A stretch of 38,615 nt of DNA from a virus, in the IMG/VR virus record IMGVR_UViG_3300046092_000152, positions 1 to 38,615 of that record; one strand, 5' to 3'. Within the stretch, counting starts at the first letter, position 1. The number at the start of each line of letters is the position of its first letter. Below the pieces are notes generated by a model. The model saw only the letters and a list, made by a program, of their open reading frames with translations. It was not told the origin of the DNA and ran no database searches. The position numbers were made by a program, and so were the translations under genes. Shown one piece after another: positions 1-38,615 of this stretch.

Positions 1-2
1 AT

Positions 3-824
3 GCTGCAAACTCAGTATTTTATGCACCAGCGCAATTTGGTGTAACTGCAAATGCCGCAAATAGGACTGCATTATATGGTAATGTCAGCGTGAGCGGGAT
101 CGTAACTGGTAAATCAGTTGGACAATTTGCCGTTGACACTACAGAAGTAGGAATTGATTCTGGTGGAGTAATTCAAGGAATTGTAATTACTACTGGTAGT
201 GGATATACAGCAAATGCAGTTGTTACTTTAACTGCTGTTAATGGTGGTGCCTCTGCCGTTGCCAATGCTACTGCGAATTCAATTGGTAAAGTTAGTGCAT
301 TAAATGTATCTACTGCTGGAAGTGCTTATAAATTACCTCCATCAGTTTCCATTGCCGCACCTGCAAATACTACATTTAATAGTAATTCCGCAGTAACAGC
401 CGGTCTAAATGGTGGCGCGAATAGCGTAATTACTATTTCTTCTGCTGCATTCTTCGCTGCGGATGATAGAGTTAAATATGAATGTAGTGCTACTAATACT
501 GCAATTTCAGGATTAACAAGTGGGAATTATTATTATATCCAATTTGCTAATTCAACTGTTGTGGCTTTAACCGAAACTAAAGCTGGCGATCGTATTACAT
601 TAACCAAGGGTTTAACACAAACTGGACATGCCCTACAAGGCGTTCAGGCTACCGGGGCTGTTGCTGTTGGTGGTGGTAAAAATACCGGCGTAGCGCATTC
701 TGGCTGGGTTTTACGTAGTGTTGGAACGGGTAATAGGGCTGGACGGGTTCAAACAGAAGTATTAGTTGCCATGGGAACAATTGCTAGTGATGGTTCTGAC
801 GATACTATATATCCTGATACCTAA
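3..824 (+). CDS. Virion structural protein, 3' part (cut by window edge)
   Basis: The reading frame is open from base 3 with no stop before it, so this is the C-terminal 273 residues of a longer gene. The internal GTG at 90 need not be the start. The protein is rich in Gly, Ala, Asn and Thr and carries two beta-type repeats around 'GSGYTANAVVTLT' and 'AGSAYKLPPSVSIAAP'. Its end contains 'HSGWVLRSVGTGNRAGRVQ' and 'MGTIASDGSDDTIYPDT'. I recognise this ending from large structural proteins of T4-like marine myoviruses; that link is recalled, not computed. It is probably a virion surface or fibre-like component, and the exact role is unknown. It is followed at 22 nt by another putative structural gene. 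Confidence 0.75.
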   Translation, partial: AANSVFYAPAQFGVTANAANRTALYGNVSVSGIVTGKSVGQFAVDTTEVGIDSGGVIQGIVITTGSGYTANAVVTLTAVNGGASAVANATANSIGKVSALNVSTAGSAYKLPPSVSIAAPANTTFNSNSAVTAGLNGGANSVITISSAAFFAADDRVKYECSATNTAISGLTSGNYYYIQFANSTVVALTETKAGDRITLTKGLTQTGHALQGVQATGAVAVGGGKNTGVAHSGWVLRSVGTGNRAGRVQTEVLVAMGTIASDGSDDTIYPDT

Positions 825-846
825 TAATTAATCATAAGGATATAGT

Positions 847-1134
847 ATGCCAAAAATTACGGAATTATCTACAGCAAATTCAGTATTAAATTCTGATTAT
901 TTAGTAATGGTTACTAATCCTGATACTTTGGCGGTCACAAAAAAAGTGACCGTCAATAATTTTTTTAGTAATGTAGATATATTGACAGTTAATAATTTTA
1001 TCATTACAAATAATACTACACCAAGCAATAGTAGTATTACTATTACTAAAGGTAAAATGTTTTATGATGCTAATTATCTTTACTTATCAACAGCAAATAA
1101 TACATTACGAAGAATTCCTCTAGATACATTTTAA
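847..1134 (+). CDS. Small putative tail/structural protein
   Basis: 95 aa, with a good ribosome-binding site (AAGGATATAGT) before ATG 847. The N-terminus 'ITELSTANSVLNSDYLVMV' resembles the opening segment that recurs in phage fibre and neck-type proteins. The C-terminus 'YDANYLYLSTANNTLRRIPL' looks like a short beta-structured virion motif. It sits 22 nt after the virion protein gene and is read in the same direction, so a structural role is inferred from context. There are no catalytic motifs. An intragenic hairpin lies at 931-953. Confidence 0.55.
   Translation: MPKITELSTANSVLNSDYLVMVTNPDTLAVTKKVTVNNFFSNVDILTVNNFIITNNTTPSNSSITITKGKMFYDANYLYLSTANNTLRRIPLDTF
931..953 (+). other. Intragenic stem-loop followed by T-run
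   Basis: GCGGTCAC and GTGACCGT form an 8-bp stem (one G-U) around an A7 loop. Seven Ts follow at 960-966 after a 6-nt gap. It lies inside the 95-aa gene. The gap before the T-run is long for an intrinsic terminator, so it may only attenuate transcription or be incidental. Confidence 0.35.
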
Positions 1135-1145
1135 TAGAGACTATT

Positions 1146-1553
1146 ATGAACAATAATTTACACGATGAAATATTAACTAATGATAATTATCTATTATATG
1201 CAGCAAGAAATTATGAAAATATTAATTCTATGGGAACTAAAGAGTTCTATGAGGATTTAGAGAGAATAATTTATATTAAACGAATTTTTAATAAATATTT
1301 AAGAACTGAGGAATTACACTACAGATTAATATTAAACCATTTAACTGTATTGTATAACGTCTTCAATAAAACGGCACTCAATAGAATATTGTTTCTGAAA
1401 TTAGATAAATACCATTCAATCCTAAAACCATTTTTAGTGATGTTAAACACACTACCGGAAGTTATAATTAATATAAATAATAATAATATTTATATTAACG
1501 ATATAGAAATGGATGAAGGAGTAATTAGGGTTCTTAGGACGATTAAAAGATGA
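1146..1553 (+). CDS. Conserved T4-like phage protein, unknown function
   Basis: 135 aa, mostly helical by composition. The segments 'FYEDLERIIYIKRIFNKYL', 'RLILNHLTVLYNVF' and 'LKPFLVMLNTLPE' resemble a conserved small protein found in T4-like marine phages, for which I know no function. The start ATG 1146 has only a weak upstream purine run (TAGAGACTATT). Its stop overlaps the next ATG (ATGA at 1550), so translation is probably coupled. Confidence 0.6.
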   Translation: MNNNLHDEILTNDNYLLYAARNYENINSMGTKEFYEDLERIIYIKRIFNKYLRTEELHYRLILNHLTVLYNVFNKTALNRILFLKLDKYHSILKPFLVMLNTLPEVIININNNNIYINDIEMDEGVIRVLRTIKR

Positions 1554-2035
1554 ATAATAGTAGATCAGTAGAAAATACATTAAGAGTGAATGGAATCATT
1601 AAAAATCCACTTTATAATGATAGAATAGATTTAAATAATGTCTATTCATATGAATTATTAAGTAAATTATTAGTCCCATTTAAAGATTGGCCAGCGTATC
1701 AATGCAAAATTATTGATGAAAATGGAAATATTTTAATTTCTAGAAAACATATGGATAGAAATCATTTAAAGTATTTTACTCAATTTGACATGATTGTATT
1801 AAAAATTAAAAAATCTCTAGAGAAAAATAATTCAGAAATGTTCATGAATAAAAATTTACCTCTACATACTAAAACATCTTTATTAGTTCAAGAATCCGAA
1901 GTTCCTGTAAATGTTACTGGTCCTGCTATAGCACAGAAAGATATACTTCTATCTGTTTCTTTATTGTCTCGTATAAAAAATAGGAAAATAAAGAAAAAGG
2001 ATAAGGAAGATGGACGAATTACTACGAGCAGCTAA
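1550..2035 (+). CDS. Conserved phage protein, unknown function
   Basis: 161 aa. The N-terminal half has a 'LLVPFKDWPAYQCKIIDENGNIL' type segment followed by 'FDMIVLKIKKSL', a pattern I associate with a conserved T4-like phage protein of unknown role. The C-terminus is very basic ('RIKNRKIKKKDKED'), which could bind nucleic acid or phosphate surfaces. It starts at the ATGA overlap with the preceding gene, and its last 26 bases overlap the holin-like gene in another frame, a sign of tight operon packing. Confidence 0.55.
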   Translation: MNNSRSVENTLRVNGIIKNPLYNDRIDLNNVYSYELLSKLLVPFKDWPAYQCKIIDENGNILISRKHMDRNHLKYFTQFDMIVLKIKKSLEKNNSEMFMNKNLPLHTKTSLLVQESEVPVNVTGPAIAQKDILLSVSLLSRIKNRKIKKKDKEDGRITTSS

Positions 2036-2549
2036 AAATATATTAGGAACGGTAGCTCCAACTATAGCCACGGCATTAGGCGGTCCATTAGCCGGAATGG
2101 CTGTGAGATCATTAGCCGGAGTATTAGGATTAAGTGAAGATACTCCCGAAGACAAAGTATATGAAGAAATCGCTAAGGCTAATCCAGAAACTTTATTAAA
2201 ACTAAAAGAATTAGAAACTAATTTCAAATTGCAAATGAAACAATTGGAAATTGATGTTATTTCTCTAGATACTAATGATAGAAGTAATGCTAGAAGCAGA
2301 GAAATAAATACTCAGGATAATACTAATAAATATTTAGCATATTTTATATTAATAGTATATGCCTTTATCCAAATATGGTTAGTAGTATCAGGACAAACAC
2401 TACCTGCTGAGATGCGGGAAATTATTATGAGAACGTTAGGAACTTTGGATGCTATTATAGGTGTTATTTTTAGTTATTATTTTGGATCAAGTAATGGATC
2501 ATTTATGAAAACGAAACAAATAGATGTTCTAATAGGGGATAAAAAATAA
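2010..2549 (+). CDS. Holin-like membrane protein (GTA 3TM-holin type)
   Basis: 179 aa. Residues 10-45 are a small-residue, Gly/Ala-rich hydrophobic region. A charged helix follows (about 55-100), containing 'DRSNARSREI'. Two membrane segments follow at about 110-130 ('YLAYFILIVYAFIQIWLVV') and 140-160 ('AIIGVIFSYYFGSSNGS'). This order and the 'GSSNGS..K' end match the three-TM holin family of gene transfer agents and marine phages. The role would be permeabilising the inner membrane for endolysin release. Start ATG 2010 has a strong site (AAGGATAAGG). The endolysin is far away, at 27607. Confidence 0.7.
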   Translation: MDELLRAAKNILGTVAPTIATALGGPLAGMAVRSLAGVLGLSEDTPEDKVYEEIAKANPETLLKLKELETNFKLQMKQLEIDVISLDTNDRSNARSREINTQDNTNKYLAYFILIVYAFIQIWLVVSGQTLPAEMREIIMRTLGTLDAIIGVIFSYYFGSSNGSFMKTKQIDVLIGDKK

Positions 2550-2872
2550 TGGATAAGGAAATTCCCAATAATTTACATGCCCGCCTAGCTATCATTGAAA
2601 AGGAGCAGGCACAATTAGTAGGGTTTTTCACCAGATTAGAAAATACTATGGATAGACTTTCTTTAGTATTAGCATCACTAAAAGAAACTATTGTTATGCA
2701 TGATTTTAAATTAGTAAATCAGGAAAAATCAGAAATCCATGACACTGAAAATGTTAAAGAAATTGCAAAAAGAGTAACTAGCTTAGAACAATTTAAATGG
2801 TATGCAACAGGTATTTTAGCAGTATTGATGTTTATCATGCCTCTAGTATATAAATTTCTACTAAAACTATAG
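2549..2872 (+). CDS. XhlA-like small membrane protein, putative lysis accessory
   Basis: 107 aa. An amphipathic, coiled-coil-like region spans about residues 10-80 ('RLAIIEKEQAQLVGFFTRLE'), followed by one C-terminal membrane helix ('WYATGILAVLMFIMPLVYKF'). This is the layout of haemolysin XhlA-type phage proteins. It starts at the stop of the holin-like gene (TAATGG), so the two are translationally coupled and probably act together in lysis. An alternative is an inner-membrane spanin. No outer partner is adjacent, although a lipoprotein is encoded at 37049. Confidence 0.55.
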   Translation: MDKEIPNNLHARLAIIEKEQAQLVGFFTRLENTMDRLSLVLASLKETIVMHDFKLVNQEKSEIHDTENVKEIAKRVTSLEQFKWYATGILAVLMFIMPLVYKFLLKL

Positions 2873-2875
2873 TTG

Positions 2876-2904
2876 TTGACAGATTAACCGACATACGATA
2901 TAAT
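2876..2904 (+). promoter_or_regulatory. Consensus sigma70-type promoter
   Basis: TTGACA (2876-2881), an exact 17-nt spacer, and TATAAT (2899-2904): a perfect match to the vegetative consensus. It lies just after the stop of the lysis gene and before the primase, so it should launch the nucleotide-metabolism operon with host RNA polymerase. Confidence 0.9.
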
Positions 2905-2936
2905 ACTCTCTCCTTATAGTTCAATTGGGAGAGAGT
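2905..2936 (+). promoter_or_regulatory. Inverted repeat at transcription start, masking primase RBS
   Basis: ACTCTCTCC (2905-2913) is the perfect complement of GGAGAGAGT (2928-2936), with a 14-nt loop. The right arm is the primase ribosome-binding site and abuts ATG 2937. In transcripts reading through from upstream the hairpin would hide the site. A transcript starting about 7 nt after TATAAT (about 2911) would lose most of the left arm and expose it. It could instead be a DNA operator. Confidence 0.6.
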
Positions 2937-3971
2937 ATGAGTATATGGTTAGATAAAAAATATGTAAATTTAAATAGTTCGGCATTAAGAAATTTTAGAT
3001 GGAAATCTAATAATCTAGCTAATTGTTCATGTCCAATATGTGGAGATAGTTCAACTAATAAATTAAAGGCTAGATGTTATTTCTTTGAGAAAGGTAGTTC
3101 ATATTTTCTCTATTGTCATAACTGTAGTGCAAGTATGTCCTTCAAGAATTTCCTAAAACAATACAATACTACACTCTATGATGAGTATTGTCAGGAATTA
3201 TTTCTAGAAATTACAACAGAAGTTCATAGAAATAATACTAAACTTCCAGATGTTGTGATGAGTAAACCAAAATTTATTGGTGTTGATACCATCATGAATG
3301 GTTTAAAGAAAATCTCACAATTGAAACATAACCATTCAGCTAAATTATATGTAGAAAATAGAAAAATTCCCACACAATATCATCATAAATTATATTATGC
3401 TCCTAAATTTAGAGAATGGATTAATACTTTACTCCCAGATAAATTTAGTCTTAATAGTGATGAACCGAGATTGGTAATTCCATTCTTCAATAAAAAGAAA
3501 GAAGTGTTTGTTGTCCAGGGTAGAGCATTCAATCCTAAGATAGAACCAAAATATTTTTCGATAGTTATTAATGAAGATTATCCTAAAATATTTGGTCTTG
3601 ATACAATTAATTTCAATAAAGAATATTATATAACCGAGGGTCCATTTGACTCTATGTTTATAAATAATTCTATTGCAATGGGTGGATCGGATTTTGTATT
3701 CAATGACAATATACTTCCAAATTTATATACTAATGGAATTGTAATATATGATAATGAACCACGCAATAAAGAGATTGTTCATAAAATAGAAAATTGTATA
3801 AAACGTGGTGTAAAAGTGGTAATCTGGCCGGATAGTCTAAAACATAAAGACATAAATGATATGGTGATGATGTCAGGTATGAGTGAGAGTGATATTAAAA
3901 TAATAATTAAGAATAATATTCATTCATCATTAGATGGATTACTTAGATTGAAATATTGGAGAAAATGTTAG
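2937..3971 (+). CDS. 61: DNA primase, T4 gp61-like
   Basis: 344 aa. A zinc-binding motif is visible near residues 30-63 ('CSCPICGD' then 'CHNC'). A TOPRIM-type acidic motif appears at 'YITEGPFDSMF', followed by 'GIVIYDNEP' and 'DINDM', which supply the metal-binding acids. The protein makes RNA primers for lagging-strand synthesis with the gp41 helicase, which is encoded at 33111. I chose ATG 2937 because GGGAGAG lies directly upstream. A TTG four codons earlier (2925) falls inside the hairpin and is less likely. It heads the operon after a consensus promoter. Confidence 0.85.
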   Translation: MSIWLDKKYVNLNSSALRNFRWKSNNLANCSCPICGDSSTNKLKARCYFFEKGSSYFLYCHNCSASMSFKNFLKQYNTTLYDEYCQELFLEITTEVHRNNTKLPDVVMSKPKFIGVDTIMNGLKKISQLKHNHSAKLYVENRKIPTQYHHKLYYAPKFREWINTLLPDKFSLNSDEPRLVIPFFNKKKEVFVVQGRAFNPKIEPKYFSIVINEDYPKIFGLDTINFNKEYYITEGPFDSMFINNSIAMGGSDFVFNDNILPNLYTNGIVIYDNEPRNKEIVHKIENCIKRGVKVVIWPDSLKHKDINDMVMMSGMSESDIKIIIKNNIHSSLDGLLRLKYWRKC

Positions 3972-4175
3972 ATGATATACTTATATAATGAATTAGGTGA
4001 AGATCATCCCTTAGAAATCACCAGAGAAGAAATATTGAAAACATATTGGCCGTGGTGGAGTAAAAGAATGATAGAAAAATTTGGGCCAGATCATGAATGG
4101 ATTACAGAAGATATATGTATAGATGATTGGGTTGTTGTAAATTGGGCATGGGAGAAACCAGAAAATAATGATTGA
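3972..4175 (+). CDS. Conserved small acidic phage protein
   Basis: 67 aa, Trp-rich ('YWPWWSKRM', 'DDWVVVNWAWE') and acidic. It begins 'MIYLYNELGEDHPLEITREE'. I recognise this as a small protein often found in T4-like marine phages, with no known function. It directly follows the primase stop and overlaps thyX by 8 nt. It has no zinc or catalytic signature. Confidence 0.65.
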   Translation: MIYLYNELGEDHPLEITREEILKTYWPWWSKRMIEKFGPDHEWITEDICIDDWVVVNWAWEKPENND

Positions 4176-4869
4176 TAAAAATAAAAAATATAAAGATTAT
4201 AGTGATTATGTTTCAGTAGAATTAATCGCAATGACGGAACCTAGAAAAATCAATCCTCTAACAAATTGTCGATTGACACCAGAGGAATTTCTGGCGTATA
4301 CTGCTAGAGTATCGAATCCTAGCAATCAAATGAATACTCTCACGACTGAGAAATTGCTTAATTATTGTATCAAAAATAAACATTGGTCAGTATTCGAGAT
4401 TGTTTCTTTATGTTTTGAAATCAATACCACCAGAGATATTGGTAGGCAAATTCTAAGACATAAAACGATGTCATTTCAGGAATTTTCTGGAAGATATGCA
4501 GATAATACATCTGAATTAGGATTCATATCAAGAGAAGCCAGACTTCAAGATTCAAAAAATCGTCAAAGTTCAATTGAAATTAGTGAAGATGATGAAGTAT
4601 CCAGAGAATGGTATAATATGCAAGTTGAAGTAATTGAATTCAGTAAAGCTAGATATGATAAAGCTATTAAAATGGGTATAGCAAAGGAACAGGCTAGATC
4701 AGTTCTACCAGAAGGTAATACTTTAACTAGAATGTATATGACAGGCAATCTTAGATCGTTTATACATTATACTGATGTTCGTAGTGAGTATTCAACACAA
4801 AAAGAACATCGTCTAGTATCTGATGCAATAAAAATTGAATTGAAAAAAGAATTCTCATTTATTCAGTAA
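4168..4869 (+). CDS. thyX: Flavin-dependent thymidylate synthase ThyX
   Basis: 233 aa. The protein methylates dUMP to dTMP using FAD, NADPH and methylene-tetrahydrofolate. The ThyX signature is at residues 97-110 as 'RHKTMSFQEFSGRY', with Lys in place of the usual second Arg of RHRxxS. The C-terminal 'GNLRSFIHYTDVR' and 'AQKEH'-type region ('YSTQKEHR') fits the substrate-binding helices. The length is typical. It lies immediately before ribonucleotide reductase, so it supplies dTTP for AT-rich phage DNA. Confidence 0.93.
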   Translation: MIDKNKKYKDYSDYVSVELIAMTEPRKINPLTNCRLTPEEFLAYTARVSNPSNQMNTLTTEKLLNYCIKNKHWSVFEIVSLCFEINTTRDIGRQILRHKTMSFQEFSGRYADNTSELGFISREARLQDSKNRQSSIEISEDDEVSREWYNMQVEVIEFSKARYDKAIKMGIAKEQARSVLPEGNTLTRMYMTGNLRSFIHYTDVRSEYSTQKEHRLVSDAIKIELKKEFSFIQ

Positions 4870-4909
4870 TAATAGATAATCTACATTAAAAATAGTAATA
4901 GGAAAATAA

Positions 4910-7762
4910 ATGATTAAAATTGATAAAACTCGTGATAATTTATTTGATGAATTGGGAATTACTAGACTTAAAGAGTCCTACATGCGACCAGAGGAAACCT
5001 CACCCCAGGAACGGTTTGCATACGTTTCACAGAAATTTGGTAGTAATCCAGAACATGCACAAAGATTATATGATTATAGTTCTAAACATTGGTTATCATA
5101 CGCAACACCAGTGTTATCATATGGAAGAACTAAAAATGGACTTCCTATAAGTTGCTTTGCGGGGGATACCTGGATTTCTGTAAAATCATGTGGCGCCAAA
5201 GAAATACAAAATATTTCTATTGGTGATGAAGTTCTAACTCATGAAGGTAGATGGAAACCTGTAATTAATATTAAAAAATCACATTCTAATGAGTTATATA
5301 ATTTAAAGATTGAAGGTAGAGGAACTTTGTTAAAAGTGACTGGAAATCATAGATTATTAACTAATTTTGGTTGGTGTAGAGTTGATGAATTGACTATGGA
5401 CCATCTAATAGCTACTAATTCTTATTATGAAGATATAGAAAAAGAATATGTGATTGAAAATATTAATGGAGGATTTAATTTAAATTCTGGTGGAGGTAAA
5501 TTTCAATTAAATAAATTGAAAGAAAATATTCATATAACGAATGATTTAGCCTGGGCATTAGGATTATGGTTTGCAGAAGGATCAACCAATAGAAATGGAT
5601 CAGTCACAATAACTATGAATGTTAATGAAGTTGAACATATTGAAAAATGGAAAAAAATTATTTCTGAGTCCTTTGGATTAAATAACATTTCTCCTGCAAC
5701 TATTACCAATATAAAACGAACTAATACTGGTATAGGTAGAGAACATAGTTGGGCAGATGGAAAAATTAATAGTAAAATATTAATGTCGTGGTTCGATAAT
5801 TCTTTTGGTAAAGGATGTAAAGAAAAAATTATTCCACAGTGGATTTTAGAATTACCTAAAGAACAATTACAACATTTTTGGGATGGGTGCTATTTAGGTG
5901 ATGGATATAAAACGACTTATCGTAAAATGATAACGATGAGCAATCCAATGTTAATAACACAATTATATCATATTATGTTAAAATTAAATAATAAAAATAT
6001 AGCCTTACATATTCAAAGAAAAGAATTATTATGGCTACAGAGAAAAGATAAATTTGCTATCACTGCAAGTTTAGGAATTTATAATAATGATTTAGGAGTA
6101 GAATTTCATAAGCATATTTATAGAAAAATTAAAATTTTAGAAAAAATTGAAAACTATTCTACAGATGTATATGACATTACTGTAAAGGATGACGAATCTT
6201 TCACTGTAAGTGGAATAATCGCACATAACTGCTATCTGCCCTATTTGCACGACAGTAAGGAAGGGTTAGTAGATACATTATCAGAAACTAATTGGTTATC
6301 AATGCTTGGTGGTGGTGTTGGAATTGGTTTTGATATTAGATCAGCAGATGAATTGTCTGTTGGTATTATGCCACATCTTAAAATTTATGATGCTGCAACA
6401 TTAGCATATAAACAAGGCACTAGCAGACGTGGATCATTTGCAACATATTTAAATATTGATCATCCTGATATTGAAATGTTTATTGATATGCGTAAAGCAA
6501 CAGGTGATCCCCGAATGCGGGCACCTAATATTCATCATGGCATTAATATTACTGATGATTTCATGAAAATTATTGAAAATTGTATGAAATATGAAAATTA
6601 TGATGATTCCTGGCAATTGAGGGACCCTAATGGAAAAGTGAAAAATACTATTTCTGCTAGACAATTATGGCAGAAAATTATGACTACTAGAATTGATACT
6701 GGCGAACCATATCTTCATTTTATTGATACTGCTAATAAAGGTTTACCATATTGGTTAAAAGATAGAGGATTGAAAATTCAACAGTCGAATCTTTGTAGCG
6801 AAATAGAATTGCCCACTAATAAAGATAGAACAGCAGTATGTTGCCTATCATCAGTAGGATTAGAATATTTTGATGAATGGAAAGATAATGAATTATTCAT
6901 TTCTGATATTATGGAAATGTTAGATAACGTATTACAGACATTCATTGATGATGCACCACAGGCAATTTCTAGAGCAATTTATTCTGCTACTAGAGAAAGA
7001 TCAGTTGGTTTAGGTGCATTAGGATTTCATGCATATCTACAAAAAAATAATATTGCATTTGAAAGTCTAGCAGCGATTAATATTAATAATCTAATGTTCA
7101 AACATATTAGGGAACAATGTGATGTTGCTAATAAAAGATTAGGTAAGGAACGCGGCGAAGCCCCAGATGCAGAGGGAACAGGTAATAGACTATCACATGT
7201 AATGAGTGTTGCTCCTAATGCATCTACATCTATTATTATGGGTAATACCTCACCATCTATCGAACCATTTTCAGCTAATGCATACAGACAAGATACTTTA
7301 TCTGGTGCGGGATTAAATAAAAATAAATTTCTAAATAAAATTCTAGTGAAAAAATGTGCGGAATTGAATTTAGATATTGAGGATATGTGGAGAAATATTG
7401 CATCTAATAATGGATCAGTTCAACATCTAAGTTTTCTAACAAAACATCAGAAAAATGTATTTAAAACCGCCATGGAACTTGATCAGAATTGGATTATTCT
7501 ATTAGCAGCAATGAGACAAAAATATATTGATCAGGGACAATCTATTAATATATTTCTACCACCAAATGTGAAGATACCAAAATTACATAATACACATTTT
7601 CTGGCCTGGAAATTTGGTATCAAATCATTGTATTATTGTAGAAGTGAAAAATTAAAAAGAGCAGATAATCTATCTGAACAAATCGAGAGAAATGTAATTG
7701 AAGAAATTCCAGAATTACAAATGAATAATGATGAAAACGAATGCATCCAATGTGAGGGCTAA
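4910..7762 (+). CDS. nrdA: Ribonucleotide reductase alpha subunit with intein
   Basis: 950 aa precursor. Removing the intein (residues 82-440) leaves a 591-aa class I large subunit, clearly shorter than the roughly 750-aa T4 or E. coli proteins and without a recognisable N-terminal ATP cone. Active-site features are visible: 'PISC' Cys (intein +1 residue), 'NLCSEIELP' with the radical Cys, 'AVCCLSS' with the second redox Cys, the paired Tyr in 'LYYCRSEK', and a C-terminal CxxC ('CIQCEG') for thioredoxin or glutaredoxin reduction. A glutaredoxin is encoded at 14083. The start has site AGGAAAATAA. nrdB follows at 5 nt. Confidence 0.95.
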   Translation: MIKIDKTRDNLFDELGITRLKESYMRPEETSPQERFAYVSQKFGSNPEHAQRLYDYSSKHWLSYATPVLSYGRTKNGLPISCFAGDTWISVKSCGAKEIQNISIGDEVLTHEGRWKPVINIKKSHSNELYNLKIEGRGTLLKVTGNHRLLTNFGWCRVDELTMDHLIATNSYYEDIEKEYVIENINGGFNLNSGGGKFQLNKLKENIHITNDLAWALGLWFAEGSTNRNGSVTITMNVNEVEHIEKWKKIISESFGLNNISPATITNIKRTNTGIGREHSWADGKINSKILMSWFDNSFGKGCKEKIIPQWILELPKEQLQHFWDGCYLGDGYKTTYRKMITMSNPMLITQLYHIMLKLNNKNIALHIQRKELLWLQRKDKFAITASLGIYNNDLGVEFHKHIYRKIKILEKIENYSTDVYDITVKDDESFTVSGIIAHNCYLPYLHDSKEGLVDTLSETNWLSMLGGGVGIGFDIRSADELSVGIMPHLKIYDAATLAYKQGTSRRGSFATYLNIDHPDIEMFIDMRKATGDPRMRAPNIHHGINITDDFMKIIENCMKYENYDDSWQLRDPNGKVKNTISARQLWQKIMTTRIDTGEPYLHFIDTANKGLPYWLKDRGLKIQQSNLCSEIELPTNKDRTAVCCLSSVGLEYFDEWKDNELFISDIMEMLDNVLQTFIDDAPQAISRAIYSATRERSVGLGALGFHAYLQKNNIAFESLAAININNLMFKHIREQCDVANKRLGKERGEAPDAEGTGNRLSHVMSVAPNASTSIIMGNTSPSIEPFSANAYRQDTLSGAGLNKNKFLNKILVKKCAELNLDIEDMWRNIASNNGSVQHLSFLTKHQKNVFKTAMELDQNWIILLAAMRQKYIDQGQSINIFLPPNVKIPKLHNTHFLAWKFGIKSLYYCRSEKLKRADNLSEQIERNVIEEIPELQMNNDENECIQCEG
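5153..6229 (+). mobile_element. LAGLIDADG intein in NrdA (359 aa)
   Basis: It begins at Cys82 ('CFAGDTWISV', splicing block A) and ends 'IIAHN' at Asn440, followed by extein Cys441. Block B is 'VTGNHRLLT'. Two degenerate LAGLIDADG helices are 'LAWALGLWFAEGS' and 'LQHFWDGCYLGDG', indicating a homing endonuclease domain. Joining the flanks gives 'GLPISCYLPYLHDS', an uninterrupted NrdA sequence. The +1 nucleophile is the catalytic redox Cys of the enzyme, equivalent to E. coli Cys225. Confidence 0.93.
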
Positions 7763-7767
7763 TTGAT

Positions 7768-9675
7768 ATGAGTAAAATTAAACTAACAGATAAAAGAAAT
7801 TATTTTAAACCATTTTCATACCCATGGGCGTATGATGCGTTTCTAGAATCAGAACAATCACATTGGCTTCACACGGAAGTTTCTATGATTGACGATGTTA
7901 AAGATTGGAATAATAAATTAAATGATAATGAAAGATATTTTTTAACACAAATCTTTCGTTTCTTTACGCAAGGGGATTGTTTTTCGTCTGATACAGAAAT
8001 TTTAACATCTAAAGGGTGGAAAAATTTTTCAGAAATAACATATTCTGATAAAGTGGCACAATACACTATTGATGGAAATATTGAATTTGTATTTCCTTTA
8101 AATATTATTAATAAACAATATAATGGAGGAATGATTCGATTTTCTGCGGATAAAGTGGATGTAAATCATTTAATTACTCCTGGTCATAATGTGGTTTATT
8201 CATATAAAAATATATTAAAAAAAGAAACTGCAAAAAATATTAAATTATATCAAAGAAAACAATTAAAAACGGCAGGTAAAATTATTGGGGATCATAAAAT
8301 TCTTACCCCATTAGAACGAATTTGGATAGCGTTTCAAGCTGATGGAAATTTACATAAAGACGTGAATGGTAGCAATTTAGGTTATATCCCACATAGATTT
8401 ACATTCTCAAAAGAAAGAAAAATTAATAGATTTAGACAATTATTAGATGAATCTAATTTAAAATACAATGAATATATTGAAGATAGGTTAACTGGACCTA
8501 TGACAACTTTTTATGTTAAATCAGATATTAAAATGTGCAAAGAATTTTCTTGGATAGATTTAGAAAATCTAAATTATACTTGGTGTCAGGATTTTTGTGA
8601 AGAAGTAGTGTTTTGGGATGGACATACTGATAAACATAAAAATAGATATTATTATAATACTAATATTGACGCAGCAAATAAAGTGTATTCAGTTGCATGT
8701 TTAGGTGGATATGGAGCTTCTATAAAAATAAAAAAAGATGATAGAGAAGAAAGATATAAAGATATTTATAAAGTTACTATAGGTAAATTAGGATATCAAG
8801 ATTGTCAACATGTTAATAAAACTGAAGAACAATATGATGGAATGGTTCATTGTGTAACTGTCCCATCAGGAATGATTTTAGTTAGATCAAACGGATATAG
8901 TTTAATTTCTGGAAATTGTGACGTTTCAGAGGGATATGTAACAAAATATCTTCCGTATTTTCCCCAACCAGAAGTTAGAATGATGTTATTATCCTTTGCC
9001 AATAGAGAGTCAATTCACATTGCAGGATATTCACATCTAATTGAAAGTCTTGGTATGCCAGAAACAACATACCAAGAATTTGATCAATATAAAGAAATGG
9101 CCGATAAACATGATTTCTTTGAAAATATTGCATCATCTGATGAAAATTCATTAGCACAACAAATTGCAGCATTTTCAGCATTTACCGAAGGTGTTCAGTT
9201 ATTCAGTAGCTTTGTTATGTTGCTTAATTTTCAACGTAATGGTATGATGAAGGGAATGGGACAAATTATCGTATGGAGCATTGTTGACGAATCGCATCAT
9301 TGTGATAATATGATTAAATTGTTCCGTGCCTTCATTGAGGAAAATAGACATATTTGGAAAGATAAACTGAAATCTGAAATTTATAGTATGGCAACTAAAA
9401 TTGTTGAATTAGAAGATAACTTCATTGATCTTGCATTCAAAATGGGACCAATGAAAAATTTAACCGCAGATGAAGTTAAACAATATATTCGTTATATCTG
9501 TGATAGACGATTAATCTCACTAGGACTAAAAGGAATATTCAAAATTAAGAAAAATCCACTACCCTGGGTAGAGTATATGATTAACGTTAAAACCCACGGT
9601 AACTTTTTTGAAAGCAACAACACAGATTATTCTAAAGGTGCCCTGGAAGGATCATGGGGAGACGTATGGAAATAA
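7768..9675 (+). CDS. nrdB: Ribonucleotide reductase beta subunit with intein
   Basis: 635 aa precursor and 322 aa after removal of residues 71-383, a short class I small subunit. Metal and radical residues are visible: the Asp of 'FFTQGD' (first ligand position), 'RESIHIAGY' giving ExxH plus the radical-position Tyr, Glu in 'FTEGVQLF', and 'DESHH'. It generates the radical used by NrdA. It starts 5 nt after nrdA with TGAGGGCTAATTGAT upstream. The C-terminal tail, which in this family docks to NrdA, is short. Confidence 0.95.
   Translation: MSKIKLTDKRNYFKPFSYPWAYDAFLESEQSHWLHTEVSMIDDVKDWNNKLNDNERYFLTQIFRFFTQGDCFSSDTEILTSKGWKNFSEITYSDKVAQYTIDGNIEFVFPLNIINKQYNGGMIRFSADKVDVNHLITPGHNVVYSYKNILKKETAKNIKLYQRKQLKTAGKIIGDHKILTPLERIWIAFQADGNLHKDVNGSNLGYIPHRFTFSKERKINRFRQLLDESNLKYNEYIEDRLTGPMTTFYVKSDIKMCKEFSWIDLENLNYTWCQDFCEEVVFWDGHTDKHKNRYYYNTNIDAANKVYSVACLGGYGASIKIKKDDREERYKDIYKVTIGKLGYQDCQHVNKTEEQYDGMVHCVTVPSGMILVRSNGYSLISGNCDVSEGYVTKYLPYFPQPEVRMMLLSFANRESIHIAGYSHLIESLGMPETTYQEFDQYKEMADKHDFFENIASSDENSLAQQIAAFSAFTEGVQLFSSFVMLLNFQRNGMMKGMGQIIVWSIVDESHHCDNMIKLFRAFIEENRHIWKDKLKSEIYSMATKIVELEDNFIDLAFKMGPMKNLTADEVKQYIRYICDRRLISLGLKGIFKIKKNPLPWVEYMINVKTHGNFFESNNTDYSKGALEGSWGDVWK
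7978..8916 (+). mobile_element. Intein in NrdB (313 aa) with degenerate endonuclease
   Basis: It starts at Cys71 ('CFSSDTEILTSKGW') and ends 'SLISGN' at Asn383, before extein Cys384 ('CDVSEGYVTKY'). Block B is 'ITPGHNVV'. The penultimate residue is Gly rather than the usual His. A LAGLIDADG-like helix is 'RIWIAFQADGNL'; the second ('CEEVVFWDGHTD') is weaker. The insertion point directly follows the Asp that aligns with the first metal ligand, so unspliced protein should be inactive. Confidence 0.9.
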
Positions 9676-9700
9676 ATTATACTATTATGGAGATTAAATA

Positions 9701-9769
9701 ATGAAAACATTTAAACCTATGCTTGCATATAGTGGTGATTTGGAAATTTTTGAAAAATTTAAATTATAA
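9701..9769 (+). pseudogene. 5' fragment of a DNA ligase gene (second copy)
   Basis: A 22-codon reading frame with its own site (GGAGATTAAATA) encodes 'MKTFKPMLAYSGDLEIFEK' then stops. It matches the start of the intact ligase at 10670 ('MVKPMLAYSGDIEIFE'), with many silent and some amino-acid differences. It is therefore a diverged duplicate 5' end, cut off where the endonuclease remnant begins. This looks like a scar of homing-element insertion or recombination with another allele. Confidence 0.85.
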
Positions 9770-10043
9770 TAAAATTATATCATATAGTTGCAATAGATGG
9801 GGTAATGGAGTAGGATATTCTAAATCGGGATTTATTGATTTAGGAATAACACCAGTATCATATTATTATTTTAAACCAACAGAAAATAATAAAAGATACC
9901 ATAGGACACAATTTCAAAAACATAAAATATCCAATGAAACTAATAAACATTTAACTGAATTTCAAATAATGAAAGAAAATGGATATATGAGAATTTATGA
10001 TTGCGGAAATACTAAATGGGAATATAATAATGAAAATAGATAA
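9765..10043 (+). pseudogene. Remnant of a phage homing endonuclease (C-terminal part)
   Basis: The frame encodes 'IISYSCNRWGNGVGYSKSGF', then 'TEFQIMKENGYMRIYDCG'. This corresponds to the C-terminal domain of free-standing phage endonucleases whose typical form is 'SYADRRWS.GNLY.KLGF ... TE.EIM....YRIYDCG'. The N-terminal catalytic part is missing, and the frame fuses out of phase with the ligase fragment at about 9765, so it is most likely dead. It overlaps the next gene's start by 14 nt. The family is recalled from memory; the relation to Vsr-like enzymes is inference. Confidence 0.75.
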
Positions 10044-10647
10044 AAGAACAATCAAATCTAATTTAAAATTAGAACATAAACAATATGAAGTATTTAGAAG
10101 TCCACTATATGTTTATAAAAAATTAATAGATAATTACCCGGAATATTTTTCAGGAAGAATATTGGACCCATCAGCGGGTGATGGTAGAATGATTAAATAT
10201 ATTATGGAAAATAAATCTAATATCAACAATCATAAAATAATTGACATTAGAGTTGAAGAATACGATAATTGGAATAATAATGGGATTTTAAATATTTTAG
10301 GTAAAAATAATTGTATAATTGGAGATTTTTTACAGGAAGAAATACAAGAAAAATATAATTCTATTATAACAAATCCTCCTTTTAGTCTTGCTTGTCATTT
10401 TGTAGAAAAAGGATTATTATATTCAGATAGGGTTATTATTTTACAAAAATCTTCTTGGATAGGCACACAAAAACGAACTATTTGGTTTAATAATTTAAAA
10501 AAATTAAAACAAATTTTAGTAATTCCAAATAGACCTAAATGGGAGTTAGATGGGATGGATAATATAAATTTTGATAATAGTGAGTATTTTTGGTATATTT
10601 TTGAAAATGATTATAATGGTCCAGTAATTTTAGATTGGTTAATATAA
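10030..10647 (+). CDS. DNA adenine N6-methyltransferase-like protein
   Basis: 205 aa from ATG 10030. Motif I (SAM binding) is 'ILDPSAGDGRM' and the catalytic motif IV is 'ITNPPF' (DPPY-type NPPF). The C-terminal 'RPKWELDGMDN' and 'EYFWYIFE' resemble the other methyltransferase at 19420. There is no partner restriction enzyme nearby, so it is a solitary methyltransferase, perhaps for evading host restriction. It sits between the endonuclease remnant and the ligase and may have arrived with that cassette. The start is preceded only by a weak GGGAATATAATA. Confidence 0.8.
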   Translation: MKIDKRTIKSNLKLEHKQYEVFRSPLYVYKKLIDNYPEYFSGRILDPSAGDGRMIKYIMENKSNINNHKIIDIRVEEYDNWNNNGILNILGKNNCIIGDFLQEEIQEKYNSIITNPPFSLACHFVEKGLLYSDRVIILQKSSWIGTQKRTIWFNNLKKLKQILVIPNRPKWELDGMDNINFDNSEYFWYIFENDYNGPVILDWLI

Positions 10648-10669
10648 TTAAAAATATGGAGAATGTGTA

Positions 10670-11572
10670 ATGGTAAAACCAATGTTAGCCTATAGTGGTG
10701 ATATAGAGATTTTTGAAACCCTCTTAAAGAGAGATGGATTTCTATTTGTAAGTCCAAAAATTGATGGTATTCGGGCGCTAATAACAGAAGATGGAGTATT
10801 ATCCCGCTCACTAAAACCAATTCGGAACAGAATGGTTCAACAAAAATTTAATTTTAAAGAATTGATTGGATATGATGGAGAATTAATTACTGGAAATCTA
10901 ACCGATCCAAATGTCTTCAATAAAACTACATCAAATGTAATGTCTTTTGATGGTGAAGAACATACTACATTTTATATTTTCGATAATTTTAAATTATTAG
11001 ATTATAAATTTTTAGATAGAATGTATTTTATTAATAATGACGATAATCTAAAAATTAAAACAAATGTATCAATTCTTCCCAATAAAATAATTTACTCAAT
11101 AGATGAATTAAACGCTCTTGAAGTTTATTATACTGAATTAGGCTATGAAGGTGTAATGGTAAGAAGTCCTCATTCACATTATAAATATGGCCGATCTACA
11201 GCTAAGGAAGGTGGATTGGGTAAACTAAAACGATTTGTAGATTCTGAGGCAGTAATTCTATCCATGGAATGTAAATATCATAATGATAATCCATCGTTTA
11301 CTAATGAATTAGGTAGAACAGCTAGATCATCCGCGCAGGCAGACCTAGTGCCAATGGATACTATGGGAGTTCTACATGTAAGAGATATTCATAATGGTCT
11401 AGAATTTGGTCTAGGGACTGGATTTAATGATGATGACAGAAAATGGTTCTGGAAAAATAGAGATAAAGTATCAGGTCTAATTATCAAATATAGATATTTT
11501 CCAGTAGGAATGAAGGATTTACCTCGCCATCCATCGTATAAAGGTATTAGAGACAAGGACGATTTATCATAA
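10670..11572 (+). CDS. ATP-dependent DNA ligase, small phage type
   Basis: 300 aa. The nucleotidyltransferase motifs are in order: I 'KIDGIRA' with nucleophile Lys30, III 'YDGELITG', IIIa 'FYIFDNF', IV 'YEGVMVRS', V 'LGKLKRF'. A short OB-fold region follows. It is much smaller than T4 gp30 (487 aa) and closer to minimal ligases. It seals nicks in replication and repair. The site GGAGAATGTGTA precedes ATG 10670. Its stop overlaps the dCMP deaminase start by one base. A diverged copy of its first codons lies 970 bp upstream. Confidence 0.93.
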   Translation: MVKPMLAYSGDIEIFETLLKRDGFLFVSPKIDGIRALITEDGVLSRSLKPIRNRMVQQKFNFKELIGYDGELITGNLTDPNVFNKTTSNVMSFDGEEHTTFYIFDNFKLLDYKFLDRMYFINNDDNLKIKTNVSILPNKIIYSIDELNALEVYYTELGYEGVMVRSPHSHYKYGRSTAKEGGLGKLKRFVDSEAVILSMECKYHNDNPSFTNELGRTARSSAQADLVPMDTMGVLHVRDIHNGLEFGLGTGFNDDDRKWFWKNRDKVSGLIIKYRYFPVGMKDLPRHPSYKGIRDKDDLS

Positions 11573-12009
11573 TGAAATTAAAATTTATTAACTATTTTAT
11601 GAATATAGCCGAGGAAACATCAAAACTTTCTTCGGCTATTAAATTAAAAGTTGGTTGTATAGCAGTAAATAATGATAGAATTCTTAGTATTGGATATAAT
11701 GGCACTGTAAGTGGCTGGGATAATGCATGTGAGGAATTAATTAAAGGTAGATTAGTTACTAAACCGGAAGTCATACATGCGGAAATGAATTGTCTCATGA
11801 AATTAGCACAATCAAATGACAGTTCAAAGAATTCGGTATTATTCACCACACATTCCCCCTGTATTGAATGCGCTAAGGCTATATATCAAGCAGGAGCAAG
11901 TAAAGTTATATACAAGCATGTATACCGCTCCCTGGAAGGAATTAATTTCCTCCGAAAATGCGATATTCCAATTTTAAGTTATGAAAAGGTATTAGATACT
12001 TATGTTTGA
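11572..12009 (+). CDS. dCMP deaminase
   Basis: 145 aa. The zinc-dependent cytidine deaminase signature is H69-A-E71 and 'PCIEC' (Cys97, Cys100). The substrate loop 'GYNGTVSGWDNACEE' is typical of deoxycytidylate deaminases. It converts dCMP to dUMP, feeding the ThyX encoded upstream. It overlaps the ligase stop by one base and the glycosyltransferase start by 8 nt, so it belongs to the same transcript. Confidence 0.92.
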   Translation: MKLKFINYFMNIAEETSKLSSAIKLKVGCIAVNNDRILSIGYNGTVSGWDNACEELIKGRLVTKPEVIHAEMNCLMKLAQSNDSSKNSVLFTTHSPCIECAKAIYQAGASKVIYKHVYRSLEGINFLRKCDIPILSYEKVLDTYV

Positions 12010-12988
12010 AGAAAATGAAATTTCTATCAATGCTAATGGCGGCACTGAACTTGCCAAGCGCCACCTAGCTAGGCTACTGCCCCAGGATTTGCAATCTGAA
12101 TTTCAAATTATTTGTTCCAGGGTCAGAGAATTAGACGAATCTAAGATTAGAATTTATTGGGTTCATGATTTACCAGAAGACCCAGAATGCAATAAATTAA
12201 AGGATCACAATTTCAGGAGTAAGTTTCATAAAATTGTATATGTCAGTAATTGGCAATATAATATGTTTCGTGAGAAATTAGGAATTCCATATAGTGATAA
12301 TGATATTGTAATTGAGAATGGTATTACTCCATTAGACAAATCATTACATATGGAAAAGAAAGTAAATATTATTTACACTTCAACTCCCCAGAGAGGGTTA
12401 GGTATTCTTGTTCCAGTATTTGAAAAATTAGCAGAACAGTTTGATGATATTCATTTGAATGTATTTTCTAGTTTTAAAATTTATGGTTGGGAAGAATCTG
12501 ATAACCATTTTAAGACTCTTTATGATAAATGTAATGATCATAAAGATATTACCTATCATGGGTTTGCTCCATATGATACGGTTAGAGAATATTTGTCAGA
12601 ATCAGATATCTTCGCCTATCCTTGTATATGGCAGGAGACTTCCTGTAGGGCGCTGATCGAGGCTATGAGTGCTGGGCTACTTTGTGTCCATCCGAACTAT
12701 GCGGCCCTTCCTGACACGTCTGGTGGGCTTAATCTCATGTATCAGGGAGATAGTGACCATAGCAATCATGCAAATATTTTTCTACAGACATTACATTCAG
12801 CAATTATGCAAATCAAAGAGAAAAAATTAGAAAATTATTTAAATTATGTTAAGACATATACAGATACTAGATACAACATTACGAAAATTTCAAATCAATG
12901 GGAATGGGTAATGCGAAATCTACTATCTAAATATGATACAGTAGAATCAAGAAAATTAGAAAAAGATTTTTTAGTATTTAAAGTTTAA
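12002..12988 (+). CDS. GT-B glycosyltransferase (GT4-like)
   Basis: 328 aa. The N-terminal 'ANGGTELAKRHL' is a glycine-rich donor or acceptor loop. The middle has 'IYTSTPQRGLGILVPVFEKL', and the C-terminal domain has 'SDIFAYPCIWQETSCRALIEAMSAG', the EX7E-type nucleotide-sugar binding region of GT4 enzymes. It probably transfers a sugar to phage DNA, phage proteins or host surface molecules; the target is not visible. Codons around 12600-12740 are noticeably more GC-rich than in neighbouring genes. Confidence 0.85.
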   Translation: MFEENEISINANGGTELAKRHLARLLPQDLQSEFQIICSRVRELDESKIRIYWVHDLPEDPECNKLKDHNFRSKFHKIVYVSNWQYNMFREKLGIPYSDNDIVIENGITPLDKSLHMEKKVNIIYTSTPQRGLGILVPVFEKLAEQFDDIHLNVFSSFKIYGWEESDNHFKTLYDKCNDHKDITYHGFAPYDTVREYLSESDIFAYPCIWQETSCRALIEAMSAGLLCVHPNYAALPDTSGGLNLMYQGDSDHSNHANIFLQTLHSAIMQIKEKKLENYLNYVKTYTDTRYNITKISNQWEWVMRNLLSKYDTVESRKLEKDFLVFKV

Positions 12989-12999
12989 TAGGAGAAGTT

Positions 13000-13155
13000 A
13001 TGAATATTGCATGTAATCATTGTTATGCTGAATTTAGTGTTCTGCTTAATGAAGAAGGGAATGATGGAGATTCAATAAATTATTGTCCATATTGTGGTGA
13101 AGATTTAGATGAGACTTTCTATGATGATGACGATGACGAAGATTTAGACGAATAA
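13000..13155 (+). CDS. Small zinc-ribbon protein with acidic tail
   Basis: 51 aa. ATG 13000 follows a strong AGGAGAAGTT site 12 nt after the glycosyltransferase stop. Two CxxC pairs ('CNHC' and 'CPYC') predict one zinc ribbon, and the last 15 residues are almost all Asp and Glu. The acidic tail could be a DNA mimic or a binding arm for an RNA polymerase or nuclease. The function is unknown. It is too short for many gene callers. Confidence 0.7.
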   Translation: MNIACNHCYAEFSVLLNEEGNDGDSINYCPYCGEDLDETFYDDDDDEDLDE

Positions 13156-13161
13156 TTAATT

Positions 13162-13602
13162 ATGGACTATGACAATCCCTGGACGTATAAAAATAAAAAT
13201 TTTACGAGTGATGATATAAAGAATAGTCTATGTTTTGTTTATATCATCACTAATACTATTAATAATAAAAAATATATTGGTAAGAAAACTTTTGTTAATA
13301 TTCTCAGGGTTAAGCAGGGAACGAGAAAATTAAAGAAGACAGTGAAAAAAGAAAGTGATTGGAAGAAATATTATGGATCATCCAAATCTTTATTATTAGA
13401 CGTTAAGGAATATGGTAAGGAAAATTTTAGTAGACAAATTCTACATTTATGTCATAAAAAATCCCTGGCCACTTATCATGAAGCCAGGGAACAGTTTTCT
13501 AGAAAAGTCCTAGAAAAAGATGATTATTATAATGAATGGATTTTTTGTAGAATAGTAAAATCTAATATAATTGAAAAGAAAAAGGTTAATGATAATGAGT
13601 AG
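13162..13602 (+). CDS. GIY-YIG nuclease-domain protein
   Basis: 146 aa. The GIY-YIG core is 'FVYIITNTINNKKYIGKK' (about residues 28-46), followed by 'DWKKYYGSSKSLL', 'YGKENFSRQIL' and a Glu-containing helix 'ATYHEAREQF', the usual order of catalytic Tyr, Lys and Glu. There is no C-terminal DNA-binding module, so it may be a small endonuclease related to Seg or I-Tev enzymes or a host-DNA degrader. It lies 6 nt after the zinc protein. Confidence 0.8.
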   Translation: MDYDNPWTYKNKNFTSDDIKNSLCFVYIITNTINNKKYIGKKTFVNILRVKQGTRKLKKTVKKESDWKKYYGSSKSLLLDVKEYGKENFSRQILHLCHKKSLATYHEAREQFSRKVLEKDDYYNEWIFCRIVKSNIIEKKKVNDNE

Positions 13603-13840
13603 TAATAATAAAAATAGTGCAAATAATGAAATCACGGATATGAGTATGGAAGATATTTATGAATTAGATTTACCAAAAAATATATTACTATACACTACAC
13701 GCGATCAGGAATCTATTAAATGGAAAATTTATCCCTTGGGTGAATATGAGACATTTTTCTATACTGTGAGATATGATATAGCTAGATGGAAAAGAATATT
13801 AATGAGAATATTCTGGGGATATCATTTTGAGAAAGTGTAA
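13595..13840 (+). CDS. Hypothetical protein
   Basis: 81 aa from ATG 13595, which overlaps the GIY-YIG stop (ATGAGTAG). The N-terminal 25 residues are polar and likely disordered. The rest is aromatic and basic ('KWKIYPLGEYETFFYTVRYD'). I do not recognise the family. It is the last gene of this plus-strand block, and its stop lies 4 nt from the stop of the convergent minus-strand gene, with no hairpin between them. Confidence 0.55.
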   Translation: MSSNNKNSANNEITDMSMEDIYELDLPKNILLYTTRDQESIKWKIYPLGEYETFFYTVRYDIARWKRILMRIFWGYHFEKV

Positions 13841-13844
13841 TATT

Positions 13845-14090
13845 CTATCGTTTCTGTAATTCAACTAAACCAATAAAATTAATTTTCTTAAAAGACTTCC
13901 ATTTATTTTCATCTAAATCAAAAATTCTAACATTATCATCCCAGGGGATATTGGTTTTTGGCCATTTATCCCTTGGGATTAATTTTAGATTAGTGGTGCA
14001 AACTACTCTACGATATGATCCATCTTTCTTATAAAAAATAGCTAATGCATATCCTTTCAATAAGGAGTAGTCTATGATTTTATTAGCCAT
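13845..14090 (-). CDS. WYL_2-like (DUF2693) SH3-barrel protein
   Basis: 81 aa. 'RRVVCTTNLKLIPRDKWPK' followed by 'VRIFDLDENKWKSFKK' fits the pattern of the small WYL_2 family common in phages (basic strand, TxNxxLIP, then D-x-x-x-x-x-W-[KR]-S-F). These are Sm/SH3-like barrels, probably regulatory or nucleic-acid binding. It starts inside the end of the glutaredoxin gene (ATGGCTAA overlap). It is the most distal gene of the minus-strand block. Confidence 0.6.
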   Translation of the reverse strand: MANKIIDYSLLKGYALAIFYKKDGSYRRVVCTTNLKLIPRDKWPKTNIPWDDNVRIFDLDENKWKSFKKINFIGLVELQKR

Positions 14091-14322
14091 TTAATATTTC
14101 TGGCGCCACTGTATTGAGCATCATTAATTGATCATATCCACCAATGAAATTATCATCAATAAAAATAGCTGGGACTGTTGCTTGAATTGTTCTAGTAAAC
14201 TTTTCTGATGTAATATCTACACCAATAACTTTTTCATTATAATTTAAATTTTTGTCACGTAGAAATTGCTTTGTTTTCACACAATACGGACAATCAGATT
14301 TAGTGTAAATTAAAATATGCAT
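14083..14322 (-). CDS. Glutaredoxin
   Basis: 79 aa, a complete thioredoxin-fold glutaredoxin. The dithiol active site is C11-P-Y-C14. The cis-Pro region is 'ATVPAIFIDD', and the glutathione-binding 'GGYDQL' follows. It would reduce the C-terminal CxxC of the phage NrdA, as T4 NrdC does. Site AAGGATTAAATA precedes ATG 14322. It is co-directional with the SpoU gene upstream. Confidence 0.92.
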   Translation of the reverse strand: MHILIYTKSDCPYCVKTKQFLRDKNLNYNEKVIGVDITSEKFTRTIQATVPAIFIDDNFIGGYDQLMMLNTVAPEILNG

Positions 14323-14335
14323 TATTTAATCCTTA

Positions 14336-14947
14336 TTATTGATGTTGACTACAGTATTTATTCATTTCATACATTGCAATAGCCGCAGCAGAAGCAACAT
14401 TTAATGATCGAATTACACCTAATTGTGGAATATGAAATCTATGAAAAATATTCATGAAAGTATTAGGTATACCTTTATTTTCATTTCCAAACACTAAAGT
14501 ATAATTAGGCGATCCATCCCAATAATGATTCCAATATCCATAATTTTGATCCATCCATTTTGATAATTTATGGATAGAAATAGAATGTTCAGTTTTCTCA
14601 ATAAATAATGGAACAATTTTATTAGTAACCATCATTTTATTAAATTCTGTTCTTAGATCATCTTCTGGTAAATCAATTGGAATCGTATGTCGAATAATAT
14701 TAGTATAATTCTTACATCCAACAGTAGACCTAGAATCAAACCGATGCTTACCAAAAATATAAACATTCTTCGCTCCCATAATATGCGCGGTGCGAATGCA
14801 GTTACCGATATTGTTATCATAGTCCAGATTGAAAAGACATACAGAAAAATTCAATCTATCTTTCATAGAAATTTCCTGCAATTCTTCTAATGTATTATTC
14901 TTTAGATGATCATGGACATTAAATCCATTTGTATAAACTTCACTCAT
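14336..14947 (-). CDS. SpoU/TrmH-family RNA 2'-O-methyltransferase
   Basis: 203 aa. SPOUT motif 1 is 'NLDYDNNIGNCIRTAHIMG', motif 2 is 'TLVFGNENKGIP', and motif 3 is 'IRSLNVASAAAIAMYE'. Together these form the trefoil-knot SAM site with the catalytic Arg/Asn. It methylates ribose in tRNA or rRNA. Given the phage tRNA cluster next door, modification of phage or host tRNA (TrmL/TrmH-like) is plausible but not proven. Site AGGAGATATATT precedes the ATG. Confidence 0.88.
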   Translation of the reverse strand: MSEVYTNGFNVHDHLKNNTLEELQEISMKDRLNFSVCLFNLDYDNNIGNCIRTAHIMGAKNVYIFGKHRFDSRSTVGCKNYTNIIRHTIPIDLPEDDLRTEFNKMMVTNKIVPLFIEKTEHSISIHKLSKWMDQNYGYWNHYWDGSPNYTLVFGNENKGIPNTFMNIFHRFHIPQLGVIRSLNVASAAAIAMYEMNKYCSQHQ

Positions 14948-14960
14948 AATATATCTCCTA

Positions 14961-15359
14961 TTAGGATTTCAGAATTTCAACCTTCATTTTAGTCACCCCA
15001 ACATATTTAATGCCAAGGTATACAGCACAGCGCAGAGACACGTCAAACTCTCTACCCTTGATGTAGGGTCCCCGATCATTTACACGGGCTATGACGGTCT
15101 TCTGTGTGTCAGGATGGGTGAATCTAACCAGGGTTCCGAAGGGTAGATTCTTGTGGGCTACAGTCAGATTGTTAGGATTGAATTTTTCACCATTGGCGGT
15201 TTTTGTTCCATGTTTATACCAAGATACCTTGGCATTATATGTTTTTACGATGTTTAATTTATTACTATCACCAGAATTAGTTGATGTAGCATACACTTGT
15301 CCATTATTGAATGTTAACATCCCTATAATGAGCAAAGTAATTGCTCCAAACTTTTTCAA
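14961..15359 (-). CDS. Secreted RlpA-like double-psi beta-barrel protein
   Basis: About 132 aa from a TTG start. AAGGAG lies 7 nt upstream of TTG 15359. Starting there gives a clean signal peptide (basic 'KKFG', hydrophobic 'AITLLIIGML', cleavage after 'VYA'). The longer frame from 15416 would have to cross the terminator hairpin. The mature part has 'KVSWYKHGTKTANGEKF', 'LPFGTLVRFTH' and 'VNDRGPYIKGREFDVS', the DPBB motif of RlpA and barwin proteins. The Asp of 'FDVS' is the expected catalytic acid. An envelope role, perhaps cutting peptidoglycan, is inferred. Confidence 0.88.
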   Translation of the reverse strand: MKKFGAITLLIIGMLTFNNGQVYATSTNSGDSNKLNIVKTYNAKVSWYKHGTKTANGEKFNPNNLTVAHKNLPFGTLVRFTHPDTQKTVIARVNDRGPYIKGREFDVSLRCAVYLGIKYVGVTKMKVEILKS

Positions 15360-15380
15360 AATACTTCTCCTTATAAATAA

Positions 15381-15403
15381 AAAAGGCGGGACATAATCCC
15401 GCC
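15381..15403 (-). terminator. Intrinsic terminator upstream of the RlpA-like gene
   Basis: On the minus strand GGCGGGA, loop TTATG, TCCCGCC is followed by a run of Ts (A-run 15378-15384 on the plus strand). It is a 7-bp GC-rich stem, by far the strongest in the window. It would stop transcripts coming from the SpeD genes before the RlpA-like gene. That gene would then need its own promoter or read-through. Confidence 0.8.
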
Positions 15404-15476
15404 GATAGTTTAACATGAAGCCCTGTTCATATCAAGGCCCTATTTTATATAGCACATTAAGTATTCTTATTCATAA

Positions 15477-15674
15477 TTACTTACTAATAAGAATAGGCTC
15501 TACAATAGTAATGATTGGATCGTTATAGGAATATTGGTTTTCAGTAGACTTACTATAAGTCATTCTTAAACTATGAAGTTCGTCTCGTAATGTAGATAAT
15601 TCTTCAATACTATTTGTAATGGCCGTTTCATTTTCATTAAATTTATCAAGTATAATTTGTCTATTGTTTTCCAT
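15477..15674 (-). CDS. Small coiled-coil protein
   Basis: 65 aa. Residues 1-40 form a heptad-like helix ('NSIEELSTLRDELHSLRM'), followed by a short Ser/Tyr-rich tail. The function is unknown. It follows the SpeD-like gene by 7 nt, with only a weak GG upstream of the start. It is the last gene before the terminator. Confidence 0.5.
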   Translation of the reverse strand: MENNRQIILDKFNENETAITNSIEELSTLRDELHSLRMTYSKSTENQYSYNDPIITIVEPILISK

Positions 15675-15681
15675 AATATAT

Positions 15682-16071
15682 TTACCAATTAGGTTGATTA
15701 ACAGGATTAGCTTGTCTAGCTAATGTAGTAGTGTCAATATTTTCGGGATTGAAATATTCCTGAATAGAATTTTTAACTAATTGAATGTCATATGGTTTAC
15801 ATGAAAATACGTCCATATAGAAATCACCAGTCTTATCTACAAAATGTCCAGTGATTGAAGAAGTTTCAATCAATTGAACTAATGACCATCCAGCCTTCTC
15901 AGGATCATGAAGAGCAAAATGCTCAATAATTGGTTCGCCATATGCAACCATATCAATAGTTTTCACTAAATCAATGATAAATTCTCTGATATTTTCTGGG
16001 GATGTAACCTTTGAAATATCACCTTTATAGCAATCAAAAATTCCATGATAACCCCAATATTTATTTTCCAT
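15682..16071 (-). CDS. Divergent SpeD-family protein (paralogue 2)
   Basis: 129 aa. The region 'LIETSSITGHFVDKTGDF' followed by 'MDVFSCK' aligns with the SpeD core of the neighbouring gene. The His and Cys keep their 15-residue spacing, but the cleavage-site motif ESH is replaced by ETSS. The N-terminus 'GYHGIFDCYKGD' matches the first strand of the fold. It may be a diverged pyruvoyl enzyme, a non-catalytic partner, or a form with another substrate. Its start lies 1 nt after the stop of the canonical SpeD, with a GAGAGGCGAA site. Confidence 0.75.
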   Translation of the reverse strand: MENKYWGYHGIFDCYKGDISKVTSPENIREFIIDLVKTIDMVAYGEPIIEHFALHDPEKAGWSLVQLIETSSITGHFVDKTGDFYMDVFSCKPYDIQLVKNSIQEYFNPENIDTTTLARQANPVNQPNW

Positions 16072-16072
16072 T

Positions 16073-16420
16073 TTATTCGCCTCTCATTCTTAAATGTTTC
16101 ACACTCCGTAATGGCTGGAACATTTTGTTAAAATAATTTTCAGTAATTTCTGGATCACAATTTCCACACATGAAAATATCAATCGCCACGAAATTTTCGT
16201 CTTTCCAAGAATGCCACGAAACATGACTTTCTGCAAGCACTATTACTCCACTTACTCCATAATCTTCCCCAAAGGGATGCATATATGAAAATAAAACCGT
16301 GGCACCACCTAATTCGGCACCAGCAATTAAAATTTCCTGTATCTTATTCACGTCATCTAATAATTCTTCTCGGATATCCCAATAGTCAATTAAAAGATGC
16401 TTCCCCCCCGCTGGAACCAT
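16073..16420 (-). CDS. speD: S-adenosylmethionine decarboxylase (SpeD type)
   Basis: 115 aa, the usual length of the small bacterial proenzyme. 'GVSGVIVLAESHVSWHSW' contains the Glu-Ser self-cleavage site whose Ser becomes the pyruvoyl group. The catalytic His and the Cys in 'DIFMCG' are also present. The product feeds spermidine synthesis, although no SpeE is visible in this window. Site GAGGATTTAAC precedes ATG 16420. A homopolymer of seven G lies in codons 5-7. Confidence 0.9.
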   Translation of the reverse strand: MVPAGGKHLLIDYWDIREELLDDVNKIQEILIAGAELGGATVLFSYMHPFGEDYGVSGVIVLAESHVSWHSWKDENFVAIDIFMCGNCDPEITENYFNKMFQPLRSVKHLRMRGE

Positions 16421-16467
16421 GTTAAATCCTCGTTATATTTTCGTTAATATTTATGATTTCATATTTT

Positions 16468-16686
16468 TCAATCTACTAATTTACAGTATGTTTCAAAATC
16501 TAATTGAATAAATTCCTGTTGGGATTCAATAATAAAATTATTAAATAATTTAAGTTTTCTAATTTCATTTTCAATTAATTCATTACCCTCTTTAAACTTA
16601 GCTAATCGTCTTTCAAACTTAGTGATATTTCGTGCAATTTCAAATAATACAAATGAAGTTTTAAATTTTAATTTGGTAAAATACAT
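16468..16686 (-). CDS. Hypothetical helical protein
   Basis: 72 aa from ATG 16686, which overlaps the upstream stop (TAATG) and so suggests coupled translation. A longer frame from 16725 would start inside the previous gene without a better site. The protein is basic and helical ('NITKFERRLAKFKEGNELIE'). It has no recognised domain. Confidence 0.5.
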   Translation of the reverse strand: MYFTKLKFKTSFVLFEIARNITKFERRLAKFKEGNELIENEIRKLKLFNNFIIESQQEFIQLDFETYCKLVD

Positions 16687-17165
16687 TATGATGAAATCCA
16701 TTCTGGGGGTGTGCGTTTTGTCCACTTATGTAAATGAGACTTACCTTTAATATAATAATTTCTATAATTGACTACTGAATCCTCAGAGATAATATATTCC
16801 TGGGGCATAGCACATGGTATTTTAGTCAGACCAATATCCGCTAAATTTTTAGGTGCAAATCTTAGAATATCTGATAGCTTAGAAATAGATTTATGAATTT
16901 TACCATAACGAAAATTATATTCCATTCCTAGATAACAAAAATGATTATATAACCAATTATAATTAGGCTTACTTTCTCGAATCCATTTTGTTGATGGATG
17001 GTTAATATGTGTTGCCTTATATAATACATCATTATCAATATTATCAATAACTCTATGTGATGTTGATAGCATCTGGGCTGACTCTAGAATCATTTTTATT
17101 ATATGCTTATCGACTAATGATACAGCCGAAATCCATGGATCACTATCTACATAAAAAATATTCAT
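16686..17165 (-). CDS. Conserved phage protein, unknown function
   Basis: 159 aa. It has conserved-looking stretches: 'DKHIIKMILESAQMLSTSHR', 'HPSTKWIRESKPNYNWLYNH', 'EYNFRYGKIHKS', 'AMPQEYI' and 'NYRNYYIKGKSHLHKW'. I recognise this as a protein family widespread in myoviruses that infect aquatic bacteria, rich in His, Trp and Tyr. I know of no demonstrated activity. The His/Trp/Arg pattern suggests an enzyme. Site GAGAGGATAAA precedes ATG 17165. Confidence 0.65.
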   Translation of the reverse strand: MNIFYVDSDPWISAVSLVDKHIIKMILESAQMLSTSHRVIDNIDNDVLYKATHINHPSTKWIRESKPNYNWLYNHFCYLGMEYNFRYGKIHKSISKLSDILRFAPKNLADIGLTKIPCAMPQEYIISEDSVVNYRNYYIKGKSHLHKWTKRTPPEWISS

Positions 17166-17166
17166 T

Positions 17167-17220
17167 TTATCCTCTCATCATAAAGCCATACATTAAGTAT
17201 ACACTCATATGTGAACTCAT
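17167..17220 (-). CDS. Possible 17-residue Met-rich leader peptide
   Basis: ATG 17218-17220 follows AAGAGGTATAGT. The frame encodes 'MSSHMSVYLMYGFMMRG' and stops 1 nt before the next start. Five of the 17 residues are Met, including the start. It lies between tRNA-Gly and the conserved gene at 17165, where a leader peptide could act. It may well be chance. Confidence 0.25.
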   Translation of the reverse strand: MSSHMSVYLMYGFMMRG

Positions 17221-17258
17221 ACTATACCTCTTATTCAAATTTTATGATATGAAAATAA

Positions 17259-17338
17259 GCGGATATGGAGAATCGAACTCCGTCTACTTAAAGGCTAGGT
17301 TGGAAGCCTAGTGACCACCCTTCGGCCGAAATACCCGC
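17259..17338 (-). tRNA. tRNA-Gly (anticodon TCC)
   Basis: 80 nt. The acceptor GCGGGTA pairs with TATCCGC. The D stem is GGCC/GGTC. The anticodon arm is CTAGG-CTTCCAA-CCTAG. The T arm is GGAG-TTCGATT-CTCC. The discriminator is T, as in bacterial Gly tRNAs. CCA is not encoded. The variable region is long for Gly (about 12 nt), and the closing T-stem pair is C/A. Confidence 0.88.
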
Positions 17339-17376
17339 ATATTAGTTATATATCTATTAATATTTCATTCCATTAT

Positions 17377-17453
17377 TGGTGTGCCCGGTAGGGATCGAAC
17401 CTACAACCTAACCGTTATGAGCGGCTGGCTCTGACCAATTGAGCTACAGGCAC
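17377..17453 (-). tRNA. tRNA-Met or tRNA-Ile2 (anticodon CAT)
   Basis: 77 nt including encoded ACCA. The acceptor is GTGCCTG/CGGGCAC (one G-T pair). The anticodon loop is CTCATAA, shared by elongator Met and lysidine-modified Ile2. The T arm is GTAGG-TTCGATC-CCTAC. An initiator is unlikely because the first acceptor pair is G-C. In AT-rich phages a CAT anticodon is often Ile2 (AUA codons); the choice cannot be made from sequence alone. Confidence 0.92.
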
Positions 17454-17471
17454 ATATTCTATTGTTTGTGG

Positions 17472-17500
17472 ATACTACTCTATCTGATTATCGAAGTCAA
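17472..17500 (-). promoter_or_regulatory. Sigma70-type promoter for tRNA-Met/Gly
   Basis: On the minus strand, TTGACT (17495-17500), a 17-nt spacer and TAGTAT (17472-17477; 4 of 6). It lies between tRNA-Asn and tRNA-Met and points at tRNA-Met and tRNA-Gly. Confidence 0.55.
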
Positions 17501-17509
17501 GAGGAAAAA

Positions 17510-17655
17510 TGGCTCCCAGCGCAGGACTCGAACCTGCAACCACCTGATTAATCTCGGACCTATCCGTATTGCACGGCAATGCCGGGTATATTCTACCCAA
17601 CTGCATTCTACGCTTGGTCCTACAGTCAAGTGCTCTACCATTGAGCTAGCTGGGA
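17510..17655 (-). tRNA. tRNA-Asn (GTT) interrupted in the anticodon loop
   Basis: Removing 71 nt gives a perfect 75-nt tRNA. The acceptor is TCCCAGC/GCTGGGA with discriminator G and encoded CCA. The D arm is GCTC-AATGGTA-GAGC. The anticodon arm is CTTGA-CTGTTAA-TCAGG with anticodon GTT. The T arm is GCAGG-TTCGAGT-CCTGC. Everything outside the anticodon loop is canonical, so a random relic is unlikely. The interruption lies after CTGT, leaving TAATCAGG as the 3' half. It must be removed, or the tRNA is non-functional. Confidence 0.85.
17551..17621 (-). other. 71-nt structured insertion in tRNA-Asn anticodon
   Basis: The insertion folds on paper as a small four-way junction. The closing stem is GGACC (17616-17620) with GGTCC (17556-17560). 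Inside are GCG-TAGAA-TGC (17603-17613), GGGTA-GAATA-TACCC (17584-17598) and CCGT-GCAAT-ACGG (17564-17576). It has no open reading frame and is far below the size of any group I or II intron I know. The junction could be shifted by one T. Confidence 0.75.
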
Positions 17656-17698
17656 TTAATATTATTGTATTTTATATAGTAACCAATAATGAAAAATT

Positions 17699-17786
17699 TG
17701 GTGGGATGTCAAGGTAACGCTCCTTATCAGTTCAATCGAACACTGGATTTACAGTCCAGGCCACGTCTTTAGTGGTATACCATCCC
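17699..17786 (-). tRNA. tRNA-Tyr (anticodon GTA), unusual T loop
   Basis: 88 nt including encoded ACCA. The acceptor is GGGATG/CATCCC with a G-A mismatch at the seventh pair. The anticodon arm is CTGGA-CTGTAAA-TCCAG. The class II variable arm GTTC-GATT-GAAC is as expected for bacterial Tyr. The T stem AAGG/CCTT closes a loop AGCGTTA that lacks the usual TTC, so the tRNA may be degenerating or specialised. Confidence 0.85.
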
Positions 17787-17790
17787 TTTT

Positions 17791-17979
17791 TTAATCACTT
17801 TTAACTGGACTATTCAAATCATGTAAATTTACAACTCTTACAGCATCAGAGTCATTCTTAATGATGATATAGTCATCAACATTCTTATTCCCAAGAAATA
17901 ATTCTACTGCTTTTGAATTAGTAAATTTTTTCAAAAGATTATTATTTCTATTCACTACAAGAAATCTAAAAATTGTCAT
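17791..17979 (-). CDS. Hypothetical protein between tRNA genes
   Basis: 62 aa, basic N-terminal half ('FLVVNRNNNLLKKFTNSKAV') and acidic C-terminal half. Site AGGAATCAATGAT precedes the start. The stop is 4 nt from tRNA-Tyr. I do not recognise the family. The structured region at 17990-18195 precedes it and could be its leader. Confidence 0.5.
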   Translation of the reverse strand: MTIFRFLVVNRNNNLLKKFTNSKAVELFLGNKNVDDYIIIKNDSDAVRVVNLHDLNSPVKSD

Positions 17980-17989
17980 ATCATTGATT

Positions 17990-18195
17990 CCTATATTGTC
18001 TTAAATTTATCCCATCTATAGCTTGGCCGGTGAGGTATCCGATTATTACACGTGCAATCTGCCCATTCTCCGTTTAGGTGCTGATCAGGCACCCATTATA
18101 TAAAAGTAAATTACTCTTTTATATAATCTTTCCTTACCTTCTATAAATGGAATAAATCTAAGATATTTACTGCACAGTAAATATAGATAGAAAAT
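17990..18195 (-). other. Gene-free, structured interval (possible ncRNA or leader)
   Basis: No convincing gene is seen. It is locally GC-richer than its surroundings at 18020-18094. Three stem-loops stand out: GGTGC-CTGATCA-GCACC (minus strand, about 18077-18093), ATTATATAAAAG-9 nt-CTTTTATATAAT (18095-18127, perfect 12 bp), and ATATTTACTG-CA-CAGTAAATAT (18163-18184, perfect 10 bp). It lies between tRNA-Cys and the 62-aa gene. A tRNA fit failed because no T arm is present. Confidence 0.5.
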
Positions 18196-18272
18196 TGGAC
18201 TTAGGGATGGGACTTGCACCCACATTAATCCACTTTTGCAGAGTGGCCCATAACTATTTCTGGCACCCTAAG
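18196..18272 (-). tRNA. tRNA-Cys (anticodon GCA)
   Basis: 77 nt including encoded TCCA. The acceptor CTTAGGG/CCCTAAG is 7 perfect pairs and the discriminator is T, as in Cys tRNAs. The D arm is CCA...TGG. The anticodon arm is CCACT-CTGCAAA-AGTGG. The T arm is GTGGG-TGCAAGT-CCCAT, with a non-standard loop start TGC instead of TTC. The minus-strand sequence TATAAATA lies just upstream at 18280-18287. Confidence 0.9.
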
Positions 18273-18283
18273 TTATTTCCTAT

Positions 18284-18451
18284 TTATACCTCTAAAATTG
18301 ATGTTGATTGAGTATTATCAATAATGACTAATATATCTGGACTATCTAAAAATTTCCTAAGTTTATGTTCCATATCTTCTTTATAATCATAATAATCACA
18401 TTTTTCTAGATGACAACAATTTAGATATACAATATATTTACTATTTTTCAT
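18284..18451 (-). CDS. Small Cys-rich hypothetical protein
   Basis: 55 aa, below the usual length cut-off. It starts at ATG 18451 with GGAAAATATATT upstream and ends 12 nt before tRNA-Cys. It contains 'LNCCHLEKCDYYDYKED' and a hydrophobic strand 'DILVIIDN'. No family is recognised. Support comes from its fit in the gap and the co-directional site. Confidence 0.45.
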   Translation of the reverse strand: MKNSKYIVYLNCCHLEKCDYYDYKEDMEHKLRKFLDSPDILVIIDNTQSTSILEV

Positions 18452-18463
18452 AATATATTTTCC

Positions 18464-19054
18464 TTATGCTATCAATTCGGTTAATTCTTCATGGAAACTA
18501 TTATCCATGATGTTTCTATTATTCAAATAGTCCTTCATATTAATGATATTAGATATATCATCATCTAGATGACTTACTACATCAGTATCTCTAAAATCAC
18601 CAACTCTGTCCATACTTCTTTTATGAAGTTCCTCTAATAATTCCGTATCAGAATATTCCAATAACAAAGAAAATTTATCCACATTGAGGTTTTTATTATG
18701 TTTTCCGCTACTATTAAGATATAACACAGATTTATGTGCTATCTCATATGGATAATTGAAATATTTTCCAATATCTTCAATAGAATTGATTTCTATCAAA
18801 ATATTGGGAATAATCACAATTTCTTCTTTTTTATTATCTAAATTTGTTAGTCTAAAAATTGGTTTCCTATGTAGGAACTTATAAATTTTTTGTCTAACAG
18901 TTAGTTGAAAATTTACCTGATATGGAGTTACCGCACTATCAAAAAAGAGAGTTGGACTATCAATATGAATTGATGGTAATTTAGAAAAATCATTAATTAC
19001 AGAATACGAACCATATTTTGTTTTTTCAAATGAATTTCCCTTATTATTAATCAA
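18464..19054 (-). CDS. Hypothetical protein, TTG start
   Basis: 196 aa. The only start at the N-terminus is TTG 19054, with AAAGGA about 10 nt upstream inside the end of the previous gene. The next ATG is far downstream. Mixed alpha/beta composition: 'EIVIIPNILIEINSIEDIGKY', then 'KFSLLLEYSDTELLEEL' and an acidic C-terminus. I do not recognise it. It is coupled to the preceding coiled-coil gene (2-nt gap). Confidence 0.55.
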   Translation of the reverse strand: MINNKGNSFEKTKYGSYSVINDFSKLPSIHIDSPTLFFDSAVTPYQVNFQLTVRQKIYKFLHRKPIFRLTNLDNKKEEIVIIPNILIEINSIEDIGKYFNYPYEIAHKSVLYLNSSGKHNKNLNVDKFSLLLEYSDTELLEELHKRSMDRVGDFRDTDVVSHLDDDISNIINMKDYLNNRNIMDNSFHEELTELIA

Positions 19055-19055
19055 T

Positions 19056-19262
19056 TCAAGCTAGTCCTTTCTCGAAATCTGAAATCATTTTCGTGATTTC
19101 TAAATTAATTGATGTAACTACTTTTTCAGCATCTTTGCGCTTTTTAACTAAATCTTTTAGTTTAGATTTTAGTGAATCCTTGTCAGCCTTTAAAAGATCG
19201 GCTTCAATTTGAGCAATGATTGAATTTGAATTGTCATTAGTATTTGTATTGTTTTCACTCAT
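19056..19262 (-). CDS. Small coiled-coil protein
   Basis: 68 aa. After a 15-residue Asn/Ser-rich start, residues 16-66 form one long helix with heptads ('IAQIEADLLKADKDSLKSKL'). It ends with 'ITKMISDFEKGLA'. A good site (AAGGAAATATAAT) precedes ATG 19262. The function is unknown. It is probably co-transcribed from the promoter at 19382 through tRNA-Arg. Confidence 0.55.
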   Translation of the reverse strand: MSENNTNTNDNSNSIIAQIEADLLKADKDSLKSKLKDLVKKRKDAEKVVTSINLEITKMISDFEKGLA

Positions 19263-19288
19263 ATTATATTTCCTTTTATAAGATTAAT

Positions 19289-19365
19289 TGGCGACCCCTC
19301 CTGGACTCGAACCAGGGACCCACAGCTTAGAAGGCTGTTGCTCTATTCCACTGAGCTAAGGGGCC
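19289..19365 (-). tRNA. tRNA-Arg (anticodon TCT)
   Basis: 77 nt including encoded GCCA. The acceptor is GGCCCCT/AGGGGTC with one G-T pair. The D arm is GCTC...GAGC, the anticodon loop is CTTCTAA, and the T arm is CCTGG-TTCGAGT-CCAGG. It reads AGA, the Arg codon favoured throughout this AT-rich window, so it should support phage translation. Confidence 0.95.
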
Positions 19366-19381
19366 TTTATTCTATGGACGC

Positions 19382-19410
19382 ATTATACTCAGATCAGGCA
19401 TCCATGTCAA
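19382..19410 (-). promoter_or_regulatory. Consensus sigma70-type promoter for tRNA-Arg
   Basis: On the minus strand, TTGACA (19405-19410), a 17-nt spacer and TATAAT (19382-19387): a perfect consensus. The expected start is about 10 nt before tRNA-Arg. It lies directly after the stop of the methyltransferase gene. Confidence 0.88.
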
Positions 19411-19419
19411 CACTTAATT

Positions 19420-20085
19420 TCAGGCTTTGTCATCTTTCTTACTGGATGGACGAACATAATATTCAATAACTGGTAACTTGTTTATATATTTATAATCCCA
19501 AATATACCATGCGTAATTATGTCTTGGTGCCCCTGTTGATCCCTCAATCCATTTTGGTCGGCTGGTTAAAACTATTTTACGAGCAAATGGATATTGGTTA
19601 AACAAATCTACACGACCCTTGGAACAATCATACTCATTACGTAATAGGAATGCACATACACCAATAGTCCTACCAGAAAGTTGTAATGCTTTTTTAATAA
19701 ATTTCTCTGCATCATCGCCATATGGTGGATTAGTAATAATTGCATGAAAATTCTCACCAAGAATATCTGAATACCCTGCGCTGCCAGTATCAGCTAAAAA
19801 ATCACCAATAACAAATGATTTAAGGTGCATACTATCATTCCGATAACCATAATCCTTAATATCTGAATATCGTAATTTAAGAAAATGATGTGCTAACATA
19901 TCAACCATATGTCCTTCGCCCGCCGCAGGTTCCCATACGTTATAATGTTCACTCACATGACGGTTTTCAAATAGACTATCAATAAGTGCAGCCGTAACCC
20001 AAGATGGTGTTGGATAATAATCTAATTCTTTTCTCTCAAAATTAGAATTTCCCATTGCATCATCATTTGTTGTAATAAAACTCAT
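19420..20085 (-). CDS. DNA adenine N6-methyltransferase-like protein
   Basis: 221 aa from ATG 20085, which has AGGAAAAAT directly upstream; an ATG 12 nt earlier is less likely. 'DYYPTPSWVTAALID' begins the fold. Motif I is 'VWEPAAGEGHMVDML' and the catalytic motif is 'ITNPPYGDDAEKF'. 'RPKWIEG' and 'YAWYIWD' near the end match the methyltransferase at 10030, so the two are distant relatives. No restriction partner is seen. It is first in the minus-strand block, under the promoter at 20137. Confidence 0.88.
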   Translation of the reverse strand: MSFITTNDDAMGNSNFERKELDYYPTPSWVTAALIDSLFENRHVSEHYNVWEPAAGEGHMVDMLAHHFLKLRYSDIKDYGYRNDSMHLKSFVIGDFLADTGSAGYSDILGENFHAIITNPPYGDDAEKFIKKALQLSGRTIGVCAFLLRNEYDCSKGRVDLFNQYPFARKIVLTSRPKWIEGSTGAPRHNYAWYIWDYKYINKLPVIEYYVRPSSKKDDKA

Positions 20086-20136
20086 ATTTTTCCTCATTTA
20101 TGTTCAATTGAATTCATATATAATATTGCAGACTAT

Positions 20137-20165
20137 GCTATACAGTAGAGTTGAACTCCTGTCAA
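20137..20165 (-). promoter_or_regulatory. Sigma70-type promoter with palindromic spacer
   Basis: On the minus strand, TTGACA (20160-20165), a 17-nt spacer and TATAGC (20137-20142; 4 of 6). The spacer contains the perfect inverted repeat GAGTT-C-AACTC (20148-20158), a possible operator. It drives the minus-strand block from the divergent gap. Confidence 0.7.
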
Positions 20166-20225
20166 CGATAAATCTAGTCTCAATAAAATCAATCAAATAA
20201 TATGAAATAATTAAAGGATTTAATA

Positions 20226-23200
20226 ATGGAAATTAAAATTACCCACGAAGAGCTACAAAAAAAGAAATTATTTCTTAGCACGCCAATGTATGGGGGCATG
20301 TGTGCTGGCATCTATAATAGGTCTATATCTGATCTAACAGCAGTTTGTATGAAATATGGAATAGAAATGAAATTCTACTCTTTATTCAACGAATCACTAA
20401 TCCCTCGTGCAAGAAATTATTGTGTAGATGAATTTCTACGTAGTGACTCAACACATTTTCTATTCGTTGACGCTGATATTGGTTTCAATGCTAATGATGT
20501 TATTGCTATGTTAGCGATGCAATCAGATGAATCACCATATGATGTCCTTGCAGGTCCGTATCCAAAAAAATCAATTCATAAAAATGCTAAAATTTTGACT
20601 GAGGATGGTTACAAGAAAATTAAATGGATTGTTGATAACAAATATAATGGAAAGGTATTAACCATTGATGATACTGGTAAGACATCATGGAATAATATTC
20701 TAGAACATCACTTAAATCCTAATAATAACAAATGGGTAGAAGTTAAATTATCAAAACACCCAACTAAAGCTAAAAAATTGATTATGACATATGATCATGA
20801 AATTTCTTATGTTGAAGATTTATTTAAGCCAACTATTCAATTTAAAAGAGTTGATGAAATGGTCGGAAAATACACTTCATTAAACCCGGAAAATGTAAGA
20901 TCACAGGCTTTATATAATACAGATGTTGTTTCTGCATTAATTGGGACATTGATGGGAGATAGTCATATATCTGGTAGATATAATAGATTATCATGTAGTC
21001 ATGGAGAAAAACAAAAAGAATATTTAGAATATAAACAAAATTTATTTGGTGGAACTATTAGAGAATATAAATCAGTTGGATATTCCACTTCACAAATTTT
21101 TCAACTTTCATCTATAGTTAATGGGCAAACAAAATATGCCAGAGAATTATTTTTTGAAAATAATGAAAAAACTGTTAAAAATATAATTCCATATATTAAC
21201 GATATTGCACTAGCATTTTGGTATATGGATGATGGTTGCCTAAAGAAGTCTGGCGATACTGCACATTATTGTGAATTAAATACTCAGGGATTTTCTGATG
21301 AGGATCAATTACTTCTTGTAGATTATTTTAAGAACACATATGGATTTAATGTTCGTATTGATGAAATGCAACCTACAGCCAATGATGTTACTAAAAGAAC
21401 ATATAAAAGATTAAGATTCGTTAATGGCGATGCTGATAAATTTTTTCAAATTATATCAAAACATATTCCAGAACATATGCAATATAAACTTCCAGAAAAA
21501 TATAGAAACAGTGAATTCGTTCCATTAAATAATGATAGATTAGAATTCGCAGCTACTAAAATTGAATCTGTAGAAAAAATTGATTATGATAGTGATCAAT
21601 ATGATATTGGAGTTGAAAATAATCATAATTTCCTATATAATACAGTTTTTATTCGCAATTGTATTAGCTGGGAAAAAATTAAAATGGCTGTAGATAAAGG
21701 ATTTGCTGATGATGATCCAGAAAATTTAAATAAGTATGTTGGAGATTATGTTTTTAATCCCGCTGGCAATACCACTCATATTCAAATTAATGAACCTGCC
21801 GAAGTTATGGAAACTGGAACTGGCTTTATGATGATTCGTCGTAAAACTTTTGATCTTTACAAAGAGGCATATCCACAGTATAGTTATAAGCCGGATCATG
21901 TTCGCACGGATGCATTCGATGGTAGCAGAGAAATTATTGCGTATTTTGATTGTATCATTGAACCAGAGACAAAAAGATATTTATCAGAAGATTATTTCTT
22001 TTGCATTCCAAGCTCATCACGTATAGAAACCCGTGACGATGGCGTATTAAGTATTAAGAAGATAGTTGATAGCAAATATAATGGATATGTAAAATCTATC
22101 AATGATAAGAATGAAGTAACTTGGAATAAAGTTGTTGGATGGTCTAATAAGAAAAATGATGGAAAAAAATGGGTTAAATTACTTTCAGATAGTGATAATA
22201 ATACTCGTTCTAAATTAACATCAACAGAAGACCATAGAGTAGCATATTTTAATGATGTGTTTAATCCCGTTATTGATTTCACCGAATCTAAAAATTTAAA
22301 GGGAAAATATATAGTAAGAAATATCGAAACTTCAAGAGAATATCATAAAGAAAATCCTTTATATAACAAAGATCAAATTAGTTATATGATAGGAACTCTA
22401 TTAGGAGATTCTACTATTTCCAAAGTTGGACAAGTTAGTATGATCCATAGTGATAAACAAATTGAATATATCACTGAAAAATCTAGAATTTTAAATGGTA
22501 AAATGCAATTTAGAAAAAATACTGGATTTGGTAAAAATCATAATTGTATTATTTCTCATTTTCCTGTTAATGTTCAGACAAAAAAATTAAGAGAGTTATT
22601 ATATGTTGATGGTAAGAAAACCATTAAAAATATAATTGATATGATTGATGAAAAAAGTATAGCTTTTTGGTATATGGATGATGGTTCATTACAATCAAAT
22701 TGTATGAGACTTCATACTAACGGATTTTCTAATGAAGATCAATTACTGTTAGTTAATATGTTTAAAGAAAAATATAATGTTGATGTGAATATTTCAGAAT
22801 CTTATGTAACATATAATAATGAAAAAAGAACATACAATTATCTTAGATTTAATGTTAATGAAACTAAAGTAATTATGGAAAAAATTGCACCTTACATTAT
22901 TAAATCAATGGAATATAAAATGCCAGAAATTTATCATGACGTGCCAAAAATTCCATATGATGGCAAATTTTATGAATTCTCTGCTTCATTAATTAGTGAG
23001 GTAAAATACCTCGACAACTTTCATAGTAGATTGTATGATATTGAAGTAGAAAATGATCACAATTTTATGGCTCAAAATACATTAATTCATAATTGTCAGA
23101 ATGTGAGAAAGATGGGTGGCAAGGTATGGTTATGTCCCTGGATTGCATTACAGCATGTGGGATCATACATATTTGGGGGAACTCTTGCAGACCTTGCACA

Positions 23201-23264
23201 ATTAGGGGCAAGCGCCACCGCTGATGTTAATCAATTAAAAAAGAATAAGAAGATTACTACTTAA
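20226..23264 (+). CDS. Glycosyltransferase interrupted by two inteins
   Basis: 1012 aa precursor. Removing residues 116-478 and 593-956 leaves a 285-aa protein: 115 + 114 + 56. The exteins show a GT-A-like fold: 'KKLFLSTPMYGGMCAGI', 'LIPRARNYCVDEFL', 'HFLFVDADIGF' with the DxD metal motif, 'GTGFMMIRRKTF' and 'KVWLCPWIALQHVGSY'. The donor and acceptor are unknown. It heads the replication block with an AAAGGATTTAATA site. The joined extein junctions read 'GPYPKKCISWEK' and 'SEDYFFCQNVRKMGG'. Confidence 0.88.
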   Translation: MEIKITHEELQKKKLFLSTPMYGGMCAGIYNRSISDLTAVCMKYGIEMKFYSLFNESLIPRARNYCVDEFLRSDSTHFLFVDADIGFNANDVIAMLAMQSDESPYDVLAGPYPKKSIHKNAKILTEDGYKKIKWIVDNKYNGKVLTIDDTGKTSWNNILEHHLNPNNNKWVEVKLSKHPTKAKKLIMTYDHEISYVEDLFKPTIQFKRVDEMVGKYTSLNPENVRSQALYNTDVVSALIGTLMGDSHISGRYNRLSCSHGEKQKEYLEYKQNLFGGTIREYKSVGYSTSQIFQLSSIVNGQTKYARELFFENNEKTVKNIIPYINDIALAFWYMDDGCLKKSGDTAHYCELNTQGFSDEDQLLLVDYFKNTYGFNVRIDEMQPTANDVTKRTYKRLRFVNGDADKFFQIISKHIPEHMQYKLPEKYRNSEFVPLNNDRLEFAATKIESVEKIDYDSDQYDIGVENNHNFLYNTVFIRNCISWEKIKMAVDKGFADDDPENLNKYVGDYVFNPAGNTTHIQINEPAEVMETGTGFMMIRRKTFDLYKEAYPQYSYKPDHVRTDAFDGSREIIAYFDCIIEPETKRYLSEDYFFCIPSSSRIETRDDGVLSIKKIVDSKYNGYVKSINDKNEVTWNKVVGWSNKKNDGKKWVKLLSDSDNNTRSKLTSTEDHRVAYFNDVFNPVIDFTESKNLKGKYIVRNIETSREYHKENPLYNKDQISYMIGTLLGDSTISKVGQVSMIHSDKQIEYITEKSRILNGKMQFRKNTGFGKNHNCIISHFPVNVQTKKLRELLYVDGKKTIKNIIDMIDEKSIAFWYMDDGSLQSNCMRLHTNGFSNEDQLLLVNMFKEKYNVDVNISESYVTYNNEKRTYNYLRFNVNETKVIMEKIAPYIIKSMEYKMPEIYHDVPKIPYDGKFYEFSASLISEVKYLDNFHSRLYDIEVENDHNFMAQNTLIHNCQNVRKMGGKVWLCPWIALQHVGSYIFGGTLADLAQLGASATADVNQLKKNKKITT
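20571..21659 (+). mobile_element. LAGLIDADG intein 1 of glycosyltransferase (363 aa)
   Basis: It starts at Ser116 ('SIHKNAKILTEDGY') and ends 'TVFIRN' at Asn478, before extein Cys479. Endonuclease motifs are 'ALIGTLMGDSHIS' and 'IALAFWYMDDGCL'. Ser1 rather than Cys1, and Arg rather than His before the terminal Asn, are unusual. It is clearly homologous to intein 2, for example 'GFSDEDQLLLVDYFK' against 'GFSNEDQLLLVNMFK'. It interrupts directly before the 'CISWEK' segment. Confidence 0.93.
22002..23093 (+). mobile_element. LAGLIDADG intein 2 of glycosyltransferase (364 aa)
   Basis: It starts at Cys593 ('CIPSSSRIETRDDG') and ends 'NTLIHN' at Asn956, before extein Cys957. Block B is 'TSTEDHRVAY'. 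Endonuclease motifs are 'YMIGTLLGDSTIS' and 'SIAFWYMDDGSL'. It is nearly the same length as intein 1 and similar along its whole length. It has a canonical His-Asn end. Confidence 0.94.
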
Positions 23265-23291
23265 TTATAACTAATAACTGGAGTCTATATT

Positions 23292-23969
23292 ATGCAATTT
23301 ACGAATAATCTAATTGAAGTATTGAGGAATTACAGTATTATTAATTCTTCAATACTATTTAAACCCGGAAATATAGTTTCCACACGATCGAAAGAATTGA
23401 ATATTGTTTCAATGGCCAAGGTGAATGTAGAAATTCCAGTTGAATTTGCAATCTATGATTTAAATGAATTTCTGGGGATTTTATCAATTCTAAATGAACC
23501 TAAAGCTGAGTTTACTAAAAATCAGATTATTCTAAAGGATGACAATAAAACTGTAAAATATACATTTACTAATGTAGATAGTATTATCAGTTCGCCGTAT
23601 AAGAGAATTGATATTTCTCCTACTGATGTGATTACTCAATTTTATTTTAGTTCATCTGATTTCGATAATATTCTAAAGGCTTGTAGTATTCTAAAATCAA
23701 AGGATGTTACTATTGAAGGTGATAGTGATACCGGAGAAATTAATATTATCGCGGGTAATTATAAGGATAAAACATCTAGTAGTTATATCATTGCGACTAA
23801 AAATATTAATGATGAAATTACAACTAATTTTAAGAGAGTTTTTAATATTGATAATCTTAAATTAATTAAGAGAAACTATATTACGACTATTCCAACTTCT
23901 AAATTACTACAATTTGAGAGTGAAGATAAAGCGATAATCTATTGGGTTGCGCCATCTAACGCAGAATAA
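23292..23969 (+). CDS. 45: DNA polymerase sliding clamp, gp45-like
   Basis: 225 aa, close to T4 gp45 (228 aa). It has clamp-like beta/alpha repeats: 'VEFAIYDLNEFLGILSIL', 'SSSDFDNILKACSIL' and 'KLLQFESEDKAIIYWVA' at the end. It tethers gp43 to DNA and in T4 also activates late transcription. Identity rests on length and on synteny with 44, 62, regA and 43. Site GGAGTCTATATT precedes ATG 23292. Confidence 0.88.
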   Translation: MQFTNNLIEVLRNYSIINSSILFKPGNIVSTRSKELNIVSMAKVNVEIPVEFAIYDLNEFLGILSILNEPKAEFTKNQIILKDDNKTVKYTFTNVDSIISSPYKRIDISPTDVITQFYFSSSDFDNILKACSILKSKDVTIEGDSDTGEINIIAGNYKDKTSSSYIIATKNINDEITTNFKRVFNIDNLKLIKRNYITTIPTSKLLQFESEDKAIIYWVAPSNAE

Positions 23970-23996
23970 CAATAATTATATAATGGAGATAATAAT

Positions 23997-24932
23997 ATGA
24001 GTATAGAAAGTTTTATTTGGGAAGAGAAATATCGCCCAAGAACAGTTAACGATTGTATTTTACCTAGTAGGATTAAAGACGTTCTAAATGGAATAGTATC
24101 TAATGAAAATTTCCCAAATTTAATTTTAACAGGAACACCTGGAATTGGGAAAACCACCGTTGCCCGAGCTATTGTTGAACAGCTTGATCTTGACTATATT
24201 ATGATCAATGGTAGTATGGATGGTGGGATTGATACTCTGCGGAATGAAATTAAAAATTTCGCATCTACAGTATCATTCAAGAATAAACGTAAAATTGTTA
24301 TTTTAGATGAGGCGGATTATTTAAATCATAATTCTACTCAGCCAGCATTACGTAATTTCATGGATGAACACAAAAACAATTGTGGGTTTATTCTCACCTG
24401 TAATATGTTCAATAAGATTATCGAGCCTCTACATGGTAGGTGTCATGTAATTGAATTTAAATTCAAGAATAAAGAAATTCCTGACGTTGCCATGGAATTC
24501 TATAAGAAATGTAGATATATTCTCGATAATGAAAATGTAAAGTATGATAAAAATGCATTGACAAGTATTATTCAAAAAGATTTTCCAGATTTTCGCAAAA
24601 TTTTAAATAAACTACAAGGGTTATCAATTACTGGCGATATTACATTAGACTCATTATTGGAAAGTGATCTGGATGTTACCTCATTAGTATCTTTTCTAAA
24701 GACTAAGAATTTTACTGAGATTAGAAACTATACTGGTAAATTATACAGTAACTTAGGTATTAACGTATATAATAGCTTATATGAAATGTTATTGCCACAA
24801 TGTATGAAGGACTCAATTCCTGATGCTATTTTAATTATTGGTAAATATCAATATCAATCAGCATTTGTTGCATCCCAGGAGATTAATCTTGCTGCATGTT
24901 TAACAGAATTAATGACGATTGAGTATAAATAA
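23997..24932 (+). CDS. 44: Clamp loader large subunit, gp44-like
   Basis: 311 aa AAA+ ATPase. 'WEEKYRPRTVNDCILP' is the typical opening. Walker A is 'GTPGIGKTT' (46-54), Walker B is 'IVILDEADYL', and sensor 1 lies near 'GFILTCNMFNKI'. It loads gp45 onto primer ends with gp62. Site GGAGATAATA precedes the ATG, and it ends overlapping the next start by one base. Confidence 0.95.
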   Translation: MSIESFIWEEKYRPRTVNDCILPSRIKDVLNGIVSNENFPNLILTGTPGIGKTTVARAIVEQLDLDYIMINGSMDGGIDTLRNEIKNFASTVSFKNKRKIVILDEADYLNHNSTQPALRNFMDEHKNNCGFILTCNMFNKIIEPLHGRCHVIEFKFKNKEIPDVAMEFYKKCRYILDNENVKYDKNALTSIIQKDFPDFRKILNKLQGLSITGDITLDSLLESDLDVTSLVSFLKTKNFTEIRNYTGKLYSNLGINVYNSLYEMLLPQCMKDSIPDAILIIGKYQYQSAFVASQEINLAACLTELMTIEYK

Positions 24933-25225
24933 TGGATTTTGAGGAATACATGGAAATTAATGGAGAAAGGTTATTATCTCTTTCTCCAATTAAGAAATCC
25001 AAGGAAAATAGAGTATGTTTTTCATGTGAGGAAGCAATTCCATTATATAAATATTTCTGCACGTTAGTTACTCTTATTGATGTAACGGAGAAAAATAAGA
25101 TCGTTAATATCAATAATTACACAGTATGTAAGAAATGTTCAATTAAAATAACATCTGATCCAATTTTTCCAAATAAACCTAAACCAAAAAAGATAGTGAA
25201 TAATGACCCAAAACTTACAGCATAA
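24932..25225 (+). CDS. Zinc-ribbon protein between 44 and 62
   Basis: 97 aa. Cys pairs 'CFSCEE' and 'CKKC' predict a zinc ribbon around residues 27-72. A short basic tail ('KPKPKKIV') follows. T4 has no gene between 44 and 62, so this is an addition to the replication cluster. It overlaps both neighbours (1 nt and 23 nt), so it is an integral part of the operon. The function is unknown; nucleic-acid binding is a guess. Confidence 0.65.
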   Translation: MDFEEYMEINGERLLSLSPIKKSKENRVCFSCEEAIPLYKYFCTLVTLIDVTEKNKIVNINNYTVCKKCSIKITSDPIFPNKPKPKKIVNNDPKLTA

Positions 25226-25640
25226 TACAGGAATTAAGGAAACAAACGTATTTGATGTAATTAAAAATTTATCATGGATAAAGGATACCAGTAAATCTAC
25301 TACTGAAAAACTATTACTTGAATATAATGCATTTATTGTAAATAAAGGATTTTCATTATACTTAGATACTATTCTCTATAGTAATGAAATGAATATTAAT
25401 AATAAAATTCCACGTAAATATCAATATGACTATTATATGAATGCTATTAGAAAAAGAAATAGATGGTCAAAATGGCCACCTAAATCTGATGATATATTTG
25501 ATAAATTAAGTCTCATATCGAGAGCATATAACGTTAATCTTCGCCGTGCATCAACCATAAATAAATTGTTATCTAAAAGTCAATTTAAAAAAATTGAACA
25601 ACGTTATAGTAAAAAGGATGAAAGTGAAAACAATGAATAG
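25203..25640 (+). CDS. 62: Clamp loader small subunit, gp62-like
   Basis: 145 aa. 'LLLEYNAFIVNKGFSLYLDT', 'ILYSNEMN' and 'QYDYYMNAIRKRNRWSKWPP' match the pattern of small clamp-loader subunits of T4-like phages (short FVNRxLS-like start, then KxQYDFYxxxIRKxKRFSKW). It works with gp44 to open the gp45 ring. Position before regA supports this. Its start lies within the end of the zinc-ribbon gene. Confidence 0.85.
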   Translation: MTQNLQHNTGIKETNVFDVIKNLSWIKDTSKSTTEKLLLEYNAFIVNKGFSLYLDTILYSNEMNINNKIPRKYQYDYYMNAIRKRNRWSKWPPKSDDIFDKLSLISRAYNVNLRRASTINKLLSKSQFKKIEQRYSKKDESENNE

Positions 25641-26043
25641 TAATGAATATGATAATGTCTTTAGTAGGAATGGTATTGAAATTAAAATCAATGACACAGA
25701 TTTTCTAAAAATTAAAGAAACTCTCACTCGTATTGGTATTGCATCAAATAAAAATAAAACTCTATACCAATCTTGTCACATTCTACATAAACGTGGAATG
25801 TATGGTATTCTTCATTTTAAAGAATTATTCCTTCTTGATAAGAAGTTCTCAGATATTGAAGTTAGTGATTATGATAGACGTAATTATATTGTAAAACTAC
25901 TTCATGATTGGAAACTTATAAAAATTGATAATAGTAATTATAAAGATGATATTGATAAAGAAATTATCAAAAATATTAAAATTCTTCCATTTGGTGAAAA
26001 ATCCTCCTGGAATTTAGTTTCAAAATATACAATAGGGAAATAA
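25633..26043 (+). CDS. regA: RegA-like translational repressor
   Basis: 136 aa from ATG 25633, which overlaps the gp62 stop. An ATG at 25618 is also possible, but AAAAAGG directly abuts it. 'FLKIKETLTRIGIASNKNKT' and 'LYQSCHILHKRGMYGILHFKE' match T4 RegA very closely, and the end 'WNLVSKYTIGK' matches its C-terminus. RegA binds mRNA start regions of early genes such as 44 and 45 and lowers their translation. The N-terminus is about 14 residues longer than in T4. Confidence 0.95.
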   Translation: MNSNEYDNVFSRNGIEIKINDTDFLKIKETLTRIGIASNKNKTLYQSCHILHKRGMYGILHFKELFLLDKKFSDIEVSDYDRRNYIVKLLHDWKLIKIDNSNYKDDIDKEIIKNIKILPFGEKSSWNLVSKYTIGK

Positions 26044-26046
26044 ATT

Positions 26047-26499
26047 ATGGAACAAACAAATTTTCAAAAAGTTGGTGAATTTATGAAGGCGTATGATCAA
26101 GACGTTCATACTACTGCAAGATTTCCTGAGCCTTCTATTAGAATGTTACGGTTTAATTTAATTGATGAAGAACTTGGTGAATTAGATGAAGCTATGGTTA
26201 AACAAGACGATTTAGACATTCTATCAATTACTGGTAAATTATCAAGCGAATCAGAATTCATTAACGATTCACGAGAAAATTTAATTGAAATTGCTGATGC
26301 ACTCACAGATTTATTATATGTAGTATATGGTGCAGGACATGCCTATGGTATTGATTTAGATGCATGTTTCAATGAAGTCCAACGATCAAATATGAGTAAA
26401 CTGGGTGAAAACGGTAAAGCTATTAAGAGAGAAGATGGTAAGATTATGAAGGGGCCAAATTATTCTCCACCAAATCTACGTGGTATTCTGAAATTCTAA
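26047..26499 (+). CDS. MazG-like nucleotide pyrophosphohydrolase
   Basis: 150 aa all-alpha NTP pyrophosphohydrolase. The metal-binding signature is 'LIDEELGELDEAM' (EExxE) and 'LIEIADALTDLLYVVYG' (ExxD). 'IDLDACFNEVQRSNMSKL' and 'KGPNYSPPNL' are usual in phage members. It probably hydrolyses dNTPs or (p)ppGpp-like nucleotides; phage MazG substrates are debated. It starts 3 nt after regA. Confidence 0.88.
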   Translation: MEQTNFQKVGEFMKAYDQDVHTTARFPEPSIRMLRFNLIDEELGELDEAMVKQDDLDILSITGKLSSESEFINDSRENLIEIADALTDLLYVVYGAGHAYGIDLDACFNEVQRSNMSKLGENGKAIKREDGKIMKGPNYSPPNLRGILKF

Positions 26500-26512
26500 A
26501 AGAATTTTGATT

Positions 26513-26710
26513 ATGGATTTTTGTGGTTGCCAAACTTGTTATGATAAAAATAGATTTAAAAAGATTTCATTTGACAACATAGAAAATATGTATCAATATT
26601 TCAGATATGCATGTGAGATATGTGGCAATAAACGGTGTCCACATCACCATAATCATAAATTTAAATGCACAAATAGTAATGAACCTAATCAAAAAGGAAT
26701 TATAGAATGA
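26513..26710 (+). CDS. Small Cys/His-rich protein
   Basis: 65 aa from ATG 26513. 'CGCQTC' and 'CEICGNKRCPHHHNH' with a further Cys predict one or two zinc sites. It overlaps the HD gene start (ATGA). No family is recognised. It is the second of at least four small zinc-type proteins on the plus strand of this window. Confidence 0.6.
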   Translation: MDFCGCQTCYDKNRFKKISFDNIENMYQYFRYACEICGNKRCPHHHNHKFKCTNSNEPNQKGIIE

Positions 26711-27249
26711 GTAATAATGATAATAGAATCGGGGACTGGATTCAGACCTATACTGGTAAATGCTTTTATCCATTAGACCCACGACCAGAAGAAATTGATA
26801 TTATTGATATCGCACATTCATTGAGTATGACATGTAGATATGCTGGGCACGTTGAACGTTTCTACTCAGTGGCAGAACATTCAGTTATCGTATCACAGAA
26901 CGTTCATCCCAAGAACGCTCTCTGGGGGCTTCTACATGACGCTACAGAGGCATATTCAGCCGATATCCCTAGCCCATTGAAGAAGTATATTCCAGGTTGG
27001 AAAGAAATGGAACGTAAATTAATGGATGCGGTATGTATTAAATATAATTTAAATTTAAATGAACCACCTAACGTTAAAGATGTAGATTTTAATCTATGTG
27101 GCGATGAAATGAGTTGTTTAATGGGTAAACCAGATAGGGAATGGTTAATTAAACCTAAAGCATTAGGCGTAAAAATTCATGGCTGGAACCCACTACAAGC
27201 AAAAACCCAATTTCTAATGGAATTTAATAGACTAATTAAAAAAGGATAA
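26707..27249 (+). CDS. HD-domain phosphohydrolase (YfbR-like)
   Basis: 180 aa. Metal ligands are visible in 'VAEHSVIVSQ' and 'GLLHDATEAYSADIPSPLKK' (HD motif) with a distal Asp in 'NLCGDEM'. The 'EAYSADIPSPLK' segment is typical of the YfbR-like phage HD enzymes, probably acting on (deoxy)nucleotides to balance dNTP pools or remove host nucleotides. It overlaps the zinc protein's stop. Confidence 0.85.
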   Translation: MSNNDNRIGDWIQTYTGKCFYPLDPRPEEIDIIDIAHSLSMTCRYAGHVERFYSVAEHSVIVSQNVHPKNALWGLLHDATEAYSADIPSPLKKYIPGWKEMERKLMDAVCIKYNLNLNEPPNVKDVDFNLCGDEMSCLMGKPDREWLIKPKALGVKIHGWNPLQAKTQFLMEFNRLIKKG

Positions 27250-27252
27250 TAC

Positions 27253-27600
27253 ATGTTAAAGAAAATTATTCAGTTTTTCTCACTTAAAGACGAGAAAACT
27301 AATGACATCACTCTAGTATTCTATTATAACACCAATAAAGTATGGATTGGGGAATGTCTAGATTATGATATTGGTTCCCAGGGGAATACATTGGGTATTG
27401 CGATTGATAGATTGATTAGAATTCTTAAAAATGAATATGATACTTCTACTGAAGGTGGTAAAGAACCATTTCATAATTTAATGTATAATCCAGAATATAT
27501 TAAACCAAAATTATTGGATAATTCCGTTATTCTAATTATCAATGAGAAAATTCTAAAAGATAATTTTAGCTGGAATCTTTATTCTCATACAATGGAGTAG
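27253..27600 (+). CDS. Hypothetical protein with HicB-like segment
   Basis: 115 aa. 'LVFYYNTNKVWIGECLDYDIG' followed by 'GNTLGIAIDRLIRIL' resembles the partial RNase H fold of HicB-type proteins (strand, GWVAECPDL-like loop, then helix). There is no HicA toxin next to it and no DNA-binding tail. The similarity is weak and judged by eye. It is part of the operon between the HD enzyme and the endolysin. Confidence 0.45.
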   Translation: MLKKIIQFFSLKDEKTNDITLVFYYNTNKVWIGECLDYDIGSQGNTLGIAIDRLIRILKNEYDTSTEGGKEPFHNLMYNPEYIKPKLLDNSVILIINEKILKDNFSWNLYSHTME

Positions 27601-27606
27601 AAAATT

Positions 27607-28398
27607 ATGAGTAAAATTACAGATATTGTTAAAATAGTATTTTCACGAACAGAATCTAATAAAATTGATCAATATGAAACTGATTTAAATACATTAGTTT
27701 CATATGGAATTAATACCGACAGAAAACTAGCAGGATTTTTATCCCAAGTTGGTCATGAATCTATGGGGTTTAGTGTTGTTGAAGAAAACCTAAATTATTC
27801 CGCAGATGGTTTGCTGCGGGTATTTCCCAAATATTTTACTAAAATTTATGTTGGTGAGTATCATAGGCAATCTATTAAAATTGCCAATAGAGTTTATGCA
27901 AATAGAATGGGTAATGGTAGTGAGGCGTCAGGTGATGGATATAGATACCGTGGGCGTGGACTAATTCAACTCACGGGAAAAGATAATTATCAAAAATTCT
28001 CTGATTTCTGTGGAATTGATGTTGTGAATAATCCTGATTATTTATTAACTCCACATGGAGCATTTCTAAGTGCTGTTTGGTATTGGGAAAGAACCGGATG
28101 TTCCGTTCCAGCAGATAAAGGTGATGTATTAGCCTTGACAAAACTGATCAATGGTGGTAGTAATGGATTAGCCGATAGAGAACGGTTATATAATGAATTT
28201 CTTCATCAATTGAAAAATTCCAGTGTTTATCTAGAATACGCTAATACTAAATCAAATAATAAAGGAGCCGAACTTTTACTTGAATTGAATAATGATCTAG
28301 GTAAAAGTGAAGAAAGTATTCCAATCATTATTGACGTATCAGATAAAAATAAAAAACCAAATGAACCTATGCAAGATTTTAGTATGGGAAGCGGCTAA
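27607..28398 (+). CDS. GH19 chitinase-like endolysin
   Basis: 263 aa. 'LAGFLSQVGHESMGFSVVEENLNYSADGL' contains the catalytic Glu51 and a second acidic pair. 'RYRGRGLIQLTGKDNY' and 'AVWYWERTGCS' are hallmarks of phage GH19 lysins, which cut peptidoglycan glycan strands. 'LINGGSNGLADRERLY' closes the fold. The last about 60 residues are a polar extension without known domain. It has no signal peptide, so it depends on a holin such as the one at 2010. Confidence 0.93.
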   Translation: MSKITDIVKIVFSRTESNKIDQYETDLNTLVSYGINTDRKLAGFLSQVGHESMGFSVVEENLNYSADGLLRVFPKYFTKIYVGEYHRQSIKIANRVYANRMGNGSEASGDGYRYRGRGLIQLTGKDNYQKFSDFCGIDVVNNPDYLLTPHGAFLSAVWYWERTGCSVPADKGDVLALTKLINGGSNGLADRERLYNEFLHQLKNSSVYLEYANTKSNNKGAELLLELNNDLGKSEESIPIIIDVSDKNKKPNEPMQDFSMGSG

Positions 28399-28413
28399 TA
28401 TACGGGAGAAAAT

Positions 28414-31029
28414 ATGACGTTTTTTTATAGTTCAGTAGACTTACATTATGACGACATTTTATTTCGTGGGTATAAAGATGGTAAACGTATTAAAGAAAAT
28501 ATCAAATTTAAACCCACGTTATTTCTAGAAACAAACAAACCAAAATCTAAATTCAGATCATTAGATTATATAGATTTAGCACCAAAGAAATTTGAATCTA
28601 TAAAAGAAGCACGAGAATTCACTAAAAAATATAAAGACGTGAATAACTTCAAGATATATGGTATGCAAGATTACATATATCAATTTATGACAGATATGAG
28701 AAAATATTCCAATATCGAGTTTAACATTGATCATTTTAATATTGGATTTTTTGATATCGAGGTTGCCAAGGGTGAGAATGGATACTCCCCAGCTAATGAA
28801 GCTAAACAACCTATTATTACCATTTCATATAAAAGCAGTAAAAATGAAAACTATATGTGCTGGGGATTAGGCGACTATGATCCAGCTAAAAGTATAGTTA
28901 AAGATATTAAAATTAAATACATAAAATGTAATAGTGAAACCGATTTGATTATCAAGTTTCTAGAACACTGGCGATTGGATATTCCTGATATTATTAGCGG
29001 CTGGAATACTGATTTCTATGATATTCCATATATTGTAAATAGAATTACTAATATTTTATCCTGGGAAGTGGCCAAGACTTTATCTCCCTGGAATATTATT
29101 CATGAGAAAGAAGAAATCTATAATGGTAAATCCCAACAAACATACAATATAGTTGGAATTCAACAATTAGATTATATGAAAGTATTCAAGAAATTCGCAT
29201 ACTCATATCCTATGCAGGAAACATATAAACTTGACCATATTGCAAATGTGGTATTGGGTGAGAAAAAATTAGACTATTCTCAATATAAAGATTTATCTGA
29301 ATTATACAAGGATAATTTTCAATTATTCTGTGACTATAATATTAAAGATACTCATCTAATAGTGAGAATGGATAATAAAGAAAAACTATTAGATTTAGTC
29401 ATTACCATGGCATTTGATACGAATGTTAATTTATCAGATACATTTTCCCCGGTTAATGTATGGGATCAGGTAATTAATAATTATCTATATGATAGAAACA
29501 TTATTATTCCACCCAAGGAACATGTGAATAAAACTCATCAATATGCCGGTGCCTATGTTAAGGAACCACAAATTGGTAAATATGAACACGTATTAACATT
29601 TGACCTAGATTCTCTATATCCACATTTAATTATGCAGGCAAATATTGGTCCTGAAACGTTAGTCGATAAATTAGATATTCTAACTAAGATTAATGAAATT
29701 GAAATGTCCGATAATCCTATAGATAATGACCTTGAAGATTTAAAAACACTACTAAGAATTACATCAGAAGTAAATGTTGATGGCATTCTACGTAAGGAGT
29801 ATGATTTATCATTTCTGAAAAGATTAAATCTGACAATCACGGCCAATGGTGCGGCTTATATTAAAGATCAAGGCATTTTCTATGACTTAATGGAGAAAAT
29901 GTATAATGATCGTGTATTATATAAAAAGAAAATGATTGAAGCTAAGAAAGAATATGAGAGAACTGGGGATATCAATGCTAAGAATGATATTTCCCGATTT
30001 AATAATATTCAAATGTCTAAGAAAATTCTATTAAATTCTGCATATGGTGCAATTGGAAATCAATATTTTAGATATTTCAAGATTATCAATGCCGAAGCTA
30101 TCACTCTATCTGGTCAAGTAGCAATTAGATGGGTAGAGAATGATATTAACATATATCTCAATAAAGAACTGAATACTGAAAATGTAGATTATATTATTGC
30201 ATCTGATACTGATTCCGTTGTTATTAATATTGAACCTTATCTTGACGTATATTATAGAGATACTTCTGTATCAAAATTGGAGTATCTGGATAAATTATGT
30301 CGTGATAAATTAGAGGAAATTATCAAACAATCATATGACAATCTAGGCGAATATTTAAATGTATATTCACAGAAGATGCGTATGAAACGTGAGGTAATTG
30401 CTGATAAGGGATTATGGGTAGCAAAGAAGAAATATGTATTGCAGGTATTAGATAGTGAAGGGGTTAGATATTCTGAACCTACTCTAAAAATTATGGGAAT
30501 TGAAGCAGTTAAATCATCAACACCTATGGTTTGTAGAAGTATGATTAAGGATTCTATCAAGATTATTTTGAATAAAAACGAGAAGGATATTCAGGATTAT
30601 TTACAGGAATGTTACAAAAAATTTAATACATTGCCACCTGAAGATGTGGCATTTCCGCGAGGAGTCAATGGCATAGAAAACTACATATCTAGTAGTGGTC
30701 TATATGAGAAAGGCACTCCAATTCATGTAAGAGGATCAATTTTATATAATTATTATCTAAAGAAAAACAATCTTGATAAAAAATATCAGAGTATATTTTC
30801 TGGCGATAAGATTAAATTTATATACTTAAAGGTCCCAAATACTATTCATGAGAACGTTATTGGTTTCAGTGATGTTCTTCCAGAGGAATTAAATATTCAT
30901 GAATTCATAGACTATAAATTACAATTTGAAAAAACATTGATAGCTCCTATTCAACACATTCTGGACGTAGTTGGTTGGAATTGGGAATATAAACCACCTA
31001 TCAATACATTAGCTGAATTTTTTAACTAA
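28414..31029 (+). CDS. 43: DNA polymerase, family B, gp43-like
   Basis: 871 aa (T4 is 898). The exonuclease motif is 'FFDIEVAKG' with Asp114 and Glu116. Polymerase motif A is 'TFDLDSLYPHLIM', motif B 'KKILLNSAYGAIGN', motif C 'ASDTDSVV'. The C-terminus 'LAEFFN' looks like a clamp-binding tail for gp45. It has no intein, although this gene carries one in some relatives. Site GGGAGAAAAT precedes ATG 28414. Confidence 0.97.
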   Translation: MTFFYSSVDLHYDDILFRGYKDGKRIKENIKFKPTLFLETNKPKSKFRSLDYIDLAPKKFESIKEAREFTKKYKDVNNFKIYGMQDYIYQFMTDMRKYSNIEFNIDHFNIGFFDIEVAKGENGYSPANEAKQPIITISYKSSKNENYMCWGLGDYDPAKSIVKDIKIKYIKCNSETDLIIKFLEHWRLDIPDIISGWNTDFYDIPYIVNRITNILSWEVAKTLSPWNIIHEKEEIYNGKSQQTYNIVGIQQLDYMKVFKKFAYSYPMQETYKLDHIANVVLGEKKLDYSQYKDLSELYKDNFQLFCDYNIKDTHLIVRMDNKEKLLDLVITMAFDTNVNLSDTFSPVNVWDQVINNYLYDRNIIIPPKEHVNKTHQYAGAYVKEPQIGKYEHVLTFDLDSLYPHLIMQANIGPETLVDKLDILTKINEIEMSDNPIDNDLEDLKTLLRITSEVNVDGILRKEYDLSFLKRLNLTITANGAAYIKDQGIFYDLMEKMYNDRVLYKKKMIEAKKEYERTGDINAKNDISRFNNIQMSKKILLNSAYGAIGNQYFRYFKIINAEAITLSGQVAIRWVENDINIYLNKELNTENVDYIIASDTDSVVINIEPYLDVYYRDTSVSKLEYLDKLCRDKLEEIIKQSYDNLGEYLNVYSQKMRMKREVIADKGLWVAKKKYVLQVLDSEGVRYSEPTLKIMGIEAVKSSTPMVCRSMIKDSIKIILNKNEKDIQDYLQECYKKFNTLPPEDVAFPRGVNGIENYISSSGLYEKGTPIHVRGSILYNYYLKKNNLDKKYQSIFSGDKIKFIYLKVPNTIHENVIGFSDVLPEELNIHEFIDYKLQFEKTLIAPIQHILDVVGWNWEYKPPINTLAEFFN

Positions 31030-31039
31030 AGGATAAATT

Positions 31040-31951
31040 ATGGTAAACCCATTAATAGAAAAACTAATGAAAAATACTACTCTTAAAGATACTGAAATTC
31101 TAAGTAAGAGTGATGTATTCCTACCAAAGAAATTCTATGATACTAAAATTCCTATTCTAAATTTAGCATTAAGCGGAAGTGTTGATGGTGGATTATTTGC
31201 TGGTGTGACTATCATTGCCGGCCCAAGTAAACATTTTAAATCTAAAATAGCACTAACCATGTTAAATGGATTTCTATCTGATAATGATAATGGTGTTGGA
31301 TTAGTATATGATAATGAATTTGGAACACCTAAAGAATATTTTGATGCATCTGATATTGATAAAGATAGAGTCGTCCATTCTCCAATTATGAATATTGAAG
31401 AACTCAAATTTGATATTATTAAACAAGTAAGTAATATTAGTAAAAGAGATGAAGTTGCTATTCTAATTGACTCATTAGGCAATATGGCATCTAAGAAAGA
31501 ATTAGAAGATGCACTAAAAGAAAATAGTGCCATGGATATGACTAGAGCTAAGGCACTAAAATCAGTGTTCCGAATGATTACTCCTTATCTTCATATGCGA
31601 GATATTCCACTAATTGGTATCAATCATACTTACCAGACACAGGAAACATATAGTAAAGCAGTCGTTTCCGGCGGCTGTGTTGGAAAAGGAACACTAATAC
31701 AAACATCTACTGGTAATAAACCAATTGAAGAATTAGAAGTTGGCGAATTAGTAAACACATTAAATGGATATAAAGAAATTTATCATACTTGGACCCCCGA
31801 AACTTTATTGGAAGGAAATCCAGAATGTTATGAAATAGAATTTGAAGATGGCATAAAAATAATTTGTTCCGATACACATAAATTTCTAATAAATGATGAG
31901 TGGATCGAAGCAAAATATTTAAATATAGATCAAGAAGTAAAAACAGTATAA
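31040..31951 (+). CDS. uvsX: UvsX recombinase N-terminal part + split-intein N half
   Basis: 303 aa: residues 1-212 are the UvsX N-extein and 213-303 the intein N half, ended by a stop. The Walker A variant 'GPSKHFKS' (61-68) and 'LIDSLGNMAS' are as in T4 UvsX. The extein stops at 'VVSGG', inside the conserved 'GGTG' loop region before the L2-like segment. The rest is encoded at 32615. Full UvsX therefore needs protein trans-splicing (212 + 124 = 336 aa). Site AAAGGATAAATT precedes the ATG. Confidence 0.95.
   Translation: MVNPLIEKLMKNTTLKDTEILSKSDVFLPKKFYDTKIPILNLALSGSVDGGLFAGVTIIAGPSKHFKSKIALTMLNGFLSDNDNGVGLVYDNEFGTPKEYFDASDIDKDRVVHSPIMNIEELKFDIIKQVSNISKRDEVAILIDSLGNMASKKELEDALKENSAMDMTRAKALKSVFRMITPYLHMRDIPLIGINHTYQTQETYSKAVVSGGCVGKGTLIQTSTGNKPIEELEVGELVNTLNGYKEIYHTWTPETLLEGNPECYEIEFEDGIKIICSDTHKFLINDEWIEAKYLNIDQEVKTV
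31676..31951 (+). mobile_element. Split intein, N-terminal half (91 aa)
   Basis: It begins at Cys213 with block A 'CVGKGTLIQTSTGNKPIEEL' and has block B 'CSDTHKFLINDEWIEA' with the TxxH-type His. It ends naturally at '...EVKTV' stop. There is no endonuclease domain. Length and breakpoint fit the known class of naturally split inteins of phage replication genes. Confidence 0.93.
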
Positions 31952-31956
31952 TATAG

Positions 31957-31992
31957 TTTAAGCTCCTATATAATATAAAATAGGAGTTTAAA
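31957..31992 (+). promoter_or_regulatory. Hairpin masking HNH gene RBS, with internal TATAAT
   Basis: A 13-bp stem with one G-T pair joins 31957-31969 and 31980-31992, with a 10-nt loop. The right arm contains AGGAG and the A of the HNH start codon, so translation from read-through mRNA should be blocked. TATAAT at 31969-31974 spans the stem end and loop. Initiation about 7 nt later would remove the left arm and free the site. Confidence 0.8.
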
Positions 31993-32618
31993 TGAATTAT
32001 CTTAAAATATACGACAGTCTTATTACAAAGGCTAAGAATAGAAATATAATTTTAGGTGAATATATGGAAAATCATCATATTATACCAAAATGTATGGGAG
32101 GGAATAACACTAAAGAAAATTTAGTGAAACTTACATCAAGAGAACATTTTATAGCTCACGCATTATTATATTATCATTATAAAACTACAAAATTAATATA
32201 TGCATGGAGATGTATGTTTAGAAAAGGGGATAATCAGGAACGAAAATTTACTTCTAAACAATATTCAATAGTAAAGAACATTTTAGTTGAAAAATTAAAA
32301 ATAGAAATGAAAGGGCCTGGAAATAATTTTTATGGTAAAAGACATACTGAAGAAACTAAACTTATTTTAAGTAAAATAATGAAAACTAAAAATATAAAAA
32401 TATCACCAGAAACTATGGTAAAAATAATTGAAAAAGCTAAAAGACCAAAATCTATAGAACATAGAAAGAAAATAGGAAGAAAAGGTTTTATTATGTTAAA
32501 AAATATAGAAACGGGTAAAACTATAAGAATATTAAGAGAAGATAAATTAAAATATGATGAAACTATTTGGATGAACCCATATAAAATATTAAGAATGAAA
32601 TTAAAGGAAAAATTATGA
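31992..32618 (+). CDS. Free-standing HNH homing endonuclease
   Basis: 208 aa. 'NHHIIPKCMGGNNTKENLVKLTSREHFIAHALL' (described in parts: HHIIPK, GGNNTKENL, REHFIAH) is an HNH zinc-finger-like nuclease core near residues 28-60. The C-terminal half is basic with 'GPGNNFYGKRHTEETKLILS' (NUMOD3-like DNA-binding repeat). It lies exactly between the two halves of the split uvsX, so its expected target is the uninterrupted uvsX site. Its stop overlaps the start of the C half (ATGA). Confidence 0.93.
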   Translation: MNYLKIYDSLITKAKNRNIILGEYMENHHIIPKCMGGNNTKENLVKLTSREHFIAHALLYYHYKTTKLIYAWRCMFRKGDNQERKFTSKQYSIVKNILVEKLKIEMKGPGNNFYGKRHTEETKLILSKIMKTKNIKISPETMVKIIEKAKRPKSIEHRKKIGRKGFIMLKNIETGKTIRILREDKLKYDETIWMNPYKILRMKLKEKL

Positions 32619-32719
32619 AAATTAAGAATATCAGAAAAATTGGAAAAACCGAAGTATATGACATTTCAGTAAGAGATGTCGAACACTATGTTTTAGAAAA
32701 TGGTGTTGTCACGCATAAT
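32615..32719 (+). mobile_element. Split intein, C-terminal half (35 aa)
   Basis: It contains block F 'EVYDISVRDVEHYVLENG' and block G 'VVTHN', followed by extein Thr as the +1 nucleophile. 35 residues is the usual size of a natural C-intein. Together with the 91-aa N half it makes a 126-aa mini-intein. Confidence 0.94.
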
Positions 32720-33094
32720 ACTGGTTCATATTACAGCGCGGATAATATTTGGATTATTGGTAGACGACAAACCAAAGAAGGTGATGATGTAATTGGTTAT
32801 GAATTCATTATCAATATTGAAAAGTCTAGATTCGTTAAGGAAAAATCACATTTTCCATTAACTGTTACCTTTGACGGTGGCATTGATAAATGGTCTGGAA
32901 TGCTTGACATTGCCCTGGAACTAGGATACATTGCAAAGCCCTCTAATGGCTGGTATCAGGTTGTTGACCAGGAAACAGGTGAACTTCTTGAACCTAAACG
33001 TAGAGCAAAAGATTTCGTAAATAATGATGAAATCTGGAAATCTGTAATGACAGATAAATTCAAAAAATCCCTATCGGAAAAATATAAACTATAA
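32615..33094 (+). CDS. uvsX: Split-intein C half + UvsX recombinase C-terminal part
   Basis: 159 aa: residues 1-35 are the intein C half and 36-159 the UvsX C-extein, starting 'TGSYYSADNIWIIGRRQTKEG'. 'VTFDGGIDKWSGMLDIALELG' and 'KPSNGWYQVVDQETGE' match the T4 UvsX C-terminal region. Site AAAGGAAAAATT lies upstream of ATG 32615, inside the HNH gene, so the C half has its own translation start. The C-terminal acidic tail of T4 UvsX is shortened. Confidence 0.94.
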   Translation: MKIKNIRKIGKTEVYDISVRDVEHYVLENGVVTHNTGSYYSADNIWIIGRRQTKEGDDVIGYEFIINIEKSRFVKEKSHFPLTVTFDGGIDKWSGMLDIALELGYIAKPSNGWYQVVDQETGELLEPKRRAKDFVNNDEIWKSVMTDKFKKSLSEKYKL

Positions 33095-33110
33095 TAGTAT
33101 AGGAAAATAG

Positions 33111-34550
33111 ATGAAAGAATCTTTAATTATTGACTATCTTATTGGTAGTCAAGATTATTCTCGACAAGTATTACCCTTTCTAAAAGAAGAATATTTCGTA
33201 TCTATTGCAGGAAAAACGTATTTTAATATTATTAATGATCATTATCTCAAATATAAGACATTAGCTAATAGTAAAATACTAGAAATAGAATTAGATAATC
33301 TTACTACATTAAATGAAAATCAATATAAAGAATGTGAATCATTTCTTCAAGAATTAAATAATAATGATACTGAATTTAATGTTCCCTGGGCTATAGATAA
33401 TACGGAAAAATACTGTCAGGATAGGGCCGTTTATCTGGCCATTATGGATTCTATCAAAATTATTAATAATGAGAATAAAGATTTTGATAAGAATGCAATT
33501 CCGAAGATATTAGAAGATGCATTAGCTATTAAATTCTCCAATAATATTGGACATAATTTTCTTGAAGATTCAGAGGATAGATTTAATTCATATTTAACCT
33601 GTGAGGAAAAAGTTGAATTTGATCTAGAAATGTTGAACCTAATTACAGAAGGTGGATTTGAGAGAAAATCTATTAATGTATTCATGGGTTCAACTGGCAC
33701 AGGTAAGACATTATTAATGTGTCATATGGCCGCTGCTGCATTTCTAAGAGGATATAATGTTCTCTATATTACAATGGAAATGGCCGAAGTAAAAATTGCC
33801 AAACGAATAGAGTCAAATCTTCTTAATATTCCATTATCCGATCTATCAAATACGACTAGAAAAACATATTCAGATAAAATGGATAAATTGAAGAGTAAAA
33901 GTGTTGGTAAATTAATTATTAAGGAGTATCCAACCACTGGTGCCAATGCTTTACACTTCAAACATCTTCTAGAAGATTTAAAAATTAAGAAAGGGTTTAC
34001 CCCTGATATCATTTTCATTGATTATATCAATATTTGTTCAAGTTCCCGGTTAAAACCACACCATTCATCAAATCCATATATTTACATTAAATCTATTGCC
34101 GAGGAACTACGTGGACTTGCAGTAGAGACGAATACATGCATCATTAGCGCCACACAGACTAACCGTGCAGGCTCCCGGAACAGTGATGTGGAGATGGATA
34201 ACACTTCAGACTCATGGGGCCTACCACAGACTGTAGACTTCATGGCAGCACTAATAACAAATGATGATCTTGCATCATTACAACAAATGTTAGTTAAACA
34301 ATTGAAAAATCGTTATGCTGATAATGATAAGAATAAGAGATTTGTATTAGGTATTGATAAGGCATATATGAGATTATATGATTGTGATCAATCCGCACAG
34401 GAAAATGTTATGGAAAATGATACTCCGGTAATGGATAATACAAGTTTTGCCATGGATGATACTAAAGATAAATTTAGTAAAAAGAAGACTGGCAGTAGAA
34501 AGAAATTTAATAATGGAAAATCATTGGAGGAATTTGTAAATGACGTATGA
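33111..34550 (+). CDS. 41: Replicative DNA helicase, gp41-like
   Basis: 479 aa (T4 is 475). DnaB/RecA-type core: Walker A 'GSTGTGKT' (193-200), Walker B region 'DIIFIDYINICSS', and 'IISATQTNRAG' (H3-like). It unwinds DNA 5' to 3' at the fork with the gp61 primase. No intein is present, although gp41 is a known split-intein host in related phages. A low-complexity Asp/Asn-rich C-terminal tail follows the core. Site AGGAAAATAG. Confidence 0.95.
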   Translation: MKESLIIDYLIGSQDYSRQVLPFLKEEYFVSIAGKTYFNIINDHYLKYKTLANSKILEIELDNLTTLNENQYKECESFLQELNNNDTEFNVPWAIDNTEKYCQDRAVYLAIMDSIKIINNENKDFDKNAIPKILEDALAIKFSNNIGHNFLEDSEDRFNSYLTCEEKVEFDLEMLNLITEGGFERKSINVFMGSTGTGKTLLMCHMAAAAFLRGYNVLYITMEMAEVKIAKRIESNLLNIPLSDLSNTTRKTYSDKMDKLKSKSVGKLIIKEYPTTGANALHFKHLLEDLKIKKGFTPDIIFIDYINICSSSRLKPHHSSNPYIYIKSIAEELRGLAVETNTCIISATQTNRAGSRNSDVEMDNTSDSWGLPQTVDFMAALITNDDLASLQQMLVKQLKNRYADNDKNKRFVLGIDKAYMRLYDCDQSAQENVMENDTPVMDNTSFAMDDTKDKFSKKKTGSRKKFNNGKSLEEFVNDV

Positions 34551-34728
34551 GATTGTTGATGAGTATAAAATTTATGAAAATACTACAAAACAAATTATTC
34601 ATTTTGACACAAATAAAAAGAACGCTAAAAAATTAGTAAACCAACTAAAAAGAGGGAGTGGCTTTAGTGGCAACACTCCCTCATTCTTTTCTAATAATTA
34701 TTTAGAATCTAAAAGTAATATTACCTAA
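34540..34728 (+). CDS. Small hypothetical protein over the terminator
   Basis: 62 aa. ATG 34540 overlaps the gp41 end, with GAGGAATTTGTAA upstream. The first 35 residues look like a beta/alpha start ('EIVDEYKIYENTTKQIIHFD'). The C-terminal third is encoded by the terminator hairpin, which is unusual for a real gene. It may be a short genuine peptide whose end reads through the terminator. The function is unknown. Confidence 0.45.
   Translation: MTYEIVDEYKIYENTTKQIIHFDTNKKNAKKLVNQLKRGSGFSGNTPSFFSNNYLESKSNIT
34652..34692 (+). terminator. Intrinsic terminator after the 43-uvsX-41 module
   Basis: GAGGGAGTG (34652-34660) pairs perfectly over 9 bp with CACTCCCTC (34674-34682), loop 13 nt, followed by ATTCTTTTCT. 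The stem is GC-rich against an AT-rich background. It should end most transcripts from the replication block. Confidence 0.75.
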
Positions 34729-34745
34729 ATATAAGGTAATATTTT
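34717..34745 (+). terminator. Second AT-rich hairpin, weak terminator
   Basis: AATATTACCT (34717-34726) and AGGTAATATT (34734-34743) form 10 perfect pairs with a 7-nt loop, then TT. The T tail is short, so it may be a backup terminator, an RNA 3' stabiliser or a weak bidirectional signal. Confidence 0.5.
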
Positions 34746-34760
34746 AATTGGATTGTTAAT

Positions 34761-36200
34761 ATGAGATTTAAACATTTTCTAGCTTTAAAAGAAGAATTAA
34801 ATGCCACTCAAAAAGCTATTGTTTCTAAATGGCCTAGAGATCAGAAAGCAATATCTGCAACTGATCACTACTTCGGTAAAGATAATGATGACATCATCAC
34901 ACCATTAGAGGGAACACAAAATAAATCTGAAATCCATAAGAAAGTAGAAGCACATCTTGGTAAACAAATATCAATTGATGAGTATAAAAAGAATACAACA
35001 ACAGATAAACATAATAGAACAACCGGCGTCAGTAAATTAATTAAAGACCCGAAGTTACTACAAGATTTCAACAATGATAATACCAGACAAGGAAATAAAT
35101 ATACTGGATTATCTATTCATACAACTAGAAGCGCACATGGAGTAGCAGGCCAAACTTCAAGTGGACAATCATGGGAAGATGAATCATGTAAGAATTTTAA
35201 AACTGGTAGTAATAAAAAATATTTAGAACCGGAAGTTAAACATGGAACTGTTGTTACATATCTTAAAGATCATACTGGAAAAGAAATAGCTAGAGCAACA
35301 TTACATCCCCATCATAATGATGAGGGCCATGTAGCATATGCCTTAAATAGTTATTATGGTATTGATCACGCCGATTTTAAAGATCATATTGATAAATTGT
35401 CCCAGGACTTATCTGGTCCACATAAGGGAGGAAGAATAGCATATAAAATTCATCCTGATGTATATAATGATATACGACATGAAACAATATTACATCCAGG
35501 AATCTCGGAAACTGGATTAAAAACTCTTCAAAGTAAAAATCCTGGTAGTTTATCAATACATCGTGCAATTTTTAATCACCCAAATGCTACTGATACAATG
35601 CTACATGATGGAATTAAATCTGATAATGAAGATATGGCATCTATTGCTCTTGGTAGTAGTAGATTAAAGCGAGAACATATTGATACTGCATTAGCCCATA
35701 GTTCACCATTAGTGCGAGAATTAGCGATGAATAGTGAAAAAGTAACAAAGATTCAATTACATACTGCATTAAAAGATTCCAATCACGCAGTCCGCGCCGC
35801 AGCAATATCGCATCCAAAAATTGACAAAACACATATTGATGCGGCTTTATCGGATAAAACTAATACCTCTGATGTAAAAGAAACAGCCGTGCGACACAAA
35901 TACGCCACGGAAAATCATATTAATCAGGGATTATCCGATCCTGATGATTGGGTTAAATTAGCCGCAATACGAAATATAAATGTAACTCCCGATAATATTA
36001 CTAATGCATTGAAAATACCACGATACACAAGTGATACAAGTGATACAAGTGATATTGACCCAATCCGTAATCTCTATATGGAGGCGATAATTCATCCAAA
36101 GGCAAATGAAACTCATTTTAAAATGGGACTAAATCACAATGATGCATATGTTAGAGATATATCTAAAAGAAGATTGGAAAAATTATCTAATAAAAGTTAG
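34761..36200 (+). CDS. HEAT-like repeat protein with candidate capsid-targeting N-terminus
   Basis: 479 aa. The N-terminus 'MRFKHFLALKEE' contains L-K-E, a match to the (L/I)xE prohead-protease site of T4. Residues about 1-220 are a polar domain. From about 235 there are tandem about 35-residue helical repeats with recurring 'HP...ET.L..AL...' units ('ILHPGISETGLKTL', 'IFNHPNATDTMLHDGI', 'ISHPKIDKTHIDAAL'). This is HEAT-like or variant Leu-rich in style. A packaged or ejected protein is inferred. It has a 9-bp triplication at 36027. Confidence 0.65.
   Translation: MRFKHFLALKEELNATQKAIVSKWPRDQKAISATDHYFGKDNDDIITPLEGTQNKSEIHKKVEAHLGKQISIDEYKKNTTTDKHNRTTGVSKLIKDPKLLQDFNNDNTRQGNKYTGLSIHTTRSAHGVAGQTSSGQSWEDESCKNFKTGSNKKYLEPEVKHGTVVTYLKDHTGKEIARATLHPHHNDEGHVAYALNSYYGIDHADFKDHIDKLSQDLSGPHKGGRIAYKIHPDVYNDIRHETILHPGISETGLKTLQSKNPGSLSIHRAIFNHPNATDTMLHDGIKSDNEDMASIALGSSRLKREHIDTALAHSSPLVRELAMNSEKVTKIQLHTALKDSNHAVRAAAISHPKIDKTHIDAALSDKTNTSDVKETAVRHKYATENHINQGLSDPDDWVKLAAIRNINVTPDNITNALKIPRYTSDTSDTSDIDPIRNLYMEAIIHPKANETHFKMGLNHNDAYVRDISKRRLEKLSNKS
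36027..36053 (+). repeat. Three tandem copies of ACAAGTGAT
   Basis: Three perfect 9-bp copies encode 'TSDTSDTSD' in a linker between helical repeats of the HEAT-like protein. It keeps the frame, so it can expand or contract by slippage without loss of the protein. Confidence 0.95.
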
Positions 36201-36204
36201 ATAA
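36183..36204 (+). other. 8-bp hairpin at gene junction
   Basis: TTATCTAA (36183-36190), a 6-nt loop and TTAGATAA (36197-36204) span the stop of the HEAT-like gene and end 5 nt before ATG 36210. It is AT-rich. It may reduce translation of the downstream nuclease-like gene, which has no clear ribosome-binding site. Confidence 0.45.
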
Positions 36205-36209
36205 ATAAT

Positions 36210-36506
36210 ATGACTAAATTCATATATGTTATTTCTAGTGCTAAATCTAATAATCCACCTTGTAAAATAGGTATAAGTGATAATCCAGAAAAACGAGTTA
36301 AACAACTCCAAACTGGTCATCCAGAAAAACTAGAAATTAAATATATGAAGAAATTAAATAATGCCAGACTTTATGAAAAATTACTTCATAAAGATATGAG
36401 TTATATTCGCTCACATGGAGAATGGTTTGATCTATCAGTTCAAGAAGCAATAGATCAAATCAATTTCACTCTCATACATTATGAAGAATCAGATTTAATA
36501 TATTAA
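36210..36506 (+). CDS. T5orf172 / GIY-YIG-type protein
   Basis: 98 aa. 'IYVISSAKSNNPPCKIGIS' followed by 'NPEKRVKQLQTGHPEKLEI' is the pattern of the T5orf172/MUG113 branch of the GIY-YIG superfamily (YVI...KIGxSxxPxxRxxxLQTG). 'YEKLLHKDM' then 'GEWFDLS' carries the Glu of the fold. Small free-standing members are common in phages and may be nucleases. Its stop overlaps that of the convergent minus-strand gene (36503-36506). Confidence 0.78.
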   Translation: MTKFIYVISSAKSNNPPCKIGISDNPEKRVKQLQTGHPEKLEIKYMKKLNNARLYEKLLHKDMSYIRSHGEWFDLSVQEAIDQINFTLIHYEESDLIY

Positions 36507-36805
36507 TCTACAATATGTGGAATATAATTTGGTGACATATTTTCTATCATTTCATCTAAATTATAATATCTAGAAGCGATAAATTTAATAGATGAAATTA
36601 AATCATAGGGATTACGAAAATTACGATGATCCCATTTTTGTATTGGTGTATAAGTATCCCCATGAGTAATAAAAAAATCATTCCTCATTCCCATAATATA
36701 CCGATCTTTACCACTTACTTCCAAATACATCATATATTTTTTATTTACATATTTCATGTGTGACAAAAAATTTAAGACTTCTTTAAATTGTTTCTTAGTC
36801 ATCAT
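36503..36805 (-). CDS. Hypothetical protein
   Basis: 100 aa from ATG 36805, overlapping the stop of the gene upstream, with AGGAATTCGACTGTA before it. A longer frame to 36856 lies wholly within that gene and is unlikely. Basic and aromatic: 'KQFKEVLNFLSHMKYVNKKY' then a 'KDRYIMGMRNDFFITHGDTY' beta segment. No family is recognised. Confidence 0.5.
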   Translation of the reverse strand: MMTKKQFKEVLNFLSHMKYVNKKYMMYLEVSGKDRYIMGMRNDFFITHGDTYTPIQKWDHRNFRNPYDLISSIKFIASRYYNLDEMIENMSPNYIPHIVD

Positions 36806-37049
36806 TACAGTCGAATTCCTGTAAAATTTTAGCATTATCCTGATATTCTTCCACACTCATAGATTTATTACATACAAGACAATATAAAGTATGAATATAT
36901 CTATTGTTATCTGATACCATCATTTCCCCATCTTTATTAAAATATGGCATAATAGTTAAAAGTGTAGAACTTGTATTTATCTGGATTCTACAATTTTTAG
37001 TATTACATTTATCACTCATTAATTTGGAAATATAAGATTGGCGTAACAT
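36795..37049 (-). CDS. Small zinc-finger-like protein
   Basis: 84 aa. 'CNTKNC' and 'CLVCNK' could bind one zinc. 'TLLTIMPYFNKDGEMMV' lies between. The start ATG 37049 overlaps the lipoprotein stop (TAATG); an ATG at 37019 is an alternative. The function is unknown. Confidence 0.55.
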   Translation of the reverse strand: MLRQSYISKLMSDKCNTKNCRIQINTSSTLLTIMPYFNKDGEMMVSDNNRYIHTLYCLVCNKSMSVEEYQDNAKILQEFDCNDD

Positions 37050-37267
37050 TAGCGATAATACCTATTATAACGATGATTATTATGATAACGATGATTATAC
37101 CTATATGGAACATAGGGCCTTGCATATACAGGCGGGATGTAACGTGGTTGATAAATTACACCTGGACTAGAAATAAAAGGACTACCCACCACATAGGGAC
37201 TAGGTTGAACATATCCAACACATCCCGATAATACAAATAAACTTCCAAACACTAACATTTTAATCAT
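37049..37267 (-). CDS. Small lipoprotein
   Basis: 72 aa. The signal peptide is 'MIKMLVFGSLFVLSGC' with lipobox LSGC and acylated Cys16. The mature part is Pro/Tyr/Arg/Asn-rich with a strongly basic repetitive tail ('YNHRYHNNHRYNRYYR'). It would be anchored in the membrane of a Gram-negative host, perhaps as an outer-membrane spanin-like subunit, a superinfection blocker or an envelope modifier. AAAGGATTTATATA precedes the start. Confidence 0.8.
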   Translation of the reverse strand: MIKMLVFGSLFVLSGCVGYVQPSPYVVGSPFISSPGVIYQPRYIPPVYARPYVPYRYNHRYHNNHRYNRYYR

Positions 37268-37308
37268 TATATAAATCCTTTACCTATTATTTCACTTAAT
37301 ATACATGA

Positions 37309-37337
37309 TCTATATCAGGTTAGAAACCTAGTGTCAA
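37309..37337 (-). promoter_or_regulatory. Sigma70-type promoter with palindromic spacer
   Basis: On the minus strand, TTGACA (37332-37337), a 17-nt spacer and TATAGA (37309-37314; 4 of 6). The spacer contains AGGTT-TCT-AACCT, an inverted repeat placed as in the promoter at 20137. It should drive the lipoprotein gene. The -35 box overlaps the upstream stop codon. Confidence 0.7.
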
Positions 37338-37903
37338 GATAAAACTGCTAGAGATACTCCTAATCCTCTTACACCACCCCAAATTAATTCTCCCCATTCA
37401 GGTGAACCATTAAATCCATTTGGCCATCCTGGTCTATTAAATGGTTCTGGTCTAGGATTAATACCAACAATTCTATATCCAAGTTCATAACAAAATCCAA
37501 TTAATAAACCTGATAATACAATTGGGAATACATTATAACCAAAATACCATGCCCATATAGAAGGTAATATAATTGATAATGTTCCATGTAAGGTCATGGC
37601 ACCAAAATCTCTCAGATATACCTTACCAAAATAATTGGGTAATTCATCTCTACCTTCACGACCCATACCAAGCCCACCAAATAGGCCCAGAGTGGTTCCT
37701 ACCCAGACTAGGGGGATGAGTATAGCAGATACCCATAAAGGCGCTCCTGAGATAAATGCGGCCAATGCTAGGGTTAATCCGAAGAAGAGTCTAGTAGGTT
37801 GTCCCCATTTTACATTTACCCAAGTTTCAAATAAACCACCACAAATTCTTCTACCAAATGCACCTAATAAAAATGATACAATTGCACTAAATGTAATATA
37901 CAT
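37334..37903 (-). CDS. Multi-pass membrane protein
   Basis: 189 aa with four or five hydrophobic segments, including 'FLLGAFGRRICGG', 'GLTLALAAFISGAPLWVSAI', 'LIPLVWVGTTLGLFGG' and 'VFPIVLSGLLIGFCYEL'. A cytosolic-type loop 'GMGREGRDELPNYFGKVYL' and 'NPRPEPFNRPGWPNGFNG' are probably conserved. I do not recognise a transporter or enzyme family. An inner-membrane role during infection is inferred. It overlaps the previous stop (TAATG). Confidence 0.6.
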   Translation of the reverse strand: MYITFSAIVSFLLGAFGRRICGGLFETWVNVKWGQPTRLFFGLTLALAAFISGAPLWVSAILIPLVWVGTTLGLFGGLGMGREGRDELPNYFGKVYLRDFGAMTLHGTLSIILPSIWAWYFGYNVFPIVLSGLLIGFCYELGYRIVGINPRPEPFNRPGWPNGFNGSPEWGELIWGGVRGLGVSLAVLS

Positions 37904-38418
37904 TATTTTTTTGCTTTATCAGTTTCAGCATCTAAATCCAGATGTCTAACAGTAACTTCTTTTTCTCCACGAAATTTAGCTGCCATGACAGTATGATGAC
38001 CATCCATAACATAGTGTTTACCATTATGTTTAATTACCATTATATCACTAGATGTCTTTTTATTTATTTTATTTTTCAATTGTTCTCTGTCACTTGTGCG
38101 TATGAATGGCTGAGTCGCATGAAGATCAGTAATTTTCATTGTTTTATCTGAGAATTTACTTTCATAGTTTTTATTGGCTTCAACCCTATCTGATGTATTA
38201 TCAGAAAACATTCCTAATTTTTCATGATACTTATATAATTTATTTTCTGCCTTAGTTACTTCACCTTTATTATAATTAGATAATGGAATATTTTCCTGTT
38301 TATCGGCTTTTAACCATTTACCATAATTAGTTTTTTTACCATATATCTTGGCAGTTTTTACAGCTAATTGCTCTGGATCAACATTTCTTTCTATTAAAAA
38401 ATTTCTAAAACTAATCAT
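37903..38418 (-). CDS. ParB-like nuclease-fold protein with T4-type capsid-targeting N-terminus
   Basis: 171 aa. The N-terminus 'MISFRNFLIE' has the same spacing as the T4 capsid-targeting peptide 'MKTYQEFIAE', with an L-I-E cleavage site. The C-terminal half is ParB/sulfiredoxin-like: 'ITDLHATQPFIRTSDREQL' then 'HYVMDGHHTVMAAKFRGE', which carries the GHH nucleotide-binding motif. It may be packaged into the head and injected. GAAGGTAGAAAAAC precedes the start. Confidence 0.75.
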   Translation of the reverse strand: MISFRNFLIERNVDPEQLAVKTAKIYGKKTNYGKWLKADKQENIPLSNYNKGEVTKAENKLYKYHEKLGMFSDNTSDRVEANKNYESKFSDKTMKITDLHATQPFIRTSDREQLKNKINKKTSSDIMVIKHNGKHYVMDGHHTVMAAKFRGEKEVTVRHLDLDAETDKAKK

Positions 38419-38614
38419 GTTTTTCTACCTTCATCTTTTCTGGTTCAAATATAATATAACTTTTGGGAGAGCCCACACCCTCAATTTCTCTTGAATTAGT
38501 ATTTCTGTAGACTAAACCTTTTTTGCCTTTAGATTTCATATGATCCATAAATTTATTTACTATTTCGTGGTGAATATCTTTGCTAGATGAATACGCCCCA
38601 TGATGATCTACATA
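38411..38614 (-). CDS. 3' end of a gene at window edge, possibly ADP-ribosyltransferase-like
   Basis: The last 67 codons of a minus-strand gene enter from the right edge. The tail 'KGLVYRNTNSREIEGVG' then 'SYIIFEPEKMKV' resembles the C-terminal strand pair of ART-like and other phage toxin-type domains (GYDGIVYxN...SYIVFxPxQIK). Its stop overlaps the ATG of the ParB-like gene. The function is uncertain because most of the gene is outside. Confidence 0.5.
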   Translation of the reverse strand, partial: YVDHHGAYSSSKDIHHEIVNKFMDHMKSKGKKGLVYRNTNSREIEGVGSPKSYIIFEPEKMKVEKHD

Positions 38615-38615
38615 C

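Follow-up and report, generated by a model that had tools for sequence, protein, structure and literature searches.

The window analysed here is a viral record of 38.6 kb. Its DNA polymerase shares 47% identity with those of Synechococcus phages, and the window is accordingly interpreted as a T4-like phage fragment. On its minus strand is a tRNA-Asn gene with the anticodon loop interrupted by 71 nt (Table 1). The Rfam tRNA model (RF00005) aligns to positions 17655-17513 with 53.6 bits (cut-off 29) and places the insert within the anticodon loop. ARAGORN misses the gene when run without introns; with introns allowed it reports tRNA-Asn(gtt)i(35,71), both in the window and in the related contig L030. 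The original prediction is correct in the position of the gene (17510-17655), the length of the insert, the restored loop CTGTTAA and the GGACC/GGTCC closing helix. The arms and the CCA end were also said to be intact once the insert is removed, and all four stems of the restored tRNA are indeed fully paired. The restored tRNA has the Asn features U1-A72, G73 and GUU and forms a complete cloverleaf. As a query it matched 221 phage records, the best of which are annotated as uninterrupted tRNA-Asn.

Table 1. Parts of the interrupted tRNA-Asn gene and of its insert in the window
Feature	Coordinates	Strand	Description	Evidence
tRNA-Asn(GUU) 5′ exon	17622..17655	-	34 nt, tRNA nt 1-35; ends C32 U33 G34 U35	Rfam RF00005, ARAGORN, direct reading
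Insert, tRNA-like intron	17551..17621	-	71 nt between nt 35 and 36	Direct reading, Rfam, fold, relatives L030 and L057, model R1
tRNA-Asn 3′ exon	17510..17550	-	nt 36-76; starts U36 A37 A38, ends G73 CCA	Rfam, ARAGORN, direct reading
Insert acceptor stem, 5′ strand	17616..17620	-	GGACC; preceded by insert nt 1, A (G in L057)	Fold
D-arm-like hairpin	17603..17613	-	GCGUAGAAUGC	Fold, comparison with L030 and L057
Hairpin in place of anticodon arm	17581..17601	-	8 bp, pentaloop GAAUA	Fold, L030/L057 changes
T-arm equivalent	17562..17578	-	UGCCG-UGCAAUA-CGGAU	Loop ends 16 nt before the insert end, like 17 of 20 inserts
Insert acceptor stem, 3′ strand	17556..17560	-	GGUCC	Fold
Tail, equivalent of tRNA positions 72-76	17551..17555	-	5 nt, GAGAU	AAGAU in L057

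The window insert folds much better than shuffled sequences (z -4.2; 0 of 200 shuffles). Its position and closing acceptor helix assign it to the family of inserts at site 35/36 described below, and the loop TGCAATA fits the T[TG]CRA pattern of the family T-arm and lies 16 nt before the insert end, one of the two family distances (16 and 13 nt). The insert had been predicted to fold as a four-way junction; the closing helix of that fold is correct, and what was overlooked is that the fold mimics a tRNA and that the element is widespread. The insert is conserved, with compensatory changes, in the two related contigs L030 and L057. Nine differences are found among the three inserts, and nearly all either lie in loops and linkers or keep or improve pairing. 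Every L030 and L057 change within the 8-bp hairpin preserves its pairing. A change at nt 12 of L030 shortens the D-like stem by one pair, and between the window and L057 the bases at nt 1 and nt 67 are swapped, from A.G to G.A.

The T-arm stem of the window insert consists of 3 bp plus a G.A, compared with 4 bp in L057, and an alternative local hairpin, CCGUG-CAA-UACGG, is on its own 2.2 kcal/mol better than the T-arm. A covariance model built from other members of the family (R1), which also contains six and five exon bases, matches the window insert weakly (23.2 bits, E 0.06) and the L057 insert with 29.2 bits (E 0.004). Rfam searches with the window insert alone, and with the insert of contig L131 alone, gave nothing convincing. 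In view of its weak T-arm, the better local hairpin, the R1 score of about 23 bits and the lack of an Rfam match on its own, the window mimic ranks among the least tRNA-like of the inserts.

Several other elements of the window deserve mention. Its tRNA-Cys also has a TGC-type T-loop (TGCAAGT); a variant loop of this type is therefore normal for the window phage. A tRNA-Tyr(GTA) with a long variable arm and the non-standard T-loop AGCGTTA, overlooked by ARAGORN, is at 17699-17786 (minus strand) and is identical in L030 and L057. Adjoining the tRNA-Cys, at about 18000-18115 on the same strand, is a conserved structured stretch whose hairpin stems appear to vary in a compensating fashion among the window, L030 and L057; an Rfam search with this stretch gave no convincing match. 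Two intein-like insertions (20572-21668 and 22004-23080) lie within one open reading frame and are polymorphic in presence, as both are absent from L030 and only the second is absent from L057. The ribonucleotide reductase and RecA-like genes of the window look intein-bearing as well.

Pattern scans, BLAST and covariance-model searches revealed about 20 distinct inserts, 35-71 nt long and distributed over some 40 viral contigs or genomes. Every one is at nt 35/36, a site that is unambiguous in Sinorhizobium phage phiM12, and in all the exon junction is CUNU/UAA (the slash marking the junction). The interrupted tRNA is nearly always tRNA-Asn, with one tRNA-Lys(UUU) and one class II tRNA. Cases were kept after a filter for complete tRNA bodies, and these are separated by a clear gap from tandem and chance matches. 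A pattern of tRNA-Asn halves 50-80 nt apart recovered L030 and L057, with homologous 71-nt inserts, together with a group that has an unrelated 64-nt insert. A BLAST search with the window tRNA led to phiM12, whose tRNA-Asn has a 46-nt insert at the identical site. When the tRNAs of other members were used, the interrupted genes among the matches listed were confined to Sinorhizobium phages and the Agrobacterium jumbo phage Atu_ph07. Atu_ph07 was reported to have no tRNA-Asn (PMC6102473), and the interrupted gene that it carries (L127, L138) is its supposedly missing tRNA-Asn. Annotation pipelines thus miss interrupted tRNA genes of this kind.

The covariance model, run against 32 whole records, found such genes only, plus two surprises, the tRNA-Lys(UUU) of L131 and the class II tRNA of L088. 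A Lys-directed scan added one contig, L253, with the L131 Lys intron. Only Asn hosts came from a generic scan for other isoacceptors and from an intron-centred scan, and a scan for inserts of 70-100 nt returned the 71-nt contigs only, besides chance and tandem matches. Among 84,980 bacterial and archaeal species, a scan whose pattern demanded GG at the insert start gave tandem tRNAs and chance matches and zero interrupted tRNA-Asn genes. A covariance search for the insertion in other phages had been suggested at the outset, and family members are found in many phages. The possibility raised with it, that related phages would have an uninterrupted tRNA with random junk at this locus, is not borne out; homologous or analogous structured inserts are present at the identical site.

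Some individual loci display further properties. The tRNA-Lys(UUU) gene of L131 (3279-3405; also in L253) has a 49-nt intron with a TGCGAAT T-loop, and this intron differs from the Asn intron of the same phage. L088 has, at 1952-2090, a Ser-like class II tRNA with a 50-nt intron of the tRNA-like family; if spliced at 35/36, it would carry the anticodon GUU on a Ser-like body. The T-arm of this intron is almost the same as the one in the tRNA-Asn intron directly upstream, which suggests a recent copying of the intron within the phage. In phages phiM12, phiM7 and phiM19 (L080, H82, H83) the interrupted tRNA-Asn is annotated as tRNA-OTHER, tRNA-Thr or, in phiM12 records, pseudo, and an HNH endonuclease gene is found directly downstream in the opposite orientation.

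At the RNA secondary structure level, the inserts at nt 35/36 share one architecture. By sequence and predicted fold, each insert except one is a tRNA or mini-tRNA in which acceptor stem and T-arm stack and the anticodon arm is reduced or lost. The clearest case is the 64-nt insert of L052. Taken alone, it matches the Rfam tRNA model end to end, from first base to last, with 43.1 bits (cut-off 29), and a UUAA tetraloop replaces the anticodon loop. In compact inserts of 43-51 nt, a 4-6-bp acceptor stem stacks with a T-arm whose stem is mostly 4-5 bp long; the T-loops have the form TTCRAWT or TGCRAHN. The D and anticodon arms are replaced by a short linker, which is often UAAAGGUAAAU. The inserts of phiM12, Atu_ph07 and others consist of acceptor and T-arm only, with loops of the TTCRAWT form. 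Of 20 inserts, 17 have 16 nt between the T-loop and the insert end, two have 13 nt and one has 15 nt. Since 16 or 13 nt from the T-loop corresponds to tRNA positions 61-76 or 61-73, the inserts begin and end where a tRNA would; a T-arm at such a distance occurred in only 10 of 105,000 shuffles.

An alignment of ten families has 94.5% of the cells in insert helices paired, with changes on both sides in 10 of 11 pairs; slid-partner controls reduce pairing to 27-48%. This alignment was anchored on the exons, and MAFFT without exon anchors misaligned the 5′ strand of the acceptor stem. Most inserts end 4 nt beyond the acceptor stem, without CCA, and their tails are A-rich and conserved (AAAAG, AAGAU). 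Pairing of the tail with the invariant 5′ exon (C32-G76, U33-A75, U35-A73) was considered as a possible interaction. The shortest insert (35 nt; L086, 1228-1262) has a closing GAAC/GUUC helix and a 5-nt tail and no recognizable T-arm; it may be an exception or an extreme reduction of the family. On these comparisons, the existence of a family of tRNA-like inserts is considered close to certain.

The exons provide a separate line of evidence. Among 16 diverged exon pairs, from loci that were chosen partly by their tRNA bodies, the exon helices are 99.4% paired, and 16 of 21 pairs have changed on both sides. Identity bases are also retained, namely U1-A72, G73 and GUU in the Asn copies and A73 and UUU in the Lys copy. 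Paired, covarying exons would not be expected to persist in a gene that is never spliced, and the exons are read as being under selection. This bears on whether the interrupted tRNA might never be spliced and act instead as a decoy or regulatory RNA, or be a decaying pseudogene broken by tRNA debris. The phiM12 records, which give the gene as tRNA-OTHER or pseudo, agree with such a view, as opposed to the state of the exons, the single identical insert site in all lineages and the covarying insert helices; it is considered improbable. The original prediction had named three options, namely a minimal intron of a new kind, a substrate for processing and a decoy. The first two find joint support, as the insert is intron-like and has the anatomy of a tRNA-processing substrate, and the decoy is disfavoured by the many diverged copies with covarying cloverleafs and correct identity bases. 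The interrupted gene is probably a functional phage tRNA-Asn, an assessment made jointly with the splicing pathway outlined next.

It is proposed, as the probable reading, that this phage tRNA-Asn is split by a tRNA-mimic intron that would be released by RNase P and a cut at the tRNA 3′ end, with a phage Rnl1 ligase sealing the exons. In the precursor, the intron would fold between U35 and U36 as a tRNA or mini-tRNA with an acceptor stem on a T-arm and no working anticodon. Host RNase P would then cleave after U35, before nt 1 of the mimic, and leave a 3′-OH on the 5′ exon. In a second step, for which the enzyme is less certain, an RNase Z-type nuclease would cut after mimic position 76 (or 73) and leave a 5′-phosphate on the 3′ exon. 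The paired anticodon stem would keep the halves together, and a T4 Rnl1-type 5′-3′ ligase would join them, restoring CUGUUAA.

RNase P leaves a 3′-OH, and RNase Z-type enzymes leave a downstream 5′-phosphate. T4 Rnl1 joins such ends in anticodon loops (PMC3400036); the order of RNase P, 3′-end cut and Rnl1 is proposed because the expected ends are those that this ligase joins. RNase P accepts acceptor/T-arm hairpins and places its cut by a distance of 12 bp to the T-loop (PMC11143913). The corresponding spacing comprises 11 nt and, on the 3′ strand, the position opposite nt 1 in 17 of 20 inserts; in two it is 12. The inserts also have U at position -1 of the predicted RNase P cut. The 3′ cut is the weakest step of the model, given that in most inserts the acceptor stem is followed by four bases and no CCA, an end at which clean cutting by a known 3′ nuclease is not established.

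This boundary, with its conserved A-rich tail, is unlike an established 3′ tRNA cut and would fit genuine introns that are cut in another way, either by a dedicated phage endonuclease that reads the tRNA shape or by self-cleavage of the insert. The tRNA shape would then be a handle or the relic of a captured tRNA. Thg1-like proteins, which are 3′-5′ polymerases acting on tRNA, are found in 8 of 9 large intron phages, compared with 3 of 18 controls, and such phages thus carry further tRNA enzymes. Against this, no conserved catalytic core is present besides acceptor, T-arm and tail in inserts that go down to 43-47 nt, and a dedicated nuclease would not require insert ends that equal tRNA ends. 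Cutting by such other means is judged possible and rather unlikely.

The ligase of the RNase P/Rnl1 pathway has a counterpart in gene content. Eight of nine intron phages of at least 150 kb encode a T4 Rnl1-type RNA ligase (PF09511), compared with 4 of 18 large phages that lack the element (Fisher p 0.003). When only phages with a T4-type portal are compared, the association is weaker (7 of 8 versus 4 of 12, p 0.03), and it may reflect shared ancestry. That Thg1-like proteins associate as well likewise indicates that the enzyme association may in part be one of shared ancestry. In G011, one of the large intron phages, ligase domains of the PF09414 type are present and PF09511 gave no match. 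The T4 Rnl1-type ligase was not found in the window contig, which is a 38.6-kb fragment only.

Small introns in anticodon loops are typical of archaeal and eukaryal splicing, and a phage might have acquired a bulge-helix-bulge endonuclease. The archaeal tRNA endonuclease (PF01974) was found in none of 20 intron phages, with four archaeal controls positive, and RtcB in none of 26 records; the known hosts, Sinorhizobium and Agrobacterium, are bacterial. In addition, the inserts are at 35/36 and not at the canonical 37/38, one nucleotide 3′ to the anticodon (PMC4090602). Splicing of this type, which the original prediction did not expect in a bacterial host, is very unlikely.

Group I introns have a catalytic core and a size above roughly 190 nt. 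Bacterial tRNA anticodon loops do host them; moreover, the 5′ exon here has a terminal U, and G is the last base of several inserts. It is nevertheless scarcely credible that inserts of 35-71 nt with a tRNA-like fold are degenerate or minimal group I introns. As the original prediction had argued from size and ends, the window insert does not belong to this group, with its 71 nt, a terminal U in place of G, and an Rfam search of the window that gave no group I match. All phage introns known at the time of a 2014 review were in protein-coding genes (PMC3984707).

As the group I tests (size, ends, no Rfam match) and the archaeal-type tests (site, no endonuclease) both fail, the tRNA-like intron looks like a previously undescribed intron class. 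No description of tRNA-like introns was found in the open-access literature, which was the part searched. The fuller proposal, a new class of tRNA intron found so far in phages only, in which a tRNA within a tRNA borrows RNase P and 3′-end processing and relies on a phage ligase, is thought somewhat more probable than its negation. If true, the recurrence of a tRNA-like intron at a single fixed position across many phages would mean a new intron class, and a protein-dependent cut-and-ligate pathway of tRNA splicing would operate in bacteria. The widespread phage Rnl1 ligases would gain a role in maturation besides damage repair. Such a system would illustrate how borrowed house-keeping enzymes can remove an intron, and it would suggest one possible route to the origin of cut-and-ligate tRNA splicing. 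Two groups of isolated phages, Sinorhizobium phiM12, phiM7 and phiM19 and Agrobacterium Atu_ph07, make splicing directly testable.

The introns known in bacterial tRNA genes are self-splicing group I elements. Those of cyanobacterial tRNA-Leu and Azoarcus tRNA-Ile resemble the phage inserts in that they interrupt a bacterial-type anticodon loop after a 5′ exon ending in U. They differ in being ribozymes with a large core, whereas the phage inserts are tRNA-like, have no group I core and often have a last base other than G. Archaeal and eukaryal tRNA introns are likewise short, are in the anticodon loop and depend on protein cutting and ligation, as is proposed for the phages; they lie at 37/38 and are cut by an endonuclease, whereas the phage inserts are tRNA mimics at 35/36, in phages where neither that endonuclease nor RtcB was found. 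With RNase P minihelix substrates, and with other tRNA-like RNAs that tRNA enzymes process, the inserts share the acceptor and T-arm, a T-loop 12 bp from the 5′ cut and nt 1 at the expected cut. Unlike these substrates, the mimic is embedded in a second tRNA, and removing it would join the two flanking exons. The T4 tRNA repair system, in which Pnkp and Rnl1 act after PrrC, has in common with the phage model the type of ligase and its place in the anticodon loop. T4 repairs damaged host tRNA-Lys, whereas the break in the phage tRNA would be a programmed step in the maturation of the phage's own tRNA.
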